Assembly: GCA_944371315.1 (NCBI GenBank)
Contig: CALVXN010000005.1
Location: forward strand, 1-44,672
DNA from: an uncultured Bacilli bacterium
GTDB lineage: Bacteria > Bacillota_I > Bacilli_A > RF39 > UBA660
DNA length: 44,672 bases
Direction: 5' to 3'
How positions within the stretch are numbered: position 1 is the stretch's first letter; each line of letters begins with the position of its first letter. The notes beneath the pieces were generated by a model. It did no database searches. It was given only the letters and a program-made list of their open reading frames with translations, and was not told the origin of the DNA. The position numbers and the translations under genes are program-made. Shown here in pieces: positions 1 through 44,672 of the stretch.

Positions 1-24
1 CTTATATAAATTATTATAGCAATT

Positions 25-65
25 AAAAAAGTAGATCACATTCTATTTTTGTGTCTACTTTTATT
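25..65 (-). terminator. Rho-independent terminator after the ABC exporter
   Basis: Read on the minus strand, AAAGTAGACAC pairs with GTGATCTACTTT (one bulged A) and is followed by a run of T. It lies just past the stop of the ABC transporter gene and would end the mutS-ABC transcript. The opposite strand also has a T-rich tail, so it may work both ways. Confidence 0.75.
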
Positions 66-99
66 TTATCAGTTCAAATTTTAAATATAATACTTCTTT

Positions 100-1824
100 T
101 TAATTTTCATTTTTATATAATTTTTTATATAATTCACTATTTTTCATCAAATAATTGTGCTTTCCTTTAGCTACTACTTTACCATTGTCTATTAAATATA
201 TTAAATCTGCATCTATTATGGTAGATAATCTATGTGCAATAATAACCACAGTATGATCAACCACTAAATTATCTATTGCAAGTTTTATTTTTTCTTGATT
301 TTCATTATCAAGAGCACTTGTAGCTTCATCAAACAATAAAATTTTACTTTCTTTAAGTAAAGCTCTAGCTATTGCAATTCTTTGTTTTTGTCCTCCACTT
401 AAATTAACTCCGCCTTCTCCAATAAGAGTATTATATTTATTTGGTAAATTCATTATATATTCATCTATTTCAGCTTTTTTACATACTTCTCGAATTTTTT
501 TTAATGAAATATACTTATCTAAAACTTTAAAATTTTCTATTATACTTCTATTAAATAAAAACGGATCTTGACGAATAATAGCAATATTTTTTCTTAATGA
601 TTCTTCATCAAAATCTTGAAGAGGAATGTCATCAATTAAAATTACTCCTTGATCTGGATCAAAATAACGTAACAATAAATTAAAAATAGAACTTTTTCCT
701 TGCCCACTTTTTCCAACTATTGCTATTTTTTTATTTTTAGGGATTATCAAATTTAAGTTTTCAAAAATATTGTTTTCTTCATTACTATATTTAAATGTAA
801 CATTTTTAAATTCAATTATACCTTCTATATCTGTTTTATTTAAATTTCCAAATGTATTATCTTTGTATAATTTGTTATTTATTATTTCATCAACGCGTTC
901 TACTGATACTTTCATTTTTTGATACGATGAAGATACATTCATCGCCAATTCAACTAAATACATAAATCTATATATGTAATAAGTGATTGCTATAAAAAAT
1001 CCAAATGTATTTTTACCAATTGCAACCAATATTATACATGTTATGAATGCTGCTACTTCTAATATACTGCCCAAAGTATATGTAAGAGCATAATACTTTT
1101 CTTCATCAATCATTTGTTTTTTATTTTTAAAAAATATTATATCAATTATACTTTTAATATTTTTATTTATATTTTCTCTTATTCCTAATGCTCTTATTTC
1201 CCTTATCCCTCTAATTGATTCATTTACCTCAGAAATGGTTTTATCTTTTTCCTTGGTTATTTCCTTTTGGTTTTCTTTTATTAACGGTAAGTATTTAGAT
1301 GAAAAATAATAAAATATAATAAAATATATTATTATTTCTAATGCTATCACCCATGAGTTAAATAAAATATAAATAAATATTAGTAATGCGGATAAAAAAG
1401 TTGTTCCTGCATTTATTAAATGTCTAAATGTTTCTGTTATCGAGCTGGCATCATTTGTTATTCTATTTATATATTCACCACTTGATTTTTCTTCAAATGC
1501 TCTTGCTGGTAATAAACCTACTTTATAATATACTTCATAACTTATCTTAGACATAACATTCATACTTACTTTTTTTATTGAAATTTTCCCTATTTTTTTA
1601 AATACCATATTGTCTAAAATTGATAATACTAAATAAATTATTAATATAATTATTGCTAAAGTATAATTTTTATTAGTAGCATAATCTAGTGATTTTCCAA
1701 TTAAATATCCAAAACTTATTCCTATTATCGAACTAATAAGCAAAAAAATAAAAGATTTAATAAAAAGCAATTTTTCATTATAAAAATACCTTTTAAAAAA
1801 TCTTATTACTTCTTTTGTTTTCAT
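100..1824 (-). CDS. ABC exporter, fused membrane and ATPase domains
   Basis: Half-transporter of the type I ABC exporter family, about 574 residues. The first ~310 residues hold about six hydrophobic membrane segments. The C-terminal ATPase has Walker A (GKSGQGKSS), Q-loop, the LSGGQKQR signature, Walker B (ILLFDEATSALD) and the H-loop His in AHRLST. Such proteins usually dimerise in the cytoplasmic membrane and export lipids, peptides or drugs; nothing here fixes the substrate. I prefer the ATG at 1822-1824, because AAGGGTG lies 6-7 bases upstream of it. An in-frame GTG at 1833 would sit too close to that site. It follows mutS with almost no gap, so it is probably cotranscribed, an unusual partnership that need not be functional. 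Confidence 0.9.
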   Translation of the reverse strand: MKTKEVIRFFKRYFYNEKLLFIKSFIFLLISSIIGISFGYLIGKSLDYATNKNYTLAIIILIIYLVLSILDNMVFKKIGKISIKKVSMNVMSKISYEVYYKVGLLPARAFEEKSSGEYINRITNDASSITETFRHLINAGTTFLSALLIFIYILFNSWVIALEIIIYFIIFYYFSSKYLPLIKENQKEITKEKDKTISEVNESIRGIREIRALGIRENINKNIKSIIDIIFFKNKKQMIDEEKYYALTYTLGSILEVAAFITCIILVAIGKNTFGFFIAITYYIYRFMYLVELAMNVSSSYQKMKVSVERVDEIINNKLYKDNTFGNLNKTDIEGIIEFKNVTFKYSNEENNIFENLNLIIPKNKKIAIVGKSGQGKSSIFNLLLRYFDPDQGVILIDDIPLQDFDEESLRKNIAIIRQDPFLFNRSIIENFKVLDKYISLKKIREVCKKAEIDEYIMNLPNKYNTLIGEGGVNLSGGQKQRIAIARALLKESKILLFDEATSALDNENQEKIKLAIDNLVVDHTVVIIAHRLSTIIDADLIYLIDNGKVVAKGKHNYLMKNSELYKKLYKNEN

Positions 1825-1825
1825 T

Positions 1826-4378
1826 TTATTCACCCTTTTTTATCTTTTTTTGTAGTTCAAATAAATAATTTAATGCCATTATTGGTGTTGTGTTCATTAA
1901 ATCTAAATCTTTTATACTTTCTTTTATTATATCATCTTTTTCTGTTTTTGGCTCTAAATCCATGCTAAGTTGAACTTTTTCTACTGTATTTTTCTTTTTA
2001 GCATTAGTTTCATATTCATTTAATATTTCATTTGCTCTATTTAATAATTTTTCAGGCATATGAGCAAGTCTTGCTACATGTATTCCGTAGCTCTTATCTA
2101 CTGCTCCATTTTTTATTTTATGTAAAAATGTAATTGACTCACCATTGTCTATTGCACTTACATGAATATTTTTTATATTTTTATATTTTTTATCTAATTT
2201 TGTAAGTTCATGATAGTGAGTAGAAAATAAAGTGTAGGCTTTAATATTTTCACTTAAATATTCAAGTATTGCTTGTGCTAAACTCATTCCATCATATGTT
2301 GCCGTTCCTCTTCCTAATTCATCAAATAATATTAAACTGTTTTTTGTAGCTTTACATATTGCATTTCTTGCTTCATTCATTTCGACCATAAATGTTGATT
2401 CGCCACTTACTAAATCATCACTAGCTCCAATTCTAGTAAATATTTTATCAATAATAGGTAAATTAGCACTACTTGCCGGAACAAAAGAACCTATTTGAGC
2501 CATTATAATAATAATTGCTAGTTGCCTCATATAAGTTGATTTACCACTCATGTTAGGTCCAGTTATTAATAACGTATTTATTCCATTATCCATTATACAA
2601 TCATTTGGAACATATTCTTCTTTACTTACTATTTCTACTACGGGATGTCTTCCATCTTTTATATTAATAATACCTATTTCATTTAATGTAGGTCTTACAA
2701 AATTATATTCTTCACTACAAGTTGCAAGAGAAACTAAGACATCAATTTCACTTAAAGTATCAGCGGTTTTAAACAATAGTGGAACAACATTTTTTATATT
2801 ATTTCTAATTTTACAAAATATTTTATATTCCAATGCTATTATATTTTCTTCGGCATTTAAAATTAATGATTCTTTTTCTTTTAAGGCTGGTGATATATAT
2901 CTTTCACAATTTACTAATGTTTGTTTTCTATACCAGTTAAATTCTTCTTTTACTAAATTCTTTTGACCATTTGGAACTTCGATATAATAACCAAATACTT
3001 TATTAAATCCTACTTTTAAACTTTTAATTCCAGTTTCTTCTTTAATTTGAGCTTCAAAGCGTGCAACAAAATCTTTACCACCACTTCTTATATCTCTTAA
3101 TTCATCTAACTCTTTATCATATCCATTTTTTATAATTCCTCCTTCTTTTACACTAATTGGAGGATCTTCTGCTATTGCTTTATCAAGCATTTCAAAAATA
3201 TCAAAATGTGAATTTATTTCATAGTCAAATCCTAACTTTTCTATTTTTTCTTTTATAGCTGGTAGGACACTTAAACTATTTTTAAATTGTAGTAAATCTC
3301 TGGCGTTTAAATTGCCATTTATTGTTTTACCTGCTAACCTTTCTATATCATATACTTCATTTAATAAATTTTTAAGTTCATCTTTAATTATAAATTGATT
3401 ATTTAAGGTTTCTATTTTTTCATATCGACTATTTAACTCTTTTATATCTTTTAAGGGATTTAATAACCAATTTTTAAGTTTTCTGCTTCCCATCGCAGTT
3501 TTACATTTATCAAGTAACCATATTAATGAATATGTTCTTTCTTTTAATCTTATTGTTTCTACTAATTCAAGATTTCGAACAGTATGAATATCCATACTTA
3601 CATATTTACTTTTTTCGATTATTTCTAATTTTTTTATGTAACTTAAATCTTTTAATTGTTTAATATCTAAATAATAAAATAAATGACTAACTCCACTTCT
3701 TACGCGTGGATCTATGATGGTATCTAATAACTCATTATATTTATCTTCTAAAAATTCACCATTTATTGACACTTCAATTTTGTATGTATTTTTTAACAAG
3801 TCTATCAATTGAGTATTTAAATTATCTAATAATACTACTTCTTTAATATTATAATTTAATATTTCATTTAATAAAGTATCAATATTATTTTCAATTGTAA
3901 GTGATGCTAAATATCCCGTTGAAATGTCTAGAATTGTCATAATTATTATATCTTGAAAAAATAATATTCCTGCAATATACGATGAATCTCTTTCATTCAA
4001 TAAGTCATTATCTGCAATAGTTCCTTTACTTATTACATCAACTATACCCCTTTGAACCATTCTATTTCCAACATCCTTTGGATCTTCTAATTGTTCACAT
4101 ATAGCTACTTTATATCCTTTATTAACTAATTTTTCAATGTATGATTTAACATTATTATGAGGAACTCCACACATCGGAACTCTTTCATCTAGCCCTGCAA
4201 CTCTACCAGTTAATGTTAATTCTAGTTCTTTTGATGCTAATAATGCATCATCAAAAAACATTTCATAAAAATCTCCAAGACGATAAAAGACAAGTTCTTC
4301 TGGATACTTATCTTTTATTTCCATGTATTGTTTCATCATGGGACTTAATTTATTTCTATCTACTTCACTACGTTTCAT
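1826..4378 (-). CDS. mutS: DNA mismatch repair protein MutS
   Basis: MutS recognises base mismatches and small loops in DNA and uses ATP to start repair. At 850 residues it is full length for MutS1. The N-terminal mismatch-binding domain carries the Phe-x-Glu wedge in GDFYEMF (Phe37, Glu39). The C-terminal ATPase has GPNMSGKSTYMRQ (Walker A), SLILFDELGRGT (Walker B) and the STHYHEL segment. The last residues (near TPIMALNYLFEL) match the usual MutS tail for tetramer contacts. mutL is not beside it in this window, unlike in many Firmicutes. A dyad covers its start codon and presumed -10 box (separate entry). Confidence 0.97.
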   Translation of the reverse strand: MKRSEVDRNKLSPMMKQYMEIKDKYPEELVFYRLGDFYEMFFDDALLASKELELTLTGRVAGLDERVPMCGVPHNNVKSYIEKLVNKGYKVAICEQLEDPKDVGNRMVQRGIVDVISKGTIADNDLLNERDSSYIAGILFFQDIIIMTILDISTGYLASLTIENNIDTLLNEILNYNIKEVVLLDNLNTQLIDLLKNTYKIEVSINGEFLEDKYNELLDTIIDPRVRSGVSHLFYYLDIKQLKDLSYIKKLEIIEKSKYVSMDIHTVRNLELVETIRLKERTYSLIWLLDKCKTAMGSRKLKNWLLNPLKDIKELNSRYEKIETLNNQFIIKDELKNLLNEVYDIERLAGKTINGNLNARDLLQFKNSLSVLPAIKEKIEKLGFDYEINSHFDIFEMLDKAIAEDPPISVKEGGIIKNGYDKELDELRDIRSGGKDFVARFEAQIKEETGIKSLKVGFNKVFGYYIEVPNGQKNLVKEEFNWYRKQTLVNCERYISPALKEKESLILNAEENIIALEYKIFCKIRNNIKNVVPLLFKTADTLSEIDVLVSLATCSEEYNFVRPTLNEIGIINIKDGRHPVVEIVSKEEYVPNDCIMDNGINTLLITGPNMSGKSTYMRQLAIIIIMAQIGSFVPASSANLPIIDKIFTRIGASDDLVSGESTFMVEMNEARNAICKATKNSLILFDELGRGTATYDGMSLAQAILEYLSENIKAYTLFSTHYHELTKLDKKYKNIKNIHVSAIDNGESITFLHKIKNGAVDKSYGIHVARLAHMPEKLLNRANEILNEYETNAKKKNTVEKVQLSMDLEPKTEKDDIIKESIKDLDLMNTTPIMALNYLFELQKKIKKGE

Positions 4379-4408
4379 AATACTTCTAAAACTCCCAAAA
4401 GTATTATA
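4377..4408 (-). promoter_or_regulatory. mutS promoter -10 and 9-bp dyad over its start codon
   Basis: On the minus strand a TATAAT (4408-4403) lies 24 bases before the mutS ATG. ATAATACTT (4377-4385) and AAGTATTAT (4399-4407) are perfect 9-base inverted arms, so the dyad covers both the -10 box and the ATG, with the weak GGGAG ribosome site in the loop. It could be an operator, or, in read-through RNA from the gene upstream, a hairpin hiding the start. No convincing -35 box was seen. Confidence 0.4.
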
Positions 4409-4422
4409 TCACGTATTGCAAA

Positions 4423-6135
4423 TTATTTAAAATGTTTTAACTTTTTCTTTTGCGGCAAAATATAATCATATCTTGTTATACTTATATTAGTGTTAGGTAT
4501 TTTTACTTTTATTTTTTCATTTGTTACTTTTATATTAATTATATCTTTATCATTTTTTATTTCAAATGGTATTTCTTTATCCATAACTTGATATCCTACA
4601 CTGGCTTTTGTTTCTTTTAAAATATATTTACCTAATAATAAATTCTCTATTTCTATTATCCCATCATTGTTTGTTATACCTTTTTCTATTTCTTCTGAGT
4701 TTTCATTCATTAAAATAAATTCTGTTCCTTCAATCGGATTACCTAATCCATCTACTTTTTTTATTATTAATTTTCCTTTTTTATAATAATTTATTATATT
4801 CAAATTTATAGTTTCTATCGCATTTGTTTTATCATTTAATTTTAATTCTATAACATATTCTTCATTATCATTTATAAAATTACCATTATCATTAAATTCT
4901 CTTATTATGTATTTCCCTATCAATAAATCATCAAAAATTATTTTTCCAAAGCTATTTGTATTTTTTATGTCTATTAATTCTTTTTTTTCGTTATATATTC
5001 CAAATTTTATATTTTCTAAAAATTTTCCATCTTCTGATGTTTTTATAATTTCAATTTTTCCTTTTTTGGGCTCATTAAAAAATTCTAGTTTTATTTCATT
5101 TGAGTCTTTAAGTGAAAACAATATACTTTCATTATTTACTTCATAACCATCAATAACCTGTTTATCATTTTCTTTTAATATATAATTTCCAATTGGCAAG
5201 CTCTTTATTTTAATTTCACCATTTTTATCTGTTTTAGCATTCATTATAAAAGTCCCATCTTCTTTATATATATTAAATTCTATTCCTTCTATTTGAAGTG
5301 TTTTATTAGTTTCTTTATCTTTTTTAATTATATTTAAGTTTGTTTCATTAACTTTAAATATTATGTCAAAATCTTCCGGAATAAAACTGCCTGCTGCTAA
5401 AACTTTTTGACTTTCATTATCAAAATATAATATGGGATATTCATTATATAAATTATCTTCTTTACGAAGTGTTATTTTATTTTCGCCAATTATATTTCCA
5501 GTAATTATTAACTTGTTATTTTCTATTTTTACACTTTCATTATTTTCAATAATATAATTATTTAAAACATTATTTGTATCATCAAACTTTTTTGTTTCTC
5601 CATAAGTAAGTTCTATATTTCCTAAATTTGGTTTTTTATTATGATTTTCTACTAGTTTATATATTTCTGCTATTTCATTCGCAAATATATTTTCATTATT
5701 ATTACCATTCAAACCATCAGTAAAATAAAACCGAGCATTTTTATCTATTTCTCGCCATATAAGAACCTGTGTAATATAATACCAATAGTCTTCTTTATGA
5801 TTGTTATATTGATATCCATAGTATGCTATTAGATTTATTTTATTCCATATTTCATTTGAAATGTTTAACTTTTCTAAATAATTATTTTTTACTATTTCAT
5901 ATTTACTATTATTAATTAAACTAATAAATGGCTCTAAACAATATACTGCAACATTATCACTTTTTCTTCTAATAAATATTCCTTGTTTCGTTTTTTCATT
6001 ACCATGTTCATCTATTTTTCTTATATATACATTGCTTATTTTTTCACCTGTATATATTTCTTCTAATGCATTTGCTTTTACATTTAATGAATAAAATGAT
6101 AATAAAGCAAGTAATAGTAAGCTTCTTTTTAACAT
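4423..6135 (-). CDS. Secreted thioester-domain and Cna-B/SpaA repeat surface protein
   Basis: 570 residues. A signal peptide (hydrophobic residues ~5-16, cleavage near ANA-LEE) is followed by a thioester (TIE/TQXA-type) domain: Cys66 in VYCLEP and Gln123 in ITQVLIW are the pair that forms the internal Cys-Gln bond in Gram-positive adhesins, which can bind host amines covalently. A small beta domain follows (~170-255), then three SpaA/Cna-B-like modules (about 265-360, 360-455 and 455-545), each opening with a K-I-I-K-x-like strand and closing with G-x-Y-I-x-(K/R)-E. Near the C-terminus is KIPNTNI, resembling a sorting motif, but no membrane helix follows, only a Lys-rich tail. A strong AAAGGAGA site lies 5 bases before the ATG. 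The likely role is adhesion or surface stalk; the anchoring mode is unclear. Confidence 0.8.
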   Translation of the reverse strand: MLKRSLLLLALLSFYSLNVKANALEEIYTGEKISNVYIRKIDEHGNEKTKQGIFIRRKSDNVAVYCLEPFISLINNSKYEIVKNNYLEKLNISNEIWNKINLIAYYGYQYNNHKEDYWYYITQVLIWREIDKNARFYFTDGLNGNNNENIFANEIAEIYKLVENHNKKPNLGNIELTYGETKKFDDTNNVLNNYIIENNESVKIENNKLIITGNIIGENKITLRKEDNLYNEYPILYFDNESQKVLAAGSFIPEDFDIIFKVNETNLNIIKKDKETNKTLQIEGIEFNIYKEDGTFIMNAKTDKNGEIKIKSLPIGNYILKENDKQVIDGYEVNNESILFSLKDSNEIKLEFFNEPKKGKIEIIKTSEDGKFLENIKFGIYNEKKELIDIKNTNSFGKIIFDDLLIGKYIIREFNDNGNFINDNEEYVIELKLNDKTNAIETINLNIINYYKKGKLIIKKVDGLGNPIEGTEFILMNENSEEIEKGITNNDGIIEIENLLLGKYILKETKASVGYQVMDKEIPFEIKNDKDIINIKVTNEKIKVKIPNTNISITRYDYILPQKKKLKHFK

Positions 6136-6258
6136 AATTCTCCTTTTCTAATTATTACAATGCTTACTATTTCCTTTAAAAATTCACCTCCTTTTCCCTT
6201 TCTATAAATAATTATTTTAAATTTGCTTCTAATTTCCTTTTTATTTTATTTTATTTTT

Positions 6259-7104
6259 TTACATTTTACTTATTTCTTTTTTACTTAATCCAGTTGCTTT
6301 AATTATAGTATCTATTGGCATTCCTAAATTAAGTAAATTTTTAGCTATATTTCTTTTTTCTATTTTTAGTCCTTTTTTAACACCCTTTTCCATGCCCTCT
6401 TCTAATGCATCTTCTCTAATTGATTTCTTTTCGATCATTTCATCTAATTCTTGATCATAGTAAAACCTAATTGTTTCCCTTTTTATTAAATCATCTCTTA
6501 TTTTTTCTGCTTCCATTAATACTTCATCTCCTTTTATAAATTCATTTATTTCTTTTTTTTCATATCTTGTTATTAATAAATACAATAAATATTTTTCTAA
6601 TTTTTTTATTTTTTTTCCTTCTTTATAATTTTTCTTTTCATATTCTAAATAGATTTCATACACTTTTATTGTTTGGGTATATATATCATTATTTTTATTT
6701 TTTAATACATAACTACTAAATTTTTGAGGCTTATCTAATTTGCTTTTGTATGCATTTATATTAAATAATATTAAATTTTTTTCCTCATCCCAATAAGTTT
6801 TGCTTGCAAATATGGCACATAAATATTTTAATTTATTTTCTTTCATTTTTTTATAATAGTTTCTATTCATTTCAAATACTATTATTATATTATCTATGCT
6901 TATCATACAATCGGTCATTTTCTTTTTTTCTTTATTTGCATTTTCCGTTATTATTTCTGAATCTAATATTTTTAAATTTTCCCTTACATATTCTTTATCT
7001 ATTTTTAATAATTCTGAAACTATACTTATTAAATAGTTAAAACATTCTTTGCTTTTAAAATATATTTTAAATAATGTATCATATGTTAAATCTAAACTTT
7101 CCAA
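6259..7104 (-). CDS. Rpn/PD-(D/E)XK nuclease family transposase-like protein, copy 1
   Basis: About 281 residues of the PDDEXK_2/Rpn type, recombination-promoting nucleases once annotated as transposases. The N-terminus (TYDTLFKIYFK) and the acidic core (a conserved Asp in MTDCMISID, then IIIVFEMNRNYY) fit this fold, with ExN where ExK or ExQ is usual. A charged coiled region leads to a C-terminal helix-turn-helix-like tail (LGMPIDTIIKATGLSKKEISKM). It starts with TTG: GGGAGG lies 5 bases before the second of two adjacent TTG codons. It is almost identical to the next gene; the main difference is an 8-codon insertion (VKKGLKI region) in the tail. Confidence 0.75.
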   Translation of the reverse strand: MESLDLTYDTLFKIYFKSKECFNYLISIVSELLKIDKEYVRENLKILDSEIITENANKEKKKMTDCMISIDNIIIVFEMNRNYYKKMKENKLKYLCAIFASKTYWDEEKNLILFNINAYKSKLDKPQKFSSYVLKNKNNDIYTQTIKVYEIYLEYEKKNYKEGKKIKKLEKYLLYLLITRYEKKEINEFIKGDEVLMEAEKIRDDLIKRETIRFYYDQELDEMIEKKSIREDALEEGMEKGVKKGLKIEKRNIAKNLLNLGMPIDTIIKATGLSKKEISKM

Positions 7105-7125
7105 CAAAACCTCCCTTTATTTTTC

Positions 7126-7947
7126 CTACATTTTACTTATTTCTTTTTTACTTAATCCAGTTGCTTTAATTATAGTATCTATTGGCATTCCTAAATTAAT
7201 TAGATTCTTAGCAATATTCTTTTTCTCTTTTTCCATGCCCTCTTCTAATGCATCTTCCCTAATTGATTTCTTTTCTATCATTTCATCTAATTCTTGATCA
7301 TAGTAAAACCTAATTGTTTCTCTTTTTATTAAATCATCTCTTATTTTTTCTGCTTCCATTAATACTTCATCTCCTTTTATAAATTCATTTATTTCTTTTT
7401 TTTCATATCTTGTTATTAATAAATACAATAAATATTTTTCTAATTTTTTTATTTTTTTTCCTTCTTTATAATTTTTCTTTTCATATTCTAAATAGATTTC
7501 ATACACTTTTATTGTTTGGGTATATATATCATTATTTTTATTTTTTAATACATAACTACTAAATTTTTGAGGCTTATCTAATTTGCTTTTGTATGCATTT
7601 ATATTAAATAATATTAAATTTTTTTCCTCATCCCAATAAGTTTTGCTTGCAAATATGGCACATAAATATTTTAATTTATTTTCTTTCATTTTTTTATAAT
7701 AGTTTCTATTCATTTCAAATACTATTATTATATTATCTATGCTTATCATACAATCGGTCATTTTCTTTTTTTCTTTATTTGCATTTTCCGTTATTATTTC
7801 TGAATCTAATATTTTTAAATTTTCCCTTACATATTCTTTATCTATTTTTAATAATTCTGAAACTATACTTATTAAATAGTTAAAACATTCTTTGCTTTTA
7901 AAATATATTTTAAATAATGTATCATATGTTAAATCTAAACTTTCCAA
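7126..7947 (-). CDS. Rpn/PD-(D/E)XK nuclease family transposase-like protein, copy 2
   Basis: About 273 residues, identical to copy 1 over roughly its first 240. The copies differ in a short in-frame deletion of 8 codons just before the KKNIAKNLINLG tail and in one Leu/Ile change. The near identity extends to DNA and to the GGGAGG-TTG start region, so the pair is a recent tandem duplication of roughly 0.85 kb. The same domain features apply: an acidic PD-(D/E)XK-like core and a C-terminal helix-turn-helix-like tail. Activity is unproven. In this family the proteins are linked to RecA-independent recombination. Confidence 0.75.
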   Translation of the reverse strand: MESLDLTYDTLFKIYFKSKECFNYLISIVSELLKIDKEYVRENLKILDSEIITENANKEKKKMTDCMISIDNIIIVFEMNRNYYKKMKENKLKYLCAIFASKTYWDEEKNLILFNINAYKSKLDKPQKFSSYVLKNKNNDIYTQTIKVYEIYLEYEKKNYKEGKKIKKLEKYLLYLLITRYEKKEINEFIKGDEVLMEAEKIRDDLIKRETIRFYYDQELDEMIEKKSIREDALEEGMEKEKKNIAKNLINLGMPIDTIIKATGLSKKEISKM

Positions 7948-7967
7948 CAAAACCTCCCTTTATTTTC

Positions 7968-8662
7968 CTACATTTTACTAATTTCTTTTTTACTCAATCC
8001 AGTTATAGATGATATTAAATCTATTGATAAACCATGTTCTTTCATACTTTTAGCATTATTTATTTTTTCTTTTTTTAAACCCTTTTCCATTCCAATTTTT
8101 GTTGCATATTCCAATTTCATGTTTTCTTCTAATCTTCTTTCATATTCAGGGTCAAAATCCCATATGAACTCTTCATTTTCTTCTAATCTTTTTCTTTCTT
8201 TTTCTATTTCCATTAATACTTCATTTCCCTTTATTAATTTTTTTATTATTTTTTCACCTTCAATACTTGTTAAATACAAATATAATAAATACTTTTCTAA
8301 TTTACTTATTGTAAATTCATCATACCATTTTTTATATATTTCAACAAGACTTATTTCATATATTTTTATAGCGTCAGTATATAAATTTTCATAGTTTTCT
8401 TGTAATTTATATTCACTTCTATTTTCAATATTTTTAAATCTATTTATGTTTACTAATATTATCTTCTTTGGTTCGTATTTTTCACCCTTTCTAAAACAAT
8501 TATTATATGTTGATGTTACATATCTTAATTTTAATTCTCTATAATTTTCATAATAGCTTCTATTCATTTCAATTATAATTACAAATTCATCTATTAATAT
8601 TATACAATCAGATATTTTTCCTTTTTCTTAGTAAAATCAATATTTTTGTGCACATATTCCTC
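7968..8662 (-). pseudogene. Decayed third Rpn-family copy
   Basis: The open part (from ATG 8567, 199 residues) matches the middle and end of the two neighbours: MNRSYYENYRELKLRY, then the KYLLYLYLTS segment and the same LSKKEISKM tail. The homology does not begin at that ATG. In the same frame upstream I read ISDCIILIDEFVIIIE, matching the core of the intact copies, until a TAA at 8628-8630. Just beyond, in another frame, EEYVHKNIDF matches their KEYVRENL. This indicates a frameshift near the A-run at 8622-8627, and the first ~45 codons are missing. It is more divergent than the other two, so it is the oldest copy. Confidence 0.7.
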
Positions 8663-8710
8663 CCTTCACTTATATATCTTTCTTATTTATTTTTACTTTC
8701 CTTTTTTAAA

Positions 8711-8740
8711 CAATAAAAAAACAACTTTTTTAGTTGTTTA
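8711..8740 (-). terminator. Rho-independent terminator of the ylbL-like gene
   Basis: On the minus strand AACAAC and GTTGTT pair around a TAAAAAA loop and are followed by a long T-run. The stop codon TAA is in the loop, so the terminator is fused to the end of the coding sequence. Confidence 0.8.
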
Positions 8741-9734
8741 AGTATTCTAATGCTTCATCAAAAGTATTTACCCCATGTATATCTATATCTAAATCAAATT
8801 CTTCTTTAACTTTTATCGTTTCTTCATAATTTTCCATTGGACAAATAAATATATCAGCATCATTTTTTACTGCTCCTAGTATTTTATATTTAACTCCATC
8901 TATTGCACCAACTTCACCATTAATTTCAATTGTTCCAGTTCCAACAATAGTTCTTCCTTTTGTAATATCTTCTTTTGTTAATGCATTATAAATTGCTAAA
9001 CTAAGCATTAATCCTCCACTAGAACCTGATTCACTTGCTTTTGTTTTAACATCAATCGAAGGATCAGTTTCATATTCATAAGTAGTTAAAAAAGATATTC
9101 CAACCTTTAATCCATCAGCTGTTTCATATATTTTGGCACTACATTCCTTTTCTTTATTATTTCTTATTACTTTTAATTTTATGGTATCTCCAGCTTCTTT
9201 TTCATTTACAATTTTTTTTACTTCATCTATATTTGTTACTTCAACACCTTCAACACTTATAAGCTCGTCATACATTTTTAAATCAGTTTCTGCATCATCT
9301 GCTATATATATTATATTATTTACTTTTTTAGTTATTTTTAACTCTTTTCCAGCCTTTTCATAAGCAAGTATAGTTGCATTATTAATTGATGATTGCATAT
9401 ATAATTTTTCTAATTCTATTAAATCATCTACTGATTCGTCTTCCCTAGTTATTTCGTCTTTATCTATTAAATCCCAATTAGGTATAATATATGAAAGTAA
9501 AATCATCGGAGCTGTTCCTTTGACAAGGGATACATAACTCATATTAAGTGACCCATCAGATTCATAAGCATCATCGACACTTATTCTTTTTTCTAAATTA
9601 ACTATTCCCCCAGGAGTATATATTACATAAGGAAATTCATAAAAAAACAAAAAAATAATTATACCCCAAATAATTAAAAATTTATAATTTTCAACAATAA
9701 AACTTTTTATACCATCATATAATTTATTAAACAA
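8730..9734 (-). CDS. ylbL: Membrane-anchored PDZ/Lon-type (S16) protease, YlbL/SepM-like
   Basis: 334 residues. One membrane helix (~19-38) is followed by an extracellular region with a PDZ domain (~140-205, around DELISVEGVEVTNIDEVKK) and a Lon-type protease domain. The catalytic pair is seen as Ser239 in ESGSSGGLML and Lys282 in AIDGVKYK. Relatives cleave secreted peptides or proteins outside the cell; streptococcal SepM trims a signalling peptide. The start is TTG at 9732-9734 with AGGTGA 5 bases upstream. In Bacillus subtilis ylbJ, ylbK and ylbL are neighbours; here ylbJ is divergent just 41 bases away, which supports both names. Confidence 0.85.
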   Translation of the reverse strand: MFNKLYDGIKSFIVENYKFLIIWGIIIFLFFYEFPYVIYTPGGIVNLEKRISVDDAYESDGSLNMSYVSLVKGTAPMILLSYIIPNWDLIDKDEITREDESVDDLIELEKLYMQSSINNATILAYEKAGKELKITKKVNNIIYIADDAETDLKMYDELISVEGVEVTNIDEVKKIVNEKEAGDTIKLKVIRNNKEKECSAKIYETADGLKVGISFLTTYEYETDPSIDVKTKASESGSSGGLMLSLAIYNALTKEDITKGRTIVGTGTIEINGEVGAIDGVKYKILGAVKNDADIFICPMENYEETIKVKEEFDLDIDIHGVNTFDEALEYLNN

Positions 9735-9775
9735 TTAAATCACCTAATTAATTATAGCAAAAAAAGGATAGTTAT

Positions 9776-10600
9776 ATGAAAAAAAATATTATTTACTTGA
9801 CAATACTTGGACTACTATTTCTTATTTTTAAAAATTATAATATTGTTTTAGAAAGCTCTATTACTGCTGTAAATTTATGGCTATATAAAGTTTTCCCTTT
9901 TCTTTTTATAATGATTATAATAAATGACTTATTAATTAATCTTGATTTTCAATCATTATTTAAAAATACAAGTATTTATATATTTATTATGTCTTTATTA
10001 AGTGGTAGTCCTACTTCTGCAGTTATAATATGTAATTTATATAAAAATAATAAAATAACTAAAAATAATGCTAATGTTACTCTTTTATTTACTTACTTTG
10101 CTAATCCTTTATTTTTATGGACTATCTTAAATTCTATTTTTAATTCTAAAATAATTTCTATTAAACTTATTTTAATTCATTATATATCTAATCTAATTAT
10201 ATATTTTATAGTAAAGAAAAAACTAGATAAATCAATTACTTATAATAATAAGATAAATATTAATATATCTAGTTCCATTAAAAAAGCAATGACTACAACT
10301 ACTATGGTTCTAGGGGCCATTACTTTTTATCTAATTATTAGTAATATATTATCTTTAAATTTATTATTTAAAGGTTTACTTGAAATGACTCAAGGTTTAA
10401 ATGCTTTAATTAATTATAATTCTTATTTTAAAGAGCTTTTAGCAATTCTTTTCATATCCTTTGGGGGTTTATCTATCCATACCCAAGTTAAATGCATTTT
10501 AGATGAAGAAAATATCTCTTATAAATATTTTTTAAAGGGAAGAATTATGCAAACATTAATTGCATTAGGACTTATTATATTAACTAGTGCATGGATCTGA
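9776..10600 (+). CDS. ylbJ: Sporulation integral membrane protein YlbJ-like
   Basis: 274 residues, very hydrophobic, with about seven or eight membrane segments. The central motif SGSPTSAVIICNLYKNNKIT followed by LFTYFANPLFLW matches the conserved core of YlbJ (nucleoside-transporter gate-like fold), which in B. subtilis is made in the mother cell and is needed for heat-resistant spores. It is shorter than the Bacillus protein (about 400 residues), so the N-terminal or middle loops are reduced. The start has AAAGGAT about 6 bases upstream. Its 3' end overlaps the convergent prepilin gene by 21 bases. Confidence 0.7.
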   Translation: MKKNIIYLTILGLLFLIFKNYNIVLESSITAVNLWLYKVFPFLFIMIIINDLLINLDFQSLFKNTSIYIFIMSLLSGSPTSAVIICNLYKNNKITKNNANVTLLFTYFANPLFLWTILNSIFNSKIISIKLILIHYISNLIIYFIVKKKLDKSITYNNKININISSSIKKAMTTTTMVLGAITFYLIISNILSLNLLFKGLLEMTQGLNALINYNSYFKELLAILFISFGGLSIHTQVKCILDEENISYKYFLKGRIMQTLIALGLIILTSAWI

Positions 10601-11173
10601 TGGTGAAGAACATGTTGCTCCAAGACAATTTATATTTGTGGTTACTAAATCATCAAGTTTCCCAATATAATTTATTATGATATCATCAAGAGTATTATTA
10701 TTACATAATTTATTCTTTTCATTAGTTGTATGTATTTCTATATCTATTGATAAACTATAATAATTTTTTCCAGAAGCATTATTGTCCTTCATATAATATA
10801 CATTTGCTTTTTTTGTGTATATTGTTCCACCTTCAATATTCCATGCTCTACTTTCACCATCACTATCAGTATATTTTATCTTTTTTTCTTCTGCTTCTAT
10901 TTTAGAACTAGTTCTATCAGTAAATTCAATATTAATAACTAGTTTAGTTTCATTACTTCCAGAATCATTTATACTAGCTATATTTTTATTATTTAAGTCA
11001 TTTCCTATCATTCTAAGTATTTCTGCTCTATTTATTTGATTATCCTTAGCATATGTATTATTTGCCTCAGCATCATTTAAATCTATTAATAACTTTATCA
11101 TAAATAATAACACAACAGAAATTAATGCAATACTTATTATTAATTCAGCAAGGGTAGTTCCTTTTTTATTCAT
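10580..11173 (-). CDS. Type IV prepilin-like protein
   Basis: 197 residues. The N-terminus MNKKG-TTLAELIISIAL is a class III (type IV) prepilin leader: basic, cut after Gly5, with Glu at position 5 of the mature protein and a ~20-residue hydrophobic helix. The remainder is a small polar domain with a Cys-rich C-terminus (CLGATCSSPSDPCTS, four Cys in the last 35 residues including CNNN). It is the last gene of a three-gene minus-strand cluster (12665 to 10580) with junctions of 8 and 2 bases, so probably one transcript. It likely forms a minor pilin or pseudopilin assembled by the ATPase at 25478. Confidence 0.75.
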   Translation of the reverse strand: MNKKGTTLAELIISIALISVVLLFMIKLLIDLNDAEANNTYAKDNQINRAEILRMIGNDLNNKNIASINDSGSNETKLVINIEFTDRTSSKIEAEEKKIKYTDSDGESRAWNIEGGTIYTKKANVYYMKDNNASGKNYYSLSIDIEIHTTNEKNKLCNNNTLDDIIINYIGKLDDLVTTNINCLGATCSSPSDPCTS

Positions 11174-11175
11174 GA

Positions 11176-12072
11176 CTAACCTCCGATTATATATGGATCC
11201 ATTTCTGATCCACTACCACTAATATATCTATTACTATTACTTAATACTACAACTGGTCTAACACTATATGTATTAGTTATTTCACCAGATGCAACATTCC
11301 CACTAGTATCTATATAAAAGAAATTTTTTATATTATTAAAGTCTCTTACCATTGTCCACATATTAGGTACATTTTTAAGCCAGTTATTTGCAGTATTATA
11401 TTCATTTACTTTTTTAACCCAATCACCTGGTGCTGCAGCATAAGCATAATCACTTATATATAAAAGACCAACTTTACTATATACTGCTCCATATGCATTA
11501 CTATTTTCACCTAGCTCTAAGCTATATACCCCATTAGCAGTTAAATCTAATTTTATATCTTCATCACTTGGCACATACCAATAATTATTATCTATTGCAT
11601 CTTCAACATCTACCAATGTATTTAAATATTCATCAGTTAAATAATCAGTATATAAATTACTTGTTACATAATCATTTTTATTATTATCAGTATATGTTCT
11701 AGTTGTAATAGCTTCATTTCTAATTATTTTTACTTTCCCATTAATTACACCAATTATTCGCCATAACTCATTATTGAATTTTACATAATTACTTGGATTA
11801 GATCCACTATATCTATAATTATTATCATTTGCTCCATTTGTTAAATCAGCATCATGATAATAAAGTCCATTTTCTCCGTCAGTAGTATATACTTCATTTA
11901 TTATATAACTAGCAAAACTACTAATAGCAATTTCATCTTTTATTTTTTCTTTTATTCCATTTAATAGTGTTCTATTACTTACTAAATTATTTACTATAAA
12001 TAAAAGCATTAATAAAAATACTAAAAAAAATGAATAAACTGTTGTTGTTGAAATAAAACCTTTTTTATTCAT
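11176..12072 (-). CDS. Pilin-like anchored protein with lectin/FGE-like C-terminal domain
   Basis: 298 residues. The N-terminus (MNKKGFISTTTVYSFFLVFLL) resembles a prepilin leader plus helix, but Glu5 of the mature pilin is absent (T or V there), so processing is uncertain. From ~residue 50 (SFASYIINEVYTTDGENGLYYHD) to the end it is homologous to the C-terminal half of the protein at 12926-14536: W-R-I-I-G-V, then WTMVRDF, then SVRPVVVL and DPYIIGG. The SVRPV-type ending is typical of C-type lectin/formylglycine-enzyme-like surface domains. Its own C-terminus has ordinary AT-rich codons, in contrast to the paralogue. It is the middle gene of the pilin cluster. Confidence 0.7.
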   Translation of the reverse strand: MNKKGFISTTTVYSFFLVFLLMLLFIVNNLVSNRTLLNGIKEKIKDEIAISSFASYIINEVYTTDGENGLYYHDADLTNGANDNNYRYSGSNPSNYVKFNNELWRIIGVINGKVKIIRNEAITTRTYTDNNKNDYVTSNLYTDYLTDEYLNTLVDVEDAIDNNYWYVPSDEDIKLDLTANGVYSLELGENSNAYGAVYSKVGLLYISDYAYAAAPGDWVKKVNEYNTANNWLKNVPNMWTMVRDFNNIKNFFYIDTSGNVASGEITNTYSVRPVVVLSNSNRYISGSGSEMDPYIIGG

Positions 12073-12080
12073 AGCTTCAC

Positions 12081-12665
12081 CTACAAACCTAATGATACAA
12101 AATAATTACGACAATTTGTATCAACTCTTGGAGTGCATTTAGTAATTTTACCATCACTATCTACTTTTTCACTATATTCAACTACTAAATAATAATCATG
12201 TTTTGTATCATTTATTGATTTAATATAATTTGTTAAGTTATATGCATTATCTGTTGCATTAAAATAACATTTACCTGATGTTTCACTTCCATCACATTCA
12301 TCTATATAATTTCTTTTAACTAAAAACATTTGATTAACCTTAAAATTATTTAATATATTTTCTAACGTATTATTCATATTTTCCGCTAATTGTGCTTCAT
12401 TAAAAAAGTTATCAAATGCATTTCCTATTGACGTTACATATGATTTTTTAAATGCTTCACTTTTAACATATTCAATATTAGCGTTTTCTTCTAAAAATCT
12501 TTTTATATAATTAGTTTTATAGATATATGCTACATCATCATAATACACTCTTGTTTCTTCTTTATCAATTATATTATTGTAAGAATTATATAAATATAAT
12601 AAAGAAGTCGACAAAACAAGAACTGTAACAATAGTTTCAATAAATACAAAACCTTTATTTTTCAT
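12081..12665 (-). CDS. Type IV prepilin-like protein
   Basis: 194 residues. MKNKG-FVFIETIVTVLVLSTSLLYLY is a clear prepilin leader with Glu5 after the predicted cut and a hydrophobic helix. The body is polar, with four Cys (positions in DECDGS, GKCYF, KCTPRVDTNC) that may form disulfides. It is the first gene of the three-gene pilin cluster, read from a promoter at about 12703-12731. The body matches no family I recognise. Confidence 0.72.
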   Translation of the reverse strand: MKNKGFVFIETIVTVLVLSTSLLYLYNSYNNIIDKEETRVYYDDVAYIYKTNYIKRFLEENANIEYVKSEAFKKSYVTSIGNAFDNFFNEAQLAENMNNTLENILNNFKVNQMFLVKRNYIDECDGSETSGKCYFNATDNAYNLTNYIKSINDTKHDYYLVVEYSEKVDSDGKITKCTPRVDTNCRNYFVSLGL

Positions 12666-12702
12666 TATATCCCTACTTTAATAATTATTTTATTTTTTTC
12701 TA

Positions 12703-12731
12703 CTAATATATTATATTAACTATATTATCAA
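12703..12731 (-). promoter_or_regulatory. Candidate sigma-A promoter of the pilin cluster
   Basis: On the minus strand a TTGATA (12731-12726) is followed after 17 bases by TATTAG (12708-12703), or after 15 by TATATT. The leader to the ATG at 12665 is short, with a weak GGGATA ribosome site. In such AT-rich DNA the match is only suggestive. Confidence 0.4.
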
Positions 12732-12795
12732 TAGAATATGTTGGAGTATTGAAAGTTTAAATTTAGCAACAAGTCCTTTAACACTAATTAATTTT

Positions 12796-12817
12796 AAGAA
12801 CATTTAATACTGTTCTT
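12796..12817. other. 7-bp inverted repeat in the 260-base non-coding gap
   Basis: AAGAACA and TGTTCTT form perfect arms around an 8-base loop. No T-run follows on either strand. It sits in the only sizeable gap of this region (12666-12925), where I find no open frame. Its role is unknown. Confidence 0.35.
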
Positions 12818-12881
12818 TGCTTTTAAAGCCATACCAACGATAAAATTAAATGCTTATTTATTATTTTTTGTTGATAAGTCC

Positions 12882-12918
12882 GACCACGTCGGTTTGAGAT
12901 GCCGACGTGGCCTTTTTT
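12882..12918. other. GC-rich hairpin just after the candidate variable region
   Basis: GACCACGTCGG (12882-12892) and CCGACGTGGCC (12902-12912) pair over 9 perfect bases plus one more after a mismatch, with a 9-base loop. It is far richer in G+C than its surroundings and begins 13 bases past the stop of the 536-residue protein. In the plus sense it ends in TTTTTT, like a terminator, although no plus-strand gene precedes it. In the sense of the gene there is no T-run. Known DGR variable regions often have such a hairpin or cruciform just downstream, and it helps target recognition. Confidence 0.6.
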
Positions 12919-12925
12919 AGGTTTC

Positions 12926-13100
12926 TCACACCGCAATTCTAAATGGCGAATCCTTTGTCCCATTTCCACTGGCATACGGGATATTAGACTTCAGATAAAA
13001 GACAGGCCTAACAGAATAGCCATTATACGCGTAGCTAGTGTAGAGATTGCCGTTATAATTAAAGTTAAACACATCGCTGGAGGCGGACGAATTCGGGGTC
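12926..13100 (-). other. Candidate DGR variable region (GC-rich 3' cassette)
   Basis: The last ~58 codons of the 536-residue gene change abruptly from AT-rich codons to balanced ones just after the conserved WTM motif. Residues after WTM are encoded by many NNC codons (TCC, GCC, TCC, AGC, AAC, AAC, GGC, CTC, TAC, AGC, TAC), the outcome expected when AAC codons of a template repeat are mutated at their adenines. The exchange ends in a stretch (SPFRIAV) next to a GC-rich hairpin. The paralogue at 11176 lacks this composition. Neither template nor reverse transcriptase is in the window, so this is an inference. A piece acquired by recombination is the main alternative. Confidence 0.5.
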
Positions 13101-14536
13101 ATTGTCCATTCATATAATCCCATATATAGCCAATTATTTTCCTTTATTGTTAATGAACTATATGAATTTAAATTTGTTTTCCATGCATCAGAATAAGCTG
13201 CATATCCATAATCACTTACATACATTAATCCTATTTTTGTAGAATTACCATTTGCATTTTCTGGTCCATATGTTGTTGGATTACTTCCATATCCTGAATT
13301 ATTTCTCTCACCCGTATAAAAACTTTTTGCTGTATTACTAGAAGATGTCATCCCCCCCAAATGCCATGTTGAATCCTCTATCATATCACTCCATGAATTT
13401 CCTAAATAAGATATATAATTTGTATTTAAATTTATTTTATTTAATTCACTTGTTGTCCAATTATTTGATCCATATGAACTTACACTTTTATCATAATTCC
13501 ATCTATATGCCACAATCGTGCTTGTATCCATACTTCCTTTATAATTTGAAGTTGAAGATGTATAATTTCCTTTATAATCTCTTCCATTAATTCCAAGCAT
13601 TGCGCTTGTTGTATAATCTGCTTTTATTAATTTAACATTATATTCTCCATCATTATCTTCATCAAAGACACCAATTATACGATACAAATATTCATCTGGG
13701 CAAGTATCAGCATCACTTCCAAAACACACATAATTATTTGGATTAGCCCCACTATATCGATACGAATTATCACCAGCTTCTTGATCTGCATTTGTGTAGT
13801 CACCTACTCCATCATGATAATATAATCCATTTTCTCCATCAGCAGTATAAACCTCATTAATAATATAACTTGCAAAAGTTTTATATTCATCTTTCTTTAA
13901 TAATATAGATGCATTTAAACTTTTTCCACCATTTTCATGTTGGTTTGTTTCTAAATTTATAAATGTTACTTTAAATGTCCAATTTTGAATAGTTGGATTA
14001 GTGCTACTACTAGATGATATTTCATAAAGCGATGCAACATTATATAAATCATCAGCTGTTGTAATATCAAAGCCAGTAACTGTTGAACCATCAGCATTAG
14101 TTGCTGTAACATAATTAAGGCCACTTAAACTAGTAATTTCTTCTCCTAAAGGATTAGTAATAGTTAATACTATTTCTGGTGTTTTTTCTGGAGTAGTATA
14201 AACATAATTATTAGAATTTATTCGAAAATAAACATAATAATTATATGTTGCAGTCTTATTGGTTGAATTAGCAACTAAACTAGCAGTCCCTGTTGCTTGA
14301 TCTGATAAACCACTTCCACCTTCAGTAACATTAAATTGTGTTGGATTTAAATCAATTTCTTTATCTACACTAAATTTTAAATTATCTGTTGTATCTGCAC
14401 CTATATTTACATTACCTGTTGCTCCCCCAGATATTTGAGCAATTACATAAGCAAAAGATACACCAATAAATAAAATTAAAAGTAAAGATAAAAGTAATAT
14501 TTTTTTGTTTTTTAAATATGTTTTTACCTTGTTCAT
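12926..14536 (-). CDS. Membrane-anchored surface protein with lectin/FGE-like variable C-terminus
   Basis: 536 residues. A basic N-terminus and one hydrophobic segment (~13-31) form a signal peptide or anchor. Residues ~35-215 are a beta-rich Thr/Asn/Ser domain that loosely recalls TasA/camelysin-type fibre proteins. From ~218 (TFASYIINEVYTADGENGLYYHD) it is homologous to the protein at 11176, then adds a long Tyr/Ser/Asn-rich part with YGYAAYSDAW, LYEWTM and SVRPVF. The final ~58 codons are the GC-rich cassette listed separately. The gene is minus strand, upstream of the pilin cluster, and its ATG is at 14536. A role as a surface receptor or adhesin whose tip varies is inferred, not shown. 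Confidence 0.75.
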   Translation of the reverse strand: MNKVKTYLKNKKILLLSLLLILFIGVSFAYVIAQISGGATGNVNIGADTTDNLKFSVDKEIDLNPTQFNVTEGGSGLSDQATGTASLVANSTNKTATYNYYVYFRINSNNYVYTTPEKTPEIVLTITNPLGEEITSLSGLNYVTATNADGSTVTGFDITTADDLYNVASLYEISSSSSTNPTIQNWTFKVTFINLETNQHENGGKSLNASILLKKDEYKTFASYIINEVYTADGENGLYYHDGVGDYTNADQEAGDNSYRYSGANPNNYVCFGSDADTCPDEYLYRIIGVFDEDNDGEYNVKLIKADYTTSAMLGINGRDYKGNYTSSTSNYKGSMDTSTIVAYRWNYDKSVSSYGSNNWTTSELNKINLNTNYISYLGNSWSDMIEDSTWHLGGMTSSSNTAKSFYTGERNNSGYGSNPTTYGPENANGNSTKIGLMYVSDYGYAAYSDAWKTNLNSYSSLTIKENNWLYMGLYEWTMTPNSSASSDVFNFNYNGNLYTSYAYNGYSVRPVFYLKSNIPYASGNGTKDSPFRIAV

Positions 14537-14605
14537 ATTATTACCTACCTTACTATAAAAATGATAACAAAAAATTACTTAAAAAGCAATTATAAAATAA
14601 CAACA

Positions 14606-14611
14606 TATAAT
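14606..14611 (+). promoter_or_regulatory. -10 box deciding the start of a small membrane protein
   Basis: TATAAT here would start RNA near 14618, leaving a short leader with GTAGGTGA 5-6 bases ahead of the ATG at 14627. The longer in-frame ATG at 14561 would lie upstream of this transcript. No clear -35 box was seen. Confidence 0.4.
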
Positions 14612-14626
14612 ACTGTAGGTGATAAT

Positions 14627-14812
14627 ATGTATCCATGTGGAAAAAGACCTGGTGGAGGTCTTACAATACTTATTTTATTTGTCTTAGCTATCCTTATTTT
14701 TTATCAATTAATTATTACTTTAATTCTTCCTTTTAGATGGAATATATTTGTTTTATGTTTAGAAGTTTTTTTATTTTTCTTCTTCTTGGGAAGAATAATA
14801 TGGCCTTATTAA
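14627..14812 (+). CDS. Small membrane protein of unknown function
   Basis: 61 residues from the ATG with the AGGTG ribosome site (MYPCGKRPGGG start). A Gly/Pro/Cys-containing N-terminus is followed by two hydrophobic stretches (about 12-33 and 38-58) and ends RIIWPY. I do not recognise a family. It overlaps the convergent ysxE-like gene by 42 bases at the 3' end. Given the neighbouring spore coat genes it may be a small spore or envelope protein, but that is only a guess from position. Confidence 0.5.
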   Translation: MYPCGKRPGGGLTILILFVLAILIFYQLIITLILPFRWNIFVLCLEVFLFFFFLGRIIWPY

Positions 14813-15667
14813 TTCTTCTGTTTTAAATACATAATCTATTACTTTATTATTTTCCTTACATTTTAAAAATTCACTATCTGCATTTTTTATTTCTGGGGGT
14901 AATGTAATTAATATAAAAAGTAATTTTTTTTCATGTTCTAGCAAAGGAAATTTATGTAAATACCTTTCTAATCCTTCAGCAAAATGAATATTTAAATATT
15001 CATTTTTATAAAGTTTTACTAAATCTATTATTGGAGTATCTATTAAATAATCATCCCAACTTATTAATACTTCCCTTTCCCCTCTTAAATAATGATCTAG
15101 TGATAAATTATTATGAACTACAGCTACTCTAATTTTAGTCTCTCCTTTTATTAATTCATACCACTCATCTAATTCTTGTTCGCAAAAATCTAATGCTGCA
15201 TTAATTTTATAAAAGTTACGCATAAGTTGATAATTAGATGGAGACATATAAACTTCACTAAAACCCATTTCATATAAAGTATCATAGTAGTTTTTTAAAT
15301 AACTTATATTACTTTTTATATCTTCATATATAGCTTTATACGTATCTTCACTTACTTCTTTAAAATAACTAGTTTTATTATGCAAACTGGCAATAATATC
15401 TATTATATCATCAGCCATTTGTTCTTTTGGCATTCTTATACTATCTACATATTCAAATACATTAACTTCATCTCTTGATGCATCAATTAATTTAGGAAAA
15501 TTCATAAAACCCCTACTTATTAAGTAATTGTATAATTCACTTATATCTTTTTTCTTAGGCTTTATAATAAAATCCCCACTTGTTGTTTCAAGCAATGTTG
15601 CTTTTCCTTTTAATGTATATCTATAAGGCTTATAAATTGATTTTAATACTTCTAAGCTTTTATTCAT
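14771..15667 (-). CDS. ysxE: Spore coat kinase-fold protein YsxE (CotS family)
   Basis: 298 residues of the CotS/aminoglycoside phosphotransferase fold. Visible features are a Lys in the ATP-binding N-lobe (DFIIKPKKK), the catalytic loop VVHNNLSLDHYL (HxN in place of HGD) and the metal-binding Asp pair in LISWDDY. In B. subtilis ysxE follows spoVID, and here it overlaps the spoVID-like gene by 8 bases (ATGAATAA), which strongly supports the name. The role is spore coat assembly; whether it has kinase activity is uncertain because the catalytic Asp is replaced by Asn in HNN. Confidence 0.8.
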   Translation of the reverse strand: MNKSLEVLKSIYKPYRYTLKGKATLLETTSGDFIIKPKKKDISELYNYLISRGFMNFPKLIDASRDEVNVFEYVDSIRMPKEQMADDIIDIIASLHNKTSYFKEVSEDTYKAIYEDIKSNISYLKNYYDTLYEMGFSEVYMSPSNYQLMRNFYKINAALDFCEQELDEWYELIKGETKIRVAVVHNNLSLDHYLRGEREVLISWDDYLIDTPIIDLVKLYKNEYLNIHFAEGLERYLHKFPLLEHEKKLLFILITLPPEIKNADSEFLKCKENNKVIDYVFKTEELIRPYYSSQEEEK

Positions 15668-16346
15668 TTATTTCTGGAATAATTATTTTATCTCCAACAG
15701 ATACTTTACTTATATCATTGTATTCTTCTAAAATTGATGTATTAGTATTATATTTTGCACAAATAGAATCTATTGTATCATTACTTTGCATGATATGAAT
15801 ATTATAAGTTATAAAAGATTCTTCTTTTTCTAATGTAGAACTTATAACTGTTTCTTTTTCTTCTTCTGATACAGTATCTCTTTGTTCTTCAATATCTTCT
15901 TTTTCTTCCATTTTTTCTTCTATCACTTCATCATTCCTTTCTTCCTTTTCTTCTAAATCAATATTATCTAACATATCTTCTAAAGTTTCATTTGCATCCT
16001 CAACACTTTCAAACACTTCTTCTTTTAATAAATTTGCTTTTATACTATATTCAATATTTACTTTTAACGTATTTTTATCTATTAATTCATAAGTAAAATC
16101 TTCAATAGCAAAATCTAGAGAATCAGTATCTATTTTATTAGTTAAATCAACTGAAAATGGTAAAACTTTCTCAAAATTTTCCTTATTTACACTTACCTCA
16201 TGAGTTTTATATTCTCCTGATACTATAAAGTTACCTAAAACACCTGATTCATTAACTGTGTATTCATGTTCTAATGAAATACTTAATATTTCACTAATAT
16301 TTGATGAAAATTTAATATCTTTAGTAAAAGGTATAGTTAAATTCAT
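15660..16346 (-). CDS. spoVID: Spore coat morphogenesis protein SpoVID-like, LysM domain
   Basis: 228 residues. The N-terminal ~120 (beginning MNLTIPFTKDIKFSSNISEI) resemble the SPOCS region of SpoVID/SipL. A very acidic Glu-rich linker (~125-180) follows, then a C-terminal LysM module (~182-226: YNIHIMQSNDTIDSICAKYN and ISKVSVGDKIIIPE). SpoVID and SipL attach to the forespore surface and let the coat wrap around it, and LysM binds peptidoglycan. It is much shorter than the Bacillus protein (about 575 residues), mainly in the linker. A strong AAGGAGGATAAA precedes the ATG. It is followed by ysxE, as in Bacillus. Confidence 0.85.
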   Translation of the reverse strand: MNLTIPFTKDIKFSSNISEILSISLEHEYTVNESGVLGNFIVSGEYKTHEVSVNKENFEKVLPFSVDLTNKIDTDSLDFAIEDFTYELIDKNTLKVNIEYSIKANLLKEEVFESVEDANETLEDMLDNIDLEEKEERNDEVIEEKMEEKEDIEEQRDTVSEEEKETVISSTLEKEESFITYNIHIMQSNDTIDSICAKYNTNTSILEEYNDISKVSVGDKIIIPEINE

Positions 16347-16364
16347 TTTATCCTCCTTGCTAAA

Positions 16365-16403
16365 ATACTATGTATTTTTTAAAAATTTATGATATAATAT
16401 AAT
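16365..16403. promoter_or_regulatory. Divergent promoter region between spoVID and the kinase cluster
   Basis: On the plus strand two overlapping TATAAT boxes (16393-16398 and 16398-16403) precede the ATG at 16422, which has GGGGG as ribosome site. On the minus strand CATAGTAT (16372-16365), about 13 bases after TCATAAA, resembles a mother-cell sigma-E promoter, though the spacing is 1-2 short of usual. spoVID is a sigma-E gene in Bacillus. Confidence 0.35.
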
Positions 16404-16421
16404 GCATTCGTGGGGGTTGTC

Positions 16422-17192
16422 ATGAAAGAGATTAAAAAAAGTGAACTTTTAAGTTATCCTGAATTTAGTGAATCTATTTATTGGAGTCAAAAAAATACTT
16501 TATATAAAATATGTAAATTATTACCAGTTGAACATGAACGAATAGAATTTCTAAAATTTATTTATAAATTAGATATTCCAGGTTTAATTAAGCCATTAGA
16601 TTTATTAAGTAATGAAAAAATATATGGTTATGAAATGCCTTATGTTGATGGGACTACCGTAGATAAAGTCTTAGTTGCCTCAACTACCGATATTAACGTA
16701 ATACAGATAATTAAAGAAATGTTTAATATCTTGGGTAAAATACATGAACATTTCATTTATGGTGATATTAGATGTTCCAATATTATGATTTCTAATAATT
16801 TACCATTGTTTATTGATTAGGATTCTGGAAAACCTTTAAATTCCAATTATTGGGTTGTTTCATATTATAATTTATTCATTAAAAGGCAATATGGAGCTAA
16901 TAAGCTTGAAGATATCGCTAAATTATATATTTGTGCATTATCATTACTCTATCAAATTGATATAGAACTATTTGTTATGCGTTATGGTCCATATGCTTTA
17001 AGAGATTTCTTAACTGATGCTAATGTTAATAGCGAAATTGTTAATGCATTAAATATTTTGATTAGGGTTTATGAAGAAGAAAAAGATTCAACAAATTATG
17101 ATTTTATTGAAATGTTTTCAATTATTAATTTACCTTCTAGTAAAGAAAAAGAATTAATTAGAGCCAGATTAAATCCTTTTATTAGAAAATAA
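16422..17192 (+). pseudogene. Kinase-fold gene interrupted by an in-frame TAG
   Basis: First of three tandem paralogues. The frame reads MKEIKKSELLSYPEF to FID, then TAG at 16818-16820, and continues in the same frame for 124 codons to 17192 (DSGKPLNSNYWVVSYY onward, ending LIRARLNPFIRK). The paralogues have IDWD at this spot, so the change is TGG to TAG at the Trp of the metal-binding motif. Everything else, including the catalytic loop YGDIRCSNIM, is intact, so the mutation is recent or the codon is sometimes read through. The start is the ATG at 16422 with GGGGG upstream; a GTG at 16410 is also in frame. Confidence 0.7.
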
Positions 17193-17209
17193 CTATTTAG
17201 GAGAATGAA

Positions 17210-17980
17210 ATGAAAGAAATTGATAGAAGAATTATTGAAACATTTCCAAAGTTTTCAAAAGATATTTATTGGAGCATGGATAGAACTTTATATAAAATAT
17301 GTAAATTTGATTTATCTACATTAAATAGAATTAATTTTTTAAAATATGTTTATGGATTAGATAATGTTCCTGGTTTAAATTTACCATTAAGTTTATTATA
17401 TGATGATGAAATTTACGGCTATGAAATGGCTTATATAAATGGTTCATGTAACATTGATGAGTATATATCGGTATCAAATAAAGATAAAGATGTAAGAAAG
17501 ATTATATCAAGTATATTTGAAGCATTAAAAGAAATTCATAAATATTTTATATTTATAGATGTTCGCAATTCAAATATTTTAGTTAAAGATAATAGTGCTA
17601 TATTTATTGACTGGGATTTTGGAATTATTAAAGGGACAGAAGATTATGCAAGATCTTATTATCGGGTATTAACAAGAAAATATATAGGAACTGTTTTAGA
17701 AGATTTAGTAAAAGCTTTTATTAGTGCTTTATCCCTACTATATCATTGTGATATTGAATTTTTTATGACAACTCATAATTTATTTGATTTACAAAGTTTA
17801 TTAGAAAGTATAAATGCCGATAAAGAAATTATTCATTGTGTAAAATTATTTACTGGATTGTATGTTTATGATGAAAGAGTTAAAGATTTTGACTTTACAA
17901 ATATGTTTTTAAATGTTAATTTACCAACTAAAAAAGAAAAAGAATTAATTAGAGAAAGGATTCGTCATATTAGAAAATAA
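17210..17980 (+). CDS. Kinase-fold (APH/CotS-like) protein, second tandem copy
   Basis: 256 residues. The catalytic loop is HKYFIFIDVRNSNIL (Asp117, Asn122) and the metal motif is FIDWDFG (Asp134/136), as in aminoglycoside/choline kinases and CotS-type coat proteins. A classical glycine loop is not evident. GGAGA lies 6 bases before the ATG. It sits 17 bases after the broken copy and 16 before the next, so the three are probably one transcript. Its position beside spoVID-ysxE suggests a spore-coat or spore-envelope role. The substrate is unknown. Confidence 0.7.
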   Translation: MKEIDRRIIETFPKFSKDIYWSMDRTLYKICKFDLSTLNRINFLKYVYGLDNVPGLNLPLSLLYDDEIYGYEMAYINGSCNIDEYISVSNKDKDVRKIISSIFEALKEIHKYFIFIDVRNSNILVKDNSAIFIDWDFGIIKGTEDYARSYYRVLTRKYIGTVLEDLVKAFISALSLLYHCDIEFFMTTHNLFDLQSLLESINADKEIIHCVKLFTGLYVYDERVKDFDFTNMFLNVNLPTKKEKELIRERIRHIRK

Positions 17981-17996
17981 CGAATTGAGGTGTTTT

Positions 17997-18770
17997 ATGA
18001 TAGAAATAGATAGAGAAATTATAAAAACTTATCCTAAGTTTTCTTTAGGAATATATAAAGGTGAAAATAATGATTTATATAAAATATGTCCTTCATTTCC
18101 TGATAAAGAGCAAAGAATAAATTTTTTAAAATTTATGAATAGTTTTAAATCTTTTCCAGGAGTTTTATTACCAACAGATTTATTATGTGATAGAGAAATT
18201 TACGGATATAAGATGCCTTTTATAAGCGATGCCCAAGATATATCTTTATTAGTATCTCGTGATGAACAAGATAAAGATGTTAGAAAAATAATCTTAGATA
18301 TATTTGCAATTTTAAAAGAAATACATAAATATTTTATTTTTAATGATATTCGCACTTCTAACATTTTAATTAAAGATGATAGTGCTATTTTTATTGACTG
18401 GGATTTAGGAATAATTAAAAATTCTACTGATAAAGCATGCTGTTATTATTATACTTATAATATATCGTATATAGGAACCATTTTTGAAGATATTGTTAAA
18501 GCTTTTATTAGTGCTTTATCATTATTTTATCATTATGATTTAGAAATTTTTATGAAAAAACATAGCATTTTTGATTTAAGAGAATTATTACTTAATGCAA
18601 AAGCCGATAGAGAAATAATACATACAATAGACATTATAATTGATATATATTTTAAAAAAAGAAAAATGGAAGAACTAGATGTTGTAGGTTTATTTGAAAC
18701 AATTGATTTACCTAGTAAAAGAGAAAAAAATAGAGTTAGAAAAAGAATAAAATCTCAAGTTAATAAGTAA
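17997..18770 (+). CDS. Kinase-fold (APH/CotS-like) protein, third tandem copy
   Basis: 257 residues, paralogous to the previous gene along its whole length. The catalytic loop is HKYFIFNDIRTSNIL and the metal motif FIDWDLG. I chose the ATG at 17997 because GAGGTG lies 5 bases before it; a TTG at 17985 is in frame but has no site. The C-terminus is strongly basic (KRIKSQVNK), as in the other copies. The stop codon lies in the loop of the terminator that ends the cluster. Likely function is as for the second copy. Confidence 0.7.
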   Translation: MIEIDREIIKTYPKFSLGIYKGENNDLYKICPSFPDKEQRINFLKFMNSFKSFPGVLLPTDLLCDREIYGYKMPFISDAQDISLLVSRDEQDKDVRKIILDIFAILKEIHKYFIFNDIRTSNILIKDDSAIFIDWDLGIIKNSTDKACCYYYTYNISYIGTIFEDIVKAFISALSLFYHYDLEIFMKKHSIFDLRELLLNAKADREIIHTIDIIIDIYFKKRKMEELDVVGLFETIDLPSKREKNRVRKRIKSQVNK

Positions 18771-18786
18771 CATTGAGATTTTTTAT
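18749..18786 (+). terminator. Terminator of the kinase-fold cluster, bidirectional
   Basis: AATCTCAA (18751-18758) pairs with TTGAGATT (18773-18780), with As before and a T-run after. The stop codon of the third kinase is in the loop, and the convergent queA ends just inside the T-run, so it may serve both genes. Confidence 0.8.
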
Positions 18787-19799
18787 TTTATAAACATTGC
18801 ATCACCAAAAGAGAAAAAACGATAATTATTTTTTATAGCAAACTTATATGCATTTAATATATATTCTTTACTTGATAATGCTGAAACTAACATTAATAAA
18901 GTGCTTTTAGGTAAGTGAAAATTAGTAATTAGTCCATCAATTGCCTTAAACTTATATCCTGGATAAATAAAAATATCAGTCCATCCACTACATGCTTCAA
19001 ATTTGTCATATTTACTTCTAACAGTTTCTAAAACTCTTGTTGAAGTTGTTCCAACTGCATAAATTTTACCTTTACATTCATTTAAAGTTTTGGCAGTTTC
19101 TTCATTTATTATGTAGTATTCGCTATGCATTTTATGTTTTGTAATATCAGTTTCTTCAACTGGTCTAAATGTTCCAAGACCTACATGTAAAGTTACATAA
19201 CATATAGTTATTCCCTTTTCTTTAATTTGATTTAGTAGTTCTTTAGTAAAATGTAGCCCTGCTGTTGGTGCTGCAGCAGAACCAATATTTTTAGCATAAA
19301 CTGTTTGATACCTTGACTCGTCTTCCAATTTTTCATGTATATATGGAGGAAGTGGCATTGTTCCTAACTTATCTAATATTTCCATTAGAATACCTTCATA
19401 TATTAATTCCACTTCAACTATTCCTTCATCCATTTTTTTTATGACTTTTGCTTTTAGTAAACCATTTCCAAAAGTTATAATTGTTCCCTCGCGTAATCTT
19501 TTTTGAGGCCTTGATAAACACTCCCAATTATTATTTTCAATATTTTTCAATAGTAATAATTCTATTACTGCTTTTGTGTCTTCTTTTTCCCCAATTAATC
19601 TTGCTGGAATAACTTTTGTATCATTTAATACTAAAATATCATCTGGAGTAATGTAATCTATTACATTTTTAAATATATCTTCTTTTAGTTCTCCATTATT
19701 TTTATCCATGATTAATAATTTTGAATCGCTTCTATTTTTAAGAGGAGTTTGAGCAATTAATTCTTGTGGTAAATCATAGTTGTATTCTTCAATATTCAT
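18783..19799 (-). CDS. queA: tRNA preQ1(34) S-adenosylmethionine ribosyltransferase-isomerase QueA
   Basis: 338 residues, the normal length. QueA moves the ribosyl part of S-adenosylmethionine onto preQ1 in the anticodon wobble position of tRNAs for Asn, Asp, His and Tyr, giving epoxyqueuosine. Recognisable segments are [21 protein letters not shown] at the N-terminus, [42 protein letters not shown] and [13 protein letters not shown]. tgt is not in the window. Its ATG overlaps the tmk stop by 4 bases (ATGA), so it is coupled to that gene. Confidence 0.97.
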
Positions 19800-20473
19800 T
19801 TTATTAATTCCTCAAACTTTCTTTCTAATTCATCATTAATATCATCAATTGTTCTAATAACATCATCTTTAACACAATCTATTTTTATATACCCATATCT
19901 TTCAGTTAATTCTAAATATGCATCCTCTGCTCTTTTTAAATGGTCTTTATTTGATTCATGTTGATCAGCAGACTCACTTCTACTCTTTTTAAGTATTGCA
20001 GCATATTCATATGGCATATATAAAAATATTACAGCATCTGGTCTAGGTAATTCCATTATACCAAATTCAAGTTCATCTAATTTTTCATACATTTTTACTC
20101 TTTCTTCTTTAGTATTTAGTTTTCCTCCTTGATGAGCCATATTTGATTCAACATATCTATCAAGTAAAACTATATCACCATTATTTAAATGATTTTCTAT
20201 TTCTTTGATATTATAACGACGATCTGCTGCATAATAAGCTGATGCTACTAATGCATCAACATTTGCTGCTCCCTCAGGAAACCAACCATCACATATTTGT
20301 TTTTTACCCAAATATGGTCCTCCAACAATTTTACCCGTTGGGCAATCATAATTTGGAAAACTAAAATTATATATTTTTACATTCTTTTTTGCAAATTTTT
20401 CAACTAACTTCTTTACTTGTGTTTCTTTTCCTGAACAATCTGTTCCTTCAATTACTATTAACTTACCTCTCAT
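19796..20473 (-). CDS. tmk: Thymidylate kinase (dTMP kinase)
   Basis: 225 residues. It phosphorylates dTMP to dTDP. Seen are the P-loop [10 protein letters not shown], the DR motif in [14 protein letters not shown] and a lid region rich in Arg/Lys ([23 protein letters not shown]). The form is slightly longer than the ~210-residue classic enzyme and carries an insert after the P-loop ([20 protein letters not shown]), as in the eukaryote-like branch. It lies directly after thyX, which makes its substrate, and before queA. Confidence 0.92.
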
Positions 20474-20488
20474 ATTACTAACACTCCC

Positions 20489-21679
20489 TTATATTTTATT
20501 TTTTAAATTAATACCATCTTTAAAATTACATTTACTATAACATACAAAATCTTTAAATGTGCATCTTGCTCCTTTTAAATAATTTTTTATATCTTCTTTT
20601 AATGGATTATTACTTTTTTCTAGAGTCTCACTATATTTATGCAATGTATTTTTTGTTTGATTCATTATTTCAAGCTGAGCACAACTGCATAATCGTTCTT
20701 TACATTTTAATATGAAGTTTTCATATGTTCCACGTTCAAAAATTGTTATCAACCTACCACATGGATAAACATCTTTTACGCTTTTTATATCTTCTAACCA
20801 TTCATTTTTTAATGCATCATCATCAAGCAATATTGGTGGTATAAAATATTTATCATCATCATTAATTTCAATTTTATAGTCTATTGTTCTATGCCTTTGA
20901 GCTTGAGCAAGCATTGCAAATGATCCTTCATAAACTGTTGCATAAACATCACCAAAATACTCTTCTTTTTCTTTTAAGTTTGAACCAAACAAAGAAATAC
21001 TTCTATTTTTTTCATTTTTTAATAAACCTTCATCTAATATATTTAACTTTTCTAATTCATCAATAAATTCTTGCATATATTTAGATAATTTATGAGAAAA
21101 GTCATCATTACTCGCTTGCTTTTTTATATATTTTTTAAACCAAGATACTATATAATTAATTTGTCTTAATGATGTAGTATAAATCATTGTTGTTGGCATA
21201 AAAACTGTAATTAGATATCTGGCATTTTCTTGAGCCAATTTAGTAATTTTGCTATCACTAAATGTATCTTTATATATTTCCTTTATTTTTCTTTCAAATA
21301 TTTTTAACCATTTTTCATAAAGTTCTATTTCTCTTTTAGAAATTATACTGTCTTTACCAGCTTCTATTTTTGTATATCTAGCTGATTTTTCACTAGTAGT
21401 ATATTCTTTTTCATTATTTAATATCATAGCTAATATTTTAGGTATATTAGTTATATTTAAACTCATGTAAATGTGATCATATACACTATGATGCCCATTA
21501 TCTTTCGTTAGAACTATTCTTCTTTTAGTCTTTTCTTCACTTTCTTCTTTTAATTTATTAAAACCCTCTAAATCATAACAAACTCCTGCAAATTTACCAC
21601 TAAGCATTAAACACTCATCTAAATCTAATTTACCATCTAATGTATCAAAATAAGACTTTGCAATATCAATTTTTATCAT
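20489..21679 (-). CDS. thyX: ThyX-like flavin-dependent thymidylate synthase with two domains
   Basis: 396 residues, roughly twice a usual ThyX (about 220-250). The first half has GHHSVYDH, SEKSARYTK (the S-x-x-R-Y part) and RYLITVFMPTTMIYTTSLRQ, but the RHR element is replaced. The second half has QAQRHRTIDYKIEI (RHR present, SxxRY absent) and RLCSCAQLEIMNQT, like the ThyX end AQxEIR. So the two halves look like ThyX domains that share the signature between them. The C-terminus adds a Cys-containing tail (CTFKDFVCYSKC). The ATG at 21679 has AAGGGA 6 bases upstream; the ATG at 21697 would overlap glyA. Neighbours glyA, folD and tmk support a thymidylate role. Confidence 0.8.
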   Translation of the reverse strand: MIKIDIAKSYFDTLDGKLDLDECLMLSGKFAGVCYDLEGFNKLKEESEEKTKRRIVLTKDNGHHSVYDHIYMSLNITNIPKILAMILNNEKEYTTSEKSARYTKIEAGKDSIISKREIELYEKWLKIFERKIKEIYKDTFSDSKITKLAQENARYLITVFMPTTMIYTTSLRQINYIVSWFKKYIKKQASNDDFSHKLSKYMQEFIDELEKLNILDEGLLKNEKNRSISLFGSNLKEKEEYFGDVYATVYEGSFAMLAQAQRHRTIDYKIEINDDDKYFIPPILLDDDALKNEWLEDIKSVKDVYPCGRLITIFERGTYENFILKCKERLCSCAQLEIMNQTKNTLHKYSETLEKSNNPLKEDIKNYLKGARCTFKDFVCYSKCNFKDGINLKNKI

Positions 21680-21689
21680 TTTTATTCCC

Positions 21690-22916
21690 TTAATCATACC
21701 ATAATGGGTATTTTTTTGTAATTTTTAATACTTCATTTTTCATTTCGTTAATTACATTTTCATCTTTATTATTTTTTAAAGTCTTCGCTATAATTTTACC
21801 TATTTTTGTAAAATCGCTTTCTAGTAAACCTCTGGTAGTCATTGCTGGAGAACCTAATCTAATTCCACTAGTAACCATTGGAGATTCGCTATCGTTTGGT
21901 ATAGCATTTTTATTTACAGTAATATTAATGCTATCTAAGATATTTTGGGCATCTAATCCGGTAATACCACATGAACTTTTAACATCAACTAATATTAAAT
22001 GATTATCAGTTCCATCGGATACAACGTGAAATCCTTCTTCTTGTAAGCTTTTTGCTAATGCTTTAATATTTTTTAAAACTTGTTCTTGATACGTTTTAAA
22101 TTCCGGTTGCATTGCTTCATAAAAGCATTGTGCTTTTGCAGCAATCACATGCATTAAAGGACCACCTTGAATTCCCGGGAAAATTACTTTATCAATTTTT
22201 TTAGCAATTTCTTCATTATTAGTTAAAATTAATCCCCCTCTTGGACCTCTTAAAGTTTTATGTGTTGTTGTTGTAACGATATCAGCATAAGGAAGTGGTG
22301 ATGGATGAAGATTTGTTGCAACTAATCCAGCAATATGAGCCATATCTACAAATAAATACGCTCCAACTAGGTCAGCAATTTCTCTAAATTTTTTAAAATC
22401 TATTATTCTTGAATAAGCACTTGCTCCAGCAATAATCATTTTTGGTTTTTCTTTTAATACTTTTTCTTTTATTGCTTCATAATCTATTATTTCACTTGCC
22501 ACATCTATGTTGTAATCAACTATTTCATAATCTTGTCCACTAAAAGACATTTTATGTCCATGAGTTAAATGTCCACCATTTGCAAGATTCATTCCCATAA
22601 CTTTATCTTTGGGTTTTAATAATGCCCTATATACTGCCATATTAGCACTGGATCCTGAATGAGGTTGAACATTAGCATATTTACAATTAAATAACTTTTT
22701 TGCATATTCTATGGCAGTAGATTCAATAACATCAACATTTTCACATCCACCATAATATCTTTTGTTTGGGTAACCTTCAGCATATTTATTTGTTAATATG
22801 CTACCTTGTAATTTTAATATATCTTTTGATACATAATTTTCACTGGCAATTAGTTCAATATTTTCTTCTTGCCTAATTCTTTCATTCTTTAATGCATTTT
22901 CTAATATTTTATCCAT
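21690..22916 (-). CDS. glyA: Serine hydroxymethyltransferase
   Basis: 408 residues, typical length. It interconverts serine and tetrahydrofolate with glycine and 5,10-methylene-tetrahydrofolate, using pyridoxal phosphate. Recognised segments are ASENYVS near the N-terminus, [44 protein letters not shown] and [13 protein letters not shown] with the PLP-binding Lys. Its ATG overlaps the folD stop by 8 bases, and it is followed closely by thyX, which consumes the methylene-folate. AAAGGGG precedes the ATG. Confidence 0.98.
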
Positions 22917-23745
22917 TTTTTATACCCCTTTCATACATAAAAATCAAATTATCTATAATCATTGCAACTGTCATTGGTCCTACTCCACCTGGATTTGGTG
23001 TTATATATTTTGCTTTTTTAGACACATTTAAAAAATCTACATCTCCAACTATTTTTCCATCAATTTTAGCAACTCCAACATCTATTATTGTTGCATTTTC
23101 TTTTATCATATCTTCTTTTATTAAATGTGGAATTCCTGTTGCACTAATTAATATATCTGCTTTTTTTGTTATATCTTTTAAATTATTAGTTTTAGAATGT
23201 GCTATGGTAACTGTTGCATCTTTATTTAGCATTGCTAAACTTAGTGGATGACCTACTATATTTCCTCTTCCAACTATAACAACATTTTCACCGCTTATTT
23301 TTATTTTATACTCTTCTAAAAGTTTAATGATTCCTTTAACTGTGCATGGTAAAATTGTATCTACCCCAAGATATAAATTATAAATATTTTCTTTAGTAAA
23401 TCCATCTACATCCTTTTTAGCATTTATTAAACCACTACACTTATTAAAATCTATTTGACTTGGAACTGGACTTTGTAAAATTATACCTGTAATTTTATTA
23501 TCACTATTTAATTTATTTATTAATTCAATAAGATATTCTTCTTTTGTTTCTTCATCTAATAAATATTTATCTACTTCTATACCCACATAATTACAAGCAA
23601 GTTCTTTGTTTCTTATATATATTTTACTTGCTTCATTATTTCCAACTAAAATAATAGCAAGTTTTATTTTGTAATTATTATCATTTATAATTTTTTTGTT
23701 TTCATCTAATATTTTTTGTTTTAAGGTTTTACCATCAAGTATCAA
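22909..23745 (-). CDS. folD: Methylenetetrahydrofolate dehydrogenase/cyclohydrolase FolD
   Basis: 278 residues. FolD oxidises methylene-tetrahydrofolate and hydrolyses methenyl- to formyl-tetrahydrofolate. The key signs are [24 protein letters not shown] (with the catalytic Lys in the YxxxK pattern), GIILQSPVP, the [15 protein letters not shown] nucleotide site and the end motif [13 protein letters not shown]. It overlaps ruvB by 4 bases and glyA by 8. In many Firmicutes folD lies between nusB and xseA; here that slot holds a HipA-like gene and folD is in the thymidylate cluster. Confidence 0.97.
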
Positions 23746-24764
23746 AATAATCCCCCACTTTCAAATAAAGATCTGTTATGATCTATTCCTAAATGTTCAT
23801 AAGCTTTTTCACATGCAACTCTTCCACTTCTTGTTCTTTTAATAAAACCTTCTTGCAATAAAAAAGGCTCTACTACATCTTCAATAGTTGTTATTTCTTC
23901 CCCAATGGCAGTAGATATTGTTTCAACCCCAACAGGTCCGCCATTAAATTTATTAATTAATGCTTCTAAATATTCAATATCAATATTATCTAAACCATAT
24001 TTATCTACATTTAATCTATCAAGAGAATCTATAGTTGTTTCTAAATTTATTGTAGAATCTCCTTTTACCAAAGCAAAATCACGGACTCTTTTAAATAATC
24101 TATTAGCAATTCTAGGTGTTTTTCTACTTCTTTTTGCAAGTTCAACTGCTGCATCATCTTCGATTGGCATATTTAAAACCTTACTTGTTCTTTTAACAAT
24201 ATTTGCAAGTTCATTATCTGAATAAAATTCTAATTTATTAACTATTCCAAATCTATCTCTAAGAGGACTTGATAAATCTCCTGCTCTAGTTGTTGCTCCT
24301 ACTAATGTAAAAGGAGGTAAATCTATTTTTACACTTCTACTTTTTCCTTCACTACCAATTACTATATTTATTGTAAAATCTTCCATTGCAGAGTATAAAA
24401 TTTCCTCAATAAATGAAGGTATTCTGTGTATTTCATCTATAAATAAAACATCTCCAACTTCTAAATTTGAAAGTATCGCTGCCAAATCACCACTTTTTTC
24501 TATTGATGGACCTGTTGCTGTTTTAATGTTTGAACCCATTTCATTAGCAATTATATGAGCAAGTGTTGTTTTTCCTAGACCAGGAGGACCATACAATAAT
24601 ACGTGATCTAATGGTTCATTTCGCATTTTAGCAGCTTCTATAAATATTTTTAAATTTTCTTTTATCTTTTCTTGTCCAACATACTCTTCTAAATTTTCTG
24701 GTCTTATATTTTGTTCAAAGACATCTTCTGGTTTTAAATCTGCTTCAATTATTCTTTCACTCAT
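23742..24764 (-). CDS. ruvB: Holliday junction DNA helicase RuvB
   Basis: 340 residues, an AAA+ motor that drives Holliday junction branch migration with RuvA. It has [11 protein letters not shown] (Walker A), FIDEIHR (Walker B), the sensor region [19 protein letters not shown] and the winged-helix C-terminus with [19 protein letters not shown] lies just before the ATG, and a minus-strand TATAAT at 24790-24785 is a likely -10 box. ruvA is not adjacent. Confidence 0.98.
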
Positions 24765-24810
24765 TTTATACCCTCCTTGTTTTTATTATACAATAGTTCG
24801 TATTCATTTT

Positions 24811-25350
24811 CTATTTTTCTTTTAAAATTTTATCAATATAGTCTTTTACTTCTAACCAATTACTAACTTTCTCATGTTTACTAATGGTTTTTGATGAACA
24901 AAATCGCAAGGTTTTTATATTGGCTTTTTTAATTTCATCTAAGACTTTTTCTTTATCATCAATAAATATATCTATATTATTTTTAATACATGCATCAACC
25001 TTACTCTCTTGTTTAAAAATTATTTTATCATAATAAATTTCTTTATTACTTAAGTATTTTTTAGTAATAGGAATTAAATTTTCTAAGCCTAAAGAACCTC
25101 TTGCAGTAATAAATATTATTTTACAACCATTATCTTTTAAATAATCTATTACTTCTTTTGCACTTTCGTTTAGTTCTACATCATTTTGTATTTTTTCAAT
25201 ATTTTTCCTAATAAAAAAATCAAGTGTTTTTTTATCTAGATTATGATAATCTAAAATACCTTTATATTCTTCATTTTGATGTAAAATTTCATTGGCAAGC
25301 TCACTTGTTTTTGTCAAAGTATCATCAATATCAATTCCAATATTTAACAT
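24811..25350 (-). CDS. HAD-family 5'-nucleotidase-like hydrolase (NT5C/YqfW type)
   Basis: 179 residues. GIDIDDTLTKT gives the DxDxT nucleophile motif of the HAD superfamily, ITARGS the second motif and IFIDDKEKV the fourth, so the phosphatase core is complete. This pattern and length fit the deoxyribonucleotidase (NT5C)/YqfW-like branch, whose members remove phosphate from nucleotides, and it lies beside thymidylate genes. The substrate is not shown. It precedes ruvB with a gap of 46 bases and has AAGGAGAA before the ATG. Confidence 0.75.
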   Translation of the reverse strand: MLNIGIDIDDTLTKTSELANEILHQNEEYKGILDYHNLDKKTLDFFIRKNIEKIQNDVELNESAKEVIDYLKDNGCKIIFITARGSLGLENLIPITKKYLSNKEIYYDKIIFKQESKVDACIKNNIDIFIDDKEKVLDEIKKANIKTLRFCSSKTISKHEKVSNWLEVKDYIDKILKEK

Positions 25351-25425
25351 ATATTCTCCTTATTATTTTCTTTCTAATATTTATTTTAACATACTTATTT
25401 TTTTTTGAATATCCTAAAAATGATA

Positions 25426-25454
25426 TTGTATAATTTTTCTAAATAGTTTATAAT
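25426..25454 (+). promoter_or_regulatory. Sigma-A promoter of the pilus ATPase gene
   Basis: TTGTAT (25426-25431) and TATAAT (25449-25454) are 17 bases apart. RNA would start near 25461, shortly before the AAAGGA ribosome site and the GTG at 25478. Confidence 0.55.
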
Positions 25455-25477
25455 TGAATATAGAATAAAGGATATGT

Positions 25478-26779
25478 GTGATACAAATGTTTAGAGATTT
25501 TGACTACGAAAATAAACCTGTTGTAGACATAGTAAACGAAATGATTATCGATGCTATTAATAAAAAAGCATCCGATATTCATTTTGACCCTACTGAAGAT
25601 TCCCTAAATGTCCGCATTAGAATTGATGGGGAACTTTTAGAATATGCTAAAGTTCCTAATTTCGTCAAAAAAAATCTCTTAACTAGAATAAAAATCATAT
25701 CTGGAATGAATATTACTGAAACAAGATTACCTCAAGATGGTGCCATAAAAAACTTAACTGATAAATTAGATTTAGATTTACGTGTATCTAGTTTACCTAT
25801 TGTTGATGGAGAAAAAATAGTTATACGTATTTTAAACTATTCTATGAGCACAGCAGGATTAGAAAATCTTGGATTATCAGATAAAAATTTAGAAAAGATT
25901 AATAAATTAATAAAAGTTCCAAATGGAATTATACTTGTAGCTGGTGCTACTGGTAGTGGTAAATCAACTACTGTTTATGCTATGTTACAAGTATTAAATA
26001 CTGTTTCAAGGAATATTATTACTGTTGAAGATCCAGTTGAAATGAAAATTGCTGGCATTAATCAAGTTCAAGTTATGAGTGATATCGGTCTTACTTTTGG
26101 CAATACTTTAAGAAGTATTCTTAGACAAGACCCAGATATAATAATGATCGGAGAAATTCGTGATGATGAAACTGCTCGTATTGCAGTTAGAGCATCTATT
26201 ACTGGACACCTTGTTTTATCTACAATACACACTAATAATTCATTAAACACTATTGAAAGATTACTAGATATGGAAGTAGAAAGATATTTATTAGGTAGTG
26301 CTTTGTCTGGTATAATATCTCAAAGATTAGTTAAAAGATTATGTCCTAAATGTAGAACAAGCCGTCCTACTACTCAATTTGAAAAGGTTCTATTTGAAAA
26401 AGTTTTAAATCAAAAAGTAGATCAAGTTTATGCTCCTCATGGATGTAGTGAATGTATAAATGGATATACCGGTCGAATTGCATTACATGAAATACTAATA
26501 ATGAATCAAGAAATACGCGATGCTATTACAAACAATATTCGTAAAAATGAATTAAGACATCTTGTTTATGATCGTAGTGATGTTACGAGTTTACTTAAAG
26601 ATGGTCTTGAAAAAGTTGTTGCAGGTCTTACTAGTATTGAAGAGATATTAAGAGTTATCGATGTTGATGAAGATATCGGGGAAGATGAAGAAGATATTAA
26701 AGCAGCATTCATGGGAAAACCACAAGAAGTTAACGAAACTATGGATATTGTATCTAATGATGAAATTGAAACATTATAA
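25478..26779 (+). CDS. Type IV pilus/type II secretion assembly ATPase (PilB/GspE family)
   Basis: 433 residues of the secretion ATPase superfamily. It lacks the N-terminal N1 domain of long PilB/GspE proteins and begins at the N2 domain (ASDIHFDP). It has Walker A GATGSGKST (156-164), the Asp box, Walker B IIMIGEIRDDETA, the His box and a zinc-binding CPKC...CSEC pair. The tail is acidic. It drives subunit extraction for pilus or pseudopilus growth at the membrane. GTG at 25478 is supported by AAGGA 5 bases before. It is a single-gene unit here; the prepilins at 10.6-12.7 kb are likely substrates. pilC and pilD are not in the window. Confidence 0.88.
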   Translation: MIQMFRDFDYENKPVVDIVNEMIIDAINKKASDIHFDPTEDSLNVRIRIDGELLEYAKVPNFVKKNLLTRIKIISGMNITETRLPQDGAIKNLTDKLDLDLRVSSLPIVDGEKIVIRILNYSMSTAGLENLGLSDKNLEKINKLIKVPNGIILVAGATGSGKSTTVYAMLQVLNTVSRNIITVEDPVEMKIAGINQVQVMSDIGLTFGNTLRSILRQDPDIIMIGEIRDDETARIAVRASITGHLVLSTIHTNNSLNTIERLLDMEVERYLLGSALSGIISQRLVKRLCPKCRTSRPTTQFEKVLFEKVLNQKVDQVYAPHGCSECINGYTGRIALHEILIMNQEIRDAITNNIRKNELRHLVYDRSDVTSLLKDGLEKVVAGLTSIEEILRVIDVDEDIGEDEEDIKAAFMGKPQEVNETMDIVSNDEIETL

Positions 26780-26807
26780 AACCAACTAATAAAAGTTGGC
26801 TTTTTTA
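26780..26807 (+). terminator. Rho-independent terminator of the pilus ATPase gene
   Basis: CCAACT (26782-26787) and AGTTGG (26794-26799) pair around AATAAA, then C and six T. It is placed directly after the stop codon. Confidence 0.85.
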
Positions 26808-27269
26808 ATCTCTATTTATTATGTGTTTAAAGCTATTATCCAAAATTATATCTTTTATAAGATTTGGTTTTATATTTAATTTAATATAGTCATCTTTTTT
26901 AAACCATTTCATCTCCATTAAAGGATTTTCTAAATTTATAAAATTACCTTTATCAAAATATTTTTTATCAATTTCTATTTCATATATAAATAAGTATTCA
27001 TGTATACAATTTTCTTTTATTTTATAAAAATTTTCTACAATTCTAACTAATTTTAATTCATTGTCTTTTATATCCCAATCAAGTTCCTCTTTTAGCTCTC
27101 TAACAATTGTTTTTTTACTGTCTTCATTAAATGATACTCTACCACCAGGAATACTATAATAATCTTTATCTTTTCTTTTACTTATAAAATAATTATCTTG
27201 ATATTTAATTAATGCTGAACTTCTTATATTTAATTTTAAGTTATCTTTAATATTTATACTTAAATCCAT
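26805..27269 (-). CDS. NUDIX hydrolase
   Basis: 154 residues. The Nudix box is complete: GGRVSFNEDSKKTIVRELKEELD (residues 42-64, the GX5EX7REUXEE pattern), which binds metal and cleaves nucleoside diphosphates linked to another group. The substrate cannot be told; the neighbours do not help. It is the last gene of a minus-strand run, its ATG overlapping the previous stop by 1 base (TAATG). Confidence 0.85.
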   Translation of the reverse strand: MDLSINIKDNLKLNIRSSALIKYQDNYFISKRKDKDYYSIPGGRVSFNEDSKKTIVRELKEELDWDIKDNELKLVRIVENFYKIKENCIHEYLFIYEIEIDKKYFDKGNFINLENPLMEMKWFKKDDYIKLNIKPNLIKDIILDNSFKHIINRD

Positions 27270-27937
27270 TATATATGGAATCTCCTTTCTAACTCATTTT
27301 TTACTTGTTTTTTATTAAATACAAATAGAAATGCTAAAATTATTACACTTATTATTACTGATATGTAACTTGGCCAGTAAACTGTTACTTTATCAAAGAT
27401 TAAAAGAATACCTGGAACTAAGCCAATCATAGAATTAATACTAGCGTAAAATATAAATTCCTTAGCTAATTTTTTTCTAAATAAACGCATTATTAATATT
27501 GCCATTGTATAAATACTACATAAAAATGGTAAACAATAGTTTATACTCCACATTTTAAAACCAGTGGAGTAATCCCAAATACATGATAATATAATTATTA
27601 AAATTATTTCCGTAAATAACATTTTCATAAAATGTTTTCTTCCCTTTAATGCTGTTAGTAATGTTAACCAAAAGCAAATAATTCCTAATATTACAAATAA
27701 TGACCATGATATTTTTTTACTTATTGTCCAATTTATAAATAAGCAAATAACTATTGCAATTATTGAACATACCTTTATTACATTATATAATAGTTCATGA
27801 TTTTTATAATTATAATCTATTTTAGGAAAGACATCATATGTATTTTCCATTATTATAGGAGTATTGCATAACGGACATATTTTAGCACTACTTTCTATAG
27901 TTGCTTTACATCTTAAACATTTACTCATTTTTTTCAC
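27269..27937 (-). CDS. Zinc-ribbon multi-pass membrane protein (DUF6320-like)
   Basis: 222 residues. An N-terminal zinc ribbon (CLRCKATIESSAKICPLCNTPI, a C-x2-C...C-x2-C pair) is followed by six hydrophobic segments from ~50 to 210. The combination and the neighbours (condensation-type acyltransferase and alpha/beta hydrolase upstream) resemble the DUF6320 family context as I remember it; the family name is from memory and should be searched. It overlaps the acyltransferase gene by 17 bases. Function unknown, probably membrane-bound partner or scaffold of the two enzymes. Confidence 0.6.
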   Translation of the reverse strand: MKKMSKCLRCKATIESSAKICPLCNTPIIMENTYDVFPKIDYNYKNHELLYNVIKVCSIIAIVICLFINWTISKKISWSLFVILGIICFWLTLLTALKGRKHFMKMLFTEIILIIILSCIWDYSTGFKMWSINYCLPFLCSIYTMAILIMRLFRKKLAKEFIFYASINSMIGLVPGILLIFDKVTVYWPSYISVIISVIILAFLFVFNKKQVKNELERRFHI

Positions 27938-29162
27938 CTATCTTATTAGTATTTATGGTAATATTTACCCCTTCATTTATTAAATATCTAAAAAAATTCT
28001 TTTCTATTTCACTATTGATAAATTGAGACGAAAAACTTAAAAGTAACTTATCTAAATAACTACACATACATATTTGTATTTTAGATGTGCTGATAAATAC
28101 ATCAAAATAATCAATATAATCTTGATAAATTTTGGGAACTTCAATAATACCTATATTTGATAAAGTCATTGTTTGATAAAAATCTGTCCATTTATATGCG
28201 TATCTTAAAATAAAATCTTTAATAAATATTGGAATAAGTCTTAATATGAATATATCTTCTAAAATTGCCATGTTATTCATTTTGCTTTTTACATTTTCTT
28301 TATCTAAATTTTTCTTAAATTCGGCATTTACTACTTTTATTATTTCTTCTAATGATTCACCACTATATTTATAACTAATGTTTACAGCATTAAAAAAATT
28401 TCTTACAGTATATGATGGATAATAATTTCTTAAATTAACTGGTATTGCAATAACTATTGGTTTTTTTCTTTCTTTTATGTCCATTGACTCGCCAATACTT
28501 TTTATTAATACACTTGCAAGATATACAGTTAATGTTACTCCATAACTTTTACTTAGCTTTAATACTTCTTTTACATTCGCTATTCCTTCAATTATTTTTA
28601 AATTATTTTCAGCAAATTTTTCATCTTTTATTTGATATGCTAATTTATTATTTTCTATTGTTTTTTTTATTTTACCAGTTTTATATTTTTTAAATGAATC
28701 TAGACTACTTTCTTTAGTGCTTGCTGTATTAATTGCTTCTTCAGATTTTAAATTATATTTTGTGTTTAAATAATTAATAGCTAAGCTTTTTAAAAAAATA
28801 AGTGTTCCTGTTCCATCTGTTAAAGCATGATTCACTTCCAAATTTATTCTTTTTTTATAATATGTTACTTGAAATAAATTACCATTATCAAAAGAACTAC
28901 AAGGTCTTAAATGTTCTTCAACAACTATTGGCTTTATATTTGCTTCTTCTAAATAATACCAAAAAAAACCTCTTTTTAGTATTGATTTAAATACCGGATA
29001 TTCATTTAAAGTTTTTTCTAATGCTGATTCCAATACTTTTTTATCAATATTTTCTTTTAAACTAACGCTAAACCTAAATATTTTAGCATCATATTTATTT
29101 TTAGACGGTGGGAAAATCTTAGCTGCATTGTCTAGTCTATACCACTTACTCATTTTTATCAC
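27921..29162 (-). CDS. Condensation-superfamily acyltransferase (alcohol acetyltransferase-like)
   Basis: 413 residues. NHALTDGTG holds the HxxxDG motif (His112, Asp116) of the chloramphenicol acetyltransferase/condensation domain superfamily, which transfers acyl groups. The lengths of both halves and the SNIG-type segment (LSNIGIIEVP) match the alcohol acetyltransferase-like branch in Firmicutes. The acceptor and donor are unknown. It overlaps both neighbours by 17 bases, so the three genes (hydrolase, acyltransferase, zinc-ribbon membrane protein) are a tight unit, perhaps for making or moving an acylated lipid or small metabolite. Confidence 0.72.
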   Translation of the reverse strand: MIKMSKWYRLDNAAKIFPPSKNKYDAKIFRFSVSLKENIDKKVLESALEKTLNEYPVFKSILKRGFFWYYLEEANIKPIVVEEHLRPCSSFDNGNLFQVTYYKKRINLEVNHALTDGTGTLIFLKSLAINYLNTKYNLKSEEAINTASTKESSLDSFKKYKTGKIKKTIENNKLAYQIKDEKFAENNLKIIEGIANVKEVLKLSKSYGVTLTVYLASVLIKSIGESMDIKERKKPIVIAIPVNLRNYYPSYTVRNFFNAVNISYKYSGESLEEIIKVVNAEFKKNLDKENVKSKMNNMAILEDIFILRLIPIFIKDFILRYAYKWTDFYQTMTLSNIGIIEVPKIYQDYIDYFDVFISTSKIQICMCSYLDKLLLSFSSQFINSEIEKNFFRYLINEGVNITINTNKIGEKNE

Positions 29163-30030
29163 CTATGAATCCTTTTATTAATTCTATGGTTTTATCAGTC
29201 CATTTTTTATCAATTATGTTAGAAAAAAATCCATGAGTAGCATTTTTCAAATCATAGTTTCGGACACAAACTAAATGTCTTCTTAATTTTTTTGCAAATG
29301 CTATGCCCTCATCATGTAGTGGATCATTAGTTCCAGTTATTATTAAGGTTTTTGGTAATCCAAACAATCTTTTTGCATTCATTAAATTAACATATTGATT
29401 ATCTTTGCTTTCTTCATCAGGCAAATACATATTTGTCCAATTTTCCAAATATTTTCTAGTAAGAAAACCTTTATTATCATTATAAAAAAGTGATTTATAA
29501 ATAGATTTTTTGCTATAATCTGTTTGAGTAGTTGGATAAATCATAATTATTTTCCCCACTCTAAAAGTTTTATTATGTAATCCCATTAAACTTACAGACA
29601 TAGCTAAATTTGCTCCAGCTGAATCTCCCATTATTATTACATCTTTACTTTTTATATTTAATTTTTCTATATTTTCCATGATATTTTTAGTTACTATATA
29701 GCAATCATTTAAACCAGCAGGGAATGGATATTCTGGTGCTAATCGATAACCTATAGATATCACTTTTCTATTTAACTTTTCTGCTAATTTATAACAAATA
29801 TTACAATGTGTATCTAAATTTCCCGATACCCAACCTCCTCCATGAATATATATTAATATTTTAGATTTATTATTCGGATCAAAAATTCTTAATGTAATAT
29901 CATTTAATTTAATATCACTATATTTTGGACCTTTAATTATATTGGGACATAACAAATTTTGAATTAATCTATATAATTTTATATTTTTATCCAAAGGAAT
30001 TTTATCCACTATGTTCAAAATTATCACCAT
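29146..30030 (-). CDS. Alpha/beta hydrolase (hormone-sensitive lipase/esterase type)
   Basis: 294 residues. It has the oxyanion motif HGGGW (63-67), the nucleophile elbow GDSAG (Ser137), the acid in GTNDPLHDEG and the catalytic His in THGFF, so the triad is complete and matches HSL-type carboxylesterases. No signal peptide is obvious. It is first in a three-gene unit with the acyltransferase; together an esterase and an acyltransferase could cycle one acyl group. The substrate is unknown. Confidence 0.85.
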   Translation of the reverse strand: MVIILNIVDKIPLDKNIKLYRLIQNLLCPNIIKGPKYSDIKLNDITLRIFDPNNKSKILIYIHGGGWVSGNLDTHCNICYKLAEKLNRKVISIGYRLAPEYPFPAGLNDCYIVTKNIMENIEKLNIKSKDVIIMGDSAGANLAMSVSLMGLHNKTFRVGKIIMIYPTTQTDYSKKSIYKSLFYNDNKGFLTRKYLENWTNMYLPDEESKDNQYVNLMNAKRLFGLPKTLIITGTNDPLHDEGIAFAKKLRRHLVCVRNYDLKNATHGFFSNIIDKKWTDKTIELIKGFIGDKNE

Positions 30031-30065
30031 AATAAATATATCATGAAATAGTAAATTTTTAAACT

Positions 30066-30098
30066 TAAGAAAAAACTAAGTTTTTTTCCTTAGTTTTA
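30066..30098 (-). terminator. Rho-independent terminator of spoIVB
   Basis: On the minus strand AAAACTAAG and CTTAGTTTT pair around an A-rich loop and run into Ts. The spoIVB stop codon (30096-30098) is in the first arm. Confidence 0.8.
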
Positions 30099-31067
30099 TT
30101 TTTCTCCTTCTTCTAACATTGTTGTAATGAATATTCCATAGCCAGTTGTTGGATTATCAATTACTACATGAGTTACTGCACCGATTACTTTATTATTTTG
30201 TATTATTGGAGATCCGCTCATTCCTTGAACTACACCACCGGTTTTTTCTATTAATTTTTCATCATCAATACTAAATGATATATTTTTTATATTAGCATTT
30301 TCATTAATTGCTGTAATATTTATATTGTATTCATTAATAGCTTCACCATCTAATACAGTTTGTATTGTTGCTTTACCAATTTGGACTTCATCGGGATCTG
30401 CTACTTCTAATAATTCTTTGTTTGGAAATTCGTTTTCATATATTCCATATATTCCAACATTTGTATTTTTTAATATTTTTCCATAAGTCGTATCATAATA
30501 GAATTTTGCATTTTTACTACCTGGAATTCCATTAGAACTTTTTTCTATTCCAGTTATATAATTTCTAAATATTGTTCCACTTTTTATTTCTACAATACTA
30601 TTTGTGCTAGATTCAATTATTTCATGACCTAAAGCTCCAAATACTTTGGTTTCTGGGTCTATATATGAAAGTGTCCCAATACCTGTAATTGAATCTTTAA
30701 CATATAATCCAGTTTTATATACTCCATCATCTTTAATTAATTCAAGTTTGCTGGTATTTACTTTATTTTTTCTTCTATAGGTTACATTTACATATCCTTT
30801 ATCAACGTTTTCTTCAATAACTTTTGTTAAATCCTCTACGTTTTCGACATTTACTCCTTCAACTTCTATTATATAATCACCAGATTTTATTGTTGGTGTC
30901 CCCTTATTATACTTACCATTTATTTGATAAAATCCTATAACCATTATTCCATCGCTTTTTATTTCTATGCCTAATGTTTCTCCTCCTGGAATAATATAAT
31001 CTGAATATGCTAATACATTTATTGGTAATATTAACAAACTTAATAATAAAATTTTTAATTTCTTCAT
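30096..31067 (-). CDS. spoIVB: SpoIVB signalling serine peptidase
   Basis: 323 residues. A signal peptide or anchor (~5-20) is followed by a PDZ domain (~35-105) and the S55 peptidase domain with His148 in FGALGHEI and Ser284 in QGMSGSPII, the pair known from B. subtilis SpoIVB. It is secreted by the forespore and cleaves SpoIVFA, releasing SpoIVFB to process pro-sigma-K. Its presence is strong evidence that the organism forms endospores. It is shorter than the Bacillus protein (426 residues), mostly in the N-terminus. GGTGAT lies just before the ATG. It is probably a single-gene transcript, with an unusual RNA structure in its leader. Confidence 0.93.
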   Translation of the reverse strand: MKKLKILLLSLLILPINVLAYSDYIIPGGETLGIEIKSDGIMVIGFYQINGKYNKGTPTIKSGDYIIEVEGVNVENVEDLTKVIEENVDKGYVNVTYRRKNKVNTSKLELIKDDGVYKTGLYVKDSITGIGTLSYIDPETKVFGALGHEIIESSTNSIVEIKSGTIFRNYITGIEKSSNGIPGSKNAKFYYDTTYGKILKNTNVGIYGIYENEFPNKELLEVADPDEVQIGKATIQTVLDGEAINEYNINITAINENANIKNISFSIDDEKLIEKTGGVVQGMSGSPIIQNNKVIGAVTHVVIDNPTTGYGIFITTMLEEGEK

Positions 31068-31090
31068 TTAATCACCATCTATATTTATTA

Positions 31091-31145
31091 TGGATTGTTA
31101 TAAATAAATTAAATAACCAATAATTTACAATCCAATTATTGGTTA
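31091..31145 (-). promoter_or_regulatory. 12-bp hairpin with loop-tail complementarity, 24 bases before spoIVB
   Basis: Perfect arms of 12 bases (31114-31125 and 31134-31145, TAACCAATAATT and its complement) enclose an 8-base loop. On the minus strand that loop (GGATTGTA) is complementary to ACAATCC about 20 bases downstream (31092-31098), so an H-type pseudoknot could form. It lies in the 174-base gap after proS (31068-31241). It may be the proS terminator, although the tail is only moderately T-rich, or a leader element of spoIVB. I see no open frame or other signal in the rest of the gap. Confidence 0.55.
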
Positions 31146-31241
31146 ATTCATTATTTTTCAGTTTCTTTTTTAATTAGATCTGAATCTTTCCATTAACAAA
31201 ATTTGCAAAATTATATTGCTAACTTTTAAATTAATATTTTT

Positions 31242-32651
31242 TTAGTATTGCTTACCTATATAAATTCTTGTTGTAGCTTTATTTTTGCAAACTACACAAG
31301 GCCCATTTACTTCTTCATCTTCAATTATACAACGTGACTTTAATGTTGTATCTTCTTTTATTTTATCTTCGCATTCTGTTTTACCACACCAGTTTATTTT
31401 TATAAAACCTGGTTTATTTTCAGCTATATCTTTAAGTTCATCATAGGTCATTGCTTCATAAATCATTGAATCACGACGATTTTTTGCTTTTTCAAACATA
31501 TCTTTTTGAATAGTTTCTAATAAATATTTAATTTTTTCTAATACTTCTTCATAGTTTACTACAATTTTTTCAAGTGTATCTCTTCTAACAAGAGTAACTT
31601 GGTTATTTTCTAAGTCTCTTTTCCCAAGTTCTATTCTAATTGGATATCCTTTTACCTCAGCATCAGCAAATTTAAACCCAGGAGTTTTGTTAGAATTATC
31701 TACTTTATATGTTATGTCGTTTTCTTTTAGTTTTTCTTCAAGTTCTTTCAATTTTTCTGAAACTTCTCCAATAGGGATGATAATTACTTTCCATGGTGCT
31801 ATTTTTGGTGGCAATACCAAACCGTTATTATCCCCGTGTGTCATAATAATTCCACCAATCATCCTAGTAGATACTCCCCAACTTGTTTGATATGGCACTT
31901 TTAATTTATTGTCTTGATCTGTAAATCTTATTCCAAAAGCATCTGCAAAATGATTACCAAAATAATGGCTTGTTCCATTTTGAAGAGCATATCCATCATA
32001 CATCATAGCTTCAATAGTATATGTTATTTCTGCACCTGCAAATTTTTCTTTTTCAGTCTTTTTACCTGTTATTACTGGCAATGCTAGATATTCTTCTTGA
32101 AACTTTTTATATATATTAAACATTTTTAAAGTTTCTTCTATTGCTTCTTCACTTGTTCTATGCATAGTGTGGCCTTCTTGCCATAAAATTTCTCTACTTC
32201 TTAAAAAAGGTCTTGTGGTTTTTTCCCATCTAACTATGGTGCACCATTGATTATATAATTTTGGTAAATCACGATACGTTTTTATAATTTTTTTGTAATG
32301 TTCACAAAATAGCACTTCACTTGTAGGGCGAACACACATTCTTTCTTCTAATTTTTCTTTTCCACCTTGCGTTACCCATGCTACTTCTGGGGCAAAACCT
32401 TCAACATGTTCTTTTTCAACATTTAATAAAGATTCTGGTATAAACATTGGCATTTGAACATTTTCATGACCTGTATCTTTAAACATTTTATCAAGAGCTT
32501 TTTGTATTTCTTCCCAAATTGCATATCCAAGTGGTCTTATAATCATACTACCTTTAACTGATGAATAGTCAATTAAATCAGCTTTCTTGCAAACATCAGT
32601 ATACCATTTAGCAAAATCATCATCACGATTTGTAATTTCTTTTACTTCCAT
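31242..32651 (-). CDS. proS: Prolyl-tRNA synthetase, eukaryote/archaea-like short form
   Basis: 469 residues. It charges tRNA(Pro) with proline. The catalytic core has motif 2 (the RWEKTTRPFLRSREILWQE region) and RPTSEV. It has no bacterial editing insertion and carries the C-terminal zinc-type domain (CGKTEC...C...CVVCKN) that defines the archaeal/eukaryotic type also found in mycoplasmas and some Firmicutes. AAGGAGG is 6-7 bases before the ATG. No T-box or other riboswitch was seen ahead of it. It ends the xse operon (17 bases after xseB). Confidence 0.96.
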   Translation of the reverse strand: MEVKEITNRDDDFAKWYTDVCKKADLIDYSSVKGSMIIRPLGYAIWEEIQKALDKMFKDTGHENVQMPMFIPESLLNVEKEHVEGFAPEVAWVTQGGKEKLEERMCVRPTSEVLFCEHYKKIIKTYRDLPKLYNQWCTIVRWEKTTRPFLRSREILWQEGHTMHRTSEEAIEETLKMFNIYKKFQEEYLALPVITGKKTEKEKFAGAEITYTIEAMMYDGYALQNGTSHYFGNHFADAFGIRFTDQDNKLKVPYQTSWGVSTRMIGGIIMTHGDNNGLVLPPKIAPWKVIIIPIGEVSEKLKELEEKLKENDITYKVDNSNKTPGFKFADAEVKGYPIRIELGKRDLENNQVTLVRRDTLEKIVVNYEEVLEKIKYLLETIQKDMFEKAKNRRDSMIYEAMTYDELKDIAENKPGFIKINWCGKTECEDKIKEDTTLKSRCIIEDEEVNGPCVVCKNKATTRIYIGKQY

Positions 32652-32668
32652 GTTTTCCTCCTTTATGT

Positions 32669-32887
32669 TTATTCAGCATTAAATTCTTTTAATTCGTTAT
32701 CTTCAGTTAATATCTTATTTACTTTTGCTGTTGCATCATTTAACTTTTCACTGCAAAATTTAGCTAATTTCATTGCTTCAGTATATTTATTAATAGCTTT
32801 ATCTAAATCTACATTTCCACTTTCTAATTCTTTTACTATTGTTTCGAGTTCTTGTAATGCACTTTCAAACGTTTTTTCTTTTTCCAT
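32669..32887 (-). CDS. xseB: Exodeoxyribonuclease VII small subunit
   Basis: 72 residues. FESALQELETIVKELESGNVDLDKAINKYTEAMKLAKFC is the hallmark of XseB, the small alpha-helical subunit that binds XseA to degrade single-stranded DNA. Its start overlaps the xseA stop by one base (TAATG). Confidence 0.95.
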   Translation of the reverse strand: MEKEKTFESALQELETIVKELESGNVDLDKAINKYTEAMKLAKFCSEKLNDATAKVNKILTEDNELKEFNAE

Positions 32888-34158
32888 TATTTATCCTCCA
32901 TTATTTCTTTTACTTCTGCTTTTATTTTTCCTTTATGTAACTTTATATTTATATAATCATTTACTTTAGTATCATTACTATCTTTTATTATTTTTCCATT
33001 ACATTCAACTAATGAGTATCCTTTTTCAAGTATTCCTAATGGATTAACTAATTTTAATGTATTTATAAGCATTTCAAATTTTACTTTTTTGTCTTTAATT
33101 AATTCCATTGGATTTTTTAAAGTATATGACAACTTTATATTATTTAATAAATTTTCTTTATTAACAATTATACTTTTTATATCCTTATTTATATTTTCAA
33201 TTAATGCATCTAGTTTTTGTTCTTTAACTTCATACATGCTCATTGGATTTTTTAATATAAAACTTTGTTTTAAACTTCTTAATTTAATAAATTTTGTATT
33301 TACCATGTTTTTAATATTTCTATTAAGTCTTATTTTATAATTATCTAAAAGAGTGTTTATGTCTAATACTGTTGGAACCGCCATTTCTGCTGCTCCGGTT
33401 GGAGTTGGTGCTCTTAAATCTGCTACAAAATCTGCTATAGTCCAATCTATTTCATGCCCTACTGCACTTATAATTGGAGTTTTGCATTCATAAATAGCTT
33501 TTGCAACAATTTCTTCATTAAATGCCCATAAATCTTCAATTGAACCACCACCGCGACCAACAATAATTGTATCTACTCCATAAGCATCTGCTCTTTTTAT
33601 TTGACGAACTATATCAGGTGCTGCATCTTTACCTTGAACTAAACAAGGAAAAAGTATTGCTTCACATATTGGATATCTTCTTTTAATTGTGCTCATAATA
33701 TCTCTAACTGCTGCTCCGGTTGATGCTGTTATAACTCCTATTTTTTCAGGAAATTTAGGTATTGGCACTTTATGTTTTTCATCAAATAATCCCATCATTG
33801 CTAATTTCTTTTTTAACTTTTCATATTCTATATAAAGTGCTCCTAAACCATCAACTTCCATTTTATCAATATATATTTGATAAGATCCTTGTGCAGGATA
33901 TGCTGAAATTCTTCCACTTACCAAAACATTCATTCCATCTTCTGGAGTAAATGTTAGTTTTACTGCACTACTTTGAAACATAACTGCACTTATTCTTGAT
34001 GTATCATCTTTTAAAGTAAAATATAAATGTCCTCTCGTATGATTTTTAAAATTGCTTATTTCTCCTTTTAAATAAACTCTATTTAAAAATATATCCCCAT
34101 CTAATAAATTTTTAATATAATTGTTTAATTCACTAATTTTTAAATATTCCTTGTCCAT
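32887..34158 (-). CDS. xseA: Exodeoxyribonuclease VII large subunit
   Basis: 423 residues. An N-terminal OB-fold (residues ~1-100: GEISNFKNHTRGHLYFTLKD) leads into the nuclease core with GVITASTGAAVRDI, DTIIVGRGGGSIEDLWAFNEE and ISAVGHEIDWTIADFVADLRAPTPTGAAE, followed by a helical segment that contacts XseB. It cleaves single-stranded DNA in both directions. It overlaps xseB and the HipA-like gene by one base each. Confidence 0.96.
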   Translation of the reverse strand: MDKEYLKISELNNYIKNLLDGDIFLNRVYLKGEISNFKNHTRGHLYFTLKDDTSRISAVMFQSSAVKLTFTPEDGMNVLVSGRISAYPAQGSYQIYIDKMEVDGLGALYIEYEKLKKKLAMMGLFDEKHKVPIPKFPEKIGVITASTGAAVRDIMSTIKRRYPICEAILFPCLVQGKDAAPDIVRQIKRADAYGVDTIIVGRGGGSIEDLWAFNEEIVAKAIYECKTPIISAVGHEIDWTIADFVADLRAPTPTGAAEMAVPTVLDINTLLDNYKIRLNRNIKNMVNTKFIKLRSLKQSFILKNPMSMYEVKEQKLDALIENINKDIKSIIVNKENLLNNIKLSYTLKNPMELIKDKKVKFEMLINTLKLVNPLGILEKGYSLVECNGKIIKDSNDTKVNDYINIKLHKGKIKAEVKEIMEDK

Positions 34159-34919
34159 TATCTACCTCTTGATTTAATTAATGTTCCTATTAATTCGTAA
34201 TTTTTTTTATATAAATCAATAAATATTTTTGCGTGTAATTGATCATGACTTTTAATAATTTCTTCTACCTCTAGCACAGAACATTTATTATACATATCAA
34301 TAAAAAGGTTAATAAATTCTTGTGATGATACATCTAAAAAATATGAAAGTTCTTCTAAATTATATTTTAAATATCTTTCACATTTTCGATATTTTTCTTC
34401 ATCAAAGCTAAAAGATTCTTCTCCTCTTGAGTATTTAGCTGTCAAAGTCACCTCAAGAGTATCAAAAGCAAATTCATTATCAAGCATTACTACTTCAACT
34501 TTTTCTTTAGCTTGTAATAAACCAATATTTCCAAAATGCCTATCACTATTTAAAAATAATATGTCAAATAAATATATTTTTACTATATCATACATTAATT
34601 TATCAGCATTTAAAAAATTTTTTTCTAGCGCTATCCAGCAATCTATTAAACTTAATTTATTTGGCATAAATACATCAATTGGGATAAGTCTTCCTTGTTC
34701 ATTTAAATCTTCACTTAAATAGTAAAATACTCCATCAATATTAACCGATTCATATTTAGCACATTTAATATTAAACAAGTTCGCTAAATCTTGGGCAATT
34801 AATTCTGTTGTTTCATAGTTATTTGTAGCTTCTTTTACATAATATTTTTTACCATTTAAAATAACAAATTTATTGATACTCTCTTGTATTGCCTTTTTAT
34901 CCTGTTCTGTTAATACCAT
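34158..34919 (-). CDS. HipA-like kinase-fold protein
   Basis: 253 residues. The core motif FLNSDRHFGN (124-131) and LDNEFAFD (146-153) match the catalytic loop and metal-binding loop of HipA-type Ser/Thr kinases (NxDRHxxN and DNG-type). The N-terminal HipA subdomain is absent and no hipB is adjacent, so it is not a standard toxin-antitoxin pair. It sits between nusB and xseA with a 2-base gap and a 1-base overlap, exactly where folD is often found, so it is cotranscribed with housekeeping genes. Its target is unknown. Confidence 0.65.
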   Translation of the reverse strand: MVLTEQDKKAIQESINKFVILNGKKYYVKEATNNYETTELIAQDLANLFNIKCAKYESVNIDGVFYYLSEDLNEQGRLIPIDVFMPNKLSLIDCWIALEKNFLNADKLMYDIVKIYLFDILFLNSDRHFGNIGLLQAKEKVEVVMLDNEFAFDTLEVTLTAKYSRGEESFSFDEEKYRKCERYLKYNLEELSYFLDVSSQEFINLFIDMYNKCSVLEVEEIIKSHDQLHAKIFIDLYKKNYELIGTLIKSRGR

Positions 34920-34921
34920 TG

Positions 34922-35317
34922 TTAACCCTTTATATATTTATCTAATACTGCATTAATAATTTTTCTAACAGATTCATCACTATATTTTTTAGATAGTTCA
35001 ATTGCTTCATTGATTACTACTATTTCTGGAGTATCCATATATTTTAATTCATATAAAGCCATTCTAAGTATTGCGGCACCTGATTTATCAATTCTATCAA
35101 TTGTCCAATCTTTCATTAAAGTATTTGCTAAATTATCTAATTCTGTTTTATATGTAATTACTCCATAAACGATATCTTTAACAAATTCATTACTAATGTC
35201 TAAATTTTCTTTTATTATTTCATCTACTTCGTACGGGACTTTTCTTTCTTCAAATATATCTATTTGATATAATATTACCATTATTTTTTCTCTAAGTTCA
35301 CTTCTTGTTTTTCCCAT
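34922..35317 (-). CDS. nusB: Transcription antitermination factor NusB
   Basis: 131 residues, all-helical. It begins with the R-x-x-x-R-E-x pattern (TRSELREKIMVILYQIDIF) and ends VVINEAIELSKKYSDESVRKIINAVLDKYI, matching NusB, which with NusE binds boxA RNA in rRNA transcription. AGGAGC lies 6 bases before the ATG, and a minus-strand TATAAT near 35341-35346 probably begins the nusB-xse-proS operon. Confidence 0.95.
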   Translation of the reverse strand: MGKTRSELREKIMVILYQIDIFEERKVPYEVDEIIKENLDISNEFVKDIVYGVITYKTELDNLANTLMKDWTIDRIDKSGAAILRMALYELKYMDTPEIVVINEAIELSKKYSDESVRKIINAVLDKYIKG

Positions 35318-35375
35318 AAAAATTGCTCCTAACTACTAAATTATAACAAAATAATCAGGAAATTAATAGTTATTT

Positions 35376-35726
35376 TTAAAGTATAAATACAATTATAAAG
35401 AAATAAATTAATATTAATAGCGTAGGTATTAACAATAAATATGATTTTTTATATTTATCCCATAATTTAATTTTAGTAAAATTAATTATAATGACGATAA
35501 TAATTAATGAAATTACACCAATTAAAAAAGCTGATAACATAATTTTAAATTCTTTATCACTTAATATAAATAATAAAGGGAATAAAAACGGTATAAATAT
35601 AGTTGCTCCAATAACTGGTTGATATTTTGGCCTTTTACCAAATTTAAAACCCATTTTACTTTGTATTTTTAATGCTATTATGAAATATAAAAATAAAAAT
35701 ATAATAAAAAAAATAAAATGTTTCAT
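35376..35726 (-). CDS. Small multi-pass membrane protein, unknown
   Basis: 116 residues with four hydrophobic segments (about 3-18, 38-56, 63-83 and 94-116) and a basic loop (KMGFKFGKRPKYQP). It has a very strong AAAGGAG site 4 bases before the ATG and lies between sortase and nusB. No recognisable motif. Possibly an envelope protein. Confidence 0.55.
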   Translation of the reverse strand: MKHFIFFIIFLFLYFIIALKIQSKMGFKFGKRPKYQPVIGATIFIPFLFPLLFILSDKEFKIMLSAFLIGVISLIIIVIIINFTKIKLWDKYKKSYLLLIPTLLILIYFFIIVFIL

Positions 35727-35752
35727 AAAACTCCTTTCTATAATGATATCAT

Positions 35753-35779
35753 AAATTAATTATTTTTCATAATTAATTT
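35753..35779 (-). terminator. 10-bp hairpin at the end of the sortase gene
   Basis: AAATTAATTA (35753-35762) and TAATTAATTT (35770-35779) are perfect arms around a 7-base loop, with the sortase stop codon in the stem. The tail has few consecutive Ts, so it is a weak terminator or a stabilising 3' end. Confidence 0.5.
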
Positions 35780-36288
35780 AAAATTGTTCCTTCAACTACT
35801 AATTGATAACCCTCTATTATTTGATCACACGTAGTTAAGTATATTTTATTTTCTTCATTTGTAATTTCTATATCTCCACTTTTTTTAACTCTATTTATTT
35901 TTGCAACTTTGTATTTATTTGTTGTATTTTTAATTTTCAAATATATTATATCATTTTCTTTAAGTTTATCTAAGTCATTAAAGTAAGCTATTTTTCCAAT
36001 TCCAGAATGAGCTGCAAATAAGTAACTATTTTTTACTGGTATTTTTATTAATTCTATATTTTTAGAAACATCATTTAAAGGATTATCATAATCATAAAAT
36101 CCTAAATTTATATTAATACTAGGAATAATCAAATAACCATAATATTCTTCTTTTTGATAAGTATTATAATTATTTAATAGTTTTGTTTCTATTTTTTTAA
36201 AATTTATATTTTTACTATTAATTAACACAATGATTATTGCTAATACTATTAAAATTATAAAAATTTTTTTCTTCATAATATAATTCAC
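35773..36288 (-). CDS. Sortase with catalytic Arg replaced
   Basis: 171 residues from the GTG at 36288, or 167 from the ATG at 36276. An N-terminal membrane helix (~9-24) is followed by the sortase beta-barrel with His94 (FAAHSGI) and Cys154 (IYLTTCDQ), the transpeptidase pair. The third residue, Arg in the usual R-x-V-V strand, is Gln162 (GYQLVVEG). Sortases cut a sorting motif and attach surface proteins to peptidoglycan or to one another. The gene overlaps its upstream neighbour by 71 bases and has no strong ribosome site, so translation is probably coupled. The likely substrate is the 514-residue protein and perhaps the protein at 4423. Confidence 0.8.
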   Translation of the reverse strand: MNYIMKKKIFIILIVLAIIIVLINSKNINFKKIETKLLNNYNTYQKEEYYGYLIIPSININLGFYDYDNPLNDVSKNIELIKIPVKNSYLFAAHSGIGKIAYFNDLDKLKENDIIYLKIKNTTNKYKVAKINRVKKSGDIEITNEENKIYLTTCDQIIEGYQLVVEGTILN

Positions 36289-37762
36289 ATTCTATCTTTG
36301 CATCTATTCTGGTGTTTGGTATATTTATAATTATATTTTCAATATTTTGATTATTTTCTACTTTTTCTTCGTTTGAAACATTATTATCTTTTTCTTCATT
36401 TTCGTCATCTTCTAATACATAGAAAATGCCATAATTATTTATTTTTATTATATTATTTGTATCATTGAAATTTATAATCTTTTCTTCATTATTTATCTTA
36501 ATTTTATATTCTTTCATTTCTAATGGTTTTTCACTTAATATAAAATTTCCATCTTTAATAAGTGTTATACACTCTTCTTCACTACAAATACTGTTTATTT
36601 CATCATTTGTTATTAATCCATTTAATAAGTATCTATTAATTTCTATATCTGTATTGTCATATATTTCTAAATATTCTTTTTCTTTTGTTATATTGTCTTC
36701 AATAATATAAATTCCTGCTTTTAATTTTATATTACAATTATCATTACACTTAATCTCATTAATTTTATTAAATTTGCAATCATATATTGTTATATCTGTA
36801 AATGTATTTAGTTTATAATCTTTATCTTGATAATTAATTAAACTTGTTTTAATATTTACATTAAATTCTTTATATTCTTTATAAATATTAATATTATATA
36901 TTTCACTATTATCTAAAAAATACATGTCTTTACTATTTTCATATATACTATTTTCCGTTGTTTCCTTAATATATACATTAATTCCTTTTTCAAAATATAT
37001 TGTATTGTTATTATTATCTAAAATAAAATCTTCGATAAATTCATTATCTTCATTAAAAACTGAATATTTAAAATAATAATCTTCATTATTAGGCAAATAA
37101 AAATTAAATTTTATTTCATTAGCTAATATATTTACTTTTATTTGAAAGTTTTTATAATAAACATTGTTAGCATATACGTAATTGTCATAAATATTTAATG
37201 GCTTAGTTTTAAAATCTATATTGTAAGTTCCACCACCATTTAATAAAAATTCTACTTTATTTTCATAAATATTTGCACTTATATTTTCATTTATATAATA
37301 TCCTGTTAAACTATAATCTTTTGTTTCTAAAATTAATGGTTCTTTGTAATTAATTTCATATTCTTTATCAGCTATTGATGGCATTTTATCATATTTTTTT
37401 AGTTCTTCTTTTATGTAATTTAATTCATTTGTAATATCAATTTGATTATTGTTTTTTGTAATATTAAAAGTCATTGTTGGATTTGTTTCTTCCCATATTA
37501 GTTTTTGTATAACTGCATTGATTAATGTATCATTTGCTAAATTAGAAATGTAAGCTAAATTGTTTATTTTTGTTTCATCTAATATATTTATATTATCATA
37601 AGGGCTTAGTAAAAAGGCATATTTTCCCATTAATTTTTTATCTTTATATGGTATATTTGTTATATTTTCTCCATCATTTACCATAATATAATATTCTTCA
37701 CTTGCCTTAACTGAAATAATTAATGCTAAGAATATAAAACTCATAAAAAATATTTTTTTCAT
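36218..37762 (-). CDS. Secreted thioester-domain-like surface protein, sortase substrate candidate
   Basis: 514 residues. It has a signal peptide (~5-20) and a domain aligned with the N-terminus of the 4423 protein: AVIQKLIWEE keeps the Gln of the TQxxIW motif (Gln86), but the thioester Cys is lost (FLLSPYD where YCLEPF stands there). Beta-rich modules follow, with Cna-B-like strands around 310-375 (LKAGIYIIEDN) and two Cys pairs (CKFNKIKCNDNC, CSEEEC). An acidic linker (ENEEKDNNVSNEEK) precedes INIPNTRI, a sorting-like motif shared with the 4423 protein. The last ~30 residues contain no membrane helix; that DNA also encodes the start of the sortase in another frame. Role probably surface assembly. 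Confidence 0.7.
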   Translation of the reverse strand: MKKIFFMSFIFLALIISVKASEEYYIMVNDGENITNIPYKDKKLMGKYAFLLSPYDNINILDETKINNLAYISNLANDTLINAVIQKLIWEETNPTMTFNITKNNNQIDITNELNYIKEELKKYDKMPSIADKEYEINYKEPLILETKDYSLTGYYINENISANIYENKVEFLLNGGGTYNIDFKTKPLNIYDNYVYANNVYYKNFQIKVNILANEIKFNFYLPNNEDYYFKYSVFNEDNEFIEDFILDNNNNTIYFEKGINVYIKETTENSIYENSKDMYFLDNSEIYNINIYKEYKEFNVNIKTSLINYQDKDYKLNTFTDITIYDCKFNKINEIKCNDNCNIKLKAGIYIIEDNITKEKEYLEIYDNTDIEINRYLLNGLITNDEINSICSEEECITLIKDGNFILSEKPLEMKEYKIKINNEEKIINFNDTNNIIKINNYGIFYVLEDDENEEKDNNVSNEEKVENNQNIENIIINIPNTRIDAKIECELYYEEKNFYNFNSISNNHCVN

Positions 37763-37828
37763 ATATAATCACTCCATGGTTTTATATCCTAGCAAATGTA
37801 TTTTCATTTAGGAATAGGAGTTTTTGTC

Positions 37829-37866
37829 ATAAAAAAAGAGATTTTAACCCTTTTTGTCTCTTTTTG
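37829..37866 (-). terminator. Terminator of the 107-residue membrane protein gene
   Basis: On the minus strand AAAAAGAGA pairs with TCTCTTTTT and seven Ts follow. The gene's stop codon lies in the loop. Confidence 0.75.
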
Positions 37867-38167
37867 TCTTATTTTTAATTCCATCGTATAAAAAGTATAA
37901 ACTTTGAACACCATTTTCTAGTCTAAAATAATGAATTATATAAAAAATAACAAATATTAATAAAATAAATGCAGGAATGATAAAAATATATGATATAGAA
38001 ACTAATATTAAAAATATTAAAAACATTATTACATAAAATAAAGTTATAATTAAATGAATTAATCTTTCATGTTGAAAAAAATTAATTTTAATTAACATAT
38101 CTTCTAAATCAATTTCATTTTTATTATTTATTACATAATTAATATATTCATATAAATATTTTTTCAT
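37844..38167 (-). CDS. Small membrane protein with two helices, unknown
   Basis: 107 residues: a polar N-terminus (MKKYLYEYINYVINNKNEIDLEDMLIK), two long hydrophobic segments (~37-60 and 62-83) and a basic C-terminus (KNKTKRDKKG). No family recognised. It is a single-gene unit with its own promoter, dyad and terminator. AGGAAAGAG lies 5 bases before the ATG. Confidence 0.6.
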   Translation of the reverse strand: MKKYLYEYINYVINNKNEIDLEDMLIKINFFQHERLIHLIITLFYVIMFLIFLILVSISYIFIIPAFILLIFVIFYIIHYFRLENGVQSLYFLYDGIKNKTKRDKKG

Positions 38168-38192
38168 ATTTTCTCTTTCCTATATCGTTTCG

Positions 38193-38246
38193 TTAAATAG
38201 TATCTTCTATTTAATTAGATTATAACATTTATTTATTTTTTTACAA
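38193..38246 (-). promoter_or_regulatory. Promoter and 8-bp dyad ahead of the 107-residue protein gene
   Basis: On the minus strand TTGTAA (38246-38241) and TATAAT (38224-38219) are 16 bases apart. Five bases beyond the -10 box begins a perfect 8-base dyad, TTAAATAG (38193-38200) and CTATTTAA (38207-38214), covering the expected RNA start. It could bind a repressor or form a leader hairpin. Confidence 0.5.
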
Positions 38247-38276
38247 TAAAAAAATGTCCTATTATTAAGTGACATT
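38247..38276 (-). terminator. Terminator of the 34-residue gene
   Basis: On the minus strand AATGTC and GACATT pair around a 12-base loop and run into seven Ts. The stop codon TAA (38275-38277) is at the base of the stem. Confidence 0.75.
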
Positions 38277-38379
38277 ATTTATTTTTTTTATTTTTATTTA
38301 TTAATCTTACCTTTACACCTTTATATCTTGCAAATTGTTTTTTTACACCTTCAGGTAAGTTCTTTTTAAATGTTTTCAC
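38275..38379 (-). CDS. 34-residue basic protein, unknown
   Basis: Too short for usual gene finders. It starts with GTG at 38377-38379, with GAGGTG 5-6 bases upstream, and encodes a very basic chain (begins MKTFKKNLPEGVKKQF, has RYKGVKVRL, ends NKNKKNK). It has its own promoter (38404-38433) and a good terminator overlapping the stop codon, so it is almost certainly expressed. No cysteine or membrane segment is present. An RNA- or DNA-binding role is possible from charge alone. Confidence 0.6.
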   Translation of the reverse strand: MKTFKKNLPEGVKKQFARYKGVKVRLINKNKKNK

Positions 38380-38403
38380 ACTCACACCTCACTTCGCAAA
38401 CAT

Positions 38404-38433
38404 ATTATAGCACATTGCTATATATTTTAGCAA
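38404..38433 (-). promoter_or_regulatory. Promoter of the 34-residue gene, with dyad
   Basis: On the minus strand TTGCTA (38433-38428) and TATAAT (38409-38404) are 18 bases apart. The -35 box is part of a perfect 7-base inverted repeat (ATTGCTA...TAGCAAT, 38414-38434) that could be an operator. The promoter overlaps the 3' end of the upstream flavoprotein gene. Confidence 0.55.
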
Positions 38434-39982
38434 TCTCCTCAGCTACTTTTATACCATCCATAGCTGAAGTAGTTATACCTCCAGCATAACCAGATCCTTC
38501 ACCACACGGATATATTCCACTTATATTTGATTGTAAATTTTCATTTCTTATTAATCTTATTGGTGATGATGTTCTTGTTTCTGGTGCAACAATTAATGCA
38601 TCATCACTTGCAAATCCTTTAATCTTTTTATCAAAATTTTCTATTCCTTCAATTAAAGATTTGCAAATGTATTCTGGCAGTATTTCGTTTATATTACTAA
38701 ATGTCCAATTGCCTTTGATAACTGGATTAATGTTTCCTATTTTTTCACTAACAATATTGTTTTTAAAATCTATATATTTTTGAAGAGGTAATGTTCCATT
38801 AGTAACTTTATACGCTTTTTCTTCAATATGTTCCATATATTTTAAACCATCTAATGGCTTAACCCCAAAATCATTTTGATTTACTGTAACAATAATTGCA
38901 CTATTAGCATTTTCTTCATCTCTTTTATAATTACTCATACCGTTAGTTACAATACCATTTTTTCTAGATGATGCATTAACAACAAAGCCACCAGGACACA
39001 TACAAAATGAATATACACCTCTATTACTTGATGTATTATATGTTAACTTATATGAAGCTTTTTTTAACTTTTCATTAACCATGTTATATTGTGCTTCATC
39101 AATTAGTTTTTGAGGATGCATAATTCTTATGCCAATAGCAAAAGGTTTTGATTCCATATCTATGTTCTTTTTATATAGTAATTCAAAAGTATCTCTAGCA
39201 CTATGACCGATTGCTAATATTAAAGCATCACACTTAATTTTTTTATTATGGACAACTATTTCTTCAATTTTATTATTTTTTATAATTATATCATTTAGTT
39301 TACTATTGTAATTTATTTTTCCTCCCATACTTATGATTTTATTTCTCATATTTATTATTACTTTTCTTAAATTATCAGTTCCAATATGAGGTTTATTTTC
39401 ATAAAATATTTCTTTTAAAGCTCCACATTCAACAAAAATTTCAAATACTTTTTTCATTCTATAGTATTTATCTTTAACTAAGGTATTTAATTTTCCATCT
39501 GAAAAAGTTCCTGCTCCCCCTTCTCCAAATTGAACATTGGATTCTTCATTTAATATTCCTTTATTCCAAAAATCATTAACTGTATTTATTCTATCTTCTA
39601 TTTTTTCACCACGCTCATATATAACAGGTTTATATCCATTTTCTGCTAGCACATAAGCACAAAATAAACCTGCTGGGCCAGCTCCAATAATGGATATTTC
39701 ATTATTGATTTTTTTATCTCCTTTAACTTGAAATTTATATTCTTCTATTGGGCTTTTAAAAATATCTTGATTTTTATTATTTAATAAATACTTTTCTTCA
39801 TTATTTATTAATACATCAAATTCATAAACGAAACTTAATTTATGATTTTTTCTAGCATCTACCGATTTCTTTTTAATTTCATATTTTATAATTTCTTTTT
39901 CTTTTATATTAAGTTTTTTAGCTATTGTTTTTTTTAAATTATCATCATCAATATTTACTTTTACTTGTCGCACTCTTATCAT
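38405..39982 (-). CDS. FAD-dependent dehydrogenase, COG2509 family
   Basis: 525 residues. It has an N-terminal ~95-residue cap (IRVRQVKVNI...), then the FAD-binding Rossmann motif IIGAGPAGLFCAYVL, GEGGAGTFSDGKLNT, CPGGFVVNASS and the C-terminal GEGSGYAGGITTSAMDG. These match the widespread but uncharacterised NAD(FAD)-utilising dehydrogenase family of Firmicutes. I chose the ATG at 39982, since GGGAGAAG is 6-7 bases before it; an ATG at 39997 is in frame. It overlaps the next flavoprotein gene by 35 bases, so the two are likely cotranslated. Confidence 0.85.
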   Translation of the reverse strand: MIRVRQVKVNIDDDNLKKTIAKKLNIKEKEIIKYEIKKKSVDARKNHKLSFVYEFDVLINNEEKYLLNNKNQDIFKSPIEEYKFQVKGDKKINNEISIIGAGPAGLFCAYVLAENGYKPVIYERGEKIEDRINTVNDFWNKGILNEESNVQFGEGGAGTFSDGKLNTLVKDKYYRMKKVFEIFVECGALKEIFYENKPHIGTDNLRKVIINMRNKIISMGGKINYNSKLNDIIIKNNKIEEIVVHNKKIKCDALILAIGHSARDTFELLYKKNIDMESKPFAIGIRIMHPQKLIDEAQYNMVNEKLKKASYKLTYNTSSNRGVYSFCMCPGGFVVNASSRKNGIVTNGMSNYKRDEENANSAIIVTVNQNDFGVKPLDGLKYMEHIEEKAYKVTNGTLPLQKYIDFKNNIVSEKIGNINPVIKGNWTFSNINEILPEYICKSLIEGIENFDKKIKGFASDDALIVAPETRTSSPIRLIRNENLQSNISGIYPCGEGSGYAGGITTSAMDGIKVAEEIAKIYSNVL

Positions 39983-41177
39983 ATATACTTCTCCCAACTA
40001 ATAAGCCACTTAAAAATGCAAAACTTAAATTATATCCTCCACAATCCCCATCAACATCTAAAACCTCTCCGCAAAAGTATAAATTAGATACTTTTTTGGT
40101 TTCTAATGTTTCATAATTTATTTCATCTAAACTAATACCTCCGCTACAAACTTGAGCGTTGTCAAACCCTTTTGTATCTATAACATCGACTTCTAAATTG
40201 TGTATATTATTTATAAAAGTCATCTTTTCTATATTTGTTAATTCACACCATTTCTTATTATTATCTATTTTTGATTTACTAGCTAAAATATTAGTTAATT
40301 TATAGTTTAAAAACCCATCACAAAGATTGGATATATTTTTTTTATTTAGTTTTATGTCTAATAGATTTAAGTATTTTAAGAATTCTTCATTATTACCATT
40401 AAACCATGGAATAAAATTTATTTTTACCTTTTGCTTCTTTTTATTAGCTAAATTTATTGCTATATTTCTACTTATATTAAAAACACATATCCCACTAATT
40501 CCATAATCTGTAAACTGAATTTCTCCTTCTTCTTCTTTTTCATTTATATTAATTTTAACTAACGCTCTTATTCCAGCCCATTTTTTTTCTAATCCCGTAT
40601 CAGTTACTAATTGAACTAGCGATGGAGTTACAGTATTGACATTTATATTAAAGTTTTTAGCAATATTATATCCATAACCATCACTACCTGTTTTTTTATA
40701 TGATTTTGATCCTGTTGCAATTACAACAACATCAAATTCTTCACATAAATTATCATAATAAACTTTGAAATTTTTGTCTTTTATTATATCTTTTATTGCA
40801 GTATTAGTTTTAAAAATTACTCCTTTATTCATAGCTTCTTCAACTAATATTGTTTTTATACTTGCAGATTGATTAGAAAATGGATAATAATATCCATTTT
40901 TTATATTTGGAATTATACCTAAACTATCTAAAAATACTTTTGTCCTTCTAAGATTGTTTGTAGTTATAATTCTTTTTAATGCATCATTATTTGTTGAATG
41001 ATATTTTGATATATCTTGAAATTCATTCCAATAGTTGCATTTTCCATTTCCTGTAAGCAAAAGTTTTTTTCCAAAATCTTGGTTTTTGTCAAATAAATAA
41101 ACTTCATTAAAATTATTTTTGGCATTTATACTTGCAACTAAACCTGATGGGCCTCCACCAATTACAGCTATCTTCAT
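39948..41177 (-). CDS. HI0933/BaiN-like flavoprotein (COG2081)
   Basis: 409 residues. It has the FAD motif IGGGPSGLVASINA, GKKLLLTGNGKCNYWN, YYYPFSNQSASI, VVIATGSKSY and the C-terminal GEVLDVDGDCGGYNLSFAFLSGLLVG, all signatures of the HI0933 family (YhiN). Some members (BaiN) reduce bile-acid intermediates in gut bacteria, but most are uncharacterised, so no reaction is claimed. It overlaps nnrD by 4 bases and the COG2509 gene by 35. Confidence 0.85.
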   Translation of the reverse strand: MKIAVIGGGPSGLVASINAKNNFNEVYLFDKNQDFGKKLLLTGNGKCNYWNEFQDISKYHSTNNDALKRIITTNNLRRTKVFLDSLGIIPNIKNGYYYPFSNQSASIKTILVEEAMNKGVIFKTNTAIKDIIKDKNFKVYYDNLCEEFDVVVIATGSKSYKKTGSDGYGYNIAKNFNINVNTVTPSLVQLVTDTGLEKKWAGIRALVKININEKEEEGEIQFTDYGISGICVFNISRNIAINLANKKKQKVKINFIPWFNGNNEEFLKYLNLLDIKLNKKNISNLCDGFLNYKLTNILASKSKIDNNKKWCELTNIEKMTFINNIHNLEVDVIDTKGFDNAQVCSGGISLDEINYETLETKKVSNLYFCGEVLDVDGDCGGYNLSFAFLSGLLVGRSIYDKSATSKSKY

Positions 41178-42040
41178 ATATTATCTTTCACATCCATTTT
41201 TAATTTTTCCCGTATCATTTTAATAGCATCAGGAATAAATTTTATTGTATCTGATGCAATCATGGCAATGTCTGTATTTTTATTTTGAGCAAGTTCTCCA
41301 GCTAAACCATTAAGATATGCCCCAGCTGCAACAGTTAATAAATTATAATTATTATATCCTAGCATTCCTACTAAAATTCCTGATAAAACATCTCCTGAAC
41401 CTGCAGTAGCCATTCCTGCACACCCTTTATTAACTTTGTAAAAATTATTTTTATCTGCTATTATTGTCCTTTCTCCTTTTAATAACAAAATAACATTATA
41501 TTCATTAGTAAATTTTTGGACATAAAACTCTTTATTTTTTAAAATTTCTTCAATATCTATTTTAATTAATCTTGAAAATTCTTTAATATGGGGAGTTAAT
41601 ACAATTTTTGCTTTTGAATCTTTTAACCAGTTTAAATTATTTGCTAATATATTTAATCCATCAGCATCAATTACTAATTTACCTTTGTAATTTTTCAAAA
41701 TGAACTTTAAAATTTCTTCATTTTCTTTTGTCTGCTGCCATCCCATTCCAATTGCTAAGGCATCTAAATTTTTAATACTTTCTTCTAAATTATTATCGAG
41801 TATAAATATGGTTTCTTCTAAAATATTTGGAATAACATATTTTGCTATGTCTTTTTTTATTATTAATCTAACTATCCCTGCACCACTTCGCATTGCACTT
41901 ATTCCATAATATGCTAATTTTATTGAGCCTGTATAGTTAATTGATCCTCCTAAAATACCTACTTTACCGAAATCTCCCTTATTACAATCACTTTTTCTTT
42001 CTTTAAAATAGTTTTTAATATCACTTACTTCTAAATTCAT
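41174..42040 (-). CDS. nnrD: ADP-dependent (S)-NAD(P)H-hydrate dehydratase
   Basis: 288 residues of the ribokinase-like YjeF C-terminal family. It repairs NAD(P)H damaged by hydration. Recognised are GDFGKVGILGGSINYTGS, GWQQ, DADGLNIL, LTPHIKEFSRL, LLKGERTIIAD and GCAGMATAGSGDVLSGILVGMLG (the nucleotide and catalytic Asp site). The epimerase half (NnrE) is not fused. The gene starts a run with two NAD(P)H/FAD flavoproteins. AGAAGGG lies 6 bases before the ATG. Confidence 0.93.
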   Translation of the reverse strand: MNLEVSDIKNYFKERKSDCNKGDFGKVGILGGSINYTGSIKLAYYGISAMRSGAGIVRLIIKKDIAKYVIPNILEETIFILDNNLEESIKNLDALAIGMGWQQTKENEEILKFILKNYKGKLVIDADGLNILANNLNWLKDSKAKIVLTPHIKEFSRLIKIDIEEILKNKEFYVQKFTNEYNVILLLKGERTIIADKNNFYKVNKGCAGMATAGSGDVLSGILVGMLGYNNYNLLTVAAGAYLNGLAGELAQNKNTDIAMIASDTIKFIPDAIKMIREKLKMDVKDNI

Positions 42041-42078
42041 ATTTGCCCTTCTTTTATTTTAGTATAGCATAATTTACT

Positions 42079-42105
42079 AAAAAAGAAAAAACTGATTTAT
42101 TCAGT
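42079..42105 (-). terminator. Original pyk terminator, now displaced from pyk by the insertion sequence
   Basis: On the minus strand ACTGA and TCAGT pair around a 5-base loop and run into TTTTTTCTTTTTT. The hairpin uses the 9-base target sequence next to the insertion, and pyk ends right beside the other copy of that sequence. Before the insertion this hairpin would have followed the pyk stop directly. Confidence 0.65.
42097..42105. repeat. 9-bp target site duplication, left copy
   Basis: TTATTCAGT directly abuts the left terminal repeat of the insertion sequence. The identical sequence at 43732-43740 abuts the right one. Confidence 0.85.
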
Positions 42106-42262
42106 GATGTAGTAAACTAGATGTGGGAAAATAAATTATTAAATAAAAAAGAGAAAACACTCAAAAATTAAAAACTGTTATATAATAAATTTGTAAACAA
42201 AATATATACAGACCTTTTGCAAAAGCTCTAAGCTTAAAAGGTTTTAAGGAGTTGTTTTCTCA

Positions 42263-43663
42263 ATGAATATCATATCATTATTTAACAGTTTTGTTAACCA
42301 CCTAAATAGCATTTTAAATAATAATTTGTTCCTGCATGAATTGGAACATAATATTTCTAATTCAACTAATACTCTTAATTTAGATATTTTAAGAAACATA
42401 CTTGAATATTTAGATTTAGAATATAAAAATTCTAAAGAAAGGAAAAAAAAGTATTATGTGCAACAAACACGAGAAAGAACTTTAATTACTTCTCTTGGAC
42501 TAATAACCTTTAATAAAACCTATTATAAGTCAAAAAACAAAATAAATGGCAAATATGTTTATTATAGTTATTTGGAAGATTGTTTAGGAATTGATAAATG
42601 GGCTAAAATGTCTTTATCTTGTGAAGTTAATTTAATTAATAATGCATTAGATAATGGCATGACTTGGGCTAGTGTTAATACTATTCCTAATTATTCCATT
42701 TCTAGGCAGACTATTTCTACTAAAATAAAAAATATTAACTTTAACTATTTTGAAAATATTGTTAAAAAAGAAACTCCCAAAATTTTATATATTGAAGCCG
42801 ATGAAGTTCATGCCAATCTTCAATCTAGAAATAAAGGCACTAAAAACAAAATTGTTCCTGTTATTTTAACTCACGAAGGCCATAAAGAAGATTTTGTTAA
42901 AAAGAAAGAACTTAAAAATACTCACTATATTGCTTCTTCCATTCTTAAAACAGACAAACTTTGGGAAGAAACTTATAAATATTTAGATACTGTATATGAC
43001 TTAAATAAAGTTGATAAAATTTTTCTTTCTAGTGATGGTGGCTCATGGATTACTGGATATGATATTGCCTTTCCTAATATTATTTTTGTTCTTGATAAAT
43101 TTCATTATAAAAAAGCTTTAAACTATATTTTTAAAAAAGAACCAAATATTACTAATATTGCTGATAACTATTTAAGAAGTAAGATGATTAATGAATTTAA
43201 GATTTTAGTAAAAACTCAATATAAACTTTATCCTGATCAAAAAAATGAAATGATTAAAAAACAAAATTACTTAATTAATCATATTGATGGAATTATTAAT
43301 CAAAATCATCCCGATTATAAATGTCCTTGTTCCATGGAAGGTCATATTTCTAACAAATATGCTAAATTTATTACATCTAGACCACATTCTTATTCAAAAG
43401 ATGGGCTTGAAAATATTACTCAATTATTAACTATGAAAGCTAATAAAATTAGATTAACCGAAGAAATTTATTATAAATTTAAAACTGGTGAATCCACTTA
43501 CAAAAAATTAAATTTAGAAAAATTTATTAGTAATTTTAGAAATCAAGCAAACAAAATTACCGATAACAATTTAAAATATTATAAACAATATCAAATAGAT
43601 AATAATAATTTTAGTGATAAAGATAATTATAGATTAGACTATTTTTTATCTAAAAGATTATAA
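42263..43663 (+). CDS. ISLre2-family transposase
   Basis: 466 residues, full length for the UPF0236/ISLre2 transposase family. It has an N-terminal helical part, then YYVQQTRERTLITSLGLITFNKTYYKSK, CLGIDKWAKMS, the DDE-type segments IEADEVHAN and LSSDGGSWI, and LDKFHYKKAL. It has no frameshift. AAGGAG lies 11 bases before the ATG, a longer gap than usual, which suggests weak translation. The gene stays inside the element and is opposite in direction to pyk. Confidence 0.92.
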   Translation: MNIISLFNSFVNHLNSILNNNLFLHELEHNISNSTNTLNLDILRNILEYLDLEYKNSKERKKKYYVQQTRERTLITSLGLITFNKTYYKSKNKINGKYVYYSYLEDCLGIDKWAKMSLSCEVNLINNALDNGMTWASVNTIPNYSISRQTISTKIKNINFNYFENIVKKETPKILYIEADEVHANLQSRNKGTKNKIVPVILTHEGHKEDFVKKKELKNTHYIASSILKTDKLWEETYKYLDTVYDLNKVDKIFLSSDGGSWITGYDIAFPNIIFVLDKFHYKKALNYIFKKEPNITNIADNYLRSKMINEFKILVKTQYKLYPDQKNEMIKKQNYLINHIDGIINQNHPDYKCPCSMEGHISNKYAKFITSRPHSYSKDGLENITQLLTMKANKIRLTEEIYYKFKTGESTYKKLNLEKFISNFRNQANKITDNNLKYYKQYQIDNNNFSDKDNYRLDYFLSKRL

Positions 43664-43664
43664 A

Positions 43665-43696
43665 AAAATACAAATTAATTGTATAACTTGTATTTT
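43665..43696 (+). terminator. Hairpin after the transposase gene
   Basis: AAAATACAA (43665-43673) and TTGTATTTT (43688-43696) are perfect 9-base arms just past the stop codon. The final Ts (TTTTCT) are few, so termination may be partial. Confidence 0.55.
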
Positions 43697-43731
43697 CTCT
43701 AAAATTTTTCCAACATTTACTTTACTTCATC

Positions 43732-43740
43732 TTATTCAGT
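43732..43740. repeat. 9-bp target site duplication, right copy
   Basis: TTATTCAGT abuts the right terminal repeat and the pyk stop codon (43741-43743) follows directly. See the left copy at 42097. Confidence 0.85.
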
Positions 43741-44602
43741 TTATTCAATTGTTTCCATTTTAAGAAAATTTGTTAGTCTTTCATTACTTGCGTTTGGAAC
43801 ACCACCAGTTATAATAAGTCTGTCGTCTTTTTTTAAATTAAAATATTCTTTTGTCTTTTCCATTACTAAATTTACTAATTCATCTGTATCATCCATTAAT
43901 GGAACTATTGTAGTGTAAACACCATAATTTAATGCAAGCATTCTAGCTGATTTTTCGGTTGTGCAATTAGCAAGTATTGGAGCATTTGGACGATAATTAC
44001 TTATCATTCTTGCACTATAGCCACTAATTGATTCTACTGCTATAGCCTTTACAGAAACATAGTTTGTTATATCTACTACGGCTTTAGCAATGCATTCAGT
44101 TCTACCTACTTTTCCTAAATAAGTAAAATGTTTTGCACTATATTCTTCCGTATCATTAGCAATACTTGCCATGTAACTAACTGCTTCAATTGGATATTTT
44201 CCTGTTGTTGTTTCTCCACTTAACATTATGGCATCTGTTCCATCTAATACTGCATTTGCTACATCTGTTACTTCTGCTCTAGTTGGTCTTGAATTTTTTT
44301 TCATACTTTCAAGCATTTCTGTTGCTACTATACAAATTTTTCCATTTTCTCTAGCTTTTTGAATAATTTGTTTTTGATAAACTGGTAATAATGATATTGG
44401 AACTTCTTCTCCTAAATCTCCACGAGCTACCATTACTCCATCACTAACACTTAATATTTCATCTAAATTATTAATTCCAGTCATACTTTCAATTTTAGAA
44501 ATTATTTTAATATTTGCTTTTTCACTATCAATTATTTTACGTGCTTCTAAAACATCTTCTTTTGAAGAAACAAATGAAAGTGCTAAAAAATCTCCATTGT
44601 AG
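43741..44602 (-). pseudogene. pyk: Pyruvate kinase, 3' part, frame broken near 44602
   Basis: The visible part encodes the end of the catalytic barrel and the allosteric C-domain. From upstream it reads GDFLALSFV, ISKIESMTGINNLDEIL, DGVMVARGDLGEEVP, VATEMLESM, RPTRAEVTDVANAVLDGTDAIMLSGET and GKYPIEAV, all pyruvate kinase motifs; it makes pyruvate and ATP from phosphoenolpyruvate. The frame is open upstream of the ATG at 44484 to about 44602, then meets a TGA at 44608-44610 inside a palindromic segment with no pyruvate kinase similarity. So the 5' half is absent here, either through an insertion or because the sequence ends in a repeat. Confidence 0.8.
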
Positions 44603-44671
44603 GTTTGTCAAACATAAGTGACACAGTCACGACAAACCAACTATAGATTATTTTAACTTGTTAAAATAATC
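44602..44671. repeat. Palindromic segment at the pyk breakpoint
   Basis: Two structures. GGTTTGTC (44602-44609) and GACAAACC (44631-44638) are perfect arms enclosing an inner hairpin GTGAC/GTCAC (44618-44630). Then GATTATTTTAAC (44646-44657) and GTTAAAATAATC (44660-44671) form a 12-base perfect palindrome with a 2-base spacer. The sequence replaces the pyk frame and reaches the window edge, so it may be the end of a mobile element or intergenic repeat. Confidence 0.6.
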
Positions 44672-44672
44672 A

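Follow-up and report, generated by a model that had tools for sequence, protein, structure and literature searches.

A surface protein gene with a composite 3' end

The window, that is, the entire 44.7-kb stretch of DNA analyzed here, has an overall GC content of 24% and contains a gene (Table 1) whose product combines an N-terminal membrane or signal segment, a beta-rich region, and a C-terminal DUF6273/lectin-like domain with a variable region (VR) at its very end. An initial annotation, made from the sequence alone, called attention to an abrupt switch in codon composition near the end of this gene, and the switch is indeed sharp: the GC content of third codon positions is 0.52 in the last 58 codons vs 0.10 in the remaining part of the gene, and does not exceed 0.22 in any other 58-codon stretch. 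The SVRPVF tail and the GC-rich hairpin past the stop codon noted at the same time are both present, the former within the C-terminus WTMTPNSS...SVRPVFYLKS. Three pilin-like genes adjoin the target gene (positions 10580-12665). One of these consists of a pilin-like N-terminus and a DUF6273/lectin-like domain that lacks a VR; in this paralog, the tail is of the usual AT-rich composition (GC 0.28), in line with the ordinary codons initially stated, and neither the hairpin nor the DnaA-box-like nonamer described below follows the gene.

Table 1. Coordinates of the target locus in the window and of the template repeat on contig C29
Feature	Position	Strand	Basis or remark
Target gene, 536 aa	12926..14536	-	ORF; family alignment; AlphaFold2 model of residues 256-536
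Variable region (VR), 89 bp	13008..13096	-	TR/VR comparison; ortholog divergence
Common 3' end of TR and VR, TCTGTTAGGCCT (TR: TCTGTTAGTCCT)	13004..13015	-	TR/VR similarity stops here
Conserved template-free cassette tail, GC-balanced codons, RPVFYLKSNI...	12926..13007	-	kept in remote targets
GC-rich hairpin, 9-11 bp stem, 9-nt loop CATCTCAAA	12882..12912	-	DNA fold z = -5.4
DnaA-box-like nonamer TTATCAACA	12869..12877	-	directly 3' of hairpin
Non-VR paralog (comparison)	11176..12072	-	pilin-like N-terminus and same domain family as target gene
Non-coding template repeat (TR), ~90 bp	L023:9478-9572	-	directly past RT stop on C29

The initial annotation proposed the entire segment 12926-13100 as a candidate VR of a diversity-generating retroelement (DGR). 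This assignment stands for positions 13008-13096, which pair without gaps with a template repeat (TR) on contig C29 of the same genome (L023:9482-9570, minus strand), and fails for the terminal 82 bp, which separate the end of the VR from the end of the ORF and differ from the syntenic ortholog at only 3 of 82 positions. The VR thus lies at the 3' end of the coding gene and, because it is limited to this short segment, the balanced codons continue outside the mutated segment and are a mark of the entire cassette, tail plus hairpin. The shared segment at which the similarity between the TR and VR stops is a candidate IMH-like end of the VR.

The 281 C-terminal residues of the protein (256-536) were modeled using AlphaFold2 with a pLDDT of 92.7 when 53 sequences were given as input, compared with a pLDDT of 40 for 20 sequences. 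A Foldseek search with the model retrieved a bacterial IgA peptidase domain (8e-7) and DUF6273 proteins of phages (8e-6), along with weak matches to the C-terminal domain of Legionella Lcl (E = 0.14, probability 0.84) and to human C-type lectins (E about 1); a profile search of PDB sequences yielded no match. A lectin-like, ligand-binding role of the C-terminal domain appears likely.

A reverse transcriptase, its template and nine targets

As the initial annotation had observed, the window itself encodes no reverse transcriptase (RT) and contains no template, so that the gene would have to be a remote target. We searched the genome from which the window originates, a 93%-complete metagenome-assembled genome (MAG) of 1.085 Mb in 58 contigs, and found VR-homologous DNA on contigs C35, C2, C56, C19, C26, and C28 and in three places on C29. 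Altogether, nine genes with varied N-termini contain a VR, two in cis on C29 and seven remote ones, including the window gene. Both an RT and the matching repeat, of about 90 bp, are found on C29. The RT is an intact ORF of 352 codons with the DGR-type motifs IGNMTSQ (SQ in motif 4) and YMDD, and matches the RVT_1 profile (E = 8e-19) and the PHROG reverse transcriptase family (2e-58). It is accompanied by an Avd-like protein that, by profile comparison, is a divergent member of the Avd family (NF033474 Avd, E = 1.5e-9 but 38 bits against a cut-off of 80 bits; bAvd, E = 1.3e-6; PHROG Avd, 4e-9). As the genome is only 93% complete, a second template could be missing from the assembly. The only other RT match, on C44 (L030:2612-4471), does not belong to a DGR; it is an abortive-infection RT of the AbiA type (TIGR04499, E = 6e-126) with a HEPN-like C-terminus, that is, a separate defense gene.

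Several features of the targets and their surroundings are worth recording. The VRs of the two cis targets on C29 (L023:8018-8110 and 11655-11747) are identical, and so are those of two cis targets in another species (L126:3117 and 10251); recent duplication, gene conversion, or a shared cDNA could each produce such identity. The VR-family gene on C28 (L029:3806-5134) has diverged strongly from the template, lacks both the hairpin and the nonamer, and is probably a retired target. The template is separated from the second cis target by a region that includes a 95-aa ORF (L023:9051-9338) with no family match of note and a similar-looking counterpart in the DGR on contig C15 of the sister species; this could be a new accessory gene.

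Relatives of the RT are present in 23 of the 30 congeneric genomes and in 41 of the 145 genomes sampled from the family, and those that could be named come mostly from MAGs of uncultured Bacilli. No relatives were detected among the viral contigs of IMG/VR, the phage RTs among the matches listed are less than 40% identical, and the neighbors on C29 look cellular; we therefore rejected a phage origin of this DGR.

Adenine-specific divergence and the template state of the variable regions

The expectation that mismatches between the VR and the template fall at template adenines was borne out for other targets of the resident TR, with 20 of the 21 mismatches at adenines in C2 (p = 6e-10), 17 of 19 in C35, 11 of 13 in C56, and 18 of 23 in C29, but not for the window VR, in which 12 of the 23 mismatches are at adenines and 11 are elsewhere (p = 0.09-0.12, not significant), with an excess of third-position C/T mismatches. 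The VRs on C26 and C28 match the resident template poorly as well. Compared to the template of a sister species (G029, record CASFPB01), the window VR shows 11 mismatches at adenines and 6 at other sites (p = 0.01); hence it does not cleanly match any template compared. In an adenine-tolerant scan of the retrieved loci, no better template was found than that on contig C6 of the sister species (10 violations), and the templates on its contigs C15 and C33 fit no better.

The sister species contains a corresponding DGR, with 97.8% identity between the RT genes at the DNA level. Its template differs from the resident one by nine substitutions, all synonymous in the reading frame of the targets, as expected if the template is selected through the protein that it writes, and by a 15-bp in-frame tandem duplication (CTGAACAATAACAAC; L032:1859-1960, G029:C6), which would make the VR longer in every target rewritten from it and is carried by none of the VRs seen. 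Given that the templates of the two species differ at synonymous sites only, VRs can be dated, in order, by the template state they carry. With the duplication collapsed for this comparison, the window VR has the sister-species state at 7 of the 8 informative sites, and the VRs on C56, C35, and C2 mostly have the resident state. By this criterion, the window VR most likely is a snapshot of an older, sister-species-like template, from which it would have been last rewritten; this proximity to the older template accounts for the non-significant result with the resident one.

The syntenic ortholog of the window gene, on contig C18 of the sister species, has the same neighbors, and the locus is not uniform between the two relatives: the VRs differ at 21 of 89 positions, compared with 106 of 1440 upstream. 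Within the VR, the differences affect 15 of the 34 template-adenine sites vs 6 of the 55 other sites (p = 5e-4); none of the 88 circular shifts of the template mask reaches the observed bias, which also persists when codon positions are matched (p = 0.001). When four ortholog pairs are pooled, 79 of 136 adenine sites differ vs 54 of 220 others (p = 2e-10). The C56 pair, by itself, shows no significant adenine preference (22/34 vs 28/55, p = 0.15), and the sister copy of this target has lost its resemblance to the template. At the level of sequence comparison, the adenine-site divergence from the ortholog shows that the VR was diversified at about the time the species separated or later, which, along with the RT and template on C29, supports the original reading of the gene as a remote DGR target.

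The position in the sister genome that is syntenic to the window gene is the site of a second DGR (L109, G029:C15:36000-45337), in which the RT is split and there are two targets, the first of which joins the N-terminus of the window gene to a C-terminus of the cis-target type. Perhaps the window gene is derived from a locus that formerly possessed its own DGR.

A hairpin and a DnaA-box-like nonamer behind the targets

The hairpin begins about 95 nt beyond the end of the VR. The same hairpin pattern occurs seven times in the genome, each time directly behind a VR gene, and the reversed pattern does not occur at all. In related species, the stem sequences differ (for example, CCTCCG...CGGAGG or CCCTCGCCG...CGGCGAGGG) and the position after the stop codon is kept. 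The nonamer that follows the hairpin has the consensus TTATC(A/C)ACA on the coding strand and is usually located 44-55 nt past the stop codon. In the window, TTATCMACA occurs once, with about two occurrences expected by chance, so that the position of the nonamer is what matters, rather than the count; the genome contains 111 copies on both strands. The region around dnaA (oriC) includes 32 sites with at most one mismatch to the nonamer vs 7.8 expected, among them exact copies of TTATCAACA and TTATCCACA. Because the dnaA region is so densely packed with this nonamer, we take it to be the DnaA box of this lineage.

Among the 60 VR-family genes examined, 22 have the box within 130 nt past the stop codon vs 0.3 expected, a contrast that overstates the significance because the cassettes share ancestry. 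We further searched 30 congeneric genomes for the CGGAGG-gap-box pattern, with the reversed pattern as the control, and identified 26 sites, compared to none for the control. All but four of these sites directly follow intact VR target ORFs, at 44-51 nt (22/26); two more (L266 and L278) lie behind apparently broken target tails, and two are unrelated. The CGTGGT variant is present at six sites in the genome of the window, all at VR genes, and at four sites in the sister species, where the site on contig C4 lies behind an apparent target tail at the contig edge. The box is absent behind targets without the hairpin and has been lost in some targets that retain it. A gene with a different type of VR (L183:746, G022:C63) is followed by an unrelated hairpin with TTATCAACA directly behind it, 69 nt past the stop codon, and is, possibly, an independent case of the hairpin-plus-box module.

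The box was not found in the DGR regions of BPP-1 or of the Faecalibacterium phage Lagaffe, nor at the DGR targets of the other genera examined. An operator function of TTATCMACA was considered and dismissed; the inverted-pair sites examined lie within ORFs, and no operator family is apparent. A literature search, conducted mostly without subscription papers and hence no proof of novelty, produced no publication that names both DGRs and DnaA boxes. Thus, we found no earlier description of the hairpin-plus-box target module; the DGR is otherwise of a known type.

Interpretation and alternative explanations

The genome contains an RT, an Avd-like gene, a TR, VRs with adenine-biased differences, and a conserved hairpin-plus-box module. 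Positions 13008-13096 are, with little doubt, the VR of a remote target of the DGR on C29. Weighing against this reading are the imperfect template matches of the window VR and of the VRs on C26 and C28, and a distance between the VR and the hairpin that exceeds the one in phage DGRs. In known DGRs, a cDNA of the template that has been mutagenized at adenines takes the place of the VR in targets with the right 3' end and hairpin (PMC3240598, PMC8144416). Here, copying of the template RNA would likewise introduce errors at adenines. The resulting cDNA, made on C29, would home into C5, as well as other genes that share the VR end, the tail, and the hairpin behind it. In this way, one template would serve no fewer than nine surface proteins, two encoded in cis and seven at remote loci, by varying their predicted ligand-binding domain, and these proteins would bind variable ligands. 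The main competing possibility, plausible but clearly not the favored one, is that the window VR was once diversified by the same or a related DGR, is no longer reached by the resident template, and now drifts as ordinary coding sequence. Retirement agrees with the surplus of C/T mismatches at third positions and with the older template state, in contrast to the resident state of the VRs on C2, C35, and C56, and Treponema denticola SP32 has a comparable leftover remote target (PMC4891356); the intact hairpin and box at the window locus and the adenine-site divergence from the ortholog, which points to diversification around or after the species split, argue against it. Exchange of VR segments between paralogs by ordinary gene conversion, without reverse transcription, would fit the tail common to many paralogs and the identical VRs at the two pairs of cis targets, but leaves unexplained both the intact RT and Avd-like genes next to a non-coding template and the restriction of mismatches to template adenines (20 of 21 in C2), and is very improbable. 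Still less credible, to the point of being negligible, is a GC-balanced tail acquired horizontally with foreign codon usage and never diversified: the abrupt codon change alone speaks for it, and the template match, the RT, and the adenine-site divergence contradict it.

The role of the 3' module is far less certain. We tentatively propose, at somewhat less than even confidence, that the target sites of this lineage consist of the VR, tail, stop codon, hairpin, and DnaA box, and that DnaA, by binding next to the hairpin, either opens the DNA there or marks it, coupling mutagenic retrohoming at scattered chromosomal targets to DnaA or the replication cycle. It is an even call whether, instead, the module amounts to a transcription terminator, or else an ordinary DGR hairpin, beside a nonamer that either hitch-hikes or is recognized by some protein other than DnaA. 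On the opposite strand, the hairpin does score as a terminator, but it lacks a run of T on the strand of the gene itself. The box could persist by descent in cassettes of common ancestry and has been lost in the sister ortholog of the window gene (GTTATCATAA); however, it is kept at a fixed spacing behind differing stems in many species, is missing behind hairpin-less targets, and agrees with the nonamer present at the oriC of this genome. In the favored reading of the window gene as a remote target, the hairpin, perhaps together with DnaA at the adjoining box, would open the target.

Comparison with known systems and implications

The DGR described here shares with the prototype of Bordetella phage BPP-1 (PMC3240598) the RT, Avd, a TR with adenine mutagenesis, a VR at the 3' end of the target, and a downstream GC-rich hairpin. 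Unlike BPP-1, which has one cis target, a hairpin with a 4-nt GAAA loop within a few base pairs of the VR end, and no DnaA-box nonamer in the vicinity, it has seven remote targets, a 9-nt loop, about 95 nt between the VR and the hairpin, and a box behind the latter; the consensus hairpin of phage DGRs has a 4-nt GRNA loop and lies 4-34 bp past the VR (PMC3240598). Among bacterial systems, the T. denticola DGRs (PMC4891356) also have surface-protein targets far from the core cassette and a remote VR that fits the template of another strain better than the resident one, but they belong to a different phylum, and no hairpin-box module is described in the sections consulted. Cyanobacterial DGRs similarly combine dispersed paralogous remote targets per template with a C-terminal lectin-type domain, in another lineage and another domain family, and cis-acting features are merely suggested there (PMC7517822). 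In the trans-acting DGRs of Thiohalocapsa PB-PSB1 (PMC10907252), the template that matches a VR is, for some of them, found at another place in the genome, and one VR has no perfect template in the assembly; these systems differ in that the targets are putative conflict-system proteins and activity was shown from environmental reads.

A connection to replication comes from a DGR reconstituted in Escherichia coli, where retrohoming is tied to origin proximity and replication direction and the stem-loop of the target is proposed to make the open state last longer (PMC12875486). Given this dependence, the box suggests that DnaA may bind by the hairpin and help to expose the target; no DnaA box is mentioned for the E. 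coli system, whereas here the target itself has an origin-type nonamer. On contig C2, a single case, the target at 47.9 kb and dnaA at about 6.6-8.0 kb are both on the plus strand, so that this target would run in the direction of replication if oriC is located there.

The present DGR is a clear case, in uncultured Bacilli, of many unlinked surface proteins being rewritten from a single template, an arrangement that would be missed by the method of a survey of more than 30,000 DGRs, as its authors state (PMC8144416). For the question of how the cDNA of a DGR gets into its target, an origin-type nonamer at a fixed distance from the hairpin is a concrete, testable candidate for a link to replication.
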